This document shows positions 1-64,000 of a stretch of 64,000 bases of DNA, piece by piece. Source of the stretch: an uncultured Verrucomicrobia subdivision 3 bacterium (lineage in GTDB: Bacteria; Verrucomicrobiota; Verrucomicrobiia; Limisphaerales; UBA11358); NCBI GenBank assembly GCA_903865745.1, contig CAIPKV010000032.1, forward strand, positions 62,001 to 126,000, read 5' to 3'. Each line of letters starts with the position of its first letter. The stretch's first letter is position 1. The position numbers and the translations under genes are program-made. The notes under the pieces were generated by a model. It saw only the letters and a program-made list of their open reading frames with translations. It searched no databases and was not told where the DNA came from.

Positions 1-2973
1 CGCCAAATCCCAGACATTGCCATTCGTGCCGCGCCAGACGAGCGTGTTGGTGAGCGGCGCAATGCCGACATTATTGGTCACGCGCAAGAGCACGGTGCCG
101 GGCACGGAAGTGTCGAACGTGTAATTTTGCCGCGTGCTGCCGGTGCTGCCGCCCCACGCGAAATTGGCCGCAGTGCCAATGGTTGAACTGCCGCCGGTAA
201 TCAACGTGTAAGTGCCGGCAGCGGGCAAGCCGCCCGTCAACAGCGGCCAGACGGTGCTGGTGCCGCCGAGCGTCAGCGTGCCGCCGGCGAGTTGAACCAA
301 GTCATTCACGCCGCCGCCGATGTTCGTGCTGCTGGCGAGGTGGAAATAAAAATTGTTGTTCGTCAGCGTAAGGTTGTTCGTGAGGGAATAATAGACCGTG
401 ATGATGTTGTCGTTGGTATCGGTGTAATTGGTCGAGAGCAGCGTGTTCGCGATGGTGAACGTGCCGGGCAAGTTTGATTTGCCGGGCGCAAGCGTCGCGC
501 CGGTCTGCAAGGTGACGTTCCCCGCGACCACGCCGCTGCCGCCGAGCGTGCCGCCAATCACATTGACGGGACTGGTGATGAGCCCGTTGACGAGCAACGT
601 GCCATTGCTGACCGTCGTGTTGCCGGTGTAAGCATTGGTGTTGTTGAGCGAGAGCGCACCGGTGCCGGATTTGGCGAGCGTCATCGTTCCGTAAAGCGAA
701 TTGTTGGTGAAGGTGTAATCCTTGTTGGCCACCACGGTCACGGACGCCGGTTGGGCGGCGGCGGTGAGATTGACGGCGGGCGACGCGGAGCCGGTGTCGT
801 CGAAAATCACCGGGCTTAAATCGTCGTAGGACACCAGGCTGCTACCGTCAAACCAGTTCGTCGAGAGGCCGATGTCCCAAACATTCGAGGTGCCGTCGCC
901 GCGCCATGTCAATTGCGGCAACGGTGCTTCGAGGTTGAGGTAGTCATACATGAAATTGTCGTTCCCGTGGTCAGTGTGATATTCGTGATCGAGCGTGATG
1001 ACATTCGCGCCGACGACGAGTGAAGTGGACGGAATGGGCACATGCGCGACGATGTATTTGCTGTGGATGCCTTCACGAATCATCGTGGTCGTGCCGGGCG
1101 TGCCATTCTGAGGAATGAAATCGGCGATGGACGAACTGTCGTTGTTAACGCGCACAATTTGATAAGAATCCGCAGTGGCGTAGGCGATGTTGAGCCAGTA
1201 GGTGCCGGCTTTGACTGACGAGAGGTTAAAATTCAAATGCCATTTCCACGGCGTGCTGGTCGTGTAATCCACGGTGTGCGCGTAATTCAATGCCGTCGCC
1301 CAGTTGTTGCTGGCGATGTAATATTCAAGCGGGCTGTTGAATTCATTGCCGAAGTTGAGCCACATCGAAGGCCGTCCATATTCGTCGCCGTGACGATATT
1401 TAGCGGCGGTACGGTCGGGATACCCGATCTCCCAAAGCATCTGGCTGCCAGGATGCGGCACTTTCCAAGTCAACGTGCCAAGGTTCGTCACCGTGCCAGG
1501 GGCAAAAGTGAATGGCCCGGTTTGAAATTCCCCGACGGAGCCGTTCGTGCCGGCGCAATAGGCATAAAGCGTGTAAGTCTGCGAACCGCCGTAAGGCGAA
1601 AATGTCGTGACCGGCGGCAAGGTGAAACTGCCGTCCGCCGCGCATTGCGTCCAAAACTGGTAACCGTCGGATTGATATTGCCAGTTGTTCGGATCATTCT
1701 CCAAACCGGCATCCGGCGCGGCCACGCCAATCCACGCGCCTGCCGCATTCGCCTGCGGGCGCAGCGGATCGCTGATGATAAGTTTGCCGCTGATGAGCGC
1801 GCGTTGATTACGCGCCTGATAAACCGAGTTAGTGAGCCACGCGTAAGGCCATACGGATTTTTCCGCGAGCGCCTGATTCTGTGAATCCGCCCAGCACGCC
1901 GCGCCGTTGGACTGGCTGTTGAAATAGAGCAGCCACGGGCCATAAATCTTCGTCCAGTTCGCATTACTGCTCACGGTTAGTCCGGTGTTGTTGTAATGCG
2001 CGATGAGCGGTTCGTAAAGAATCAAGCCGCCGATGCCGCCGGCATATTCGCAGGCGGTCGGGCCGTTGTTCTGATACTCGTGGCCGCCGGCGACATACCA
2101 CATGCCCAGCTTGTTCGTGTCGCTGGCCATGCCAAACGTGTCCACCTTGGGATAATCTATTGTGAAGGAATATTTCGAGTTCGTGCTGCCCGTGAACTGG
2201 CCGGTGGTGTATTGGATGATTTCCTTCGGCATGTTCGTCACGCCAATGGTGTGCCAGCAGTCGTAAAAATTCGGTTGCAGGCCGTTGCGCTTCTGCTGCA
2301 CTCCGCCCAGGAACAGTCCGTATTTGGTGTAGTTGTCAAGATACTGGTTTTCGCACAGGAAATTCGTGTTGTCGTGCGCCGTCGGCCAGATGGACTGAAT
2401 GAACGAGATGTTCAAATCTTTCGCGTAAGTCGCGTAACTTGGCGGATGCCGGATAATCAAGTAACAGTAAAGTCCGGTATTACCCTGACCTAGAACGTAA
2501 TGCAATTCCACATCCCCAACCACGCTATCCACCGCTGGGTTGTAAGTGCGCAGATAGGCAATATCAATGTTCGTGCTCCCAGTCGTCGTACTTATGTACG
2601 TTGCATCGCCGTTGCCGTCGGGATACCAGTAATAATAAATCGCCGTATGGTTGCCGAAATTCACGCCGGATTGACTGACCATTTCCGTCCCATTCGCCGC
2701 CGGCGTGCCCGCACTGCCGGGTTTGAGATATTTGATGGAGTCGATACTCCCGCTGTTCTGGATGGAAACATGAAGAATGCCGTTATCCAAATAGCGGTCG
2801 GCGTGGCCGTTGACAGTTTCCGTACCCGTCGTAACCGTCGTGGTCACTAAGGTGGTGAAGCCGCCGGGATTATTGGCTAGCCCGGTATTCGCAACTAAAA
2901 CCAAGCTCAGCATCAGCGACCACGCGGTGGGTGGCAAAAAAAAGCAGCGGAGAAAATTCATGGAATGTGGCAT
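1..2973 (-). CDS. Secreted polysaccharide lyase family 4-like (rhamnogalacturonan lyase-like) protein followed by autotransporter-associated beta-strand repeats; C-terminus runs off the window
   Basis: Own translation of the minus strand from ATG at 2973 is open to base 1 (~991 codons): MPHSMNFLRCFFLPPTAWSLMLSLVLVANTGLANN... signal peptide; ...LGMWYVAGGHEYQNNGPTACEYAGGIGGLILYEPLIAHYNN...; later GTMTLAKSGTGALSLNNTNAYTGNTTVSNGTLLVNG beta-strand repeat. Absent from the ORF track because it is truncated. Confidence 0.75.
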   Translation of the reverse strand, partial: MPHSMNFLRCFFLPPTAWSLMLSLVLVANTGLANNPGGFTTLVTTTVTTGTETVNGHADRYLDNGILHVSIQNSGSIDSIKYLKPGSAGTPAANGTEMVSQSGVNFGNHTAIYYYWYPDGNGDATYISTTTGSTNIDIAYLRTYNPAVDSVVGDVELHYVLGQGNTGLYCYLIIRHPPSYATYAKDLNISFIQSIWPTAHDNTNFLCENQYLDNYTKYGLFLGGVQQKRNGLQPNFYDCWHTIGVTNMPKEIIQYTTGQFTGSTNSKYSFTIDYPKVDTFGMASDTNKLGMWYVAGGHEYQNNGPTACEYAGGIGGLILYEPLIAHYNNTGLTVSSNANWTKIYGPWLLYFNSQSNGAACWADSQNQALAEKSVWPYAWLTNSVYQARNQRALISGKLIISDPLRPQANAAGAWIGVAAPDAGLENDPNNWQYQSDGYQFWTQCAADGSFTLPPVTTFSPYGGSQTYTLYAYCAGTNGSVGEFQTGPFTFAPGTVTNLGTLTWKVPHPGSQMLWEIGYPDRTAAKYRHGDEYGRPSMWLNFGNEFNSPLEYYIASNNWATALNYAHTVDYTTSTPWKWHLNFNLSSVKAGTYWLNIAYATADSYQIVRVNNDSSSIADFIPQNGTPGTTTMIREGIHSKYIVAHVPIPSTSLVVGANVITLDHEYHTDHGNDNFMYDYLNLEAPLPQLTWRGDGTSNVWDIGLSTNWFDGSSLVSYDDLSPVIFDDTGSASPAVNLTAAAQPASVTVVANKDYTFTNNSLYGTMTLAKSGTGALSLNNTNAYTGNTTVSNGTLLVNGLITSPVNVIGGTLGGSGVVAGNVTLQTGATLAPGKSNLPGTFTIANTLLSTNYTDTNDNIITVYYSLTNNLTLTNNNFYFHLASSTNIGGGVNDLVQLAGGTLTLGGTSTVWPLLTGGLPAAGTYTLITGGSSTIGTAANFAWGGSTGSTRQNYTFDTSVPGTVLLRVTNNVGIAPLTNTLVWRGTNGNVWDLA

Positions 2974-3044
2974 AATGTACCTCCCTTCCCTTCCCGATGC
3001 CATCAACAGAACTGGTGACGCCAATTAAACCGCCGGCCGGGCAA

Positions 3045-3944
3045 TCAAACCCAGAGTTTTTCTGGATATTTTCCCTGCGCGACAAGCTGGCGAATGCTTT
3101 CGACAACTTGCGGCCGGTCTTCGCGGTAGGTAACCCCAAACCATGAATCGCCGGAGCGCAACACTTTGCATTTGGCTTGGCCGCTGGTAACCAAATCGCC
3201 CACGGTCGCGGGAATGTAGCACTCGGATTTCTGCTCGCCGCCCGCGCGCTTCAGGAATTTTTCAAACTCCACCCGGAGCTGCGGAAATAGCGCTGGAGTG
3301 AAGCCCCAGAAATTCATCGAGACCGCTTCGTCGCCGGTAAGCTTGGTAATTTTGCCGTCGGCCTCAGTGTTCTTCGCGCCGCTGCCATCCGGCTCAATCT
3401 TCATCATCTCTACGATGTGGGTCAGGTAATTATTGGCATCCACCCGCGAGACGCCGCGCGCGACGCTGCCATGGGCGGACAGCGTATTTTTCAAAATGAA
3501 GCCGACCATCGCATAGTCAGGTGTGCCGGCGGTGAGATGTTGCGCCAAGACTTTGTAAGCTTGCTGACCGTAAAAATCATCGGCGTTAATGGCGGCGAAA
3601 TTTTCTTTGATCACGCCTTCGGCCATTAAAATGGCGTGGGTCGTACCCCAGGGTTTGGTGCGACCGGCGGGCAAGGTGTACGGCGCCGGCAGTTTGTCGA
3701 GTTCCTGAAAAACGTATTCCACGGGCGCATGCTTCTCGAACCGGGCACCGACAATCTCGCGGAATTGTTGCTCGATGTCTTTACGGATCACAAACACGAG
3801 CTTGCCAAACCCGGCGCGCAGGGCGTCGTAGATTGAGTAATCGATGATGGTTTCGCCAGCGGGGCCGACGGGGTCAATCTGTTTGAGCCCGCCATAGCGG
3901 CTACCCATGCCTGCGGCCAGAACGAGCAAAGTTGGTTTTGTCAT
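3045..3944 (-). CDS. Sugar-phosphate nucleotidyltransferase
   Basis: MTKPTLLVLAAGMGSRYGGLKQIDPVGPAGETIIDYSIYDA: nucleotidyltransferase N-terminal signature. Confidence 0.85.
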   Translation of the reverse strand: MTKPTLLVLAAGMGSRYGGLKQIDPVGPAGETIIDYSIYDALRAGFGKLVFVIRKDIEQQFREIVGARFEKHAPVEYVFQELDKLPAPYTLPAGRTKPWGTTHAILMAEGVIKENFAAINADDFYGQQAYKVLAQHLTAGTPDYAMVGFILKNTLSAHGSVARGVSRVDANNYLTHIVEMMKIEPDGSGAKNTEADGKITKLTGDEAVSMNFWGFTPALFPQLRVEFEKFLKRAGGEQKSECYIPATVGDLVTSGQAKCKVLRSGDSWFGVTYREDRPQVVESIRQLVAQGKYPEKLWV

Positions 3945-4011
3945 GCGTGGTTATTTTAATTTTTCAGGCGTGGCTGTCGAGAAAATGGTTGGCCGGATAG
4001 CGAGGGCAGAT

Positions 4012-4893
4012 TTAATCCACAAAACCGCGCGCCTTCAACCAGAAAAGGCAGTCAGCGGCCCACGGATGCGGATTGGTGAAGGGCGGCTTAGCTTTCAAGC
4101 CCATGCCGTGTCCGCCCTTTTCGTAGATGTGCAGGTCAAAGGGCACATGATTTTTTCGCAACGCCTCGGCGAATTGCAGCGTGTTCTCCATCGGCACAGT
4201 TTTGTCTTCGAAGGTTGTCCACAAAAAGCATGGTGGCGTATTGGGCGTCACCTGTAATTCGTTTGAAAGCAGTTTCACCAGCTCGGGCGAAGGATTTTTG
4301 CCAAACAGATTATTCTTTGAACCTTGGTGGGTGAACTCGCCCATCGAAATGACCGCATAACAAAGAATTCCCAAATCCGGTCGGGAACTTTGCAGTTCAA
4401 CCACGTCGGCAGAATTCGTATCGCCCGCATCAAAATGGGTCAACAGCGTGGACGCCAGATGTCCGCCCGCCGACGAGCCCATGATGCCGACGCGCTTTAT
4501 GTCGATTTTGTAATCAGCCGCGTGTGCGCGTACCCAGCGCACCGCACGTGCCGCATCGTTCAGCATCGCGGGATGCCGGTAACCGTCTAAGCCCAGCCGG
4601 TATTTCAATACGAAGCAGGTGATGCCATGCTGGTTTAGCCACAGTGCGTAATCATTACCTTCGTGCGGTGCGAGATGGGCGTAACCGCCGCCGGGACATA
4701 TCACCATGGCCGCACCCGTGGCGTTTGAGCCGCACAAATAGGGCGTGATGGTGGGAATGTCGTTGGATGAAGTGCCGAGCGCACCGGGTGCGCCCGAGGG
4801 CCAGAGGGCAATGGAGGTTTGCATTTGAGCGCGGGACAGGCTGAGTGATAACAACAAGATGGCCGCGGCGAAAAACGTTTTCATGCTATTCAA
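4012..4893 (-). CDS. Secreted alpha/beta hydrolase (acetyl-xylan-esterase/lipase-like)
   Basis: Signal peptide; CPGGGYAHLAPHEG oxyanion region and GSSAGGHLAS nucleophile elbow; C-terminal GGHGMG. Confidence 0.8.
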   Translation of the reverse strand: MNSMKTFFAAAILLLSLSLSRAQMQTSIALWPSGAPGALGTSSNDIPTITPYLCGSNATGAAMVICPGGGYAHLAPHEGNDYALWLNQHGITCFVLKYRLGLDGYRHPAMLNDAARAVRWVRAHAADYKIDIKRVGIMGSSAGGHLASTLLTHFDAGDTNSADVVELQSSRPDLGILCYAVISMGEFTHQGSKNNLFGKNPSPELVKLLSNELQVTPNTPPCFLWTTFEDKTVPMENTLQFAEALRKNHVPFDLHIYEKGGHGMGLKAKPPFTNPHPWAADCLFWLKARGFVD

Positions 4894-4974
4894 CGCAGTT
4901 TAGCGGTCGTGGTTACAGTTTCAACTCCGAAGCGCGCGTTTGACGCTGTCGGTTTATAGTCTTAATTTCAGCGC

Positions 4975-7002
4975 GTGTTCGAACTTGTTTCCGATTATGC
5001 GCCCGCCGGCGATCAGCCGCAGGCCATTGAAAAGCTGACCGCTGGCATTTTGTCCGGTGCGCCGCACCAGACCTTGCTGGGCGTTACCGGTTCGGGGAAA
5101 ACTTTTACCGTGGCGAATGTCATCAAGAACGTCAATAAGCCCACGCTCATCATTTCGCACAACAAGACGCTCGCGGCGCAGCTTTACGCCGAGTTCAAAA
5201 GTTTTTTTCCGCACAACGCCGTCGAATACTTCGTGAGCTACTTCGATTTTTATCAGCCCGAGGCTTACATCCCGCGCACGGACACGTTCATCGAAAAAGA
5301 TTCCAGTGTGAACGATGACATCGAGCGGATGCGGCTCTCCACCATGGCGTCACTCTTCACGCGGCGCGATGTCATTGTCGTTGCGAGCGTTTCGTGCATT
5401 TACGGCATCGGTAGCAAGGAAGATTACCAGGCGATGGTCATCCCCATCCGCGTGGGTCAGGATCTCACCCGGGAACAGCTGCTTTCGCGCATGGTGGATA
5501 TGCAATATTCGCGGAACGACATTGCCTTCGAGCGCGGCAATTTCCGCGTGCGCGGCGACACCGTCGAAGTCTGGCCGGCCGGCCGCGAGGACGGTTTGCG
5601 CATCGAATTCTTTGGCGAAACCATCGAGAAGCTCACCCGCTTTGAGCCGCTCACCGGTAAGAAAATCGAAGCGCTCCAGGCCAATATGATCTTCCCCGCG
5701 AAGCAATTCGTCACCACCGGTGATAAAATGAAGCGCGCCATTCTCGCCATCCGCGAGGAACTCGGTTACCGCATCGCGGAGTTTGAGCGCGACGGGAAGC
5801 TGATTGAAGCGCAACGCATCAAGATGCGGACAGAATTTGATTTGGAGATGATGGAAGAAATGGGTTTCTGTTCCGGCATCGAAAACTATTCACGCCACAT
5901 CGGGAATCGCCCGGCCGGCTCACGGCCGCATACCCTCTTCGATTTTTTACCCGACGATTATCTGCTCGTGATTGACGAATCGCACGTCACCGTTTCGCAG
6001 ATTGGCGGCATGTTTGAAGGCGACCGCTCGCGCAAGACGGTTTTGGTGAACTACGGTTTTCGCCTGCCCAGCGCGCTGGACAATCGGCCGGTCAACTTCC
6101 TGGAATTTCAAGCGATGCAGAACCAGACCATTTACGTCAGCGCCACCCCCGCAGCCCGTGAGATCGGCTGGTCGCAGGGCCGGGTGGTGGAACTCGTCGT
6201 GCGCCCGACGGGCCTGATTGATCCCAAGGTCACGGTAAAACCGCTCAAAGGTCAGATTGACGATTTGATGGAAGAAGTTCGCCGGCGCAGCGACAAAAAA
6301 GAACGCACCCTCGTCACCACCCTAACTAAACGCACGGCGGAAGAGTTGGCCGATTACTTGCGCGAGATTGGCATCCGCGTGCAATACCTGCACAGCGATA
6401 TTGACGCGATTCAGCGCGTAGAAATCTTACGCTCGCTGCGCAAAGGTGAATTCGACGTGCTCATCGGCATCAATCTTTTGCGCGAAGGTTTGGATTTGCC
6501 GGAGGTTTCGCTGGTGGCGATTCTGGATGCGGATAAGGAAGGTTTTCTGCGCAGCGAAACCAGTTTAATCCAGACAGCTGGTCGCGCCGCCCGCCATTTG
6601 AATGGCGAAGTCATTTTGTATGCCGATGTGATGACCGACAGCATCAAAAAATTTATGGCGGTCACCGAGCAGCGCCGCGCCCGGCAGATTGCCTACAACC
6701 TCGAACATAATATCACCCCGCGCAGCGTGGTGCGCGCGGTCGAGGAAAGTCTCGCGGTGCAGGAAGACCAGCATGCGGCGGCGATGGGGCTCTTGCGCGA
6801 GACGACCACTGATCTCGATGCCACGGAGACCATCCGCGAACTCGAAGGTGAAATGCTCAAGGCCGCCGAAGAGTTGCAGTTTGAGAAGGCCGCGCTGCTC
6901 CGCGACCAGATCAAAGAATTGAAGCGTATGATCGACGGCACGAAGCCCGAGGCGAAGCCGGCGAGTTATCGGAAATCAAAACGGGCGCGGAAACAAATTT
7001 AG
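4975..7002 (+). CDS. uvrB: UvrABC system protein B (GTG start)
   Basis: GVTGSGKTFTVANVI Walker A, VSYFDFYQPEAYIPRTDTFIEKD, C-terminal UVR motif. Confidence 0.98.
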   Translation: MFELVSDYAPAGDQPQAIEKLTAGILSGAPHQTLLGVTGSGKTFTVANVIKNVNKPTLIISHNKTLAAQLYAEFKSFFPHNAVEYFVSYFDFYQPEAYIPRTDTFIEKDSSVNDDIERMRLSTMASLFTRRDVIVVASVSCIYGIGSKEDYQAMVIPIRVGQDLTREQLLSRMVDMQYSRNDIAFERGNFRVRGDTVEVWPAGREDGLRIEFFGETIEKLTRFEPLTGKKIEALQANMIFPAKQFVTTGDKMKRAILAIREELGYRIAEFERDGKLIEAQRIKMRTEFDLEMMEEMGFCSGIENYSRHIGNRPAGSRPHTLFDFLPDDYLLVIDESHVTVSQIGGMFEGDRSRKTVLVNYGFRLPSALDNRPVNFLEFQAMQNQTIYVSATPAAREIGWSQGRVVELVVRPTGLIDPKVTVKPLKGQIDDLMEEVRRRSDKKERTLVTTLTKRTAEELADYLREIGIRVQYLHSDIDAIQRVEILRSLRKGEFDVLIGINLLREGLDLPEVSLVAILDADKEGFLRSETSLIQTAGRAARHLNGEVILYADVMTDSIKKFMAVTEQRRARQIAYNLEHNITPRSVVRAVEESLAVQEDQHAAAMGLLRETTTDLDATETIRELEGEMLKAAEELQFEKAALLRDQIKELKRMIDGTKPEAKPASYRKSKRARKQI

Positions 7003-7040
7003 TTTCAATTTGTTTTTCCATGGCCCGTTTTGCCTAACCC

Positions 7041-8477
7041 CTAAATTTCGTCCGGCTCATCTTCGCGCGGCGGCAGCGTGGCGGCAATCTGCCCCTGCTC
7101 ATCATTGGCGACCACGTAGCCACCCTTGTCGGTGGCCACGGCGTGGATGCCTGGTGTGCCGCCCCATTTCAGCGTCAACGCGCCACCATCCTTGACCGAG
7201 CCCAGCACGACGCGCTCGATGCCCAGGTCGCTGAACAGGCCCAGCTGGCCGCCATCGTTTGACGCGGACAGGATACCGCGCCGGTAACCGTCCGGCGCGC
7301 TGACCGAGAGGATTCCGCATTGTTCCTGGGTGATGAGGGCGGCGGCGGAATTCAAATTAGTCTGCGGTTTGAGATGCAGGCCGGCGCTTTTATCATCGAA
7401 CCCCAGATAAAGCTGGACCACCTTTTGTTCGTTCATAAGCGTCAGGCTGCCACCTTGTTCCGCCATGTTAAATGAGGCGAGGTCGCCGCGCGGGTTTCCC
7501 AAGAACAGCGCGCCCCGGTCTTGGAAGGCGGTCAAAAGCACGGGATGCTTTTTCTCGTCAACGGAATTTAATTGCAAAAAGGGACCTTCCTTAATCATGC
7601 GAATGACGGCGCGCTCGCGGTTTTCCTGGTCGTGAATGATCAGTGCGCCGCCGTGGGCTTCTCCGGTTAATTGTGCCACAGTGCGGTCTTTGGCGTCGTT
7701 GATGGTAATGCCGCTCTGGCTTTTGGCGATGGATTGCAGCCAGATGGATGATTTTTTATCCGCCGCCTTTACCATGATGTTGCCGCCCTCCGCGCCGTTC
7801 AGCATCGCGGCGGAAACCTCACCTTCGTGCATGACCATCACCGCGCCGCCTTGGAGGGTGGCGTTCAGGGTGACGACCGGCCGACCGTCTGGGCGGCTCA
7901 CAATCATCAAGCCGCCGGCGGGCGCGATTTCGGTGTCGCTGACCAGCTTGATGGCGACTTTCTTTTCCGGGGTCACCAGCATCATTTGCCCGCCGGTTTT
8001 CTGGCTGATCATGCCCACGTAGGGTGTGCCGTCATCGTGCGTGACCGCCACGGAGCCGCTGGCGTCGCCAAAGGCTTTCATGACGGCGCGCGGCTTGCCT
8101 TTTTCAAATACGGCAATCTCACCGCAACCCGTTTCCGGAACGGCGTGTGCGAGCAGCGTCGTTTCCCGCGCGGCGGTCTGAAATACCAGCTTGGGTTCGT
8201 CGTTTTCAACGCCGAAGAAAACGCGCTGCTGTCCATCGGCGCCGTCGAAGGCGAGAAAGGTCGCGTCATCGGACGCCATCAGCCGGCCGCGCATTTGCCC
8301 CTGCGGATTGCAGAGCGAAATGATGTTGCACATGATGTTGAGGGTGGCCACCTCTCCGGCTTCCTCCGGCTGCTCAACGCGTAAGAACCGGCTTAGTTCT
8401 TGAAATTCCTTGCGGAGCGCGGCGAGTTCTTGGCGGAGCTGGGAGATGTCGTCAGCGTCAGTCGGGGTTTTAGTCAT
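7041..8477 (-). CDS. Hypothetical repeat protein: N-terminal coiled coil plus many GG-x-hydrophobic beta repeats
   Basis: Long ORF; repeated pattern GGxLxLxDxxGxxxVxL. Confidence 0.6.
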   Translation of the reverse strand: MTKTPTDADDISQLRQELAALRKEFQELSRFLRVEQPEEAGEVATLNIMCNIISLCNPQGQMRGRLMASDDATFLAFDGADGQQRVFFGVENDEPKLVFQTAARETTLLAHAVPETGCGEIAVFEKGKPRAVMKAFGDASGSVAVTHDDGTPYVGMISQKTGGQMMLVTPEKKVAIKLVSDTEIAPAGGLMIVSRPDGRPVVTLNATLQGGAVMVMHEGEVSAAMLNGAEGGNIMVKAADKKSSIWLQSIAKSQSGITINDAKDRTVAQLTGEAHGGALIIHDQENRERAVIRMIKEGPFLQLNSVDEKKHPVLLTAFQDRGALFLGNPRGDLASFNMAEQGGSLTLMNEQKVVQLYLGFDDKSAGLHLKPQTNLNSAAALITQEQCGILSVSAPDGYRRGILSASNDGGQLGLFSDLGIERVVLGSVKDGGALTLKWGGTPGIHAVATDKGGYVVANDEQGQIAATLPPREDEPDEI

Positions 8478-8836
8478 GTACGGGTTTACAGTTAAAGCCC
8501 GCTTTAAACAAATGAATTATGGCCCGCACGAATTCAATGGCAGGCCGGGGTTCGGCTAGGCGCCTCCGGTGGAGTAATAGCAAGCGCCATATGTTACGGG
8601 GTTATAAACCGGACAAAGTTGCCCGCAGATTTCACAAATTAAAGCAGTTTTTTATTTTTAAACCGCGAAATCTGCGTCATCTGTGGATAAAGTCCGGTCA
8701 AGGTTTGCGCAAGGACGGCTTAACCTACTGGGTTTTGGTGCGGCTTCATGCTTTTGCAGGGATTTATCATCGTTTTCCATCGACTCATCCTCTTTTTGGT
8801 GAGTCCGGTTGTGAATTTTATCGCGTTGAGTGTCGG

Positions 8837-9736
8837 TTACTTCGTCAAATTCGCGCCTTTGACGCTCATCTTGATTGAATAAAGCGACTTGCTCGCGGTG
8901 ATGAAGAGGGTCCGGCGGTCGGGGCCGCCAAAACAGACGTTGGCCGACCAACTCTCCGGCACGTCGATGTGATCAATCAATTTGCCCGCCGGATTAAAGA
9001 TGGAAACGCCGTTGGTTCGGCCAGTCGCGCACAGCACGAGGTCGCCATTTTCATCGATGGTCATGCCGTCCGACCCTTTGGCGACGGCGAGCGTTTTGTT
9101 CGTGAGCGTGCCGTCGGATAAAATGTCGTAGCGCCACGTCCGGTCGCCTTGAATGTCGGCGACGTAGAGGGTTTTGCCATCGGGCGTGCCGGTGATGCCG
9201 TTGGGTTTCTTCAAATCATTGGCGACGGGGAACAGTTCTTTGCAGTCAGGCGACAAATAAAACACGGGCTGGTTGGTCAGCGCCATCGTGGTGTGATCCC
9301 ACCAGGCGCGCCGGTAAAAAGGGTCGGTCAGATACATGCCACCGTTCGGCGCAATCCAGACATCGTTGGGGCCATTGAGATATTTGCCTTCGTAATTCGT
9401 GACCAGCACGGTCACGGTCTTGTCCGGCGCGATGGACCAGAGCTCATTGTGCTCGTCAGCGCAGGCGATGAGGTTGCCGTGCGCGTCAAACATCATGCCA
9501 TTCGCGTGACCGGAGGGTTGCATGAAGGTGGAGAGTTTACCGGCTACGTTCCACTCCATGATGCGGTTGTTTGGCTGGTCCACGAAGAAGACATTGCCCT
9601 GGGGATCGCAAGTCGCGCCTTCGGTGAAGGCGAAATTGCCGGCGAGTTTCGCCAATTTTGCACCGGGCGCGATGACGGAGGCTTGGCTGGAGGCGAGCAT
9701 CGCCCAAAGTATGCTGATGGACAAAATGGTTTTCAT
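8837..9736 (-). CDS. SMP-30/gluconolactonase-like secreted beta-propeller hydrolase
   Basis: MKTILSISILWAMLASSQA signal; EGATCDPQGNVFFVDQPNNRIMEWN, LNGPNDVWIAPNGGMYLTDPFY, GSDGMTIDENGDL. Confidence 0.85.
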   Translation of the reverse strand: MKTILSISILWAMLASSQASVIAPGAKLAKLAGNFAFTEGATCDPQGNVFFVDQPNNRIMEWNVAGKLSTFMQPSGHANGMMFDAHGNLIACADEHNELWSIAPDKTVTVLVTNYEGKYLNGPNDVWIAPNGGMYLTDPFYRRAWWDHTTMALTNQPVFYLSPDCKELFPVANDLKKPNGITGTPDGKTLYVADIQGDRTWRYDILSDGTLTNKTLAVAKGSDGMTIDENGDLVLCATGRTNGVSIFNPAGKLIDHIDVPESWSANVCFGGPDRRTLFITASKSLYSIKMSVKGANLTK

Positions 9737-9833
9737 GCGTGGTGGAAAAATCTGGCGGGAATTCGCACGAGAAGCCAATAAAATCGTTCCTTGTTTTTAG
9801 GCTGCCGGTGCCCCATCTTGCGTTTAAATTAAG

Positions 9834-10286
9834 ATGAGTCCCCAAACGCAAAAGGCGGTGCGGTTCCTGCAGAGCTGGGTCATTAACACTGCGGCGGTGC
9901 TGGTGGCAGCCGCCATCTTGCACAATCACATTACTTACGAAAACAAGCTGCAAAACCTGCTGATTGCGTCGCTGCTGCTGGGCATCCTGAACGCTTTCGT
10001 CCGCCCCATCTTGTTGCTCATCGCGCTGCCGCTGCTGATTTTCTCGTTGGGCTTGTTCACCCTGGTCATCAACGCGCTGTTGCTGATGCTCGTCAGTCAG
10101 TTGCTCCAGCCGAGCTTTCAGGTGGATAGTTTTCGGCACGCTTTCCTGGGCGCGCTCATTATCAGCATCATTTCCATCGCGCTCAATGTGCTGACCGGTA
10201 ATGCCCGCGTCGCCGTGCAGCGCCGCCCGCCACCCGGCGCGCCGAAAGGTCCCGGCGGCGGCGATGGCCCGGTGATTGACGTCTGA
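9834..10286 (+). CDS. Phage holin family IV-type four-TM membrane protein
   Basis: ILNAFVRPILLLIALPLLIFSLGLFTLVINALLLML motif of this family. Confidence 0.8.
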   Translation: MSPQTQKAVRFLQSWVINTAAVLVAAAILHNHITYENKLQNLLIASLLLGILNAFVRPILLLIALPLLIFSLGLFTLVINALLLMLVSQLLQPSFQVDSFRHAFLGALIISIISIALNVLTGNARVAVQRRPPPGAPKGPGGGDGPVIDV

Positions 10287-10379
10287 AAGAATTTGCGATT
10301 GGCGATTTTCGATTTACGAATCGATGCCAAAGCCAAGTCCGCCGCGGCAATCTTAGACCGCAACTCCGAAATCAGCTTC

Positions 10380-10976
10380 CTACGACTTCAGTTGATACGC
10401 GGCACGTAAGGTGGGGATGCCTTGCGCATTAAAATCCCGCTCGAAGTCCGTTGTGATTTCCGCCAGAGCGACGGGCGTTGCCACTTTTTCGTATTCCTTC
10501 GCGGCGTCGAACACTTCGTTCATCTGTTGGAAATAATCCACGTCGTCCGTGCGCAGAAAAACCGTGCCGTCGGGAGCCAGCGCCTGCCGGGCAAGCGTGG
10601 GAAAGCCTTCGTTGATAAGCCGATGCCGGCGATGCTTCTTCTTCGGCCACGGATCGGGGAAATAAATGTGTACCGCGGTGGCGCTATGCGGCGGGAGGAG
10701 GTATTGCACAAAGTAAGCGGACTCGATGCGCACGCCGCGCAGGTTGGTCAGACCAAGCCGTTCGCCCTTGCGATGCAATTTTTGGATGCGGCCGAGCAGA
10801 CGTTCGACGCCCAGAAAATTGATAGCGGGATTACGCCGGGCGTATTCGACTAGAAACGAGGCGTCACCGCAGCCAAGCTCGACTTCCAGCGGCTTCGGTT
10901 GCGGAAATTGCGCGGTGAGATCCAGCGGCTCGACGATGGTGCGGAGCTGGATAAGGAGTTCGTATTGTTTTTCCAT
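10380..10976 (-). CDS. trmB: tRNA (guanine-N7-)-methyltransferase
   Basis: LEVELGCGDASFLVEYA, NFLGVERL, VHIYFPDPWPKKKHRRHRL. Confidence 0.95.
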   Translation of the reverse strand: MEKQYELLIQLRTIVEPLDLTAQFPQPKPLEVELGCGDASFLVEYARRNPAINFLGVERLLGRIQKLHRKGERLGLTNLRGVRIESAYFVQYLLPPHSATAVHIYFPDPWPKKKHRRHRLINEGFPTLARQALAPDGTVFLRTDDVDYFQQMNEVFDAAKEYEKVATPVALAEITTDFERDFNAQGIPTLRAAYQLKS

Positions 10977-11054
10977 GCCGAGATCTGCAAGGGTAGCCTG
11001 AACGTTATTAGAAATAGCCCGGAAGGAGATTCAAGGGTTGTTAGGGAGTGTCAA

Positions 11055-11852
11055 TTAGCGTCTTACGATCACGCCATCGACAAGAATGGTTTCGCCCTCG
11101 CGCAATTGGGTCGGCGAACCATCCCTTCTTTGGATACTGCCGGAGCCAGACACTCGCGTTCCGTCGTTCATGCCTAAGATTTGCACCGGTGCGAGGGTAA
11201 TTAGCGAGCCATCCTTTTGCACCACCACCCGGCCATTCTTCAAAGTGATTGTATCTTTGGGGGCGATGGCGGTGCCATCGAGTTGGAACAGTTGGCCGTC
11301 AATCAGACGGGAACTGCCGCCATCGGGATAGACGCACAAACCGTCCGGGGCGACCCTCAGATTATTGGGAAAGGTCATTGTGCTCATAAGTGAGGCGGCC
11401 TGACCGTCACGCACCACGATAACGCGTCCTGCTTGCATGGCCACATGATTAAACACAGGTTCGATGGAGCCATTGGGATTCAAAAGCCAGCCATCACGGC
11501 GCAGGATTTGGCCCGCTTCGAGCCGACGCTCTTTGCCACCGGCGATTTTGAAGGTGCCATTGGTGCTGATGTTGATGTTGAAGGGAAATTTAAGATTTTC
11601 AGTGAGGAGATCGAATTGGTCGCCTTGCACCGTATAGATTTTTCCATCTTTAACGGTGACGGCATCGGCCGCGCTATCGGATTGAGCCTGCAGATTCATT
11701 GCTCCGCTGCCGAAGAGGAGTAAAATGCAGAGAAACGCTACCGCACGGCGCTTGAATTCCAATAAGCACGACGTGCCTGCTGTGTCAGCACGGCCAAAAC
11801 CAATAATAAAATCGTGTCCATTGGCCCGGGATAGGTCTGGCGACATCTTCAT
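11055..11852 (-). CDS. DUF6799-type repeat protein (start re-set to the internal ATG at 11852)
   Basis: Three repeats of the form ..vkdGKxyxxxxxqxxxLxxxxxxPxNxxistdGtf.. / DTITLKNGRVVVQKDGSLITL; the ORF-track start at 11966 lies beyond the putative att site. Confidence 0.6.
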   Translation of the reverse strand: MKMSPDLSRANGHDFIIGFGRADTAGTSCLLEFKRRAVAFLCILLLFGSGAMNLQAQSDSAADAVTVKDGKIYTVQGDQFDLLTENLKFPFNINISTNGTFKIAGGKERRLEAGQILRRDGWLLNPNGSIEPVFNHVAMQAGRVIVVRDGQAASLMSTMTFPNNLRVAPDGLCVYPDGGSSRLIDGQLFQLDGTAIAPKDTITLKNGRVVVQKDGSLITLAPVQILGMNDGTRVSGSGSIQRRDGSPTQLREGETILVDGVIVRR

Positions 11853-11919
11853 GGGAGCAATGTAGCAAACCGGCTGGCCGGCGCAATAATAGGTACTATC
11901 AGTGCGGCAAACTCTGGAG

Positions 11920-11934
11920 AAATGGTCGGGGCGG
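11920..11934. repeat. Putative distal attachment site (degenerate copy of the tRNA-Pro 3' end)
   Basis: AAATGGTCGGGGCGG identical to 22443-22457; adjoining bases read on minus as ATTCAATTCCCGCCCGCCCCGACCA, T-arm-like. Confidence 0.7.
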
Positions 11935-12529
11935 GCGGGAATTGAATCCGGATTGGCACTTTTCACGACCCCATTGAAAACAAAGGATGTTTAACAGATT
12001 TAATGCGTTAAGTAGGTTTTCGCATTTTCGTTAAGATGCACCAAAATGCAGCAAAACCCTTTTCGGATGATAGAAAAAGATAGAAAAAAACGCCCTATTC
12101 AAACCTGACTTTTTCCACGTGCCGCATCCCACATTCGCTGCCCGCCACAAACCCCAGCAACACAGATTTTCTGACTCATGTCGTTCGGTGGTCAAAATAA
12201 TTATTGCACTCGGATAGCCCTTGTCCCTCTCCCAGCGTTAAGCTCGCCCAGCCGGTGCTCACCGCCGCCTGTATATTGGTTTCGCCGCTCGCCATTGACG
12301 AACTCGCTCCACATGAACTGGGCCGCTCCAGTAATGAAGATTTTCCGGCTTCGCCAGCCACCGCCGCTGGCTATTTCTCTTGCTGGCGAGGCGACAGCGG
12401 CGTTTTGAGCAATACCGCTGCCGTTGCCTAGTGCGGGGGTGTGGCTGGAACCATTGCTGGCAGGCTGGACACCGTCTCCTCCCTGCAGAATCCCGGTCTT
12501 GAAAATCAGTCTCTAATCCCAGCTTCTTT

Positions 12530-13630
12530 TTACGGCCGACTCAAAGTATAGCCGGTACTGCGACCGCCAGCTTGGTCTTTCGCTAATATCTTCCGGCTTA
12601 CCAGATCGCTGATGTCGCGCAGCGCGGTGTCTTGCGAGCATTTCGTCAGCTTCGCCCATTTGGAACTGGTAAGTTTTCCCTCGAATCCGTCAAGCAGTCG
12701 GTTGATGACCTTGCGCTGCCGTTCGTTGAACGACTCACCCGCGTGGGTTTTCCAAAAGCCTGCTTTCGTCAGCACGGCTTCCAGAGTTTGCTCCGAGGTG
12801 GCGATGGCGCGCTGCAAACAGTTTAGAAACCATTCGATCCACTCCGTGATGTCCAGCGTCCCTTTCTGGCAGCGTTCCAGCACCTCGTAATAGGCTTTGC
12901 GCTCATGTTGGATCTGCGCGGACATGCTGTAAAATCGCTGCGCGGTTTTTTCTGACCGTGCCAGCATCAGGTCCGCGATCGCGCGCGCGATGCGGCCATT
13001 GCCATCCTCAAACGGATGGATGGTGACAAACCAGAAATGTGCCAGTGCCGATTGAATCACCGGATCCACCGACGGCGAGGTGTTGCACCATTTGAGAAAG
13101 CGGGTCATTTCCTTATTCAAGCGGTCAGCGTCGGGTGCTTCGTAATGGACTTGCTCGCGCCCAATCGGGCCGGAGACAACTTGCATTGGCCCGCTTTGCT
13201 GGGTGCGCCAACCGCCGACCGTGATGCGCCGCATCCCGGTTCGGCCAGTCGGAAACAATGCGGCATGCCAGTCGAATAATCGTTCCGGCGTCAATGGCTC
13301 ATCGTATTTGCGGGTAGCGTCCAGCATGACCTCGACGATGCCTTCCACGTTGCGGTCAATGGACGGCAACGCACCGATGTCCAGACCCATGCGCCGAGCC
13401 AGTGAAGAACGCACCTGACCGGCGTCCAGCTTTTCACCTTCAATCTCACTGGTCTTGACCACATCCTGCGTGAGGGTTTGCAGCGTGGCTTCTTCGCGTA
13501 ACTGAAAGCCCAGGGACTCCATGCTGCCGAGCAGGCGACCTTGCCAATGCCGCACTTCGGCCAGCCGACCGGTCAGGGCCGCCTGGTTCCAGCGAAACTC
13601 CGGCCACTCTTTACGTTCATGAATATACAT
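12530..13630 (-). CDS. Fic/DOC family protein with DUF4172-like N-terminus and putative inhibitory helix
   Basis: Fic core HPFEDGNGRIARA; class II-type inhibitory motif TSEIEGE; C-terminal winged-helix-like RKVINRLLDGFEGKLTSSKWAKLTKCSQDTALRDISDL; likely start MYIHERKEWPEFRW. Confidence 0.9.
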   Translation of the reverse strand: MYIHERKEWPEFRWNQAALTGRLAEVRHWQGRLLGSMESLGFQLREEATLQTLTQDVVKTSEIEGEKLDAGQVRSSLARRMGLDIGALPSIDRNVEGIVEVMLDATRKYDEPLTPERLFDWHAALFPTGRTGMRRITVGGWRTQQSGPMQVVSGPIGREQVHYEAPDADRLNKEMTRFLKWCNTSPSVDPVIQSALAHFWFVTIHPFEDGNGRIARAIADLMLARSEKTAQRFYSMSAQIQHERKAYYEVLERCQKGTLDITEWIEWFLNCLQRAIATSEQTLEAVLTKAGFWKTHAGESFNERQRKVINRLLDGFEGKLTSSKWAKLTKCSQDTALRDISDLVSRKILAKDQAGGRSTGYTLSRP

Positions 13631-13693
13631 AGATTCGCCGCAAGGCTTGCGGTGTTTATACACCCGATTCACCGCATCTAGCAAGTATATTCT

Positions 13694-13731
13694 CCGCATT
13701 ATATGCGGTGAATAAGCCGTCTATTCACCGC
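13694..13731. promoter_or_regulatory. Nested palindromes upstream of the fic gene (possible operator)
   Basis: CCGCAT-TAT-ATGCGG (13694-13708) and GCGGTGAATA-7nt-TATTCACCGC (13705-13731), both perfect. Confidence 0.4.
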
Positions 13732-13965
13732 CCCGGTTGGTAGCTGAGACTAACTCGCCTGCTGGCTGCCCGTTGGCAGCGGCCGGATCGTCCAGAATCC
13801 GCAGTGTGTCGTCGGCAATTCGACACCCGCAACCAAGCAAATTCACATCCCATTTCAATTTGAATGCCCTCATTAATTTGGACGCCCTTGAAAATCAAAG
13901 TTAGTTCGCACAGCTCAATCGATAAATTGGCTCGCCCTCCGTTCATTTTTCACTATGGGCTCAAT

Positions 13966-15222
13966 AATAACGAACGCGCCAGCGGTGGCTCACCGCAAGG
14001 GGCACGCTTGCCACTCACGAATGGCAATTGGCGCGTGCGCGTTGCCTGACGCTCATGCTGGCGGTGCTGCTGACGCAGCCCTACGCCAGCACCGGCACGC
14101 CTGCTTAGGTTTCTGAAAGTCACACTCGGCGTGCCTTTCGCTACCTCGCGCACGCGACGATGGTCACAGGTTATCGAATGTTTATTTTACCTGCCAATCA
14201 TTCAGGTTCGCGGATGCATTCAGGCGCGAGGTCAGGCAGGGAAATGATGGTGGGACGATTCCTTGCCGCTGCGCGGCTCGCGGCGGCGAACGCTCGCTAT
14301 CACTTGCGTTCGCCTGGTTGAAAAAAAGTTTTCTGATGGACAATGGTTTTCGGAAAACCTCAGTTTAACAGAAAATGTTTCAGTCGCGGTGTCACCGAGC
14401 CTCACCAGTCCTTCGCTCAGGGACTACGAAGGCTCCGCCCCTCGCTCGGGCTGGCTCGGCACGGTTCCGGCGCACCGCTGGCCGGACTCAACCGTTTGCA
14501 CCCGCTCCATTCCAATCCGTTTCATTTTCGCAGACTCCAATTCCACTCCATTGCATTCCGACGGTCGCAAAACGGCCGAGACCGTCACCAACCGCGTTGC
14601 CCAAAGATTCCCGAAGCCGCGATGCTCCGCATATCGGCCAGGACAGCAATAGGCCGCGCGACTGCGTCCGGCCAGGCAATCGGTAATAGCCCGCGAGGCT
14701 GCGCCCGGGCAAGCAACGGCATTAACCGTGACACCGGCCAGCATGGCTGCGTTTCGCTAATCCTCCACTCCGCCGACTTCGTTCCAGAGCGCTGCACTGC
14801 GCAAAACTGTCCGGCGTCACTGCGCGTACTTGAATAGTCAGACACCCCGGCGCTGGACTGCGCGGCCTGCTAGCTCGGCGCCCCTGTTCCCCATTCGCCG
14901 GCCATCATTCCGCTACGTTCCAGCGTCGGGGAGTCAGATAAATTGGCATCGCACTAACGCGCCGCTGCCGGGCAACGAGTCCAGACGCCCCGACAAAATC
15001 GCGAGAGCTTCACGGCTCCGTTGTCATGCAGGAATGCTACCGGGACAGTACACAACACATATTGTGCGTGACCCTCCGGTCATTTATTCCGGACGCACAA
15101 GGAACCCCGAGACCCTGTGCTGGAAGTAAATGACGCACAATATGCCGTTGTGTGCTATCCCGCTGCTGCGCTGTCACGGTAACTGCGAATCCGCACCTTC
15201 GCGCTCGTGCGGGCAGTCACCG
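13966..15222. repeat. Cluster of long imperfect palindromes in otherwise non-coding GC-rich DNA
   Basis: Inverted repeats at 13969-14042, 14057-14093, 14285-14314, 14395-14459, 14841-14935, 15041-15162 and 15177-15222. Confidence 0.6.
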
Positions 15223-15581
15223 CGCCAGCTGGCAGGCATTCTGCCCGCCAACTCCGCCGCTGCGCAGTTTGAGAAGTTGGGTCGGGGCGTCTAACCCCAA
15301 AGCCCCCACCCATCCCCCAGTGCTCGCCCCCCTTCCATCCCCAAGGGGGGGGGCGCCCGAAGTCAAGGCAAGCATCCTTGCAACCCCGCCACTATAGTGG
15401 CGGCTATAAAAATCTGCGAAACGCCATTGGCTGGTCGTTTCGCGCAACCAGACTGCGCCAAAGCAAAGTTCAACGATTTTTTGTCTTCGGTAATTCTCCA
15501 AAGTCTTTTTTCTTTCAATTTCTTTAATTGAGGCAGACTATCGACTTCGTAAATTAAAAATTTGAAAAACACATAACTAAA

Positions 15582-15806
15582 ATGAAAAACTATCAATGTA
15601 CAAAATGTAAAACTCATCTACAGAACGATTCTCAACCCAGCGTTTACAACTGTCCCGGAGGTGGTATGCATCAATGGAATAACCTGGGAGATGTTGGCGG
15701 AATAAACTACCAATGCAAAAAATGTGCACTGCTGGTACAATCGAAGTCTCAACCAAGCGTATATAATTGTCCATCAGGCGGGATGCATCAATGGAGCAAA
15801 CTATAA
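15582..15806 (+). CDS. Small protein with two tandem zinc-ribbon-like CxxC...CPxGGxHxW units
   Basis: YQCTKCKTHLQNDSQPSVYNCPGGGMHQWNNL / YQCKKCALLVQSKSQPSVYNCPSGGMHQWSKL. Confidence 0.8.
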   Translation: MKNYQCTKCKTHLQNDSQPSVYNCPGGGMHQWNNLGDVGGINYQCKKCALLVQSKSQPSVYNCPSGGMHQWSKL

Positions 15807-16348
15807 TTTATATGGTACACATTACCCCTAACCAATTTAAGGATGCCTTTCTCAAAGCGGTATCTTTGGTAGAATCGCAGGTTGTAGAGCTATGGGACGA
15901 GAAGCGCGATTACACCGCGCTTGTTTTGGATATTATTTTCCCCGAGGTTGCCAAGCAACTGGGTCTTTCGGTGTATAACGCTAATTATTATTATTTAGAT
16001 TCAATCTTCTATGCCGAAAAAGACCTCGAACATTTTAATTCAACAAATACTTATGCGAAGTGCATTTCCATAGCGATGGAGCATGAACATGACATTAGAG
16101 GCACGGCAGTAGAGGTCAACAAATTGCAACTTTTCAACGCGCCACTCAAGGTACTCATCACATACGCGCAAAATGATTCGATTCGCAGTTTTTATCTAGA
16201 TCGCTATACAAAGATTATCCAAGGAGCGGATATTTTTAGCGATATTGCTACCCTGCGACGCCAACTTGTCATTTTTGGCAGTGTCGCAGATGATGTCGTC
16301 ACTTGGCATTTCTACGCGTATGAGCCAACCGGGTTTCAAGTCATCTGA
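15793..16348 (+). CDS. Hypothetical ~185-aa protein, overlaps the zinc-ribbon gene
   Basis: ORF with candidate start MEQTIIYMVHITPNQF overlapping the upstream stop by 14 nt. Confidence 0.6.
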
Positions 16349-16799
16349 TGACTTCTTTTTTGGATAGGCAAAACCTAAAAGATTTTTGTTTTAAGTCACA
16401 CCCCCCTTAACTTCCGCATCGTAATCGCCCGCGCCTTCGTCGCCACTAGATAACGCAGTTACCGCAGCCACGGGCTATCAACTCTGGAAAACGCCCCCAA
16501 TTTTCGGGAAATTAAAGCGAGTTACTGTGGCGGGCGGCGGTGGCGTCATCTTATCGGGGTCGCCATTTGTAAAACATGCACTCTTTGTATACTGTTGAGG
16601 AACTCCTAGCAAACTCGTCCCCTGAACACCGCTTTCTGTAATACCGAATCTTTACCACAGTTCCGCCCATCCTTTCAGCCAAACCTTCACACTTCTGTGC
16701 CACTCTTGTATAACCGTTAAATACACCCGGGCCGGTAAAATACCCCACTCTTACCTAACCGCTCCGGCCAGAATGGTATACTTTCTGTCTACTTACTGA

Positions 16800-17168
16800 C
16801 TACTGCACGGCTGTAAGGTCTGACCCAAGCGACCGGTCTGCGCCCTCGGCCTTTATCCCCGCCAGCACCTCGGCCCGCGTTTGCTCCACACTTTGGCCCG
16901 TCTTCCACCAGTGATACTTCGGATCTGAGTCGAACGGGATCACCAATGTACCGCCAAGCGTCAGATACGGCACGCGCAACGGTTTGCTAGTGCTTTCCAC
17001 ACACGCCACTTCCGGCTCCATGCTTTTCTTCGCAGCCACGCAGCCACCGCAGCAAGGGGGTATACTTTCTATAGAATCATATCGTTTTCCAGAAAGTTGT
17101 AGGTGTTGCTGCGGTGGCTGCGGTGGCTGCGGCGCGGGGTGGCGCTGGCTGGCAGGCAGGGTGTTCAT
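16800..17168 (-). CDS. Hypothetical protein at the end of the replication operon
   Basis: ORF start overlaps the helicase stop by 4 nt; proline/glutamine-rich N-terminus. Confidence 0.5.
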   Translation of the reverse strand: MNTLPASQRHPAPQPPQPPQQHLQLSGKRYDSIESIPPCCGGCVAAKKSMEPEVACVESTSKPLRVPYLTLGGTLVIPFDSDPKYHWWKTGQSVEQTRAEVLAGIKAEGADRSLGSDLTAVQ

Positions 17169-18814
17169 AGTTTGGTCACGGTGTAGGTCTTGGATTTGAA
17201 TCCGCCCCCGTCGTTGGCATCATCGCGGTTCAAATACGTTTCTTCGCGTGTCACGTTGAAACCATCCACTTCCAGCGGATTGGTTTCCTTAAATAGCTTG
17301 GCCATGATCGTGCCGATGACTTTCTTGCCTTTATCCTCATCGGCATCGGGTCGCAGGCCAGGCACGGTGATGTTGGCGCCATCGCAGAGACCGAAAAGAT
17401 CCGTGGCGGTCTGCGGGCAATCCAGTTCGCCTGATTCTTTGACCGCCAGCACCACGGAGCGCAACCACACCAGCGCGGGGTTGCTCACCCGCGCCTGCGC
17501 TTGCTGGTGACCATCCATAACCGGCACCGTCTGGAAGAGATTCTGCATGATCCAATCCAATATCTCCGCCCAATCCCGGAAATCATGCCGGGTCTCGGTC
17601 GTGCGCGACCGGCCTTGCGCGTGCCATGCGCGAATCACCGCGAACACGCAGCCCAGATAATACGGCTGCCAGTGCCGCACATGGCTCAACAAGTCGCCTT
17701 CTTCATATTTATGGAATTGATAGCCGGGCGGCTGTTTGCGGATGCGGATGATGTTGCTCCGGTTGGCAAAATCCTGCGTCGTGTTCACGCCGTTCGAACT
17801 CAAGAGGATGAAGAATCTCTCCGGCGACACCCCGACGTCGCCGCGATGTGGCACCCGGCAGGGAAAGGTCCCATCGGCTGTTAGGAATGCCTCCAGATGC
17901 GCGCTGTCAAAGCGGCCACGAAAATTGTCGAACTGGATGAACGGCCGGCCCGCCACCAATTGCTGGTTTAAACTTTCGTCCACCGATCCCACGCCACCCT
18001 GGCGACTCGTAACCAGTGACACCTTCTCGTTGTAAACGGCCGCGTTAATTTTCTGGCGGTAAGTCTTGCCCGACTGCGACTGGTCGGCTTCGGCGACATC
18101 CGCCGGTACGCGGCTTTTAAGAAACCCACCCATTTGCAATGCCGGCGAAATCAAACTGGCCATCGCCCGCGCCAGATCACCCGGTGTCTGGAAATCGAAG
18201 TCGGTAAACAAAGCGTTTAGGTGTGTAATCGCTTCTGGCAAGGGGATCACCGGCGGCAGTTTGCCACCGGTGATGAGCAGTCGGGTCACTTCGTCGTAAC
18301 CCGGTCCGGCGGCCACCAGATCGCCGTCAATTTCGCGCAACACCGGGCAGTTGATCAACCCCTGCACGCGCGATAGATAGTTTGCCGCCTCCGCGCTCAA
18401 CAAGAGTGCCTCCGCCATGTCATGCGCGCAGGTGATTGGCTTCAGCACCAGTTCCCCTTTCTGTCCGGTACGCCAGGCAAACAGCCGGGCATGTTTCTCA
18501 AACAAGGAGCGCGCTGCCGCTGGCCGCAGAATATCCAGCGCCAGCAGCCCGTCGTCCCGCTGTACCAGCGTCACCACCGCGCCGCCGCGCAGGAACACCT
18601 GATGGCTTGGGCCAATCAGCTTGAATAAATCTTCGGCCGTGTTGGAGATTGTGACGTCGCCGCTGGGCAAAACCACATGTGGCAATTTGGCGGCCACCGC
18701 CTCGCGCAACTGCTCCGTAGTTCCCTCAATTCGATTTTCGGCGGACCACTGGCAAAATGCTTCCGCCTGCAAGTCGGGCGCAACTTCTGCGATGGTTGAA
18801 GTATCTAGGGGCAT
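17165..18814 (-). CDS. Phage/plasmid-type D5-like ATPase (helicase) domain protein
   Basis: Walker A-like ADQSQSGKTYRQ; FIQFDNFRGRFD Walker B-like; NRSNIIRIRKQP; start MPLDTSTIAEVAPD overlaps the primase stop. Confidence 0.7.
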   Translation of the reverse strand: MPLDTSTIAEVAPDLQAEAFCQWSAENRIEGTTEQLREAVAAKLPHVVLPSGDVTISNTAEDLFKLIGPSHQVFLRGGAVVTLVQRDDGLLALDILRPAAARSLFEKHARLFAWRTGQKGELVLKPITCAHDMAEALLLSAEAANYLSRVQGLINCPVLREIDGDLVAAGPGYDEVTRLLITGGKLPPVIPLPEAITHLNALFTDFDFQTPGDLARAMASLISPALQMGGFLKSRVPADVAEADQSQSGKTYRQKINAAVYNEKVSLVTSRQGGVGSVDESLNQQLVAGRPFIQFDNFRGRFDSAHLEAFLTADGTFPCRVPHRGDVGVSPERFFILLSSNGVNTTQDFANRSNIIRIRKQPPGYQFHKYEEGDLLSHVRHWQPYYLGCVFAVIRAWHAQGRSRTTETRHDFRDWAEILDWIMQNLFQTVPVMDGHQQAQARVSNPALVWLRSVVLAVKESGELDCPQTATDLFGLCDGANITVPGLRPDADEDKGKKVIGTIMAKLFKETNPLEVDGFNVTREETYLNRDDANDGGGFKSKTYTVTKL

Positions 18815-20013
18815 TCGCAAATTCCTTGGTTCTGGTAGCTGACATTCGCCAGCCATTTTTGATGAATCTCGGCCCGGGTCGGTTTTTGGCAGATTGACTC
18901 CAGCGCTGGCTCTGGATTCAGATAAAGGAGCTCCTGCAATTTTCCGCCCGTCCACAAATTCGCTGGTTTGGCCAGCGGCTCATCCGGCGTCCAGATCGGA
19001 TTTCCGTTCGCCGCGTACTTCATTGGTTCATCCACCCAGCGCTTGCGTGTCGGCGGCAGCTTCGGCGCCGGTGGGCCGTCCTGCCCGCGATGACATCCCG
19101 GTAGCCGCGTCAAGCGCACCGCCGTCATCGCCGCCACATCGGCTCCCAGCACCGTCAACAGTGGCTTGAGCTTGGCCACCTTCGCATCCCAATCCGGCTT
19201 GCTAGTCGCATCAATCCGCACCAGCGTGTGAATGCTCCGCCCGCCTGAGGTGTATATGGCCGCAATGCGCAGGGGCATCTGCACCAACGCCGCCAGCCAA
19301 AGGCGTTCATCGGCTTCGTCCGATTCGACCACCAAGTATCGCCACGCCGTCACCGACTCCTCGCTGCGACGGGAACGCCGCCCGCCGAGGCGCGGATTCG
19401 GATGAAACTCCCCGTCCACCGGATTGCAGAGAAACCACACGCCGTCCCGACAACCGTTTTGGAGATGATTCAGCCCGCCCGCATCGAAAGGGGGCTCGAC
19501 ATACGAGCACACATGCCGGCCCTGTGATTTAAAAATATCGAACACGATTACCGCCTCGCCGGGCCGATACAGGTGATGCAGAAATGTCGCCGGTGTCTGG
19601 CTCGCGGGGCAGAGCCGCGAACGCGCCCGCACAAAATCAAAATCGACCACCGGCTGCTTTGCTGCGATCCGCGCCAGAGTTTCCGGCTTGAACTTTAATT
19701 TGGGACGGCGCGGCGTGACAATCCGCGCGCCTGGCGCTCGGGTGGCTTTGCTCGCCGCCGCTGTCCTCGCGGTTGCGTGGGTGGCCGACGTGAGCTTGTG
19801 CTGCAAATCAGCCTCCGACCAGGGTGGCTGGCACGTCCGATTCCAATCTTGCATCACCGCCAGAGCGTCAGCGTCGCTCAATCCAAACCGGCGCACTAGT
19901 GCCACGGCCACCCGGAAAGTTGCCGTATGGCCGCCCTGACCGCTGATGGCGGGTGGACACAGGCGCAGATATTTCCGCGCCAGTTCGATCGGCTCGGGAG
20001 CTTTCAGATTCAT
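18805..20013 (-). CDS. Primase (archaeo-eukaryotic primase-like) of the mobile element
   Basis: ARKYLRLCPPAISGQGGHTATFRVAVALVRRFGL primase-associated N-terminus; YLVVESDEAD...YTSGGRSIHTLVRID...VRLTRLPGCHRG. Confidence 0.75.
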   Translation of the reverse strand: MNLKAPEPIELARKYLRLCPPAISGQGGHTATFRVAVALVRRFGLSDADALAVMQDWNRTCQPPWSEADLQHKLTSATHATARTAAASKATRAPGARIVTPRRPKLKFKPETLARIAAKQPVVDFDFVRARSRLCPASQTPATFLHHLYRPGEAVIVFDIFKSQGRHVCSYVEPPFDAGGLNHLQNGCRDGVWFLCNPVDGEFHPNPRLGGRRSRRSEESVTAWRYLVVESDEADERLWLAALVQMPLRIAAIYTSGGRSIHTLVRIDATSKPDWDAKVAKLKPLLTVLGADVAAMTAVRLTRLPGCHRGQDGPPAPKLPPTRKRWVDEPMKYAANGNPIWTPDEPLAKPANLWTGGKLQELLYLNPEPALESICQKPTRAEIHQKWLANVSYQNQGICECP

Positions 20014-20243
20014 TGGCCCTTCACCTTGCTCATCGCACGGGCATCAAGGTGGGACTTGATCAGTCGCGGGTTAAACCAAATCAACCGGCCAATCCGCACG
20101 TGGGGCAAGTTCTGCTGGTTGGAGCGGAGCCAGCGCAGCGAGGGCCGGCACGCCGGATTAGGGAATAAGGTTTCCAGCAAACGCGGCCCGTCCACCATGC
20201 CAGCCAGCCAATCGTTGTTTATTTGTTCTGCTTGCATCGTCAT
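20010..20243 (-). CDS. Excisionase/HTH-like small DNA-binding protein
   Basis: MTMQAEQINNDWLAGMVDGPRLLETLFPNPACRPSLRWLRSNQQNLPHVRIGRLIWFNPRLIKSHLD; position in the operon. Confidence 0.55.
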   Translation of the reverse strand: MTMQAEQINNDWLAGMVDGPRLLETLFPNPACRPSLRWLRSNQQNLPHVRIGRLIWFNPRLIKSHLDARAMSKVKGQ

Positions 20244-20323
20244 GTGTAAAGCATATCCGCAATGCATATACAGTCCAATAAGTATATTGATATTTAATGC
20301 ATATATGTTATGCTTTAAAAAAT
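20244..20323. promoter_or_regulatory. Divergent promoter/operator between the Xis-like and XRE regulator genes
   Basis: AT-rich with repeated GCATAT/ATATGC motifs: AAAGCATATCCGCAATGCATATAC ... TTTAATGCATATATGTTATGCTTTAAA. Confidence 0.55.
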
Positions 20324-21067
20324 ATGAGAGTTTCACCCTTAAAGCATACGCTGGCCGTCTTGCGCATCCTGGTCGGTTTAACACAAAAAGAAATGGCGGC
20401 CATCCTACATTGTTCGGCCCCGACCATACAGGCAATCGAATTGGGTAAATTGAATTTGAGTGAGAAACTGGCGGGTTTGGTGTCCCTCCAGACCGGCATC
20501 AACCTCGCCTGGCTTTTAAAAAACGATGTCAACCAACCGCCGATTGATATTAAGGGGAAGGCCTACACCAAGGAAACGTTTGAGGAATTTCAAGCCGTTA
20601 ATCATATTAGACAAACACCGACAATGGAAAATGAAGTGGCAATATATTATCAGGAAAAATTTATTGAGCGGCTTCACGCCCTCCTCATCCGAGCCTATAT
20701 CAACGACGACACGGATCTTTGTGTCTACAAACTTTCCAAAGTTTTTGACGAATTGGAAAAACAATTCCACGTCACCGAGGCCGACCGCAATGCGATTTAT
20801 CTCAACAAACGTCCGAATCTTGAGGCTGATGCGAAAAAGGACAACCCCCTTTCTTGGATCGAATGTATTTCAGGGTTTTACGATGTTTTGGACCTGGAAG
20901 AAAAAAAGAAGATCGCCGCAAGGGGGTTAAAACTGTATTCCGAGGCGGAACTGAAGGAACAAAATATTCAAAGTGTTTATCTCGATGATAACGGCCAGTT
21001 AATCGTGAACCGTTTATCTCAATCAAAGCCAATTAATTTAAAACCAAAATCCAAAAATAAGAAATAG
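20324..21067 (+). CDS. XRE-family HTH regulator
   Basis: LAVLRILVGLTQKEMAAILHCSAPTIQAIELGKLNLSEKLA. Confidence 0.8.
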   Translation: MRVSPLKHTLAVLRILVGLTQKEMAAILHCSAPTIQAIELGKLNLSEKLAGLVSLQTGINLAWLLKNDVNQPPIDIKGKAYTKETFEEFQAVNHIRQTPTMENEVAIYYQEKFIERLHALLIRAYINDDTDLCVYKLSKVFDELEKQFHVTEADRNAIYLNKRPNLEADAKKDNPLSWIECISGFYDVLDLEEKKKIAARGLKLYSEAELKEQNIQSVYLDDNGQLIVNRLSQSKPINLKPKSKNKK

Positions 21068-21074
21068 GCGTCCA

Positions 21075-22385
21075 TCACTTAGATGCTGGACTGGATTCAG
21101 CCGGCATTATTCCGAACCACTCCGCCGCCGCCGTCGGCCGCAGCCGTTTCAGATAATTTGTGCGGATAACCTGCGGGCTGTTGCCCGCCTCATCGGCCAC
21201 GCGCGGCACGTCGCCACATTCAGCCACGCGGGCGGAAATGTAGGTGTGCCGGAGCGCATTGTGTTTCCAAGCCAGCGCCTCGATTTCATTCTTAACATCG
21301 ACGGTGTCCGTCGCCGTCTTTAAAAGCTGCTTCGTGGTGTTCACCAAAGAAACGACTTTCCCGTTTTTTTTGGCCAGCGGGAGCAAGAACGCTTTCAAGT
21401 TCGCTTTCAATGGCACAATCCGACGCGTGTCCGTTTTCGCATTTTCGGCTTTGACCTCGATAAACCCTTCTTCCAGGTCAATATCCTGCCAATCGAGCCG
21501 CGCAATTTCCGCGTGACGCAGGCCGGCAAATCCGCCAATGACAATCATCGGCAAAATCCGGTTATCGGCCGCAGCAATCAACCGCCGCATTTCATCGGCG
21601 GTGTAGATGGAAATCTGCCCCAACTTCCGCGCCGAGTAGTTTTGGACACCTTCCAGCCAGTCCGTGCCCTTCGCCAGATAGCCGCGCAATACCAGCCAGC
21701 GATTGAAAAACCCGATGACATCGCGGTGGTTTCGCCGCGTCCGCTCGGCCAATTCCAGCCCGGTCAAATAGTCGGCAATTATTTTCGGCGAGAGTGTGGA
21801 GACTTCCTGATTGAAATTTTCTGCGAAACGATCCAGCACGTTGGCCAACTGTTTTCGACGCAGGTTGGATTTGCCATCCGACTCGGCCTGCGTCTTCATC
21901 TTTCCGACCGCGTCAGCCACGGTAATCTTGGGCAGTTCGACGGCGTTACGTTTCAACCAGTCGCGGGTGACTCCCAGCGGGGTTTCCCGACCACCCAACA
22001 TTCGGCGGATTTCGCAAATTTCGCCGACCAGCTCATCTATCTCTTTTTCTATCTTCGTTTCACCCGCCTTGCCTTTGATGAAGGCGCGGGCTCGGATAAG
22101 GACGTGAGCATCGGCGGATTTGAGATTGAGGACTTCGGATTGGCCTTCCGTGATCTTATCAACGGCTTTGTCGGCGGCTTTGCGGGCCTCGGCCATGGTG
22201 GAGCGCCAGACTAGTTTGCGCTGCCCATTGGCACGGTAATCCAGCACGAAGCGAGTGACGCCATTCTTGAGGGTGGGGCGAATCCTGACGGAGATGCCGT
22301 TCTTTTTGAACTCTTTGACCGCGCCAGCTTCGGGAGTGTGGGAGTTTTCGGATTCCTTAACGGAGGTAGTTGCATCTGCGTTCAT
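21075..22385 (-). CDS. Tyrosine-type site-specific integrase
   Basis: C-terminal GGFAGLRHAEIARLDWQDID, HNALRHTYIS, GNSPQVIRTNYLKR catalytic boxes; adjacent to the tRNA. Confidence 0.9.
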   Translation of the reverse strand: MNADATTSVKESENSHTPEAGAVKEFKKNGISVRIRPTLKNGVTRFVLDYRANGQRKLVWRSTMAEARKAADKAVDKITEGQSEVLNLKSADAHVLIRARAFIKGKAGETKIEKEIDELVGEICEIRRMLGGRETPLGVTRDWLKRNAVELPKITVADAVGKMKTQAESDGKSNLRRKQLANVLDRFAENFNQEVSTLSPKIIADYLTGLELAERTRRNHRDVIGFFNRWLVLRGYLAKGTDWLEGVQNYSARKLGQISIYTADEMRRLIAAADNRILPMIVIGGFAGLRHAEIARLDWQDIDLEEGFIEVKAENAKTDTRRIVPLKANLKAFLLPLAKKNGKVVSLVNTTKQLLKTATDTVDVKNEIEALAWKHNALRHTYISARVAECGDVPRVADEAGNSPQVIRTNYLKRLRPTAAAEWFGIMPAESSPASK

Positions 22386-22445
22386 CTATCCACATGATAG
22401 ACTACGGATAGATTTTAGTCAATATATCGTTTATATTGAAAAAAA

Positions 22446-22523
22446 TGGTCGGGGCGGTGAGATTCGAACTCACGACCTCTTGCACCCGAAGCAAGCGCGC
22501 TAGCCAGACTACGCTACGCCCCG
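22446..22523 (-). tRNA. tRNA-Pro(CGG), CCA encoded
   Basis: CGGGGCGTAGCGTAGTCTGGCTAGCGCGCTTGCTTCGGGTGCAAGAGGTCGTGAGTTCGAATCTCACCGCCCCGACCA; anticodon loop TTCGGGT. Confidence 0.95.
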
Positions 22524-22723
22524 ACAAATTAGTTTTGAAGGATGCCATGCCGGATGCAAAATGCAATCTGAAATTCCATCCAACTGGCGTCGGGCAGGTA
22601 GTGCCCTGGTTTTATTTTGGTGTTGCCGGGAAGATTTTTATAACCAGATTGGTGCCGCACGCGTCTGTTCGAATTGACGCGATTCTGGGAACCGGGTTCG
22701 CGCCGCAAATCATCCATCAAATC

Positions 22724-23158
22724 ATGGCAAAAAACACCTGGTTGCTCATTTTCGTTGCGGTGGTTTTGGCGACCGCCTATGTGGTCTTTTTCACCGACTG
22801 GTTCCGGCCCCACACCGTGACTATCTTTCACACTTGTCGCAATGTGCGGTTCCGTCAGGGGCAGGAAAACAACCAGCCGGCGGTGATTTTTGGGCTCACA
22901 CGCCCGCTGAAGATTACCGAAATCAAGGTTGTGGTCCTCGCCGACTATCAAGCGAACCACAACGTCCTCCCGCTCTGGCATCTGGTGGCCAGTTCGAATG
23001 CGGTACCCGAGAAAACTTTTATTTATGGCCAGCACATCCGCGGTCTCAAGCCGGAGGTTCCCGGCACCCACGCCCAGCCGCTCACAAATGATGTCACCTA
23101 CCGGCTGCTCCTCACAGCTGGCAATCTTCGGGGCGAGCACGACTTCATGCTAAAGTAG
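22724..23158 (+). CDS. Hypothetical membrane-anchored protein
   Basis: MAKNTWLLIFVAVVLATAYVVFF N-terminal TM; the ORF-track start lies inside the tRNA and was re-set. Confidence 0.6.
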   Translation: MAKNTWLLIFVAVVLATAYVVFFTDWFRPHTVTIFHTCRNVRFRQGQENNQPAVIFGLTRPLKITEIKVVVLADYQANHNVLPLWHLVASSNAVPEKTFIYGQHIRGLKPEVPGTHAQPLTNDVTYRLLLTAGNLRGEHDFMLK

Positions 23159-23803
23159 GTTTGTCGGTTTCAGCGGTGCGAAAGTTTTACGGTGGATGAG
23201 GCAAGCGCCATGTTTAGCGATGGCTGCCAGATGTTTTGCCGTGCCATAACCTTTATGTGCCTCAAAACCGTATTCAGGAAACTGCCTGGCATACTCCCGC
23301 ATCTGCCGGTCGCGCGTCACTTTGGCGAGCACACTCGCGGCGGCGATGGAATAGCTCCGCGCATCGCCCTTGACGATGGCGGTTTGCGGGACGCGCAAGG
23401 TCTTTACCGGACGACCATCCACGAGCGCGTGCGGTGGCAACGGATTTAGCTGAGCCAGCGCTTCGTTCATAGCTCGATGCGTGGCTTGGAGGATGTTTAT
23501 CTCATCAATGACGTCCGCATCGACGCTGGCGACGGCGAATTCAATCTCGGCGCAGCGGGTAAGGAATTCAAAATACCGTTCGCGCTGGGACTCGGTGAGT
23601 TGCTTGGAATCATTGAGCCCGGCGAGCTCGGCAGGCAGGCCGCATTCCGCCCAGCGTGGGGGCAGGATGGCGGTGGCAGCTACCACCGGCCCAGCGAGCG
23701 GCCCCCGCCCGGCCTCATCTACGCCGGCAACGCGCGTAATCTGTTGCTGCCAGAGCACGCGTTCGAATTCAAAGCGATCTAGTTCGTCGGTGCGTGCCAT
23801 CAT
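23150..23803 (-). CDS. rnhB: Ribonuclease HII
   Basis: GVDEAGRGPLAGPVVAA, LNDSKQLTESQRE, SIAAASVLAKVTRDR. Confidence 0.96.
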   Translation of the reverse strand: MMARTDELDRFEFERVLWQQQITRVAGVDEAGRGPLAGPVVAATAILPPRWAECGLPAELAGLNDSKQLTESQRERYFEFLTRCAEIEFAVASVDADVIDEINILQATHRAMNEALAQLNPLPPHALVDGRPVKTLRVPQTAIVKGDARSYSIAAASVLAKVTRDRQMREYARQFPEYGFEAHKGYGTAKHLAAIAKHGACLIHRKTFAPLKPTNLL

Positions 23804-23884
23804 TTGGATTTTTGGTGATTTCGGAGAACTGTCAAAATCAAAATCAGTGTTTCATCTGTATTCACCTGCGGCTAAAATCTAACT

Positions 23885-24418
23885 ATGAAAATCGAATCCC
23901 TCCGCATCGGCATGAAGGTGCGTCATCCGCAGTACGGTTCTGGTCAGGTCAAAGCTATTTCCGAAGCGGTGGCGGAAATCCAGTTCGATGATGGCGTCAA
24001 GCGTACGGTTGCGCCCGAAGCCAGCGGCTTGGAGTCGATGGAACTGCTCGCGAACATCAATGGCTTGGAACTGCCCTTGAAACAATTGGTGGCGGAAACC
24101 TTGGCGGCGGCGCTAAAGCAGCGGGCGCTGGAAAAATCGCATGCCGTCGTGGAGCAACTCGGCCTGCGGTGGAACGGCGGCCGGCTGGTGCTGCACCCGG
24201 CGGACGCTGCGTTGCAGACGAAGGAAGTGCCGCTGGAAGTATTTTTCCATAAAATCGTGATGGTCCGAAATAATTTGCGCGTGCTAGAACAGAAAATTAA
24301 CGCGCATGAGAAGTTATCGGATGGCGAGAAGGTGGAGATGCAACAATATATTACCAAAAGCTACGGCTCACTAACGACATTCAATGTGCTGTTCAAGGAG
24401 AAAGAAGATCAGTTTTAA
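23885..24418 (+). CDS. Conserved hypothetical protein
   Basis: MKIESLRIGMKVRHPQYGSGQVKAI...: CarD/UvrD-tail-like N-terminus. Confidence 0.6.
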   Translation: MKIESLRIGMKVRHPQYGSGQVKAISEAVAEIQFDDGVKRTVAPEASGLESMELLANINGLELPLKQLVAETLAAALKQRALEKSHAVVEQLGLRWNGGRLVLHPADAALQTKEVPLEVFFHKIVMVRNNLRVLEQKINAHEKLSDGEKVEMQQYITKSYGSLTTFNVLFKEKEDQF

Positions 24419-24433
24419 TTCCGAAAGCTAACA

Positions 24434-25633
24434 TTAGAGCAGATGCCCGAGCTTGTCCTTCTTGGTTTTCAGGTAGCGCTCATTGTGCGGGTTGGGCTTC
24501 ACCTTGATGGGAACCTGCTGCGTAATTTTCAAACCGTAGCCTTCGAGGCCGACGATTTTCTTCGGATTATTGGTCAGCAAACGGATGGTTTTCAAACCTA
24601 AGTCAACGAGGATTTGCGCGCCGAGGCCATATTCGCGTAAATCCATCTTGAAGCCGAGTTTTTCATTGGCCTCCACGGTGTCGTAGCCCTGCTCTTGCAA
24701 TTTGTAAGCCTTGATTTTCGGCGCGAGGCCGATGCCGCGGCCTTCCTGCCGCATGTACAGAATCACACCGCAGCCAGCCTCGGCCACTTGCTGCATGGCG
24801 GAATGCAATTGCGGACCGCAGTCGCAACGGCGTGAACCGAAGACATCGCCGGTGAGACATTCGCTATGGACACGCACGAGGACATTCTTCTGTCCAGCCA
24901 CGTCACCGCGCACGAGGGCAAGATGATGCTGGCCATCCACATTGGAACGGTAGAGGTGCAGGTCGAAATCGCCATAGTCAGTCGGCATCTGCACGACTTC
25001 CTCATGTTCAATGAGTTTCTCGCGCGTGCGGCGGAACTCAATGAGCGCGGCGATGGAGCAGATTTTTAATTTATGCTTCTTGGCGAACTTCAATAACTGT
25101 GGCAGCCGTGCCATGGAGCCGTCATCATTGAGAATTTCGCACAGTACACCGATGGGGCGCCGGCCGGCGAGGCGCGCGAGGTCCACGGTGGCCTCGGTAT
25201 GACCGGCGCGTTGTAGCACACCGCCCGACTTAGCGCGTAATGGAAATATGTGGCCCGGTTGCACCAGGTCTTCCGGCACGGCGACGGGCGCGGACATGAT
25301 CTGAATGGTCTTGGCGCGGTCGGCGGCGCTGATGCCGGTGCTGATGCCGCGCGCGGCGTCCACACTGACTTGGAAATCGGTGCGGTGGCTTTCGCGATTT
25401 TGCTGCACCATGCGGTCAATGCCGAGCTGCTGCAAGCGTTCGCCCGTGGTCGAGACACAAATCAAACCGCGACCGTGTTTGGCCATGAAGTTGATGGCGG
25501 CGGGCGTGGCATGCTGGCCGGCGACGATGAGGTCGCCCTCGTTCTCGCGGTCGGCGTCGTCCACCACGATGACCATTTTGCCGCGGCGGATGTCGGCGAG
25601 AACGGCCTCGATGGAGTCAAGTTTGGTTTTCAT
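24434..25633 (-). CDS. ribBA: 3,4-dihydroxy-2-butanone 4-phosphate synthase / GTP cyclohydrolase II
   Basis: [62 protein letters not shown]. Confidence 0.97.
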
Positions 25634-25792
25634 CAGCGCGAACAGCCTAGTCGCAGCGCTGGGAAAAGTCACATCATTCGTAATCGCGTTCCGGTGCGGA
25701 TTTTGTTTGCGGCATCAGCTACTTTGATTAAAGTGAACTGGTAACTTTTCGAATCATCGTGGCGAGGGAGGCGGTTGGAGCCATGAAACCAA

Positions 25793-26548
25793 ATGTCATC
25801 CAGTCATTCAGAAAAAAAGTCCGGTACCGCAACGGCGCATGTTTCCGCCGCCGGGAATGATTTGCAGGATAACCTCCGCCGGCTTGACCGGCTCGCCAAT
25901 CTCGGCCTCGTCTCCGCCGGCCTCGCACATGAAATTAAGAATGGCCTCGTCGCCATCAAGACCTACATCGATCTCCTTTTGGAAAAAGAAAGCGACGCGG
26001 AGATGGCCGGGCTGGTACGGCGCGAGTTGAAGCGCATTGACGGGCTGGCGACGCAGATGCTACGGCTCTCATCGCCGAAGTCCGGCACCATGACGAAGGT
26101 GAACATCCACGAGGTGCTCGACCATTCGCTGCGGCTGCTGGAACATCAGATGACCGAGCGGTTGATTCAGCTGAAACGCGATTATCGTGCCACACCGGAC
26201 ACGGTGCGTGGCAACGAATCGCAGTTGCAACAGGCATTCATCAATCTCGTGCTGAACGGCGTCGAGGCCATTGGTACTCATGGCGCACTAACTGTGCGGA
26301 CTGAGATCTTTCACGGCACGGCGGGCGGGGCGGGGCTAAAGATTTTCTTCGAAGACACGGGGGCGGGCATCCCGTTGGAAAACCAGTCGCGGTTGTTTGA
26401 GCCATTCTTCACCACCAAGAAAAACGGCACGGGTCTGGGGCTGGCCATCAGCCGGCGCGTGGCCGAGGATCACCAGGGAACCATCGAAGTGGTCAGCGAG
26501 GCGGGGCGCGGTTCAACCTTCATCGTTTCGCTCACCGCAGAGCTGTAA
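25793..26548 (+). CDS. Sensor histidine kinase
   Basis: AGLAHEIKNGLVAIKTY H-box; DTGAGIPLENQSRLFEPFFTTKKNGTGLGLAISRR. Confidence 0.9.
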   Translation: MSSSHSEKKSGTATAHVSAAGNDLQDNLRRLDRLANLGLVSAGLAHEIKNGLVAIKTYIDLLLEKESDAEMAGLVRRELKRIDGLATQMLRLSSPKSGTMTKVNIHEVLDHSLRLLEHQMTERLIQLKRDYRATPDTVRGNESQLQQAFINLVLNGVEAIGTHGALTVRTEIFHGTAGGAGLKIFFEDTGAGIPLENQSRLFEPFFTTKKNGTGLGLAISRRVAEDHQGTIEVVSEAGRGSTFIVSLTAEL

Positions 26549-26559
26549 ACTTTTCCAGA

Positions 26560-27570
26560 TTACTTGTCCCCTGTGGCCGGCGTACGTTCCGGTAGCAGCG
26601 TCCAAGCTTGCCCGTCGGCGGAAGTCAGCAGGCCGAAGGTCGTCCGGTACGCTGCGTTTTCGCCCATCAATATCATCAGCCACTGCGAACCGTCCTGCCA
26701 CACATAGGGCGCGCCGTAGCGATGCGCCATCCAAGTTTGGCGCGGTAGCGCAATGGGTCCCTCCAATCTCCAATTAATCAAGTCCGGTGAACTGGCGCGG
26801 GCCAAGTGCTGCGCGCCCAAACCTTCGCTGTAAATCATCGTCCAATGGTCGTCTGTCCGGAAAACCATTGTGTTCTCCACGCCATCCGGTGCGCGTTCAG
26901 AAAAGCCGATGAGCGGCGCGTCCGGCGTGAGCATCTGCCATTGCTTCAAATCCGGATCCTGTGTGATGGCGTGTCCCATCAAATTGCCGCGAATCTTTTG
27001 CCCGCTTTCGTTGGTGCGATAGGCCGAGCCGATGAAGAAGCAATGCAGCGCATTACCAACCACGATCAGGCTTGGGTCAATCACACGATGTTGTCCGTTC
27101 CACGGTAAGTTCAGCGCTTCGGTGAGAAACGGCTTGGGCGCAGACCACGTTTTCAAGTCCGTGGACTCCGCGAAGACCAACTGGGTCGGTTTCGCAGGAT
27201 ACGTTTGATACGGCAACAGCCAGCGGCCGTGCCAGCGGACCACGTCGCCGGGTGACGCGCAGCCCGGCGGCGAAACATCGTGATCATTTTCGAAGTGCAC
27301 AAAATCTTTGGTGAATACGCAGCCGATGGTCCAGTTCTTCGGATTGCCCCAGCCCGACTGCTCCGCTGCGAAGCGCGAATAAAACAGCAGATAGCCCGCA
27401 TCGGTTTTCAAAACGGATGGGTCGCGCAGGTTGTCGCGAGAAACCCACACCGGGTTGCGCAGGTTTTCAAGTTGCAAGCCAGCGTAACTTGGCGTCGGAA
27501 CCGCCCAGACGTAATTGAAGGTCAGACTGAGCGCAAGCCAGGCGCCAAGAGTTAGTTTTAGCTGGTTCAT
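26560..27570 (-). CDS. Secreted glycoside hydrolase (GH43/GH32-like five-bladed propeller)
   Basis: Signal peptide; RDPSVLKTDAGYLLFYSR, VIDPSLIVVGNALHCFF. Confidence 0.7.
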   Translation of the reverse strand: MNQLKLTLGAWLALSLTFNYVWAVPTPSYAGLQLENLRNPVWVSRDNLRDPSVLKTDAGYLLFYSRFAAEQSGWGNPKNWTIGCVFTKDFVHFENDHDVSPPGCASPGDVVRWHGRWLLPYQTYPAKPTQLVFAESTDLKTWSAPKPFLTEALNLPWNGQHRVIDPSLIVVGNALHCFFIGSAYRTNESGQKIRGNLMGHAITQDPDLKQWQMLTPDAPLIGFSERAPDGVENTMVFRTDDHWTMIYSEGLGAQHLARASSPDLINWRLEGPIALPRQTWMAHRYGAPYVWQDGSQWLMILMGENAAYRTTFGLLTSADGQAWTLLPERTPATGDK

Positions 27571-27633
27571 GTTGGATTCAATGACTTACTTCAGAAGAGC
27601 ATTACGAATCCGCCCGCTTCGCCGGTTCCGTTT

Positions 27634-29874
27634 TTATTCCCCGACGAGGTGGAAGCGGTTGACCACGTCGTCGCCTACTTGTGAGGATGGCGCCGCCTTG
27701 AGCGAGAACATCACTGCGATGGTCACATCGGCCGAGCTGCCCTCATTGTTAGCCACGCGGAGCGTTAGCGCCGAGGTCCAGCTGCGCAGGTCGCGATAAA
27801 TCGTAAACTGCTGGTCCTGCATCCGTTCAATCACCGCATTGTAATTCTGCGTAATGCGCGCGCCCCAATTATCGCCCACGCGTACGAAGAGGGTACTGGT
27901 GACCGTCTGGTTCTCGGTCCAAGTGCTGTTGCCCCAAGTGCCGCCGCGCAGATACCAGTAGCCGAGCCCCCAGCTCCAGCGGTCGCTCGGGGCGAAGGTG
28001 AGCTGCTGAAAACTCATGTTCAGGTTGCCGCCATCGAGGTCGTAGCGCGTCTGGGATTCCGCCGTAAGCCAGGTGCGCGGCTTGAAGGCGAACGAGGAGT
28101 AAAGGTCGTTCAAAGTATTCTGGCCGGCCTGAGGATCGAGCCGCCAGTCGAGCTGCAGATTCCAGTCCACCAGCTTATCCAATTCGCCATCGCGCTTGGT
28201 TTGAAGGGTGTTGCGGAGGCCGAAGCGAATGACGTTCTGCGTATCAATCGAATCAATGTTGTTGTAGTCCGGAAAGGTTACCGGCAGTTCCGTGAGGCTC
28301 GGTTGTTCGCCATCGAACTGCGGCAGATTAGACGGCGGCGTGCTTGGGGCCGGCACATACACATAGTTCGCAGACGGCTCGATGATGTGGCGCAAACCGT
28401 CCACCTGCCAAAAGCCGTTGGTCGCGTTCACCCACAGTTGCGAGGCCTTGAACGAAGTGCCGATGCCCGTATTGAAGACTTCCCGTGTGACCGAGCCGCT
28501 GCTGCCGGTGTTGGTGGCGTTCTGCTCGCTGTAATAAGTCACACGCCCGCCGACGCGCGGAGTCACGTTGAGCCAATGGAAGAAAGTCCACGGCAGCGTG
28601 AATTGATGATAGGTGTCCAAGCGCGCCGCCGAGTTGATATTCGTCCCGTTGTTGCTGCTATAAGTGGAGTTCGTGTTCGCGGCAAACTGTTGATACCAGC
28701 CCGCGGAACTTTCGCTGTCGTAATAGACCGGCGTGTCGAGCACCTGCTGTTGAAAGCCGGTGAGCCGCACATCCGGCAGGCGCTCAACCTGGTCAAAATA
28801 GCTGTTAATGCGCGGCGTGGTCAGCGCGTCGAGGCTCCAGTTGTCCCAATATTTATTCGCCTCGACGAAGGAGCTGGGCTGGGGGTTGTTCGCGTACGTG
28901 CCCGCGTAGAAGTCATGCAGCACGAGCGGGTCGGACTGATAATTGATCAGCGCCTTGAGGTTCAAGTTCGTCGCCGGCGTCGCCTGCCAGGTGCCCGCGA
29001 AGACCTGGCGGTTGTAAGGAATGCTGCCGTATTGCGGGAAGGCGTTCGTGCTGGTGTTCGGCTTCTGATCATTCAGGTAATAATACTTCAGCCCGACCTG
29101 GCCCCATTCGCCGAGGTGCAGGTCCACATCCGGGCCCACGCCCAGGCCGCGTTTCGCGCGGTAATCCGCGTGGACTTTGCCATCCGCGTTCGTGCCCGCG
29201 TACCAGTTGTACGTATTGAGCAAGAAAGGTCCGTACGTGCTTCGAAAGCCCGGCGAGAACGTGAAGTTATTTGCGTGCGGGCCGAGGTTGCGCTTGTAAT
29301 ACGGCAGATAAAACACCGGCACGCCGTGCATATAAAACACTGCGTTCCACATCTCCACCGACTTGGTGCCCGTGATCCGGAGGCGCGAGCAGTGCACGCG
29401 CAATTCCGGGTCCGTCACGTCATCCGTCGTGAGGAAGGCATCATTAGCATAATAAACTTTATTACTGGAATTGCCCGACAAGTCATGGCCTGTCAGGTAC
29501 ACCGGCCATTTGCCCGTGCGGAAAGATTCGCTCTGCATCTGATGCGTCTTGAAATTGTACCGGATATGGTCGCCCACCCAGAGCTGGTCGGCGGATTCGA
29601 TACGCACATTGCCATCGGCGATCACCTGACCGGATTGCTGGTTCACCGAAGCCGAGTCCGCAGTCAAAGTCGTGCTACCATATTTGATATAGATGCCGTT
29701 GGTGCCCATGGCCGTGCCGGTGGCCGGGTCATAATCCACCAAACCTTGAACCGTGCCGGGAATAATCTTGCTCAGTGCATCTACTTCCCAGGAAACGTTC
29801 GTCTCCTGCGCCGTCGCGGAAATCAGGGCAAGCGCCAGGAAGAGCAGCGCGATGGCGGAAAAAGGTTTCATCAA
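27634..29874 (-). CDS. lptD: LptD/OstA-like LPS assembly outer-membrane protein
   Basis: OstA-like GNVRIESADQLWVGDHIRYNFKTHQMQSESFRTGK, then beta-barrel with HIIEPSANYVYVP. Confidence 0.8.
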   Translation of the reverse strand: MMKPFSAIALLFLALALISATAQETNVSWEVDALSKIIPGTVQGLVDYDPATGTAMGTNGIYIKYGSTTLTADSASVNQQSGQVIADGNVRIESADQLWVGDHIRYNFKTHQMQSESFRTGKWPVYLTGHDLSGNSSNKVYYANDAFLTTDDVTDPELRVHCSRLRITGTKSVEMWNAVFYMHGVPVFYLPYYKRNLGPHANNFTFSPGFRSTYGPFLLNTYNWYAGTNADGKVHADYRAKRGLGVGPDVDLHLGEWGQVGLKYYYLNDQKPNTSTNAFPQYGSIPYNRQVFAGTWQATPATNLNLKALINYQSDPLVLHDFYAGTYANNPQPSSFVEANKYWDNWSLDALTTPRINSYFDQVERLPDVRLTGFQQQVLDTPVYYDSESSAGWYQQFAANTNSTYSSNNGTNINSAARLDTYHQFTLPWTFFHWLNVTPRVGGRVTYYSEQNATNTGSSGSVTREVFNTGIGTSFKASQLWVNATNGFWQVDGLRHIIEPSANYVYVPAPSTPPSNLPQFDGEQPSLTELPVTFPDYNNIDSIDTQNVIRFGLRNTLQTKRDGELDKLVDWNLQLDWRLDPQAGQNTLNDLYSSFAFKPRTWLTAESQTRYDLDGGNLNMSFQQLTFAPSDRWSWGLGYWYLRGGTWGNSTWTENQTVTSTLFVRVGDNWGARITQNYNAVIERMQDQQFTIYRDLRSWTSALTLRVANNEGSSADVTIAVMFSLKAAPSSQVGDDVVNRFHLVGE

Positions 29875-29937
29875 ACGCGGCCAGTTAAACAGAATGCGCC
29901 CCCAACTGCCAAGCTGGATTTAAAACAGGGAAGTCTC

Positions 29938-30040
29938 AACGCCAAGGCGCAAAGGTACAAAGGCGCAGCCGGAAGGTTTCAACTGAAGGATTTTGCTGGG
30001 CTGTTTTCCTTGCACCTTCGGGTCTTGGCGCCTTGGCGTT
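29938..30040. repeat. Intergenic inverted repeat
   Basis: AACGCCAAGGCGC (29938-29950) and GCGCCTTGGCGTT (30028-30040), perfect 13-bp arms. Confidence 0.8.
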
Positions 30041-30226
30041 CAATACAGACAGGTGTCCGTCCGCAAGCACTTGGGTCAGAAGCTGACTCTACCCCCGCCA
30101 CCCCGCGCCACCGTCGCTTAGCCGCCTGCCAAATGTTTGTTTTTGACCAGCTAAAACGCAAAACCGGGTGTTTAACGAGGTTTTCCGCCAAGCCAGTCAG
30201 TATTCCGGGTCAGACCGCCGATTTTT

Positions 30227-30457
30227 CCGACAGGATAAATGACAAATCCTTGCGGATAATTCGAAAAACCTGGAGGTAAAATCATTTTACCTCCAGGAAA
30301 AATCAAAATACCTGCAGGATAAGCGACCAAACCTGCAAGATAATTCAAAAAACCTTGAGGAAAAATGACCAACCCTGGAGGTTAAATGAATAATCCTGCA
30401 GGAAAAATGACCAACCCTATCGGATAAATGATTTTTCCTTGCGGATAAATGGCTTTT
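30227..30457. repeat. 21-bp-period tandem array, 11 units, core CCTGCAGG
   Basis: Unit starts at 30227, 30248, 30269, 30290, 30311, 30332, 30353, 30374, 30395, 30416, 30437. Confidence 0.95.
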
Positions 30458-30585
30458 TTCGACCAGTTAACTGCTTGGCTGGAAGGTTAAGGCAGATGGT
30501 TTGGCGGTATCAACGTTTCGCCGCCCGCCGAGTATCGCCCGACCAGCTGCGAGTTGACTTTCTGTCTGGGCAACCAAATCAAACT

Positions 30586-31857
30586 TTAGAAATCGAATTT
30601 ATAGACGAGATCGAGCGGGTGTTCGCCAACGGAGTCGTGGTCATCACCACCGTCGTCTTTGAGGTTCTGGCCAACAGAATAAACAATTTTCCGGTCGGGC
30701 GCATAGTGCAGCGGTCGGCCATTGAAATCATCCACCGGCAAGGTCTCCAAGTATTCCGGCACCAGCGCGTTCAAGTCCGACGGCAGCTGGCCGTGTGCCA
30801 ATTGATACGCGCGCAGGGCGAGGATGGTGCGCGTGGCCTGCCAGGTAACGTCGCCCTTGCACTTGTTGGCTAACATCGCCGTCATGGCCGGCATCATGGA
30901 GTAGTACAAAATTTGGCCGGTCATGTTTCCGCTCAAATAAATGGATGGCCGGCTCGGCAGGGCGGTCATAGCGGCGACATCCACTTCGACGTAATGGTGC
31001 GAGGCCGCCTCCACGAGCTTGAGGGTGCCTTGCGTAAAAAGTTCCTCGGTCTGGCCAAAATTAAAGAACGGCCAGCCGAATCCGATTCGCGGGATATAGC
31101 CGTTATCGATGCGGCCGTCGCGCATTGCCGCCAGCGTGTTGACCTGCATCTGGTGCTCGACTTTGATGGTGCTGGCAAACGCATCGCTTAGTTCGCGGGG
31201 CTGGGGTTTTAGCTGGGCGATATAAGTCTTTAATTGGTCCGCCGTCAGTTGGGTTTTCCCCACCCAATGCCGCATTTGAAACAACCCCATGTTATCAACC
31301 GCCTGGCCGACCAGATAAACAATCAGCACGCATTGAGAGTTTTGCATCCGCCGGCCGAGGCGGACATGATCGATGAGTTGATTAAACGCCGCCTGGTCTT
31401 GTCCGTGATGAAGAAGCCAGTTCTCCCGCACCATGGCGATGCGCGCCAGTTTTTTCCAACCTTCCAAGTAGGGTGGCAACTCATAGACGGCGGATAATTC
31501 CGGTACCTGCAAGTCGGGAAGCTTGACTGCGGCATCCCAACTGGCCAGCGCATCGTGGTTGCTGGCGAGAAAGGCTTGGGCGAAGGCTTCATCCCAATTG
31601 ATGCTGCTGACTAAATCATCAATGCGTTGTTCCTGATCTTTCGGCAGCCACATCTTGCTGGCGGCGACTTGTAGCGCGTCAAAGCAGTTGGCGCCTGGCG
31701 GAATGGTGGCGCGTTCCAAGGGGAGTTGCTGATTCTGGAGCGCGCCGGGCGAAAAGGAGCGCACGCATACGATTAACAGAAGCAATAAAATCAGGGCCAG
31801 GAAACCGAAGAAAATCCTTCGCAGCCATATGAAGATGGGTCGCTGCCTTTTTATCAT
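30586..31857 (-). CDS. Hypothetical membrane-anchored protein
   Basis: IFIWLRRIFFGFLALILLLLLIVCV TM; long ORF. Confidence 0.65.
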   Translation of the reverse strand: MIKRQRPIFIWLRRIFFGFLALILLLLLIVCVRSFSPGALQNQQLPLERATIPPGANCFDALQVAASKMWLPKDQEQRIDDLVSSINWDEAFAQAFLASNHDALASWDAAVKLPDLQVPELSAVYELPPYLEGWKKLARIAMVRENWLLHHGQDQAAFNQLIDHVRLGRRMQNSQCVLIVYLVGQAVDNMGLFQMRHWVGKTQLTADQLKTYIAQLKPQPRELSDAFASTIKVEHQMQVNTLAAMRDGRIDNGYIPRIGFGWPFFNFGQTEELFTQGTLKLVEAASHHYVEVDVAAMTALPSRPSIYLSGNMTGQILYYSMMPAMTAMLANKCKGDVTWQATRTILALRAYQLAHGQLPSDLNALVPEYLETLPVDDFNGRPLHYAPDRKIVYSVGQNLKDDGGDDHDSVGEHPLDLVYKFDF

Positions 31858-31907
31858 GTCTACAAACTGCGCCTGACCGCGTGCCAAGGCAAGCACGTTT
31901 CAATCAA

Positions 31908-32681
31908 TCACAGTCGCACAGGGATGTGCTTCGACTTCAAAAACTTTTTAACGTCGCCCACGGTATAAGTGCCGAAATGGAAGATGCTCGCGGCGAGGAC
32001 GGCGTCGGCTTTGCCCGCCAGCAGCACGTCGGCCATGTGTTCGAGCGTGCCCGCGCCCCCGCTGGCCACCACGGGCACACCTACGGCTTCACTTACGCGC
32101 CGCGTGATGACGAGGTCGAACCCGGCCTTCGTGCCGTCGGCGTCGATGGAGTTCAAGACAATCTCGCCCGCGCCGAGCGCCACGGCTTGCTTCGCCCATG
32201 CGAGCGCGTCTAGGCCGGTGTCTTTGCGGCCGCCGTGCGAGAAGACGCCCCACTTGTCAGTCGCAATCTTCTTGGCATCAATCGAGACGACGATGCACTG
32301 GCTGCCGAACTTCTCCGCACCCTGCCGGATGAGTTCGGGATTGGCGATGGCGCTGGAGTTGATGGAAATCTTGTCCGCGCCCGCGCGCAGCATGGTAAAC
32401 ATGTCGTCCACGGACTTGATGCCGCCGCCCACAGTGAGGGGCATGAAACATTGGTCGGCGGCGCGCTCGATCACCTCAACCATCGTGCCGCGCCCGTGCG
32501 CGGTGGCAGTGATATCGAAGAAAACCATTTCGTCTGCGCCCTGCTCATTGTAGCGCAAGGCGAGTTCCACGGGGTCGCCGACATTGCGCAAGCCGCCCGT
32601 CTCGGCGACCCCGAACTGGACGCCGCGCGTGACCTGGCCGTCGTGGACGTCGAGGCAGGGGATGACACGTTTTGCAATCAC
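31908..32681 (-). CDS. hisF: Imidazole glycerol phosphate synthase subunit HisF
   Basis: [47 protein letters not shown]. Confidence 0.97.
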
Positions 32682-32915
32682 GCGGATAATTAAACCTGAA
32701 ATGCCAGATTGTTAAACCAAGAAATATAAAAGTTACCTAAAAACCACGCCGAATATCCGCCGCGCCGATGGGTGCCAGGTTTGATTGGGAGCCTCCTATC
32801 GGCATAACGGCTACGGCTGGCATTATAACCGCGGCTATTGGCGCTGAAATTTTACTTGAATGTCGCCGGAGGCGGGCGTCAAAATGGGGAGGAATCAAAA
32901 AGTAAGAGGTTCACC

Positions 32916-33305
32916 ATGAATTATACTCCCATTATCACAACTTTTGCGGGATTGCTCGCTTTGGCGGCGACGACCGGTTGCCGCTCGGACTACGGCGCGG
33001 GCAGCCCGTATCAACCGGGGCCAACGGCGGGCAAGGCCGTCGGCGCGGGCGTCGGCACAGCAGCCGGCAATGTCGCGGGCTTCGGCGTCGGCGTCGTGCA
33101 GGGCACCACGCATGGCATTGCCAACAGCTTCGACCCGAGCTACCACATGGTGCGCTATTGGAAGACAGAAACCACGGCGGATGGACGCACCATCCAGGTG
33201 CCCTACGACATCTTAGTGGATCAATATGGTCGCCCGGCCACCATGCCCGCCCCGACCGGCAATCCGGCGCCGCCGCCGCAAACGCCGGCTCCCGCCCAGA
33301 AATAA
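32916..33305 (+). CDS. Small Gly/Ala-rich putative lipoprotein
   Basis: LLALAATTGC lipobox; AGKAVGAGVGTAAGNVAGFGVG glycine-rich stretch. Confidence 0.6.
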   Translation: MNYTPIITTFAGLLALAATTGCRSDYGAGSPYQPGPTAGKAVGAGVGTAAGNVAGFGVGVVQGTTHGIANSFDPSYHMVRYWKTETTADGRTIQVPYDILVDQYGRPATMPAPTGNPAPPPQTPAPAQK

Positions 33306-33323
33306 CATTTACCCGCTATAATT

Positions 33324-34838
33324 ATGTTAAAGCTTTATTTTTCTTTGATGGCCATGCTGGCCCTATTCGGTGTGACTGGCCTGCAAGCGCAAAATGCCGC
33401 GACGCCAGCCCCGGCCGAGACGCAGCGGAAGATTTTAATCGTCGTGGAGAACCGCGCGGACGCAGCGTTAAATGACAAAGTGTCGGTGCTGGAAGATTTG
33501 GTGAGCAGCCGCGTGGCGGGCAAGGGCTTTTCCGTCGTCACCCGCGATGTGGCGGTTAATGCACTGAAATCCTATTCGTCCGCGGGTGTCGCCGTTTCTT
33601 CGCAATCTGGCGCGGCAGTCAACAGCGGCTTGGTGAGCGACCGCAGTGCGGCGGGTATTGCGGTTAATGCCGGGCAAAGGGATGCGGCGATACAAGGTGC
33701 CGCGCAGTCCGTGGACGCGCACGCCAGCCAGGCGAGTGCCTCGGACGTGTATCACGACACTTGGAAGCCGTCGAACAGCAACAAAACAAAAACCTATGCG
33801 GAGGTTCAGAATGAAAAGTACACAGAATCCGGTGTGGCAGTGAATACCTCCGCTGGCGCGGCAGAGGCCCACGAGCAGACTTCCGGTACCGCGTTGCACG
33901 CCAGCGCGGAACATGCCGACGAGCAGAATGCGGGTGCGGTAAATGTCTCGAGATACGATTCGGCGCACATCGCCGTGACGCCGGACACGTCGCCGCTGGA
34001 TCAGGCTTTGAGCGATAACAGTTCGGTGCTGCGGCTGGCGCAAAATCTCGGTGTTGATTATATCCTGATTCCGGCCATTACGAGCTACGGGACGGAGAAA
34101 AAATCTTACAGTGGCAATGGTATTCAAACATTGAACATCACCCACCGGTTGCGCGTGAGTTACAAAATTGTCGAGGCGGGCATGGGCGGCGCGGTGCGCG
34201 GCGGCACGTTTGTTTCTGAAAGCACGGTGCGCCAGACGGGGGATTTACAGACAGATAGTTCAGACATATTGAACTCATTGCTCGACGACGCGGCGGACCA
34301 ACTCGCGACGGCGATCACGGCAAGCGGTAGTTCGTTGCCGACGGAAATGTCGAAGGTGGGCTTGGTGAGTTTCTCGGTGGCGTGCACGATGACGGATCCG
34401 CGCCAGCAGCCGATTTTGGTTTCCGCGCTGGGGGTTACCGCTGATAACAAGATTGTGACCGGCACACCGGCACCCGCGCAGCCGATGGATGTGACAGTGG
34501 AACTGGACGGCGTGGCACTCGGGTCCGCGCCCGGCGAATTCAAGGCGCATCCCGGTCTCCACAAGCTTCGCCTCTCGCGTGAGGGTTTTGATGACTGGAC
34601 ACGCACGATCAATGTTTACGACGGCCAGTCCTTGCGCGTGGCGTTGCAGATGAGCGATGAAGGCTATGCGAAGTGGAAGGACACAACGGATTTTCTGGCC
34701 ACGCTGGATGCAAACCGCAAGCTGACCGATGCCGAGGTGAAGCGCGTCGAGGGCGTCGCGGAGTATTTCAAGAACAGCCATTACCGCGTGGACGCGAAAA
34801 ATGCGCCGAACGTGAACATCTATAAAAGCCTTTATTGA
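33324..34838 (+). CDS. CsgG/LpoB-like fold protein with long low-complexity insert and C-terminal PEGA domain
   Basis: ILIVVENRADAALNDKVSVLEDLVSSRVAGKGFSVVTRD ... LGVDYILIPAI; PEGA-like VTVELDGVALGSAPGEFKAHPGLHKLRLSREGFDDW. Confidence 0.65.
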   Translation: MLKLYFSLMAMLALFGVTGLQAQNAATPAPAETQRKILIVVENRADAALNDKVSVLEDLVSSRVAGKGFSVVTRDVAVNALKSYSSAGVAVSSQSGAAVNSGLVSDRSAAGIAVNAGQRDAAIQGAAQSVDAHASQASASDVYHDTWKPSNSNKTKTYAEVQNEKYTESGVAVNTSAGAAEAHEQTSGTALHASAEHADEQNAGAVNVSRYDSAHIAVTPDTSPLDQALSDNSSVLRLAQNLGVDYILIPAITSYGTEKKSYSGNGIQTLNITHRLRVSYKIVEAGMGGAVRGGTFVSESTVRQTGDLQTDSSDILNSLLDDAADQLATAITASGSSLPTEMSKVGLVSFSVACTMTDPRQQPILVSALGVTADNKIVTGTPAPAQPMDVTVELDGVALGSAPGEFKAHPGLHKLRLSREGFDDWTRTINVYDGQSLRVALQMSDEGYAKWKDTTDFLATLDANRKLTDAEVKRVEGVAEYFKNSHYRVDAKNAPNVNIYKSLY

Positions 34839-34859
34839 ACGACCTGAGAAAACATTGCC

Positions 34860-35753
34860 ATGAAATCTGCCATTCTAAAAACACTTATTGTCGTCGCCGG
34901 TATCGCGCTGCTACCCGCACTCGCGGGTGCGCAAGGGAAAGCCACGATTGCCATCTCGTCCATCAAGCCGACGGCGTCGCTCGCCGCCGCGACCAGCAAA
35001 AAGTTGGAGTTGGACCGCATCATTGATTCGTTGGACGGACAGCTGATTGATCGTATCAACGCCACGCGCAAGTTCGACGTGCTGAACCGCAGCGACCTGT
35101 CAGACATCATTAAGGAGCAAGACTTGGGCGCGTCCGGTAACGTAGACGCCAAGACGGCAGCGAAGGCAGGCCAGCTAACTGGTGCGAAATATTTGCTGGT
35201 GGCGACCGTGGATGACTATCAGGACTACGTCGAAAAGGCGACATTCACCGGCACGGGCGAGACAGCCACTAAGCGCGTATTCCGTTTTTCCATTGTCGGG
35301 AAAATATACGATTCCTCGACAGGTAAACTGGTTGAGTCAGCGAATTTTCAGACGGGTAACGATGAGTTCAAGCAGATTCAGCAGGAACGGAGTTACACCG
35401 TCAAGGACGGCGAGCTCAGCGACGAGATGATGGTGGCGGTTTCGCGTTCGATGGCGGAAAAAATTGCCAATCATGTGGTGGATGTGCTCTTCCCAGCCAA
35501 AGTGCTGGTGAAGCGCGATAATACTGTGACCATCAATCGCGGAGAAGGTGCGGGCGTGGCGGAAGGCGACGTGTTCAATGTCTTTGCGCTGGGCGCAGAG
35601 ATGATTGACCCGGACACGAAGGAGTCGCTCGGCCGCGAGGAAGTTAAGGTTGGCAAGGTCAAGATTTCGCAGGTCAACCCGAAGACTTCCATGGCCACAA
35701 TTTTGGAAGACACGGGCATTGACGCCGGGGCCGTGCTTCGTAAAGCGCAGTAA
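34860..35753 (+). CDS. CsgG-family protein
   Basis: LIDRINATRKFDVLNRSDLSDIIKEQDLGASG...GQLTGAKYLLVATVDDYQ. Confidence 0.75.
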   Translation: MKSAILKTLIVVAGIALLPALAGAQGKATIAISSIKPTASLAAATSKKLELDRIIDSLDGQLIDRINATRKFDVLNRSDLSDIIKEQDLGASGNVDAKTAAKAGQLTGAKYLLVATVDDYQDYVEKATFTGTGETATKRVFRFSIVGKIYDSSTGKLVESANFQTGNDEFKQIQQERSYTVKDGELSDEMMVAVSRSMAEKIANHVVDVLFPAKVLVKRDNTVTINRGEGAGVAEGDVFNVFALGAEMIDPDTKESLGREEVKVGKVKISQVNPKTSMATILEDTGIDAGAVLRKAQ

Positions 35754-35780
35754 ACCAATCGAATTAATCAGGAGAAAAAC

Positions 35781-37298
35781 GTGAAGAACCTAGGGGAGTT
35801 TTTTACCAAACAAGCCATAAAGTTTATTCTGCCTGCAGCCGTGGCTGGTCTGCTGGGGACGGGTTGCCAAACTTATCAGCAGCAAAATAAAGTAATCAAC
35901 TATTGGCATCAGGGTGACCTGACCAACGCCGTTGCCGAGGCGACAAAGGAGGCTAACGCCAACGCTAAGAACAAGGATGCGATCGTCTGGCGGTTGGAAC
36001 AGGGCGCCGTACTGCGTGCGGCCGGTAAATACGATGACAGTAATCAGGCCTTTGACCAGGCGCAGACGCAGATTGATGATTATTCGCAAAAGGCGAAGGT
36101 GCGTTTAGGGCAGGAAGCGGGCGCCTTGCTGTCCAATCAGGCCGAATTAGATTACGAAGGCCGTTCCTACGACGGCATCATGTTGAACACCTACCGCGCG
36201 CTGAATTATCTCGCGCTTGGCGAAACGGACAAGGCACGGCCGGAGATTTTCCGCGCCTACCAGCGCCAGCAGGACGCCGTGGAAGCTAACAAACGGCGCA
36301 TCGAACAGACGCAGGCAGCCGCGGACAAGGAAAAAGACAAGGCGCAGATTGACAAGGCGGAGCAGGACCCCAAGTTTCAAGCCCAGCTGGAAGGTTCGAT
36401 GACGAATATAAACGACATCAAAGTTTATGCCAACTATGTCAATCCCTTTACGGTGTATCTCGATGGCATTTATTTCATGTTTAATGCCGCCGACGCATCT
36501 GATTTGGAGCGCGCCCACAAATCACTGGAACGCGCCGCGAGCTTTGCTACCGAAAATGATTACGTTAAACAGGATTTGGCTACGGCCGATGATTTGATTA
36601 ATGCCAAGCCGCTGGTACCGACGACTTATGTCATTTTTGAGACCGGGTGCGCGCCAATCCGTGATCAAGTGCGGATTGACATTCCAATTATTGTTTCAAA
36701 GGTTTCCTATGTAGGCGCAGCCTTTCCGACCATCAAGCCGCAGGGAGATTTTCTGCGCAGCCTGACCGTCACCGCCAATGGCACGAATTACAACACCCAG
36801 CTTATATGCAGCATGGATAGTATTGTCACGCTGGACTACAAGAATGAACTGCCAGTGGTGATTACCAAGACGATTGCAGCTACGGTGACCAAGGCCATCG
36901 CTGCCTACGCCGCCAACCAAGCTGCCAGTCAGGCTGGTGGAGATATCGCTGGCTTGTTTATGCAACTCAGCACGGCAGTTTACCAGATGGCTGTCAACAT
37001 CGCCGATACGCGCACTTGGACGACGCTGCCGAAAGAGTTTCAAGTCTGCCGTTTTCCGACTCCTGCGGACGGCAAGATTCAATTGTCCACGCCTAACAAC
37101 ATGGTCATCCCCCTCACGTTGGATGGGGTGGCCAATATTGTCGGTGTGACCAACGTGGTGAAAAATGATTTGACCTCGACCAACAGCGTGCCAGCATCTT
37201 CAGCACCTTTGAGCGCGGGTAGCTCGGTGAATGTTGTTTACGTGAAGTCTATCACCGCCGGCACGCCGCTGCTCGTCAGCCAGTTTAAATTAAAATGA
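35781..37298 (+). CDS. COG3014-like lipoprotein
   Basis: Lipobox LLGTGC; YYDG/MLNTYRALNYLALGETDKARPEIFRAYQRQQDAVEANKRRI. Confidence 0.75.
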   Translation: MKNLGEFFTKQAIKFILPAAVAGLLGTGCQTYQQQNKVINYWHQGDLTNAVAEATKEANANAKNKDAIVWRLEQGAVLRAAGKYDDSNQAFDQAQTQIDDYSQKAKVRLGQEAGALLSNQAELDYEGRSYDGIMLNTYRALNYLALGETDKARPEIFRAYQRQQDAVEANKRRIEQTQAAADKEKDKAQIDKAEQDPKFQAQLEGSMTNINDIKVYANYVNPFTVYLDGIYFMFNAADASDLERAHKSLERAASFATENDYVKQDLATADDLINAKPLVPTTYVIFETGCAPIRDQVRIDIPIIVSKVSYVGAAFPTIKPQGDFLRSLTVTANGTNYNTQLICSMDSIVTLDYKNELPVVITKTIAATVTKAIAAYAANQAASQAGGDIAGLFMQLSTAVYQMAVNIADTRTWTTLPKEFQVCRFPTPADGKIQLSTPNNMVIPLTLDGVANIVGVTNVVKNDLTSTNSVPASSAPLSAGSSVNVVYVKSITAGTPLLVSQFKLK

Positions 37299-37708
37299 AA
37301 ACTAGTATTGCCGCATTATTCGCTGTCGCCCTCGCCGTGACGGGTTGTCATGACACCATGAACTCGGTTGAAAACGCCCAGAAAACAGGTCAGCGCAACA
37401 TGGTTTCTGACCAGCGTGTGGTCAGCGACACCGGCTTAAACCGCAAGGTAGGTGTGATTGGCGTTAATACCGCGATGACCCCCGGCGGCTTTCTCCGGGT
37501 GCAAGTGGAACTGCTCAACCGCACTAGCTCCTTGCAAAACTACAACTACCACTTTGAGTGGTTTGACCAGAACGGGATGCAGGTTGGTGGATCCTCGACG
37601 GCGGTTATCTCTGACTCGATTGATCCTAAGGAGGACAAATACATCAGTGCCATTGCCCCTACCGAAGCCGCCAAGGATTTTCGTTTGAAACTAATTTTAG
37701 GCCAGTAA
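37295..37708 (+). CDS. YcfL/DUF1425-like lipoprotein
   Basis: ALAVTGC lipobox; FLRVQVELLNRTSSLQNYNYHFEWFDQNGMQV; 4-nt overlap with the upstream gene. Confidence 0.8.
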   Translation: MKTSIAALFAVALAVTGCHDTMNSVENAQKTGQRNMVSDQRVVSDTGLNRKVGVIGVNTAMTPGGFLRVQVELLNRTSSLQNYNYHFEWFDQNGMQVGGSSTAVISDSIDPKEDKYISAIAPTEAAKDFRLKLILGQ

Positions 37709-37741
37709 CCTCATAACCTTTAATCCAAAACCGACCATAAT

Positions 37742-38332
37742 ATGAAAAACAAGATCATCATTCCACTCATGGCTGCTAGTGCGGTGTTCGTTACCGGCTG
37801 CGGCACCAATGCGCATTATGTCCAGACTGGCGGGACGCAAAACGTCGTGAGCATTGGCCAGATCAACATTCAGGACTATATCCAAGCTGCCAGCGCCATG
37901 ACTGGCGACCTGCTGGCTTCCGGCGCGCTTGATCGCGTGAAAACCCCGCCGGCAGTTCTCGCCATCAGCCGTATCGTCAATAACACCGGACAGCAGATTG
38001 ATACCGACCTGCTCGTTAAGAAAATCCGCGTGGCGCTGTTGCAGAGCGGCAAAGCCGTAACTACGACCACCTTCGGGCTCGGTGGCCAGGCCGAAGACCC
38101 GCTTGCCAGCGGCTTGCAGCAGAAGAACGATTTCATGAACGACAAGAACACCACAGGCCGGGTGGACTTCAGCCTCTCCGGCAAAATTATTCAGTTGAAC
38201 GCCCGCGCTGGGAACACCAGTCAGGCTACCTACAGCTTCCAGCTATCGCTGACAGACAACCAAGGTTTGGCCGTCTGGGAAGGCGAAAAGGAAATCACCA
38301 AACAGGGGACGCAGTCCGCCGTGGGCTTCTAA
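37742..38332 (+). CDS. LpoB-like penicillin-binding-protein activator lipoprotein
   Basis: VFVTGC lipobox; ILAISRIVNNTGQQIDTDLLVKKIRVALLQSGK; VDFSLSGKIIQ. Confidence 0.8.
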   Translation: MKNKIIIPLMAASAVFVTGCGTNAHYVQTGGTQNVVSIGQINIQDYIQAASAMTGDLLASGALDRVKTPPAVLAISRIVNNTGQQIDTDLLVKKIRVALLQSGKAVTTTTFGLGGQAEDPLASGLQQKNDFMNDKNTTGRVDFSLSGKIIQLNARAGNTSQATYSFQLSLTDNQGLAVWEGEKEITKQGTQSAVGF

Positions 38333-38423
38333 TCTAAGGATAAATTTCATACGTCGGCGGATATTCCGCCGGCGTTTTTTCTTTTCCCGAAGCCGCTCCC
38401 TGATATAGTTTTCGTCTTTGGTG

Positions 38424-38510
38424 GCCGGTGTGGCGGAATTGGCAGACGCGCCAGACTCAAAATCTGGTATCCGTGAGGATGTGTGGGTTCGACCCCCTCC
38501 GCCGGCACCA
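38424..38510 (+). tRNA. tRNA-Leu(CAA), CCA encoded
   Basis: GCCGGTGTGGCGGAATTGGCAGACGCGCCAGACTCAAAATCTGG...GTTCGACCCCCTCCGCCGGCACCA; long variable arm. Confidence 0.97.
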
Positions 38511-38514
38511 TCTT

Positions 38515-39051
38515 TCATTTTGGATCAGTTTTGGCGTTTAGCTTCACCACTTCGGCGGTGATTGATTCGGCGGCCCTTTCAATCGCTTCTTCCGTGGTTC
38601 CGGCAAAGGCGGATTTGCCTGATTTGCCTTCCACTTCAAAGGACTCGATTTGATTACCTGACTTTAAGTCGGAAATCGTTACCTGAACCACGATCTGCGC
38701 CTGACCGGCGAGCGCTCCGGCCCAGGCGCGCGCGTCGTCGGAAACCTTTTTAATTTCCCGGATGTCGGATGCCACCTTGATGCCATTGTCGGTACCCGCA
38801 TCCGCCCGGTTTCCGCTCACGGTCATAAACAGTTCGGTTTCTTTTAAGTTGGTTATAATCGAATCATTCAACAGATTCTTTTCCGCGGCTGAACCGGCCG
38901 GCGAACTGGAAGTCTCCACGAGGATATGATTCAACGTGATAGGCTGGCTGATTATTACCGGGTTGGCGTGACTGACCACGCTGGATGGTGAAGCGCAGCC
39001 AGTCAGCCATAGCCCGAACATTACCGCTGCAATCTGAAGAACATATTTCAT
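38515..39051 (-). CDS. DUF4410-like lipoprotein
   Basis: MKYVLQIAAVMFGLWLTGCA lipobox; SFEVEGKSGKSAFAGTTEEAIERAAESITAEVVKL. Confidence 0.6.
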   Translation of the reverse strand: MKYVLQIAAVMFGLWLTGCASPSSVVSHANPVIISQPITLNHILVETSSSPAGSAAEKNLLNDSIITNLKETELFMTVSGNRADAGTDNGIKVASDIREIKKVSDDARAWAGALAGQAQIVVQVTISDLKSGNQIESFEVEGKSGKSAFAGTTEEAIERAAESITAEVVKLNAKTDPK

Positions 39052-39104
39052 GAGGCCGAACGGATAACACTTGCGGGTGGAGTCCAATAACATAAAGGCA
39101 GCTC

Positions 39105-40055
39105 CTATTTCTTTGGCCGCAACAATTTCAGTGCCTGGTTGAAATCAGCCGGCAGCGGGGAGGAAAATTTAATTAGTTTTTGCGTGCGTGGATGAATGAA
39201 AGTCAGTTCCTGCGCGTGCAACAGCACGCGCGGCGCGGCGTAGTTAACGAGTTCCTTCAAACGCTTGTTTTTCTGTGCGCCATAAGTGTCATCGCCGACG
39301 ACCGGGTGACCGAGGTGCTGGAAATGGACGCGAATCTGGTGGGTACGCCCGGTGTGAATCTGGGCCTCGACCAGCGTGGCGTGGTTTAATTTCTCCAGCA
39401 CACGCCAGCTGGTGTGTGCGGCGCGACCGGCATGGTCGTCGTGGACGGCCATGCGTTTGCGGTGCGTGGGATGGCGGGCGATGGCGGCATGAATCTCGCC
39501 GGCATCGCGCGGAATCGCACCGCAGACAATGGCGTGATAAACCTTTTTCACGACGCGGCCAGCGAATTGTTTCGAAAGTGCGATGTGCGTTTCATCGTTC
39601 TTGGCGATGACGAGGCAGCCGCTGGTTTCCTTGTCGAGCCGATGAACGATACCTGGTCGCGCCACTCCGCCGATGCCGCTCAACGAGCCTTTGCAATGAT
39701 GCAGCAGCGCATTCACCAGCGTGTGCTCCTCATGACCGGCGGCGGGATGCACGACGAGGCCGGCCGGCTTGTTGACCACCAGCAGCGACTCGTCTTCAAA
39801 CAAAATATTGAGGGGAATGTCCTCCGGGCGCGCCTCGGCGGACTTTGGTTCGGGGAAATGAATTTCAACTTTATCGCCGGCGCGCGGCGTGTGGGTGGGC
39901 TTGACGTTTTGGCCGTTCACACGGATATGCCCCTGTTCAATGAGCCGCTGCATCGCCCCGCGGGAGATGGCGGGAAAGTTAGTTCGTAGAAAAATGTCGA
40001 GCCGTTCGCCCGGCAGCGACTGTTCGACCGTCAAGTGTTCCGTGCGCGCGGCCAT
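39105..40055 (-). CDS. rluD: RluA/RluD-family pseudouridine synthase
   Basis: S4 domain, then GIVHRLDKETSGCLVIAKND, HTGRTHQIRVH. Confidence 0.93.
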   Translation of the reverse strand: MAARTEHLTVEQSLPGERLDIFLRTNFPAISRGAMQRLIEQGHIRVNGQNVKPTHTPRAGDKVEIHFPEPKSAEARPEDIPLNILFEDESLLVVNKPAGLVVHPAAGHEEHTLVNALLHHCKGSLSGIGGVARPGIVHRLDKETSGCLVIAKNDETHIALSKQFAGRVVKKVYHAIVCGAIPRDAGEIHAAIARHPTHRKRMAVHDDHAGRAAHTSWRVLEKLNHATLVEAQIHTGRTHQIRVHFQHLGHPVVGDDTYGAQKNKRLKELVNYAAPRVLLHAQELTFIHPRTQKLIKFSSPLPADFNQALKLLRPKK

Positions 40056-40061
40056 GGAAAT

Positions 40062-40586
40062 TTAATTTACTGGCGGTTGAGGAGCATGTTCATTGCGCCA
40101 GGTGATTAGAAAAATCAATCCGACGCCAGTACAAATGGCGGTGTCGGCAACATTGAATGCCGGAAAGCCGATTTCGCCGCCACCACGCTGTTGCATGTAA
40201 AAATAAATGAAGTCAATCACTTCATGGCGCGCGGGCAGCAGGCGGTCGGTGAGGTTGCCGGCGATGCCGCCAAAGATGAGGCCGAACGCAATCTGCCCGG
40301 GCAGCGTGTGGGAATTAAAATGGTGTCGCGTAAGAAACAGTGCGACAAACGCGAGCAAGGCCACAAGCGCGAGCGCGCCGTTGTTGCCGCGAAAGAGGCT
40401 CCAGGCCGCACCGGTGTTGCCCCAGTGCACGAACTTGAAGAAGCCATTGATGATGATTTTTTCGTCGCCTTTTTCGAGCAGGTTCAGCACCAGCCATTTG
40501 GTGAATTGATCGAGAATGAACACCACCACGGCGATGATGGTGAGATTGCGGTTGGACTTCTGAAAGTTGGAATCGGCTAGCGACAT
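40062..40586 (-). CDS. lspA: Lipoprotein signal peptidase (signal peptidase II)
   Basis: LDQFTKWLV, WGNTGAAWSLF, GGIAGNLTDRL, VIDFI...FPAFNVADTAI. Confidence 0.95.
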   Translation of the reverse strand: MSLADSNFQKSNRNLTIIAVVVFILDQFTKWLVLNLLEKGDEKIIINGFFKFVHWGNTGAAWSLFRGNNGALALVALLAFVALFLTRHHFNSHTLPGQIAFGLIFGGIAGNLTDRLLPARHEVIDFIYFYMQQRGGGEIGFPAFNVADTAICTGVGLIFLITWRNEHAPQPPVN

Positions 40587-40655
40587 TTTATTTCAACCCA
40601 TTAAACCGCATGCTCTGGCAAAGCAAAAGTCATTTTACCCGTGGTTTAAAAAGAT

Positions 40656-41120
40656 TTGTTTGCAACCCAGGTTGGTGTTCAATCCATGGGTATGAACATC
40701 TTTGCAAAACTTAAAGAAAGTTTTGCTGGTAAGGCAGAGCCGGAACATTTGCGGCGCGGCAAGCTTGGCGAGCGTGCGGCCAAGCAGTTTTTGCAGGGTC
40801 AGGGCTTGAAGTTTCTGGTGGCTAACTTCCGGTCTGAACATGGCGAGATTGATTTGGTTTTTCAGGACGCCGACTGCCTGGTTTTCGCCGAGGTGAAGAC
40901 ACGCTCAGCGGAAGTCTGGACGCGGCCAGCGGCCGCAGTGAACGCGCGGAAGAAAAAACTGCTTTCGCAGACGGCCTTGGACTATCTAAGGCGGCTGAAA
41001 AATCCCGAAGTGAAATTTCGTTTCGACATTGTCGAGGTGTTGCTGGCGGATGGTGTGGTAAGTGCGGTGCGGCATTTGCCGAATACCTTTTCGCTGTCCC
41101 GACCGTATCGCTACGCCTGA
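40656..41120 (+). CDS. YraN/UPF0102 family protein
   Basis: GERAAKQFLQGQGLKFLVANFRSEHGEIDLVFQD, VFAEVKTR. Confidence 0.92.
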   Translation: MFATQVGVQSMGMNIFAKLKESFAGKAEPEHLRRGKLGERAAKQFLQGQGLKFLVANFRSEHGEIDLVFQDADCLVFAEVKTRSAEVWTRPAAAVNARKKKLLSQTALDYLRRLKNPEVKFRFDIVEVLLADGVVSAVRHLPNTFSLSRPYRYA

Positions 41121-41166
41121 ATTTGCTTGCGCCGGTGAGCGGACCGGTTGAGCTTTCCTCAAAATC

Positions 41167-42393
41167 ATGAGCCACGCGTTGCACATCGGGCTTAGTGTAT
41201 CCCTGTCGCTATTCGGGCTGGGATTCGTTGGGTGGGTCTTCTGGCGTTCGCTGAAAACGAGCCACGACCCGGCGAAGCTGGTCTTCAAGTGGCTGCTGAC
41301 TGGGGCGGTCGTGTGGCTTGAGCTGGCCGTCGCGGTGCCGGCCTTTGGTCGGGGCGGATTTGATGCGATTTCGGTCGGGCTGGGACTTACGGGCGCGCTG
41401 GCCATGGTCATCAACATCGTATGGCGGCATAGCATCATTGAGCTAATTTCCAAGCCGCTGACCAACATCTTCGACGGCGGTAGTGAACCGCCGGAACCTA
41501 AGCCGGTCTATTCTATTGCGCTGGCCAAAAGAAAATCCAATCGCCCACTCGAGGCCATCGTCGTTATCCGGGAACAACTCGCAAAATTCCCTAAAGATTT
41601 TGAAGGCGTCATGTTACTTGCCAATATCCAAGCCGAGGACTTGAACGATCTGCCGGGTGCGGAAATCACCTTGAACAAATTCTGCGGTTCGCCGGAGGCA
41701 CCCGACCGGCAGGTGGTTGCGGCCCTGACGCAACTCGCCGACTGGCATTTGAAAAAGGCGGCGGACGTTGACGCGGCGCGCGCTGCCTTGCAAAAAATCA
41801 TCGAGCGGTTTCCCGGCTCGGAAGTGGCCCTGCGTGCCGAGCAGCGGCTGGCGCATCTGGGTGAGACGGAAAAGATCATCCTCGCGCAACATGACCGGCA
41901 GGCGCTGGCGGTGCCGGCAGGCTTGAAGAATATTGGCTTGCTGGATTCGACGGAATTCCTGCGCCCAAAGGAAATCGAGCCGGGTAAACTGGCCGCCGCC
42001 TATCTGAAACAACTCGAGCAGCACCCGCATGACTCGGAAGTGCGCGAGAAGCTAGCACAAATTTACGCGCACGATTTTCAGCGGCTGGATTTGGCGACTA
42101 TGGAACTGGCGCAACTGATCAATGAACCGCGTCATTCACCCAAACAGGTTGCGCATTGGCTGAACCTGCTCGCTAATGTTCAAGTGGAACTTGGCGCCGA
42201 GGTGGAAACGGTGACGGCCACCTTGGAAAAAATCGTGGAGCAATTTCCTGATTCCCCCATGGCGGAACAGGCGCAACGCCGGTTGGCGCGGATTAATCTC
42301 GAGTTCAAAAGCAAAAAAGAAACACCCGGCGTGAAGCTCGGTGTTTACGAACAAAACATTGGCCTGAAATATGGCGTGCCGCGTAAATCATAG
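41167..42393 (+). CDS. TPR-like membrane protein
   Basis: N-terminal TM helices plus TPR-like FPKDFEGVMLLANIQAEDLNDL, FPDSPMAEQAQRRLARI. Confidence 0.65.
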   Translation: MSHALHIGLSVSLSLFGLGFVGWVFWRSLKTSHDPAKLVFKWLLTGAVVWLELAVAVPAFGRGGFDAISVGLGLTGALAMVINIVWRHSIIELISKPLTNIFDGGSEPPEPKPVYSIALAKRKSNRPLEAIVVIREQLAKFPKDFEGVMLLANIQAEDLNDLPGAEITLNKFCGSPEAPDRQVVAALTQLADWHLKKAADVDAARAALQKIIERFPGSEVALRAEQRLAHLGETEKIILAQHDRQALAVPAGLKNIGLLDSTEFLRPKEIEPGKLAAAYLKQLEQHPHDSEVREKLAQIYAHDFQRLDLATMELAQLINEPRHSPKQVAHWLNLLANVQVELGAEVETVTATLEKIVEQFPDSPMAEQAQRRLARINLEFKSKKETPGVKLGVYEQNIGLKYGVPRKS

Positions 42394-42417
42394 CCATCCT
42401 GCAGGCTTACAGAAAGT

Positions 42418-43377
42418 TTAAGCTGCCGTCAGTTTGATGATTTCGCTGAGCGTCGTCTGCGGTTTGAAGCTTACATGGCGCTCAAGTTTTTCCACCAGCG
42501 GCTTACGGCGACGCATGTCATCAAAGCCCGGTGCATAGGCCTGATCGTAAGGGATTAGCTCAATCCTGGATTTCGAGTCGAGCGTTTCCACGACCAGCTG
42601 CGCGAGTTCAAAGATGGAAATTTCTTCCGTGCCGCCGATGTTGAAGATTTCACCCCGGGCAGAGCTGCATTTCTGCAACCGCACCAGGGCTTCAACGACA
42701 TCGTGGACGAGACAGAAGCAGCGCGACTGAGCGCCATCGCCAAAAACTTTTAGCGGTTCGCCCGCCTTGGCTGCCGCGATGAAGCGCGGCAGCACCATGC
42801 CATAGCGCCCGGTCTGACGCGGGCCGACGGTGTTGAACAGCCGGGCGATGGTTACCGGTAGCTTTTTTTCACGCGCGTAAGCGAGCGCGAGAAACTCGTC
42901 CGTGAGTTTCGAGCAGGCATAACTCCAGCGCGACTGGCCGGGCGGCCCGATGAGCAGGTCATCCTCCTCGCTGAATTCCGGTTTGGCGCTCTTGCCGTAA
43001 ACTTCCGAGGTGGAGGTCAATAGTAGCGGCGTGGAGTTTTTCGCGGCGGCGCGTAAAAGGGTTTGCATCTCGTTGAAGCTGGCTTCCAAAACATGCAGCG
43101 CGGATTTGACGACGAGTTCCACGCCAACGGTCGCGGCGAGGTGGAAAATGAATTCCGCCTCCGCCGCCAGTTCCGGCAGTTCGGCGTAGGCGGAAATCTT
43201 GGTCTGGATGAAACGGAAATTTCGGTGTTGCGCCACCGCGCGCAGGTTGTTCCAGCTGCCGGTGGACAAATCGTCAATGACCACCACGCCTTTGCCATCC
43301 TTCAAAAGCCTCTCCACCAAGTGTGCCCCGATGAAGCCTGCGCCACCAGTGACGAGAATGTGTTTGCCAGTTTTCAT
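42418..43377 (-). CDS. NAD-dependent epimerase/dehydratase (SDR)
   Basis: ILVTGGAGFIGAHLVERLL; STSEVYGKS; YACSKLTDEF. Confidence 0.92.
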   Translation of the reverse strand: MKTGKHILVTGGAGFIGAHLVERLLKDGKGVVVIDDLSTGSWNNLRAVAQHRNFRFIQTKISAYAELPELAAEAEFIFHLAATVGVELVVKSALHVLEASFNEMQTLLRAAAKNSTPLLLTSTSEVYGKSAKPEFSEEDDLLIGPPGQSRWSYACSKLTDEFLALAYAREKKLPVTIARLFNTVGPRQTGRYGMVLPRFIAAAKAGEPLKVFGDGAQSRCFCLVHDVVEALVRLQKCSSARGEIFNIGGTEEISIFELAQLVVETLDSKSRIELIPYDQAYAPGFDDMRRRKPLVEKLERHVSFKPQTTLSEIIKLTAA

Positions 43378-44486
43378 TTGAGTGCCGCCGCGACAGCTTC
43401 CGCCAATTTTTGCCGAAACTCAGGATTCTCAATCTTTTCCGCTTCGTGTGGATTGGAAAGATAGCCGCCTTCAATCAAAACCGCCGGTCGCTTTTGTCTC
43501 AGCAGCACGCCCATGAACCGCGCGCGCCGGATGCCGCGATCCTCCTCACCACTGACGCGCAACAACATAGTTTGTAAGCGGACGGCAAGCTGAAGATTTT
43601 CTGCGTCGCAACTATTGTTCGGATACTGGTCATTCCACAAATCACTATAACCGCGCGTGAGGGTCGATGGCATTCCACTTGGTGTTAGACAATAAGTTTC
43701 CAATCCGTTCTGAATTCTATCCGGCGCGGCGGAATTGAAATGCAAACTAATGAAAATATCCGCGTGATGCGCTTCGGCAAAAATGACGCGATTGGAAAGC
43801 GCGATATCGGAATCATTCGTGCGTGTGAGAAAAACTTTCCAGCCATTGGTTTCCAGCAATGGCTTGACGCGCCGCGCCCAGTCCAGCGTGAATTCTTTTT
43901 CAAACCGTCCGTCGAGCACGCTATGCGTCCCGACATTCGCGCCGCCGTGGCCTGGGTCAATGACGATGATTCGGTTGGCGCCAAACACCAGCGGTTCGCC
44001 GAGCAGTAGTGGCTCCAGGTTTTTTTGCAGGTCAAGGCCATAGACGAAAACTTGGTCGTCAATAATCTCCGGTGCGAAGCCGAGATTGATTTCAATGCCG
44101 TTCCAAGTAGCCTCGCGACTACCAATTTCCAGAATCAATTTACCCTGCGACGAGGTGATGACATAACTGGCAACTGGTGAAGTAGAAAATTTGCGCGGCG
44201 CGTTAAGTTTGTTTTTCTGCGCCCAACCATCTAGCGAAGTCCAGGTCAGAATGGGTGCGGGCTGGGAAATCTGCTTAGGCGGCAGATTCAAATGGGTTGT
44301 GGACGCAGGTCGAGAGTTGATGACGGCTGGATTTTTGTTGGGCGGTGTCAGCGCGGATTGGTTGACTGGGTTGGTCAGCGACCATTCCTGAGGTGGCGGC
44401 TGTGCTTCCGAACCCTCATGGACGCTGGTGCAGCCCGCCGCAAGCAAAAGGAGTCCGCCGAAGATGATTGCTGCGCATTTGAACAC
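43374..44486 (-). CDS. N-acetylmuramoyl-L-alanine amidase (Amidase_3)
   Basis: IVIDPGHGGANVGTHS; HHADIFISLHFNSA; VLIEGGYLSN. Confidence 0.92.
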   Translation of the reverse strand: MFKCAAIIFGGLLLLAAGCTSVHEGSEAQPPPQEWSLTNPVNQSALTPPNKNPAVINSRPASTTHLNLPPKQISQPAPILTWTSLDGWAQKNKLNAPRKFSTSPVASYVITSSQGKLILEIGSREATWNGIEINLGFAPEIIDDQVFVYGLDLQKNLEPLLLGEPLVFGANRIIVIDPGHGGANVGTHSVLDGRFEKEFTLDWARRVKPLLETNGWKVFLTRTNDSDIALSNRVIFAEAHHADIFISLHFNSAAPDRIQNGLETYCLTPSGMPSTLTRGYSDLWNDQYPNNSCDAENLQLAVRLQTMLLRVSGEEDRGIRRARFMGVLLRQKRPAVLIEGGYLSNPHEAEKIENPEFRQKLAEAVAAALK

Positions 44487-44530
44487 GCGCCAATTGTGCG
44501 GAAGCGAAAGACGGACTCAAGCTGTTTCCT

Positions 44531-44563
44531 CATTTACGATTTATGATTTACGATTTACGATTT
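44531..44563. repeat. Tandem ATTTACGATTTATGATTTACGATTTACGATTTG repeat running into the annotated ubiX start
   Basis: Four degenerate ~9-bp units directly visible. Confidence 0.9.
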
Positions 44564-44569
44564 GTTTGC

Positions 44570-45127
44570 TTGAAAATTCTTGTCGCCATCACTGGGGCTA
44601 GCGGCGCGCTGTATGCGCAGCGTTTACTCGACAACTTGGATCCGCGCCAGCACGAAATCCATGTTGTACTGAGTAATTACGCTCAGCAGGTCGTCGCCGA
44701 GGAACTGACCGACGGCTTAAAATTGCCCGAGGGCGTTAAACCGCACGGTTTAAAAAGCATGAACGCCCCGTTCGCCAGCGGCTCGAACCCGCCGGACGTG
44801 ATGGTGGTCATCCCTTGCACGATGGGTACGATGGGGCGAATAGCGCATGGTTACAGCGAGGATGTGTTGCAGCGCGCCGCCGACGTTGTATTAAAAGAAA
44901 AGAAGAAGCTCATCCTCGTCCCGCGTGAAACGCCGCTGAACCTCATTCATGTAAAAAACATGGAGCTACTGCTGCTCGCTGGTGCGACGCTAATCCCGGC
45001 CAATCCGAGTTTTTATTCCGGTGCCAAAACGATAATTGAATTGGTGGATACCGTCGTCGCGCGCGTGCTCGACCATATCGGCCTACCAAACCAGATTGCG
45101 CCGCGTTGGGCTGAAGAGCGGGAGTAG
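44570..45127 (+). CDS. ubiX: Flavin prenyltransferase UbiX (likely TTG start at 44570; ORF track starts at 44543)
   Basis: KILVAITGASGALYAQRLLD; PCTMGTMGRIAHGYSEDVLQRAADVVLKEKKKLILVPRETPLN. Confidence 0.95.
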   Translation: MKILVAITGASGALYAQRLLDNLDPRQHEIHVVLSNYAQQVVAEELTDGLKLPEGVKPHGLKSMNAPFASGSNPPDVMVVIPCTMGTMGRIAHGYSEDVLQRAADVVLKEKKKLILVPRETPLNLIHVKNMELLLLAGATLIPANPSFYSGAKTIIELVDTVVARVLDHIGLPNQIAPRWAEERE

Positions 45128-45130
45128 GAC

Positions 45131-45163
45131 GAGGATTGAGGATGGAAAATTGAGGATGGCAGA
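45131..45163 (+). repeat. Left arm of inverted repeat flanking the four-helix-bundle gene
   Basis: GAGGATTGAGGATGGAAAATTGAGGATGGCAGA; 30/33 complementary to 45580-45612. Confidence 0.9.
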
Positions 45164-45187
45164 TGTAGAACGCGCCAATTAATAATC

Positions 45188-45571
45188 ATGGCAATTATCA
45201 GAAGCTTTCGAGATTTACGGGCGTATCAGCAAGCTCGCAGCGAGGCCAGCAACGTGTTTGAGGCGACCAAGACTTTCCCCAAAGAGGAAAAGTTTTCCAT
45301 GACCGATCAAATTCGGCGCTCGTCGCGCGCCGTCAAATCCATGATTGCGGAGGCTTGGGGACATCGACGTTATCCTGCCGCCTTTGTTAGCAAGCTGACA
45401 GACGCACTCGGTGAAGCCAATGAAACCCAATCGTGGCTGGACGATGCGTTGGACTGCGGTTACCTCAGTATTGCCCAGCACCGGGACTTCGATGCGGCGT
45501 GGCAATCCATCGGCGGCATGATTGCCAATATGATTCTCAAAGCTGACGACTTTTGCCAGAGTGCACGTTAA
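45188..45571 (+). CDS. Four-helix-bundle protein (TIGR02436 / 23S rRNA IVS S23-like)
   Basis: IIRSFRDLRAYQQARSEASNVFEATKTFPKEEKFSMTDQIRRSSRAVKSMIAEAWGHRRYPAAFVSKLTDALGEANETQSWLDDALDCGYL. Confidence 0.92.
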   Translation: MAIIRSFRDLRAYQQARSEASNVFEATKTFPKEEKFSMTDQIRRSSRAVKSMIAEAWGHRRYPAAFVSKLTDALGEANETQSWLDDALDCGYLSIAQHRDFDAAWQSIGGMIANMILKADDFCQSAR

Positions 45572-45574
45572 AAA

Positions 45575-46498
45575 ATGTCTCTGCCATCCTCAATCTTCCA
45601 TTCTCTATCCTCGCTTCAGAAATGGGGCAGCTTCGTACGCTTCTCGCACACGGTCTTCGCACTACCTTTCGCGTTGGCGGCGATGCTTGTGGCCGCGCGT
45701 GACCAGCGCGGCTGGCCCGGCTGGCGCACTTTCGGGCTGATTCTTGCCGCAATGGTCTGCGCCCGGACGTGTGCGATGGCGTTCAACCGCATCGTGGACC
45801 GTAAGTTCGACGCGCTGAACCCGCGCACAAAGAACCGGCACCTCCCGAGCGGTCAAATTTCTCTAGCCAGTGCAATCTTACTGTGCGCCCTGTCGGCGGT
45901 GGGATTAGTGGCCGCCAGTTACTTTCTCAATCCGCTGTGTTTTTATCTCTCGCCGGTGGCGCTGGTGCTGGTCTGTTTTTATTCGCTGACGAAACGCTTC
46001 ACGGACTACACGCACGTTTTTCTCGGCGTCGCGCTTGCGCTCGCCCCTATCGGGGCCTGGCTCGCGGTGAAGGGCGGCAATCTTTCGCCGCTGGAAATAA
46101 TACAGATGACCTTGCTCGCCTTTGCCGTGATTTTGTGGCTCGTTGGCTTCGACATCATTTACGCGCTGCAAGATTACGAGTTCGACAAGTCGCACGGCTT
46201 GCGCTCGCTCGTCGTCGCGTGGGGACCGCAGAACGCGCTGACCGCCGCGTTTCTCGCGCATATGATTATGTGCGGCGCGTTGTTCGGCTTCGGTCTGTTA
46301 TGCCGGTTCCACGTCGCGTATCTCATTGGCTGGCTGATTATCGTCATTTGCTTGGTGCTGGAGCATTGGATTGCGCGGCGACGCAGTTTGAACTGGATTA
46401 ACATCGCCTTCTTCCGCTTAAACGCGTTGGTGGGTGTAATCTTTCTGGTAGTGGTGGCGGCGGAAGTAATCTTTCAAGGCGGCTTCAAATTACGGTGA
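45575..46498 (+). CDS. ubiA: 4-hydroxybenzoate polyprenyltransferase UbiA-like (N-terminus overlaps a repeat arm)
   Basis: FVRFSHTVFALPFAL; ARTCAMAFNRIVDRKFDALNPRTKNRHLPSG; DIIYALQDYEFDKSHGLRSL. Confidence 0.93.
   Translation: MSLPSSIFHSLSSLQKWGSFVRFSHTVFALPFALAAMLVAARDQRGWPGWRTFGLILAAMVCARTCAMAFNRIVDRKFDALNPRTKNRHLPSGQISLASAILLCALSAVGLVAASYFLNPLCFYLSPVALVLVCFYSLTKRFTDYTHVFLGVALALAPIGAWLAVKGGNLSPLEIIQMTLLAFAVILWLVGFDIIYALQDYEFDKSHGLRSLVVAWGPQNALTAAFLAHMIMCGALFGFGLLCRFHVAYLIGWLIIVICLVLEHWIARRRSLNWINIAFFRLNALVGVIFLVVVAAEVIFQGGFKLR
45580..45612 (-). repeat. Right arm of inverted repeat flanking the four-helix-bundle gene
   Basis: TCTGCCATCCTCAATCTTCCATTCTCTATCCTC. Confidence 0.9.
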
Positions 46499-46535
46499 GC
46501 CTCAGGCTTCTAGGTGTGAGCGCGGCCTAGTAAAA

Positions 46536-46745
46536 TTAAAACCTCGTTTTGACGCCGCAGGCGCGGGCGATGCACCAGCCGCTTAAGGCTTCGTAAATGG
46601 CAAACAGTCCCGCGCCAACCAAAATCAATCCCCACAACGAATAATCCCCAGCGATGACGATGCCCGCGACCAGACAAAGCGTGCCGATAACACCGCGCGC
46701 AATGCGTCCGGTGCGCTTGAGGTTGGGGCGGAAGAACTCGCTCAC
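46536..46745 (-). CDS. DUF2892-like small membrane protein
   Basis: RTGRIARGVIGTLCLVAGIVIAGDYSLWGLILVGAGLFAIYEALSGWCIARACGVKT. Confidence 0.75.
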   Translation of the reverse strand: MSEFFRPNLKRTGRIARGVIGTLCLVAGIVIAGDYSLWGLILVGAGLFAIYEALSGWCIARACGVKTRF

Positions 46746-46842
46746 GGCGGGAATCTATCACAGAGTTTTTCCATGGCAAGCCGCGCGCGGCCGCGCGGTT
46801 TTTCTTTACGAAGCAACCCGGCGAAGCAAGAATTGTTGCCGG

Positions 46843-47244
46843 ATGAGACGTGCTCTACGCAGATTTACCCTGACTTGCCTGCCGGTGATTTTCGCCTTTT
46901 CAATTTTCACCACCAACTTGGCAGTGCGGGCAGATACAAACTTAATGGATCCCAGCTTCACTGATGAGAATACGGCGTCGAAACAGTTGACCGAGGTGTT
47001 GAAAAAAAATGGCATCAAGACCGACAGCCTGTTGGATGAACATTTTATCTTCGCCTCCATGTTTTGGGGCGCGGTGGCGGGTGGCTATCTGCTTTACGCG
47101 CGGAAGCAGCGGGAAACCATGCCGCTCATCGGCGGCGTGGCGATGATGGCGGTGTCGTTTATGGTCACGTCATGGTTTTGGATGTCGCTCGCCAGTATTG
47201 GCATCATGATCGCGGTGTGGCGGCTCTCCCGGCAGGGTTATTAA
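46843..47244 (+). CDS. Hypothetical membrane protein
   Basis: Signal/TM N-terminus and two further TM segments; ORF-track start re-set. Confidence 0.55.
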   Translation: MRRALRRFTLTCLPVIFAFSIFTTNLAVRADTNLMDPSFTDENTASKQLTEVLKKNGIKTDSLLDEHFIFASMFWGAVAGGYLLYARKQRETMPLIGGVAMMAVSFMVTSWFWMSLASIGIMIAVWRLSRQGY

Positions 47245-47253
47245 AATAAAAAA

Positions 47254-47282
47254 CCGGAAGCCGCGAACGGCCTCCGGTTTCG
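47254..47282. terminator. Hairpin terminator between convergent genes
   Basis: CCGGAAGCCGcgaaCGGCctCCGG-type stem followed by TTT. Confidence 0.6.
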
Positions 47283-47297
47283 AAGCTTCAAGTTATT

Positions 47298-47786
47298 TTA
47301 GAACGACCAGTTTACAAAGGGGAAGCCGGTGGCCAGCTTGTCCGGGAATTCCTTGAACCACGGGTTATTCACGGCGATGTTCGCAAAGCCGATCTGCACG
47401 CCGCGCAGGTTGGCTGCGTAATTCACAAAGCCCCACTGGAGGCCGTGGTATTCATTGGCGACATTGACCGCGCCCAGCTGGACGCCGACGAATTTCTGCT
47501 TGCTCCAGTTGAGCATAGCCCAGTCGAGACCGGTGTAACTGTCGGAGTAGTTGACGAAGAAGCCGAGGGCAACGCCCTGGCTGTCGCCTGTGCTGCCATT
47601 GACGAAGCCGAGCGCTAATGAGCTCTGCGGATTCTCGCCCCAGATGCTCAGGGTGATGCCGCTGATTTCAGTGGTCTTGCTGTAGATGGCAATGTCCGGG
47701 GTCAACGAAGCCTGGAAAAAGGGTTCGCCGGCTTTTACGGTGGTGATGGCGGCAACGAGGGCCGTTAGGAGTAATACTTTTTTCAT
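47298..47786 (-). CDS. LA_2272-like surface repeat protein, copy 1
   Basis: LGFVNGSTGDSQGVALGFFVNYSDSYTGLDWAMLNWS..FVGVQLGAVNVANEYHGLQWGFVNYAANLRGVQIGFANIA. Confidence 0.75.
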   Translation of the reverse strand: MKKVLLLTALVAAITTVKAGEPFFQASLTPDIAIYSKTTEISGITLSIWGENPQSSLALGFVNGSTGDSQGVALGFFVNYSDSYTGLDWAMLNWSKQKFVGVQLGAVNVANEYHGLQWGFVNYAANLRGVQIGFANIAVNNPWFKEFPDKLATGFPFVNWSF

Positions 47787-47867
47787 TTTTTATTTTGGTT
47801 GTATTGTGGACGACGGGAATCTTTTAGAGTAATGCCATCGTCAGGGCAATCTCTTTTTCCGCCAATA

Positions 47868-47902
47868 AGAAAACCGGTCGCCGCGAACGGCAACCGGTTT
47901 TG
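47868..47902. terminator. Hairpin terminator 3' of copy 2
   Basis: AAAACCGGTCGCCGcgaaCGGCaACCGGTTTT. Confidence 0.65.
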
Positions 47903-47920
47903 AAAGTTAACCAGGGAATC

Positions 47921-48469
47921 TTAGAACGACCAGTTCACGATGGGGAAGCCGGTCGCCAGCTTGTCCGGGAAATCATGGAACCACGGGTTATTCAGCGCGA
48001 TGTTGACCAGGCCAATTTGCACGCCGTGAAGATTTTCCGTATAATTCACCACCGCAAGCTGGAAGCCGTGGAATTCCTGCGCCACATTGACGATGCCTTC
48101 TTGAAAGCCGGTGAACGTGCCTTGCGAAACATTGACCAGACACGGCATGAAAAAGATGCCGCCCTGCCAGCCAACAAAACTGGTCTTGCTGTAATTGGCT
48201 AGACCCCACGCGACGCCCGTGTAGGAGTCGGCGTAGTTATAGAAGCTCCAGGTGAAGCCGCTGCTGTTGCCGGTGCTGCCGTTGACAAAGCCGAGCGCCA
48301 ACGCGCTCTGCGGGTTCTCGCCCCAGATGCTTAGCGCGAGCCCGTTGATCTGGTCGGTCTTCGGCTGAACGGCGATATCCGGCGTCAGGGAGGCTTGGAA
48401 GCCGTGTTCTTCCGCCGACAAACCGGCGGTGCTAACGACGAGGGCGGTGAGGATGAATAGTTTTTTCAT
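47921..48469 (-). CDS. LA_2272-like surface repeat protein, copy 2
   Basis: Paralog of 47298-47786 with same ends (ASLTPDIA..., FPDKLATGFP.VNWSF). Confidence 0.75.
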   Translation of the reverse strand: MKKLFILTALVVSTAGLSAEEHGFQASLTPDIAVQPKTDQINGLALSIWGENPQSALALGFVNGSTGNSSGFTWSFYNYADSYTGVAWGLANYSKTSFVGWQGGIFFMPCLVNVSQGTFTGFQEGIVNVAQEFHGFQLAVVNYTENLHGVQIGLVNIALNNPWFHDFPDKLATGFPIVNWSF

Positions 48470-48581
48470 AATTTAATTTAGAACGTCACGTTATCATGTT
48501 TCGTCCGTCTAACAATCAGGTAAACACCTTATACCCCAAGATTAAAAAGATTCAACCGGCAAAATAACTTAGCCAAATGAA

Positions 48582-48613
48582 AAGGCCGGAAGCTGGTTGT
48601 CCGGCTTCCGGCC
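48582..48613. terminator. Hairpin terminator 3' of eno
   Basis: GGCCGGAAGCtggttgtccGGCTTCCGGCC. Confidence 0.65.
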
Positions 48614-48631
48614 ATTGAATTCAATTTTGAG

Positions 48632-49948
<1,317 letters not shown>

Positions 49949-50175
49949 TCAAAGAGGAAATCATAGGAGCCAAACGCCGCGAGTCAAGAATGGCGTTGCG
50001 CCGACCGCAGTTTTAACCGGAAGTTAAGTGGTGGATTAGCCGCGCCGCTTCACCCACCACGTGCATGGGGTGCGGCGCCCAATCATTTTCACGCCGGTAC
50101 AGCGATGCTGACGGACTACCGACCCAAAACCTCCAGATAACGCTCCGGGACGGCAAAAAACGTCGTTATTTGCCA

Positions 50176-50469
50176 AAAGGGGCATCCCCCCTTTTCAAAT
50201 GGGGCGAGAAGTTTTTCAAAAGGGGTGGCAAATCATGGCCATGGGGTGCGACCCTTTCCGAATGGGGCGCACCCCATTGCTCAAGGGGGGCCACCCTTTT
50301 GAAAGGGGGCACGCCCCTTTTGTTTAGGGGTGCCCCCCATTGGCCGAGGGGCGCACCCCTTCCGAAAAGGGGTGCACCCCTTTCCAAAACTTCGTCACCC
50401 CTTTTGAAAAACTTCTCGCCCCTTTCGCAAAGGGGTGCGCCCCTTCTTAAAAGGGGGACACCCCTTGGC
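50176..50469. repeat. 21-bp-period tandem array, 14 units, palindromic core AAAGGGGTGCACCCCTTT
   Basis: Units start every 21 bp from 50176 to 50449 without indels. Confidence 0.95.
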
Positions 50470-50653
50470 GCTCCTTGGCCAACCCTTGCCGGTGCTGGAC
50501 ACGTACTCGGATAAAGGGGTGCGGCAGGAGCACAGCCTGTTCGCGCGCGCCATCCACAGATAACCGGAAACTGAAATTGCGGCGACGGCGGGATTTATCG
50601 TAACTTGTGGTTTGCAAAAACGGTCTGCCAAGACGGACTGTAGCAATTATTTT

Positions 50654-51889
50654 ATGCCAGAAAAATCTAAAGGCGGTGCTTGGAAATGGATATTAATCAT
50701 CGTCGTCCTCGCAGCAGGCGTGGGCGGTTACTTTTATTTCCGCCAGAGCCATGGGGTCACGCTGAATTTTACCACGGTCGCCGCTTCGCGCGGTGAATTG
50801 ACGGCCACGGTCACCGCGACCGGTACGTTAAACCCCGTGGTGAACGTGACGGTCGGTAGCCAGGTGTCGGGCCGTATCAGTAAGTTGTACGTGGATTACA
50901 ATTCGCCGGTGACCAAAGGCGAGGTGCTGGCGGAGATCGACCCGGCGACGTATCAAGCCGCCATGGAACAGGCCGGGGCGGATCTCGCGAATGCAAACGC
51001 GAATCTGGAATTGCAGCGGGTGGAGTATGACCGCAGTTCGGAGCTCTTCACGAATAAGCTGATCTCGGGTTCGGACTTCGATACGGCGCGGGCGACATTG
51101 CATGAGGCGGAGGCGATGGTGAAAATCAAGCAGGCGTCGCTGAGCAATACGCTGGTGAATCTGGAGTATTGCAAAATCATCTCGCCGGTGGATGGCGTGG
51201 TCATCCAGCGCGCGGTAGAACTCGGCCAGACGGTGGCGTCGAGCTTTAATACGCCGACCATTTTCCAGATTGCGAATGATTTGACCAAGATGCAGATCGA
51301 TTCGAACGTGGCGGAGGCGGATATCGGCGGCGTGGTGGAGGGGCAGGATGTGGATTTCACGGTGGATGCGTACCCGCTGCGCACGTTCCACGGCGAGGTG
51401 CGGCAGGTGCGGAATTCGCCCATCACGGTCAATAACGTGGTGACCTATGACACGGTGATCAGCGTGACGAACGCGGATTATAAACTGAAACCGGGCATGA
51501 CGGCGAATGTCGCCATCATCACGGCGCAACGCGAGGATTCGCTGCGCATCCCGAATGTCGCACTGCGGTTCCGGCCACCGGATAATGCGGTGGTGCTGAC
51601 GAACGCAGTCGGCGGCGTGTCGGTGACGAACACTATGGTGGCCGGCACGGCTCCGCATAAGAACAAGGGGAATCGCGGTATCCGCACGGTGTATGTGCTG
51701 GCGGGTGACGCGGCGGCGCCGCAATTGAAGCCGATGCTGATTAAGACGGGCATCACGGATGGAATTTTCACGGAGGTCGTCGCCGGCTTGAATGAAGGCG
51801 ATAAGGTGGTCACGAGTGTTGCGCAAGCGGATGCGTCCGGCGGCGCGGCGGCGTCCAGTCCCTTCGGCGGCGGCTTCGGGCACCACTAA
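50654..51889 (+). CDS. MacA/HlyD-family efflux periplasmic adaptor
   Basis: GTLNPVVNVTVGSQVSGRISKLYVDYNSPVTKGEVLAEID; KIISPVDGVVIQRAVELGQTV. Confidence 0.92.
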   Translation: MPEKSKGGAWKWILIIVVLAAGVGGYFYFRQSHGVTLNFTTVAASRGELTATVTATGTLNPVVNVTVGSQVSGRISKLYVDYNSPVTKGEVLAEIDPATYQAAMEQAGADLANANANLELQRVEYDRSSELFTNKLISGSDFDTARATLHEAEAMVKIKQASLSNTLVNLEYCKIISPVDGVVIQRAVELGQTVASSFNTPTIFQIANDLTKMQIDSNVAEADIGGVVEGQDVDFTVDAYPLRTFHGEVRQVRNSPITVNNVVTYDTVISVTNADYKLKPGMTANVAIITAQREDSLRIPNVALRFRPPDNAVVLTNAVGGVSVTNTMVAGTAPHKNKGNRGIRTVYVLAGDAAAPQLKPMLIKTGITDGIFTEVVAGLNEGDKVVTSVAQADASGGAAASSPFGGGFGHH

Positions 51890-51907
51890 AACAAGTTAGA
51901 AGGAAGC

Positions 51908-52666
51908 ATGAACGCCGTTATCAAGCTCGCGGACATCCACAAGATTTACCATACGGGTGAGGTGGATGTGCACGCGGTGCGCGGCGTGTCGCTGGATATT
52001 GAGCCGGGGGAATTTGTGGCGATCATGGGTTCGAGTGGTTCGGGCAAGAGTACGTTGATGAATATGATCGGCTGTCTCGACCGGCCAACGCGTGGAAATT
52101 ATTTTCTCGATGGACTGGATGTTTCCACGCTGGACCGCGATGACCGCGCGAAGATCCGCAATCAGAAGATCGGGTTTGTATTTCAAGGGTTCAATCTGCT
52201 CTCGCGCACGACGGCGCTCGAAAATGTTGAGATGCCGATGCTGTATAATAATAGCCGCATCTCCGCTGCCGAACAAAAGGAGCGCGCCAACAAGTCGCTC
52301 GAACTCGTCGGGCTGTCCGCGCGCGCCGATCATAAGCCGAACCAGCTTTCGGGCGGTCAGCAACAGCGCGTCGCCATCGCCCGCGCGCTGGTGAACCGGC
52401 CGTCGCTGCTGCTCGCGGATGAGCCGACGGGGAATCTGGACAGCCAGACGAGCATTGAAATCATGGGCGTGTTCCAGAAACTGAACGAGCAGGGCATCAC
52501 CATTGTCATGGTTACGCACGAGCTGGATGTGGCGCGCTATACGAAGCGGATGATTATTCTGCGCGATGGTAAAGTGTTGACGGATGAAAAGGTGGCCGAC
52601 CGTTTTAATGCGGAAAATGAATTAAGAAAATTGCGCGAAGCGCAGGAGGCGGTGAAGCTGGCATGA
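51908..52666 (+). CDS. MacB/LolD-type ABC transporter ATPase
   Basis: GSSGSGKSTLMNMIGCLDRPT; LSGGQQQRVAIARALVNRPSLLLADEPTGNLD. Confidence 0.97.
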   Translation: MNAVIKLADIHKIYHTGEVDVHAVRGVSLDIEPGEFVAIMGSSGSGKSTLMNMIGCLDRPTRGNYFLDGLDVSTLDRDDRAKIRNQKIGFVFQGFNLLSRTTALENVEMPMLYNNSRISAAEQKERANKSLELVGLSARADHKPNQLSGGQQQRVAIARALVNRPSLLLADEPTGNLDSQTSIEIMGVFQKLNEQGITIVMVTHELDVARYTKRMIILRDGKVLTDEKVADRFNAENELRKLREAQEAVKLA

Positions 52667-52671
52667 TGCAA

Positions 52672-52703
52672 GAAATGATGAAGGCTGAATTATGAATGAT
52701 GAA
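52672..52703 (+). repeat. Left arm of inverted repeat flanking the second four-helix-bundle gene
   Basis: GAAATGATGAAGGCTGAATTATGAATGATGAA; two mismatches to the reverse complement of 53057-53088. Confidence 0.9.
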
Positions 52704-53048
52704 TTGGATTTGCCCGTGCGGACAAAACAATTTGCCCGACGCATCATCCGGCTTTATTGCGCCTTGCCCAAGTTAAACACGGTGGCGCAAGTTTTAGGAA
52801 AACAAGTGCTGCGCTCCGGCACTTCCATCGGTGCCAATTATCGTGAAGCTCATCGCGCGCGTTCTAAGGCTGAGTTTATCTCTAAAATTGGCGATGTCTT
52901 GAAAGAAGCGGACGAAACCCTTTACTGGCTGGAGCTATTGCTCGAAGAAAGCATTATCCCTTTAAAAAGACTTCAGCCATTGGCTGCAGAGGCGAACGAG
53001 TTGGTTGCCATTTTCACCACAATTTCCAAACGCTCGAAAGGACTATGA
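52692..53048 (+). CDS. Four-helix-bundle protein (TIGR02436 / S23-like)
   Basis: RTKQFARRIIRLYCALPKLNTVAQVLGKQVLRSGTSIGANYREAHRARSKAEFISKIGDVLKEADETLYWLELL. Confidence 0.93.
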   Translation: MNDELDLPVRTKQFARRIIRLYCALPKLNTVAQVLGKQVLRSGTSIGANYREAHRARSKAEFISKIGDVLKEADETLYWLELLLEESIIPLKRLQPLAAEANELVAIFTTISKRSKGL

Positions 53049-53056
53049 TGAATCAC

Positions 53057-53088
53057 TTCATCATTCATAATTCATACTTCATCATTTC
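53057..53088 (-). repeat. Right arm of inverted repeat flanking the second four-helix-bundle gene
   Basis: TTCATCATTCATAATTCATACTTCATCATTTC. Confidence 0.9.
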
Positions 53089-53091
53089 CCC

Positions 53092-54300
53092 ATGAAGTTT
53101 CTTGCGCCATTCAAGTTAGCGCTGCGTGCGCTGCGCCGAAACAAGATGCGTTCGCTACTCACGATGCTTGGCGTCATTATCGGCGTCGGCTCAGTCATTG
53201 CGTCGGTAAGCATCACGACGGGCGCGTCTAAGCAGGTTGAAGATAAGGTCGCCGCGCTCGGCCAAAATGTGGTCACGGTCTTCTCGGGCAATTTCAGCAG
53301 CGGCGGTATGCGTGGCGGTTGGGGCAGCGCGCCGACGCTAACCATTGAAGATGCGCGCGCCATCAAAAACGAAGTGGCCAATGTCGTGGCCGTCAGCCCG
53401 GAAGTACGCGACCGTGCGCAGATTCTCGCCAATGGTCAGAATTGGAACACGCAGGTCATCGGCGAATCGCCGGACTATCCGCAAATTCGCGACTGGGATA
53501 TCGCCAGTGGCGCGATGTTCACCGAAGGCGATGTCCGCAGCCTCGCGAAAGTCGCCATCGTTGGCAAAACCGTCGTAGACCAGTTGTTCATGAACGACGA
53601 TCCGATTGGCCAGACATTGATCGTACGCAATATCCCATTCAAAATCGTCGGCGTGCTCGAGTCGAAGGGATTTAATTTATTCGGCCAGGATCAGGACGAT
53701 GTGGTGGTCATTCCGTACACAAGTCATATGCGCCGCATCACGAGTCGGAACTTCGTGAACTCCATCATGGTGCAGGCCGCGAGCAAGGACGCCATCGAAC
53801 AGGTACAGGACGACATAAACGCGCTGTTGCGCGACCGGCATAAGAGCGCGGAGCCGGATTTCACGGTGCGCACGCAATTGGAACTGATGGCAATGGCCAC
53901 CTCGACCACACGCATCATGTCGGTGCTGCTGGCCGCCATCGCCAGCGTGTCGCTCATTGTTGGCGGCATCGGTATCATGAACATCATGCTCGTAAGTGTC
54001 ACAGAGCGAACGCGCGAGATTGGTATTCGCATGGCCGTCGGCGCGCGCGGGCGCGACATCTTGATCCAATTTCTGATCGAAGCGGTGACGCTGAGCGCGG
54101 TGGGCGGCATCATCGGGATTGCGCTGGGCATGGGCGCGGCGAAAACAACGTCGCATTTCACCGGCTGGCCGACGCTGACGCCGTATGCGTGGATTGGGAT
54201 TGCATGTATTTCCAGCGCGGCCATCGGCATCGTGTCCGGTTTTTATCCGGCATGGAAAGCTTCGCGGCTCGACCCCATCGAGGCTTTGCGCTACGAATAA
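53092..54300 (+). CDS. MacB/FtsX-type ABC transporter permease
   Basis: FKLALRALRRNKMRSLLTMLGVIIGVGSVIASVSI; GGIGIMNIMLVSVTERTREIGIRMAVGARGRDIL. Confidence 0.95.
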   Translation: MKFLAPFKLALRALRRNKMRSLLTMLGVIIGVGSVIASVSITTGASKQVEDKVAALGQNVVTVFSGNFSSGGMRGGWGSAPTLTIEDARAIKNEVANVVAVSPEVRDRAQILANGQNWNTQVIGESPDYPQIRDWDIASGAMFTEGDVRSLAKVAIVGKTVVDQLFMNDDPIGQTLIVRNIPFKIVGVLESKGFNLFGQDQDDVVVIPYTSHMRRITSRNFVNSIMVQAASKDAIEQVQDDINALLRDRHKSAEPDFTVRTQLELMAMATSTTRIMSVLLAAIASVSLIVGGIGIMNIMLVSVTERTREIGIRMAVGARGRDILIQFLIEAVTLSAVGGIIGIALGMGAAKTTSHFTGWPTLTPYAWIGIACISSAAIGIVSGFYPAWKASRLDPIEALRYE

Positions 54301-54303
54301 GCC

Positions 54304-55317
54304 GTGGTCGCCGAAATCCTTTCTACCCACACGCCGGAGCTTTTCCAGAAAGCCGTGCGGCGCGCTGCTGAATTGTTGCGCGCCGGCGAGGTCGTAGCGC
54401 TGCCGACGGAAACGGTTTACGGCCTCGCTGCGAATGCGCTGGATGAAAAGGCTGTCGCGAAAATCTTTCAGATTAAGGGGCGCCCGTCGCATAATCCCAT
54501 CATTGTCCATGTCGCAGGCAATGCCATGGCGCATGACTGCGTAAAAGAATTCACACTGCTTGCGGAGAAGTTTTCAAATGCATTCTGGCCCGGTCCGCTC
54601 ACTTTGGTGTTGCCGCGCGCAAAAAAGATTCCCGACTCGGTGACGGCAGGTGGCGAAACGATTGGCGTGCGCTGGCCGAGCCATCCGTTTATGCAGGCGG
54701 TGATTCGTGAGTGCGGTTTTCCACTAGCCGCGCCGAGCGCAAATCTCTCCAATCAGATATCGCCAACGAATGTGGAGCACGTCCGCGCGCAACTTGGGAG
54801 CAAGATCTCTTTGATTGTGGACGGGGGTCAGTCACAGGTGGGGATTGAATCTACGGTCTTGGATCTGACAGTGTCGCCGCCAAGAATTCTACGGCCGGGG
54901 ATGATTCACGCGGAATCGCTCACGGCTGTCGCCGGCGAAGTCCAAAGCCCAAAGTCTATAGTTCAAGGTGAGACAGCCCGAAAAAGCCCCGGCCTGTTGA
55001 AGAAACATTACTCGCCGAAGGCAAAGCTGGTCGTGCTGTATTGGCGGGATGAGGCGGATTTGAGGCTTCAAGTTTCAAGTCTCAAGTTTCAAATTCCGGA
55101 TTGCCATGTCATTGCGCATACGCAAATTCCGGCGGACGAAAGTTTTGCGGATGTGAGCGTGATGCCGCATGACGCCGAGGCGTTTGCGCGGGCGTTATAT
55201 GCGGAGTTGCACCGTTGCGACCAAGCGGGCGCGAGGTTGATTATCGTGGAGGCGCCGCCAGCAGATTTGCCGGAGTGGTTCGGAATCATGGACCGGCTGC
55301 AGCGCGCGGCGGCCTGA
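54304..55317 (+). CDS. L-threonylcarbamoyladenylate synthase (Sua5/YrdC type with C-terminal Sua5 domain)
   Basis: LLRAGEVVALPTETVYGLAANAL; KGRPSHNPIIVHV; ESTVLDL..PRILRPG; SPGLLKKHYSPKAKL. Confidence 0.95.
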   Translation: MVAEILSTHTPELFQKAVRRAAELLRAGEVVALPTETVYGLAANALDEKAVAKIFQIKGRPSHNPIIVHVAGNAMAHDCVKEFTLLAEKFSNAFWPGPLTLVLPRAKKIPDSVTAGGETIGVRWPSHPFMQAVIRECGFPLAAPSANLSNQISPTNVEHVRAQLGSKISLIVDGGQSQVGIESTVLDLTVSPPRILRPGMIHAESLTAVAGEVQSPKSIVQGETARKSPGLLKKHYSPKAKLVVLYWRDEADLRLQVSSLKFQIPDCHVIAHTQIPADESFADVSVMPHDAEAFARALYAELHRCDQAGARLIIVEAPPADLPEWFGIMDRLQRAAA

Positions 55318-55320
55318 AGC

Positions 55321-57147
55321 TTATTCGGTTTCCCAGCGTTGCCGGTCGGTAAGGAAAAGGCCGGAGAGCAGACCGTAGGGCGCGACTTTCAATGGGAACT
55401 GCGGCGGGATTTGGTTGGCAGCCACGGTCTTCAGAACGAAATTACCCCAGCTGTCCACGCCACCCTGCAGGCATTCAGTGAAAAGTTTTTGATCCAGCGT
55501 ATTGAGCGTCAGGTAGAGCCCGCTGACATTTTTAACGTAGTCGTTGAATTGGTTAAATTCATATTCGGAGTTGGCCGTATTCCAAACGCATTGGTGGTCG
55601 CCATACCAGGCGACGGCCCACGGAATGTCGCTCATGAGCAGTTCGTTGGGTCGCATCCAGCCAGAGATTTTCTGGATTTCCGGCGGATAATACGGGGGAT
55701 AGGCAACGGGTGAAATTCGGGGCGGCAGCAGGTTGGCGATGAATGTCTGACAGGACAGGGTCATGATTAGCACGACGACCCCGAGGCGTACCTCTGGGGT
55801 CGAAGCATTCATTTGGTTGAGCAGCGTCAGGAAAAAGGCGATGCCGAAAATCACCACGAAGGGCGTGAGGAGGGCGAGCAAATTTTCTGAGCTGGTATCG
55901 GGCGAGATGGTAGAAAGCTGGGTCTTGCCCAATGACTGCGCCACAATGAATACGCCCAAGCACATCAGTGTGAAATAGCGCATGCGTTGAGCAGCGATGT
56001 TCCGCAGCCCCAGCAACAAACCTCCGAAAAATAGCACGGCCACCCAGCTACCGCCGATGCGCAGGAGGTCGCCTTGCAAAATGTAGCGGGCATTTACTAG
56101 AAATTTTGACAAGTAAGGCCGCAGCCAATACATCGCTGTCATGTCGGGATTGAGTGATTGCATCAGTCGCGACCCGGGAAACGCCGGCAACGTCCCCTCC
56201 ACCACGGCGTAACCGGCCGTACCGAACAGGGTACCACTTACCGCGAGATTTCGGATTATCCATGGCGTTACTAACAGTGCAAAAGTCAGAAACGCGGTGA
56301 CCGCCAGGCCGGGACGCCGCACGCCACCGAAGAGCGTAAGAAATATTACGACTGGCACAATTATCCAGCCAAACGAATAGCGCGTCAGCATCCCGGCGCC
56401 CGTCAGCGCACCAGCGCCTATGGCTAGCAGGAAAAGTTTTCGGACCGCTGGTTGGTGACCTCGACCTATTTCCTCAATTTTCGTCAGGCACCAGGCCAGT
56501 CCTAGAAATATCACGAGTAGCAGCAGCGTGGACTGGCCGGACACGCTAAATTTCCAAAGTAGATCCGCGCCCAACGTCATTAGTGCTGCCAACCAAGCCT
56601 CTGGTATGCCAAAAAGTTTTTGGGTGAGCAGATACGTCAACGCCACCACCACTACCAATAGTAGCTGGTTGAAAATGGCGATGTGAAATTCTGGTTGATA
56701 GCGCTGGAAACGACCGCCCTCGGACCAAAATGGCTCGCGCGTTTGTGCCTTCCATTCTGGCGGCCATAGCTTTATGAGCCCCGCCAGCAACGTTGGATAA
56801 ACTGGCGGATTGGCAAGATCAGGGTGGCCACCGTCAAGTTCAGCAAAATCCACCGTGTTTGACATCTGGATTTCACCGAGGTGCATATCGTGGTTATGTT
56901 TCTGGATGAGAAACACGCTGAACGGCCGGATGAAATCCGTTGTGTAACCCTTGCCGCTGGCGAGATTGCGGGCCACCTGTGCCGCGTCCATCGCCTCCGC
57001 CGAATTGAATCCGCGATACGAACTTAAGTCGTAAAGTACCGCCAGCGCAACGACCGCTGCCGCTAGTGGTAATAGTTGCAGCCACCGCGAAAGCCGGCCG
57101 ACCTCAATGGCGTGAATAATGTGCTGGACCTGTTCGGAAATCTTCAT
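55321..57147 (-). CDS. Multi-TM glycosyltransferase 39-like membrane protein
   Basis: Multiple TM segments; N-terminal DAAQVARNLASGKGYTTDFIRP typical of PMT/GT39-like proteins. Confidence 0.65.
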   Translation of the reverse strand: MKISEQVQHIIHAIEVGRLSRWLQLLPLAAAVVALAVLYDLSSYRGFNSAEAMDAAQVARNLASGKGYTTDFIRPFSVFLIQKHNHDMHLGEIQMSNTVDFAELDGGHPDLANPPVYPTLLAGLIKLWPPEWKAQTREPFWSEGGRFQRYQPEFHIAIFNQLLLVVVVALTYLLTQKLFGIPEAWLAALMTLGADLLWKFSVSGQSTLLLLVIFLGLAWCLTKIEEIGRGHQPAVRKLFLLAIGAGALTGAGMLTRYSFGWIIVPVVIFLTLFGGVRRPGLAVTAFLTFALLVTPWIIRNLAVSGTLFGTAGYAVVEGTLPAFPGSRLMQSLNPDMTAMYWLRPYLSKFLVNARYILQGDLLRIGGSWVAVLFFGGLLLGLRNIAAQRMRYFTLMCLGVFIVAQSLGKTQLSTISPDTSSENLLALLTPFVVIFGIAFFLTLLNQMNASTPEVRLGVVVLIMTLSCQTFIANLLPPRISPVAYPPYYPPEIQKISGWMRPNELLMSDIPWAVAWYGDHQCVWNTANSEYEFNQFNDYVKNVSGLYLTLNTLDQKLFTECLQGGVDSWGNFVLKTVAANQIPPQFPLKVAPYGLLSGLFLTDRQRWETE

Positions 57148-57150
57148 GAA

Positions 57151-58509
57151 TCAAAATCCTTCCAAATGATACTCGTGAAGTTTGCGGTGGAATGTCCGCC
57201 GACTCATGCCAATTTTTTGAGCCGCCCGCGTGCGATTGCCGTCGGTCTCTTTTAAGGCACGAATGATTAATTGTTTTTCCGCATCCTTAATGGTCAGGTC
57301 TTTTCCCTGAAACAGCTTCGTCTCGCTGATGGAGCCTTCTCGGCGCACCGACGGCGGCAAATCGCGCAACGCAATCCGTTCGCTACGGCAGAGCACCACC
57401 GCATGTTCAACGGCTGTGCGCAGCTCACGAACATTGCCCGGCCAGGAATAATTCATCAGGGCTTCGAGCGCATCGGCGGTGTAATCATTCACCACTTTCC
57501 CGTTTTCCTTCGCGAACTCCCGCAAGAAACTTTGCGCCAATAGCGGAATATCGCCCGTCCGCTCACGCAACGGCGGCAGCACAATTTCAACTACACGCAG
57601 GCGAAAAAACAAGTCCTCACGGAATTTCCCGGCCTTGACGAGTTCCTCCATATCTTTGTTTGTCGCCGCCACCAGCCGTAAATCTGCTGTCAAAGTCTTG
57701 TTCGAGCCAACGCGTTCAAAGGTCCGTTCGCCAAGAAAGCGCAACAGCTTCACCTGAATCGTCGCATCAATCTCACCAATCTCATCGAGAAAAAGTGTAC
57801 CGCCCTGGGCCTGTTCAAACCGTCCGATACGCCGTTCGTGTGCCCCGGTAAAAGCGCCGCGTTCGTGACCGAACAGTTCGCTTTCCAAAAGCGTCGGGGA
57901 GAGCGCTGCGCAATGCACCGTTACAAACGGCTGCTGCGCGCGCGGGCTCAACTGATGCAGCGCCTTTGCGATGAGTTCCTTGCCGGTGCCGCTTTCGCCC
58001 AGCACCAGCACCGTCGCGCGCGTCGGTGCGACCTGTTGCACGACTTCAAAAATCTCTTTCATCACCGGCGATTCGCCGACGATGTTTTTTAAACCAAATT
58101 TGGAATCGAGCTGCTTTCGCAGTACGACATTTTCCGTTTCCAGATTTTGCTGCTTCAGCGCACGCGCAATGCGCATTTCCAACTCGTCAATTTGCAAACG
58201 GCCTTTAGCGATGTAATCGTCGGCACCACGCTTCATTGCATCCACCGCCAGCTCTTCCGAGCCGTAGGCCGTCATCAAAATACAGATGGGCGGCTTCGGT
58301 AGCGACTTGGCGCGGGCGATTAATTTCATGCCGTCCTCATTTGGCAGTCGGAAATCGGTGAGCATCACGTCGAAATTTTCGGATTCCAAAAGATTCATCG
58401 CGGCCTTCGCGTCCTCGGCGATATAGACGTCGTAACGCTCTTCGAGCGCCGAACGCAGGCCTTCCCGAGTCGTCTTTTCGTCGTCTACGATCAATAAGGT
58501 CGGTTTCAT
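57151..58509 (-). CDS. Sigma-54-dependent NtrC-family response regulator
   Basis: LIVDDEKTTREGL; VLGESGTGKELIAKALH; GHERGAFTGA; C-terminal Fis-type HTH. Confidence 0.96.
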   Translation of the reverse strand: MKPTLLIVDDEKTTREGLRSALEERYDVYIAEDAKAAMNLLESENFDVMLTDFRLPNEDGMKLIARAKSLPKPPICILMTAYGSEELAVDAMKRGADDYIAKGRLQIDELEMRIARALKQQNLETENVVLRKQLDSKFGLKNIVGESPVMKEIFEVVQQVAPTRATVLVLGESGTGKELIAKALHQLSPRAQQPFVTVHCAALSPTLLESELFGHERGAFTGAHERRIGRFEQAQGGTLFLDEIGEIDATIQVKLLRFLGERTFERVGSNKTLTADLRLVAATNKDMEELVKAGKFREDLFFRLRVVEIVLPPLRERTGDIPLLAQSFLREFAKENGKVVNDYTADALEALMNYSWPGNVRELRTAVEHAVVLCRSERIALRDLPPSVRREGSISETKLFQGKDLTIKDAEKQLIIRALKETDGNRTRAAQKIGMSRRTFHRKLHEYHLEGF

Positions 58510-59750
58510 GATGGTTTGTTTTCCAACAGTCGTGGTTTGCGCTCATGCAGCGGTAACCACACGCGAAAGGTTGTGCCGCGGCCAACATGGCTTTCCAGCT
58601 CGATGCGACCGTTATGCGCGCGAATTATTCGCTGCACAATCATTAGCCCGAGGCCGCTGCCTTTTTTCTTGGTTGTGTAAAAAGGTTCAAAAATGCGATT
58701 GATTTGCTCCTGCGGGATGCCGCCACCCGTGTCAGTAACGCTCACCCAAACACTCTCGCCCGACTCACCGGTTTGCAATGTAAGTGTGCCGCCGGTGGAC
58801 ATCGCCTGTGCCGCGTTTTTCATAAGGTTCACCAGCACCTGCTGCAACTGCGTCGCATCCACCGGTGTCGCGGTCAGGTTGTGAGCCAGTTTGGTCTTCA
58901 CCGTCACACCGCGATTCTCAATTTCCGGTCGCAGTAGTTCGATGGTTTTCTCCGCGATGTCGTTCAGCGAGGCAATTTTCAACTGCACCGGTGCTGGGCG
59001 GATGGCGCCAAGAAACTGCGTGACGATGTAATCCAGCCGGTGAATCTCGCCCTTCGCCACCTCTAGATAATGCTCCAGCTTTTTTGCAACTGCGGTGGTG
59101 TCTGGCGCTGTTTGACGCACGCCGCGCGAAGATGCTTTCTTCTCATTAGTCGTCCGCCAATCGTCACTCTTTAATTTTTTCACCTCACGCTCCATTAGTT
59201 GCAAATGGATATGCAGCGCGTTGAGTGGATTCCCAATTTCGTGAGCGACACTCGCCGCGAGTAGGGTTAGTGCCTGGATGCGTTCGCTCTCAATGGCCTC
59301 AAAAGTTTTCTGCCGGGCCTCGGTCGCGTCGTGCAGAATCAGCGCTACGCCGGAACTGCCGATCGCCTCACCGTCCAGCGGCGCGGCATAGAGCCGGAGA
59401 AAACGTGTGCGCGGATAGTGGATTTCAAATTCGTGGCGCGTAACGTCGGCACCGGCGACATGGTCCGCATGCAAGATTTTTTTCCAATCTACCTCGGGCA
59501 GGATGTCCGCAATTTGGCTGTCCTCTGTATCCAGCGGCAGGCCGATGAGCTGGGTAACGGCCTGGTTGAAATAAATGACCCGGCCAGCCTCGTCTGCCAC
59601 CAGCACGCCGTCTTCGATGGTGTTGAAGAGCGTTTCGAGAAAACTGCGTTCACGTGCCAGCCGCTGCACAACCGTCTGCAACCCTTCGGTATCGAGTCGG
59701 CCGATGCGGCCAAGTACTTTGTCAAGGAAACTGGATTTAGCTGCGGCCAT
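58506..59750 (-). CDS. PAS-domain sensor histidine kinase, 4-nt overlap with its regulator
   Basis: VAHEIGNPLNALHIHLQLM; DTGGGIPQEQINRIFEPFYTTKKKGSGLGLMIVQRI. Confidence 0.95.
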   Translation of the reverse strand: MAAAKSSFLDKVLGRIGRLDTEGLQTVVQRLARERSFLETLFNTIEDGVLVADEAGRVIYFNQAVTQLIGLPLDTEDSQIADILPEVDWKKILHADHVAGADVTRHEFEIHYPRTRFLRLYAAPLDGEAIGSSGVALILHDATEARQKTFEAIESERIQALTLLAASVAHEIGNPLNALHIHLQLMEREVKKLKSDDWRTTNEKKASSRGVRQTAPDTTAVAKKLEHYLEVAKGEIHRLDYIVTQFLGAIRPAPVQLKIASLNDIAEKTIELLRPEIENRGVTVKTKLAHNLTATPVDATQLQQVLVNLMKNAAQAMSTGGTLTLQTGESGESVWVSVTDTGGGIPQEQINRIFEPFYTTKKKGSGLGLMIVQRIIRAHNGRIELESHVGRGTTFRVWLPLHERKPRLLENKPS

Positions 59751-59968
59751 TGGACAAAATTAATTTATATTGTAGCAAAATGGCACAACCAAGGGATTCG
59801 TCAAGCTAAAGAGCAGGGTTTTACTGGCGCAGTTTAAACAATTCTTAATCCTATTTGTGAAATTGAATTGAATTTGAAGTTTGCATGTGAATTTTAAACT
59901 TAGCCACAACCTCCTGAGTCGACGGCTTGCATTATTCAGCATTTGCCCTACTTTGTTCGACTCGATTT

Positions 59969-61114
59969 ATGGAACTGAACAATGAAGAAATACGTCGTTA
60001 CTCCCGGCATTTGATTTTGCCGGAAGTCGGTCTGGCTGGGCAAAAGAAAATCAAAGCCACTAGCGTCATTTGTATCGGCGCTGGCGGCCTCGGCTCGCCG
60101 ATTGCCATGTATCTTGCCGCCGCTGGCATTGGCAAGATTGGCATTGTCGATTTTGACACAGTGGATTACTCCAACCTGCAGCGCCAAATTCTTCATACTG
60201 ACGCGGATGTGGGCCGCTCGAAAGCTGAGTCGGCCAAGGAGACAATCCGTGGGATTAATCCTAATTGCGAAGTCGTTATCCATAACACGCGTATCTCCTC
60301 CGAAAACGCGCTCGACCTCATCCGACCTTACGACATCGTGGTGGACGGCACGGATAATTTCCCAACCCGCTACCTCACCAACGATGCCTGCGTGCTCCTC
60401 AAAAAGCCGAATGTCTATGGCTCAATTTTCCGTTTTGAGGGTCAGGCCAGCGTGTTTGCGCCGCATCTCGGCGGGCCGTGTTATCGCTGCCTGTATCCCG
60501 AACCGCCGCCGCCGGGGATGGTTCCGAGCTGCGCGGAAGGTGGCGTGCTGGGCGTGCTCCCCGGCATCATCGGCTGTATTCAGGCGACGGAAATTCTGAA
60601 GCTCGCGCTTGGCAAAGGCGCGCCGCTCATCGGCCGCTTGCTTTTGTTCAACGCGCTCGACCTTAAGTTCCGCGAATTAAAATTGCGTAAGGATCCAGCT
60701 TGCCCGATTTGCGGCGAGCATCCGACTATCAAGGAATTAATCGATTACGAGACGTTCTGCGGCATCGTGCCGGAACCGGAAAACACAGGTAATCCCGATG
60801 AAGTCACCGTACAGGACATGAAAAAAGCTTTAGATAACCCTGCGCTTGGTATCAAGGTCGTGGATGTGCGCGAGCCGGACGAATACGAAATTGCCAAGGT
60901 CGCTGGCGTGCCGCTGCTTCCTTTGAGCGAATTGCAAAGTCGCTTCACCGAGTTGGATCCCAACACGCAATACTATTTACATTGCAAGGCTGGCGTGCGC
61001 TCCATGAAGGCGCTGGCGTTCCTGCGCCAGCAGGGTTTCAAATACGTGAAAAGCGTGAAGGGTGGCATTACCGCATGGTCGGACGAGATCGACCGCAATG
61101 TGCCGCGCTACTAA
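59969..61114 (+). CDS. moeB: MoeB/ThiF-type adenylyltransferase with C-terminal rhodanese domain
   Basis: MELNNEEIRRYSRHLILPEVGLAGQKKIKATSVICIGAGGLGSP; PICGEHPTI; rhodanese VVDVREPDEYEIA...HCKAGVRSMKAL. Confidence 0.95.
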   Translation: MELNNEEIRRYSRHLILPEVGLAGQKKIKATSVICIGAGGLGSPIAMYLAAAGIGKIGIVDFDTVDYSNLQRQILHTDADVGRSKAESAKETIRGINPNCEVVIHNTRISSENALDLIRPYDIVVDGTDNFPTRYLTNDACVLLKKPNVYGSIFRFEGQASVFAPHLGGPCYRCLYPEPPPPGMVPSCAEGGVLGVLPGIIGCIQATEILKLALGKGAPLIGRLLLFNALDLKFRELKLRKDPACPICGEHPTIKELIDYETFCGIVPEPENTGNPDEVTVQDMKKALDNPALGIKVVDVREPDEYEIAKVAGVPLLPLSELQSRFTELDPNTQYYLHCKAGVRSMKALAFLRQQGFKYVKSVKGGITAWSDEIDRNVPRY

Positions 61115-61335
61115 TGGGCGCAACTGGCGATATGGATTCTATCGTGGCCAATGGCCAGCCGGTTGCGGTGAAAGTGCCATGCTCGTTGGAAAAATTTCTC
61201 ATCGAGCAACAACTCCTGCCTCGCAGCGTTGTGGTGGAGCATAATGGCGAAGCGGTAGCCCCTTCGGAATTTTCCCGTCGGCAGGTGCGTGCGGGCGATC
61301 GGTTGGAGATTGTCAAGATTGTCGCTGGTGGTTGA
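61114..61335 (+). CDS. thiS: ThiS-like sulfur carrier protein (1-nt overlap with moeB)
   Basis: MDSIVANGQPVAV...LEKFLIEQQLLPRSVVVEHNGEAVAPSEFSRRQVRAGDRLEIVKIVAGG; C-terminal GG. Confidence 0.92.
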   Translation: MGATGDMDSIVANGQPVAVKVPCSLEKFLIEQQLLPRSVVVEHNGEAVAPSEFSRRQVRAGDRLEIVKIVAGG

Positions 61336-61377
61336 ATCGCAGTTGGCAGCCGCTGCCCAATTTTTTATAGTTAACGG

Positions 61378-62631
61378 ATGAAATGGAGATTTGAATGGGT
61401 TTATCGTCTTGGGTTGGCGCTGCTGTTGACCATTGCGTTCTGGTCAGTCTGGGCTACCGCGCAGGAAACAACTAATGCCGCCGCTACGGCTAAAGTTTCT
61501 GCCGCTAACCAACTCCTTAAGATTCAGCTGCCAAAACACGCACTTACTTTCGGGTTGGACAACATAGATTTCCTACGCGACCAGACCCTGTTGGAACAAC
61601 CCTTATGGAAATACCTCGCCTCGTTGGTTTACGTTGCGCTGGCATTTTGTGTGGCTTGGCTGCTGGATTGGTTTGTTAATGTCTGGCTAAAAAAACTCGC
61701 AGCCAAGACCGACTCGAAATATGACGACCTGATTTTGGAACTGCTGCGCGGTCCGGTGAAGGTTGTGTCTTTTGTGATACTGCTAAACATCGGGTTGGGC
61801 ATATTTGAATGGCCAGACCGGGCGCAGGTTTATATTTCGCGCGGGTTCATCGTCGTGGTGGCCGGTTCAGTAGCCTACGTGTTGCTGAAGGTCGTCGATT
61901 TGCTGCTGGGCATCTGGCACGAGAAAATTGTTTCGCCGCAGGATCGGGCCTTTGCACTGCAGTTGTTGCCTTTTATCAGCAAGGTCGCGAAGACGGCCAT
62001 AATCATCGCCTCGGTTGTGCTGACGGCGGACAACTTGGAAATCAAAATCACCAGCCTGCTCGCCGGTCTATCCGTCGGTGGCCTCGCGCTCGGCCTCGCG
62101 GCGCAGGACACGGTCGCGAATTTATTCGGTGCGGTGGCAATCTTTTTGGATAAACCATTTCACATCGGCGACCGTATCCGGGTTGAGGGTGTGGATGGCT
62201 CGGTTGAAACCATTGGCCTGCGCAGCACTATCGTTCGCAGCCTCGACGGGCATCATGTGACGATTCCAAATAAATTGATGGGCAACGCCATCATCACCAA
62301 CATCACCCGTCGCCCGACCATTAAGACGGAAATGAATTTCGGTCTTACCTACGACACGCCAGCGGAGAAAGTGAAGCGCGCCACGCTGCTGCTCGAAGAA
62401 ATATTCCGTAGCAATCCTAAGACCGGTGACCTGCTCATAACGTTCAATAAGTTTGCCGATTCGGCGCTGAACATCTTTGTCGTCCACGTTTGGAACGGTA
62501 CGGATGTGGTGCAGCATTCAGCAGAAATGCAGGCGTTTAATCTTCAAATCAAATCACGATTCGATGCGGAGAAAATCGAGTTTGCCTTCCCGTCGCAGAC
62601 CATCTATCTCAAGCCCGAGGCGGGAAAATGA
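61378..62631 (+). CDS. Small-conductance mechanosensitive channel (MscS family)
   Basis: LLAGLSVGGLALGLAAQDTVANLFGAVAIFLDKPFHIGDRIRVEGVDGSVETIGLRST. Confidence 0.95.
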   Translation: MKWRFEWVYRLGLALLLTIAFWSVWATAQETTNAAATAKVSAANQLLKIQLPKHALTFGLDNIDFLRDQTLLEQPLWKYLASLVYVALAFCVAWLLDWFVNVWLKKLAAKTDSKYDDLILELLRGPVKVVSFVILLNIGLGIFEWPDRAQVYISRGFIVVVAGSVAYVLLKVVDLLLGIWHEKIVSPQDRAFALQLLPFISKVAKTAIIIASVVLTADNLEIKITSLLAGLSVGGLALGLAAQDTVANLFGAVAIFLDKPFHIGDRIRVEGVDGSVETIGLRSTIVRSLDGHHVTIPNKLMGNAIITNITRRPTIKTEMNFGLTYDTPAEKVKRATLLLEEIFRSNPKTGDLLITFNKFADSALNIFVVHVWNGTDVVQHSAEMQAFNLQIKSRFDAEKIEFAFPSQTIYLKPEAGK

Positions 62632-62667
62632 TTTGCCGTCGCGCCTCGGCTCCGGCTTAATCCTGCC

Positions 62668-63057
62668 ATGCACTCGCTTACGGATTTGCTCTGGCATAAC
62701 GGAAAGTTCCTGGGCATCGCCTGGGGCGTGTGGAAAGTCGTCGGCTGGCTCGGCAACGCCATTTTCTTCTCGCGCTTTATTGTGCAGTGGTATGCCACGG
62801 AAAAGAAACAGCAGGTCGTCATTCCGCAGGCGTTCTGGTGGCTTAGCCTCATCGGCTCGGTTACGTTGCTGTGCTACTCACTGCACCGGCGGGATTCCGT
62901 CTTCATTTTCGCCTACGCTTTCACTTGGGTCCCCTATATTCGCAGCTTGATGATTCACCGCCAACATAAGGCAAATCGCATCACCTGTGCCGGCTGCGGG
63001 CAAAAAAATCCGCCGCCGTCGAACTATTGTCCCAACTGCGGCGGTAAGCTGAAATGA
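62668..63057 (+). CDS. Lipid-A biosynthesis N-terminal (LABN)-like membrane protein with C-terminal zinc ribbon
   Basis: WKVVGWLGNAIFFSRFIVQWYATEKKQQVVIPQAFWWLSLIGSVTLLCYSLHRRDSVFI; ITCAGCGQKNPPPSNYCPNCGGKLK. Confidence 0.85.
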   Translation: MHSLTDLLWHNGKFLGIAWGVWKVVGWLGNAIFFSRFIVQWYATEKKQQVVIPQAFWWLSLIGSVTLLCYSLHRRDSVFIFAYAFTWVPYIRSLMIHRQHKANRITCAGCGQKNPPPSNYCPNCGGKLK

Positions 63058-63063
63058 ACTGGC

Positions 63064-63381
63064 TTATGGCTTGGGTGCGGCGGCGGCTGCGTTCGGCTTT
63101 ACCCCGATACCATATTTACGCAGCACCGGCTGAAAATCCGGATGCGTCTGTCCATAGGCAACCAGCGCGTTGACAAATTCCACAATCAACTTCTGATCCT
63201 TGTTGAACGCGCCGATAATTTGCGTTGCCTGCGGCTTGATGGCGGCAATGTCCTTGCCGGTTACACTTGCCTGCCGGTAAAGATAAACCGTTAACGTGCC
63301 GCTCACTACAATCAGCGCGAGCAATAGCGAAAACATCTGGCGTTTCAACGCGGCAATTTCGGAATCGGAATCGAGGTTCAT
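63064..63381 (-). CDS. Hypothetical membrane-anchored protein
   Basis: Single TM near the N-terminus; short spacing to the neighbour. Confidence 0.55.
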   Translation of the reverse strand: MNLDSDSEIAALKRQMFSLLLALIVVSGTLTVYLYRQASVTGKDIAAIKPQATQIIGAFNKDQKLIVEFVNALVAYGQTHPDFQPVLRKYGIGVKPNAAAAAPKP

Positions 63382-63382
63382 A

Positions 63383-63640
63383 TTACTTGGCGGCGGTGGG
63401 GGGTTGAATGGATTGAAGAATGCGGGTCAGTTCCGGGCTTTTGGCAGCGGCGTTAAAGGCGGCCGTGTCGTTCGCCAAGCCCTGTGCGCGCAGCAGCGCG
63501 GAATTTGCCAGCGTGGCGTTGGCGCTTAACATGCGAAACTCGCGCGTGCGGGTCATGCTCAATAGGGCGAATACCACCCCGAGAATCACCAGCATCGCGA
63601 GAATAAAATTCAGGATGGTTGTGGTCGTATCGGATTTCAT
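63383..63640 (-). CDS. Hypothetical membrane-anchored protein
   Basis: TTTILNFILAMLVILGVVFALLSM TM. Confidence 0.5.
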   Translation of the reverse strand: MKSDTTTTILNFILAMLVILGVVFALLSMTRTREFRMLSANATLANSALLRAQGLANDTAAFNAAAKSPELTRILQSIQPPTAAK

Positions 63641-63763
63641 AAGGCGCTAAAATCTAGCTAATCAGGAGCGAAAGTCCATCGCGATTTTTGGTCTTGTGGG
63701 CAATCAGCCGAAATAAGTTTTCTGCCTCTATTCGGCCAATATTTCTTCCTTCCAGTCGAAATA

Positions 63764-63794
63764 AAAAAGCGAGGCCCATCGGCCTCGCTTTCAA
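63764..63794. terminator. Hairpin terminator downstream of rpmB
   Basis: AAAGCGAGGCCcatcGGCCTCGCTTT. Confidence 0.7.
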
Positions 63795-63811
63795 ATGTTG
63801 GGTGGTTGGCT

Positions 63812-64000
63812 TTAAGCCTTCTTCTTAGCCACGTCGCCTTTTTTCCAAGTGCGCTTGGGGGCCTTGGTGACGATGCCCTGCTTGAGGGCGGCGGCAGAAA
63901 CGCGAATGTAACGCACTTCGCCGCTCGGCAAAAGCGCCTTCACCCGCTGCAAATTCACATTGAATTTACGCTTGGTAATCGCGGTGATGTGCGTACCAAT
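63812..64000 (-). CDS. rpmB: 50S ribosomal protein L28, 5' end outside the window
   Basis: Own translation ...IGTHITAITKRKFNVNLQRVKALLPSGEVRYIRVSAAALKQGIVTKAPKRTWKKGDVAKKKA*. Confidence 0.92.
   Translation of the reverse strand: MGTHITAITKRKFNVNLQRVKALLPSGEVRYIRVSAAALKQGIVTKAPKRTWKKGDVAKKKA

Follow-up and report, generated by a model that had tools for sequence, protein, structure and literature searches.

Genes of the PF05635 (S23) family are common in environmental bacteria and, to our knowledge, S23 has no known function. The reports of bacterial heptamer repeats started with the cyanobacterial STRR sequences, which are also present in rnpB and in trnL introns. Heptanucleotide intergenic repeats have been described as GGGAATC in Xanthomonas, where 70-75 convergent heptamer pairs are found per genome, and as GGGGA(C/T)T in Nostoc (PMC4692102), and a TAACTGA heptamer is repeated in Beggiatoaceae (PMC4679880); in all three cases the repeats were termed unexplained. 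In Coxiella, an S23 ORF lies in the loop of an rRNA intervening sequence (IVS) of 428-444 nt, whose ends form a stem of 28 bp and which RNase III cleaves in vitro (PMC4990558). The homology of S23 with Avd was noted in PMC10053308. No link between S23 and heptamer repeats was found in the literature searched, most subscription-journal papers being outside its scope.

The window analysed here, a whole stretch of 64,000 nt from an uncultured Verrucomicrobia subdivision 3 bacterium, carries two S23 genes between complementary arms, one of them located between ubiX and ubiA (Table 1). We propose that this element is probably an intra-operonic mobile cistron with heptamer arrays as terminal inverted repeats, which would move as DNA and whose S23 product would recognise the arrays.

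The element at the ubiX-ubiA junction

A single long inverted repeat is found at this locus (45130-45163 with 45580-45613; 34 nt, 31/34 positions paired or 91%, spacing 416 nt). It includes the 30/33 pairing around the S23 ORF that a previous sequence-only reading had reported, and the right arm indeed encodes the first ubiA residues (SLPSSIFHSLSS), as this reading had claimed. The 5' arm begins 2 nt past the ubiX stop codon and the arms are built of about five copies of a GAGGATK unit, the heptamer phase of the 5' arm being taken straight from the letters. S23, the sole ORF between the arms, matches the PF05635 profile (23S_rRNA_IVP) with 94.6 bits for a cut-off of 33.8, as well as TIGR02436 and, weakly, bAvd / DivGenRetAVD. 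Terminal inverted repeats are present as in insertion sequences and DNA transposons, and transposase is absent from the element. The complementarity score of the locus, 28, is above the highest value of 540 dinucleotide shuffles (27, their 99th percentile being 18) and above the maximum local complementarity of 16 for 71 control ORFs of other genes. The 5' arm is 82-88% identical at the same site in two other species, compared with approximately 40% at 4-fold degenerate sites.

Table 1. Positions of the described features in the window
Feature	Position	Strand	Remarks
Solo heptamer array, GATTTAC family	44526..44568	+	immediately 5' of ubiX
ubiX, flavin prenyltransferase family (UbiX-type flavoprotein), upstream host gene	44543..45127	+	stop codon 45125-45127
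5' arm	45130..45165	+	tandem heptamers GAGGATT GAGGATG GAAAATT GAGGATG GCAGATG at 45131-45165
S23 / four-helix-bundle ORF, 127 aa	45188..45571	+	PF05635, TIGR02436
ubiA-like polyprenyltransferase, downstream host gene	45575..46498	+	ATG 3 nt beyond the S23 stop codon
3' arm	45580..45613	+	inverted heptamer array, doubling as early ubiA codons
Second S23 element, unit TGAATKA	52672..53088	+	ORF 52692-53048, between ABC-transporter ATPase and permease

The second element had been described as a copy of like plan with a different arm sequence, and this description is correct: its arms (52672-52706 and 53054-53088) are 91% complementary, read TGAATTA TGAATGA, and the S23 ATG sits within the 5' arm. 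A regularity had been overlooked, namely that both arm pairs of the window are tandem 7-nt repeats. The units of the remaining two S23 genes of this genome are GATTTAC/GATATAC and GATGCGG. The N-terminal ATG of ubiX falls within a further heptamer array, and the unit and strand of the array 5' of this gene match those of an S23 element on another contig (L004 on C67). The GATTTAC unit of this last element gave 114 pattern matches genome-wide and the reversed-pattern control gave 0; many matches are hairpins of 80-120 nt without ORF, having ends in common with the ORF-bearing element as MITEs do, and others are solo arms. Genome-wide array counts rest on this one pattern search and on sampled stretches, in which tandem repeats most often, and by a wide margin, have period 7 and the heptamer density of S23-rich genomes is 3.2 times that of genomes in which no S23 was detected (26 versus 7 arrays, p 0.0025). 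Two more solo heptamer arrays are seen in the window (10289-10322 and 55057-55102), the latter within the ORF 54304-55317 and hence translated.

Heptamer arms of S23 loci

In total, 117 S23 ORFs were collected from the genome of the window and from relatives within its order, giving 108 non-redundant loci and 65 independent sites. A pan-phylum set, drawn from named genomes, had 82 S23 ORFs at 80 loci and spanned more than 12 phyla, among them Firmicutes, Cyanobacteria, Bacteroidota, Acidobacteria, Planctomycetes, Deltaproteobacteria, Nitrospirae, Chloroflexi and Patescibacteria. Loci were picked from the top profile matches downward and the sample favours intact S23 genes. The inverted-flank score of the 108 order loci has a mean of 19.7, against 10.4 for mispaired flanks (p 8e-46), 10.0 for shuffled flanks (p 5e-46) and 10.5 for other ORFs (p 2e-21), and the mean is 19.4 over the 65 independent sites. 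For the 82 pan-phylum ORFs the score is 20.7 versus 11.2 when mispaired (p 1.5e-30). A clear inverted pair is missing (score below 15) at 19% of the order loci. In both sets lags 7, 14 and 21 alone are elevated, and of 71 well-scoring arms 56 fit period 7 best and 12 fit period 8. The array length is near-constant, with a median of 31-32 nt and a peak at 30-33 nt, for 4-5 units. Three loci (L031, L032, L045) have an extra local hairpin beside the 5' arm, in the order array, inverted array, ORF, inverted array.

The sequence-only reading had held that the palindromic architecture, rather than a fixed terminal sequence, is the conserved property. Inverted ends, one S23 ORF, co-directional genes and the lack of a single fixed terminal sequence are all found, but this statement is too general, since what is conserved are inverted tandem heptamer arrays with a median of about 31 nt. 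Nor is the arm sequence free to vary: for S23 genes at different sites, the arm similarity has a mean of 10.3 when the proteins are at least 60% identical versus approximately 6 otherwise, the pairs being non-independent and the p-value only indicative, and it reaches 11.0 for pairs at least 60% identical between the order and pan-phylum sets, so that similar arms are found even across phyla. From these comparisons the arms behave like lineage-specific terminal inverted repeats travelling with the S23 ORF.

Another explanation is that the arms form an mRNA stem that closes the insertion and brings the ubiX stop to the ubiA start, with a possible cut by RNase III, the pairing being selected in the RNA. 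Its plan and size are those of the Coxiella IVS (PMC4990558), the elements are found in transcribed operons in the same direction, and the arms pair in the folded sense RNA (z -5.0), although a low fold energy is expected of any long inverted repeat. Under selection of RNA pairing, G.U mismatches should exceed A.C mismatches, yet both were about equally frequent, with 121 G.U versus 151 A.C in the order set and 102 versus 111 in the pan-phylum set. The lack of G.U excess points to a recognition at the DNA or protein level, or to a plain terminal-repeat ancestry, and RNA-stem selection was rejected as the main force. Moreover, at several same-site groups an arm of one species pairs with that of another no less well than the two arms of a single locus do, and selection for pairing in the transcript is unsupported. 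We therefore consider the mRNA stem an unlikely explanation.

Empty sites, orientation and mobility

The ubiX-ubiA junction was compared in 30 loci of the same genus. Four of them are insert-free, the two genes overlapping at ATGA with a ubiA product beginning MI-x-x-IQKWG, and at another four no more than about 20 nt are added. The 45.1-kb element is shared by the window and two relatives; 7 of the 30 loci have another S23 element, whose heptamer arms have the unit AACATCS, and 2 have a heptamer hairpin without ORF. This variety of inserts implies that the junction was struck repeatedly, and new ubiA start codons are supplied there by the arms. Since empty sites exist, the comparison with relatives shows that the 45.1-kb element arrived by insertion at the stop-start overlap of ubiX and ubiA. 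Further inserts seen at this junction are octamer-type hairpins (CACAGAGG / CACCAAGA) and an ORF with ankyrin repeats (L117, L121, L128, L134; L118, L125, L138).

Cyanobacterial plasmids provide further and cleaner empty sites. On plasmid C of Trichormus the element follows a TAA stop codon with GTAAT on both sides, by comparison with plasmids of Nostoc linckia and Nostoc 7120 whose flanks are 98-99% identical, and in Nostoc sp. ATCC 53789 a TTCTA direct repeat surrounds the S23 element; a clean 5-bp direct repeat is limited to these two insertions, the best resolved, and two other sites show short losses instead. One element, approximately 82% identical over exactly 419 nt including the arms, occupies different sites of different cyanobacterial plasmids. 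In Picosynechococcus PCC 7003 an S23 element separates the CRISPR-operon genes cmr2 and cmr3, the site being empty in PCC 7002. Side observations on such plasmids are S23 in CRISPR operons at cmr2-cmr3 and cas6-cas4 together with a Uma2-family ORF at the cmr2-cmr3 junction of Synechocystis PCC 7338 (L395 2001-2342; L406 1201-1554; L405 668-1222), and a decayed S23 with one arm, a solo-arm intermediate, at the plasmid site used in Trichormus (L402 590-800). The two S23 copies of Nostoc 7120 plasmids (L387, L388; near-identical, with an identical protein accession) were rejected as a guide to the element ends, because they share 891 nt including an upstream ISL3-type transposase sequence and so leave the ends undefined, and the Calothrix plasmid copies, with 3.5 kb in common, were rejected as independent insertions.

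Of 99 S23 genes in the order set, 94 are co-directional with both neighbours and 0 lie between two antisense genes; the assemblies of the window's genome and of most relatives are incomplete, and flanking genes were called by a simple codon-usage script. As neighbouring genes are co-directional in 73% of cases in sampled stretches, a random orientation predicts 36% (p 3e-35). The pan-phylum set gives 61 S23 genes in ++ orientation versus 1 in --. In contrast, the ORF-less arrays show no orientation excess (31/45; Fisher 5.5e-5, on small numbers), and the bias therefore accompanies the ORF. Its simplest explanation is that S23 depends on the host operon for expression.

The S23 dN/dS ratio at shared sites ranges from 0.06 to 0.25 with a median of 0.09, from which we conclude that the ORF is under purifying selection. 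Such a value, with synonymous sites saturated at shared positions, would also suit an S23 that has become a normal gene of the host, with operator-like arms that could serve, for example, in self-regulation of the operon, its mobility having been rare and ancient. Arms are conserved where 4-fold sites are not (82-84% identity for same-site arms across species versus 46% at S23 4-fold sites, in 14/15 sites), and the same site is occupied by S23 in up to 6 species; this high arm identity may partly be inflated by repeat homogenisation and score-based arm choice rather than reflect selection. Against this explanation stand the empty sites of close relatives, including the plasmid flanks, the presence of the S23 family at many unrelated junctions, a protein identity of up to 77% to a Firmicute, and the existence of ORF-less copies. 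As a full account it is thus doubtful, more so than the mRNA stem, but it can be compatible with a mobile cistron after its insertion. Finally, an excess of heptamers among the simple repeats of bacteria has long been known and replication slippage was proposed (PMC4692102), but arms that are microsatellites only incidentally associated with S23 are highly improbable given their near-fixed length, inverted pairing and single dominant period, the lineage-specific units travelling with S23 and the excess of arrays in S23-rich genomes.

Taken together, these comparisons of genomes show that the unit is mobile and oriented, lies within operons, ends in heptamer arrays and carries an ORF under selection. 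The mobile cistron could work as follows: (i) the element would move as DNA; (ii) S23, an Avd homologue and a pentamer in solved relatives, would recognise those heptamer arrays that belong to its lineage and would recruit or shield the element ends for use by a host enzyme; (iii) the element would have no promoter of its own and would be retained only where an operon transcribes it; and (iv) the ORF-less hairpins would be moved or generated in trans. With ends lying on stop and start codons, and an arm able to provide new ones, the host genes would remain intact. Each of the solved structures of S23 relatives, 2rld and 2gsc (XCC0516 of Xanthomonas campestris), contains five chains, and the description of 2gsc cited in PMC10053308 gives five four-helix bundles. 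The 4-5 heptamers per arm are at most suggestive of one contact per S23 subunit, and the near-neutral S23 core (pI approximately 6.8) counts against array binding. Neither a transposase-like domain within the element nor an enzyme that could mobilise it was found. Mobilisation by RAYT/Y1 was rejected, the palindromes by the two Y1 genes of the genome being non-heptameric, and no Y1 transposase was found in an S23-rich genome (G053, 10 S23) nor in G016 or G056. Phage carriage was rejected, as 50,697 phage records gave no match, and so was a location in rRNA, with no Rfam match for 20 pan-phylum S23 loci.

Wider reading and comparison with known systems

The design of the S23 element may be the source of many unexplained bacterial heptamer repeats. 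A broader proposal, which we put forward tentatively and which could well be wrong, is that S23 represents a phylum-spanning class of mobile elements whose tandem-heptamer ends are read by the protein, perhaps with one unit per pentamer subunit. If true, the unexplained dispersed heptamers of bacteria would be S23-element ends and non-autonomous relics, rRNA IVSs would be the special case of S23 elements landed in rRNA, and a parallel class with 8-10-nt units would exist around GxxExxY (PDDEXK_3) genes. The link would provide a candidate reader protein for the repeat and a candidate spreading element for the heptamers, would show how a small mobile gene can inhabit operons without breaking them, and would give rRNA IVSs a wider family. 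In the same genomes, GxxExxY genes (L297-L324, e.g., L299, L298, L318) are seen with inverted arms scoring 19.1 versus 11.7 when mispaired, made of looser repeats of 8-10 nt in place of 7.

As with MITEs and REPINs, dispersed ORF-less hairpins are found beside a rarer ORF-bearing copy with identical ends; in contrast to them, there is no transposase parent, and the RAYT-like Y1 genes of the genome carry other palindromes. The weak profile match recalls the Avd protein of diversity-generating retroelements, whereas the window's own genome is without reverse transcriptase (no RVT_1 match). The published heptamer repeats are likewise tandem 7-nt units, intergenic and often near stop codons, and the S23 arms consist of the tandem 7-nt intergenic units that characterise STRR-type repeats; no protein partner is given for the former (PMC4692102, PMC4679880), whereas the arrays here are the ends of S23 elements. 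The rRNA IVSs of Coxiella and Leptospira have a similar length of approximately 430-480 nt, a complementary stem of 28-34 bp, one S23 ORF and a suspected mobility (PMC4990558). Unlike them, the element described here is found outside rRNA, at stop-start junctions of mRNA operons, and its S23 ORF is, to judge from substitution rates, under strong purifying selection; its arms, as lineage-specific heptamer arrays, may be a further difference. On the best reading, the element is related in plan to the rRNA intervening sequences.
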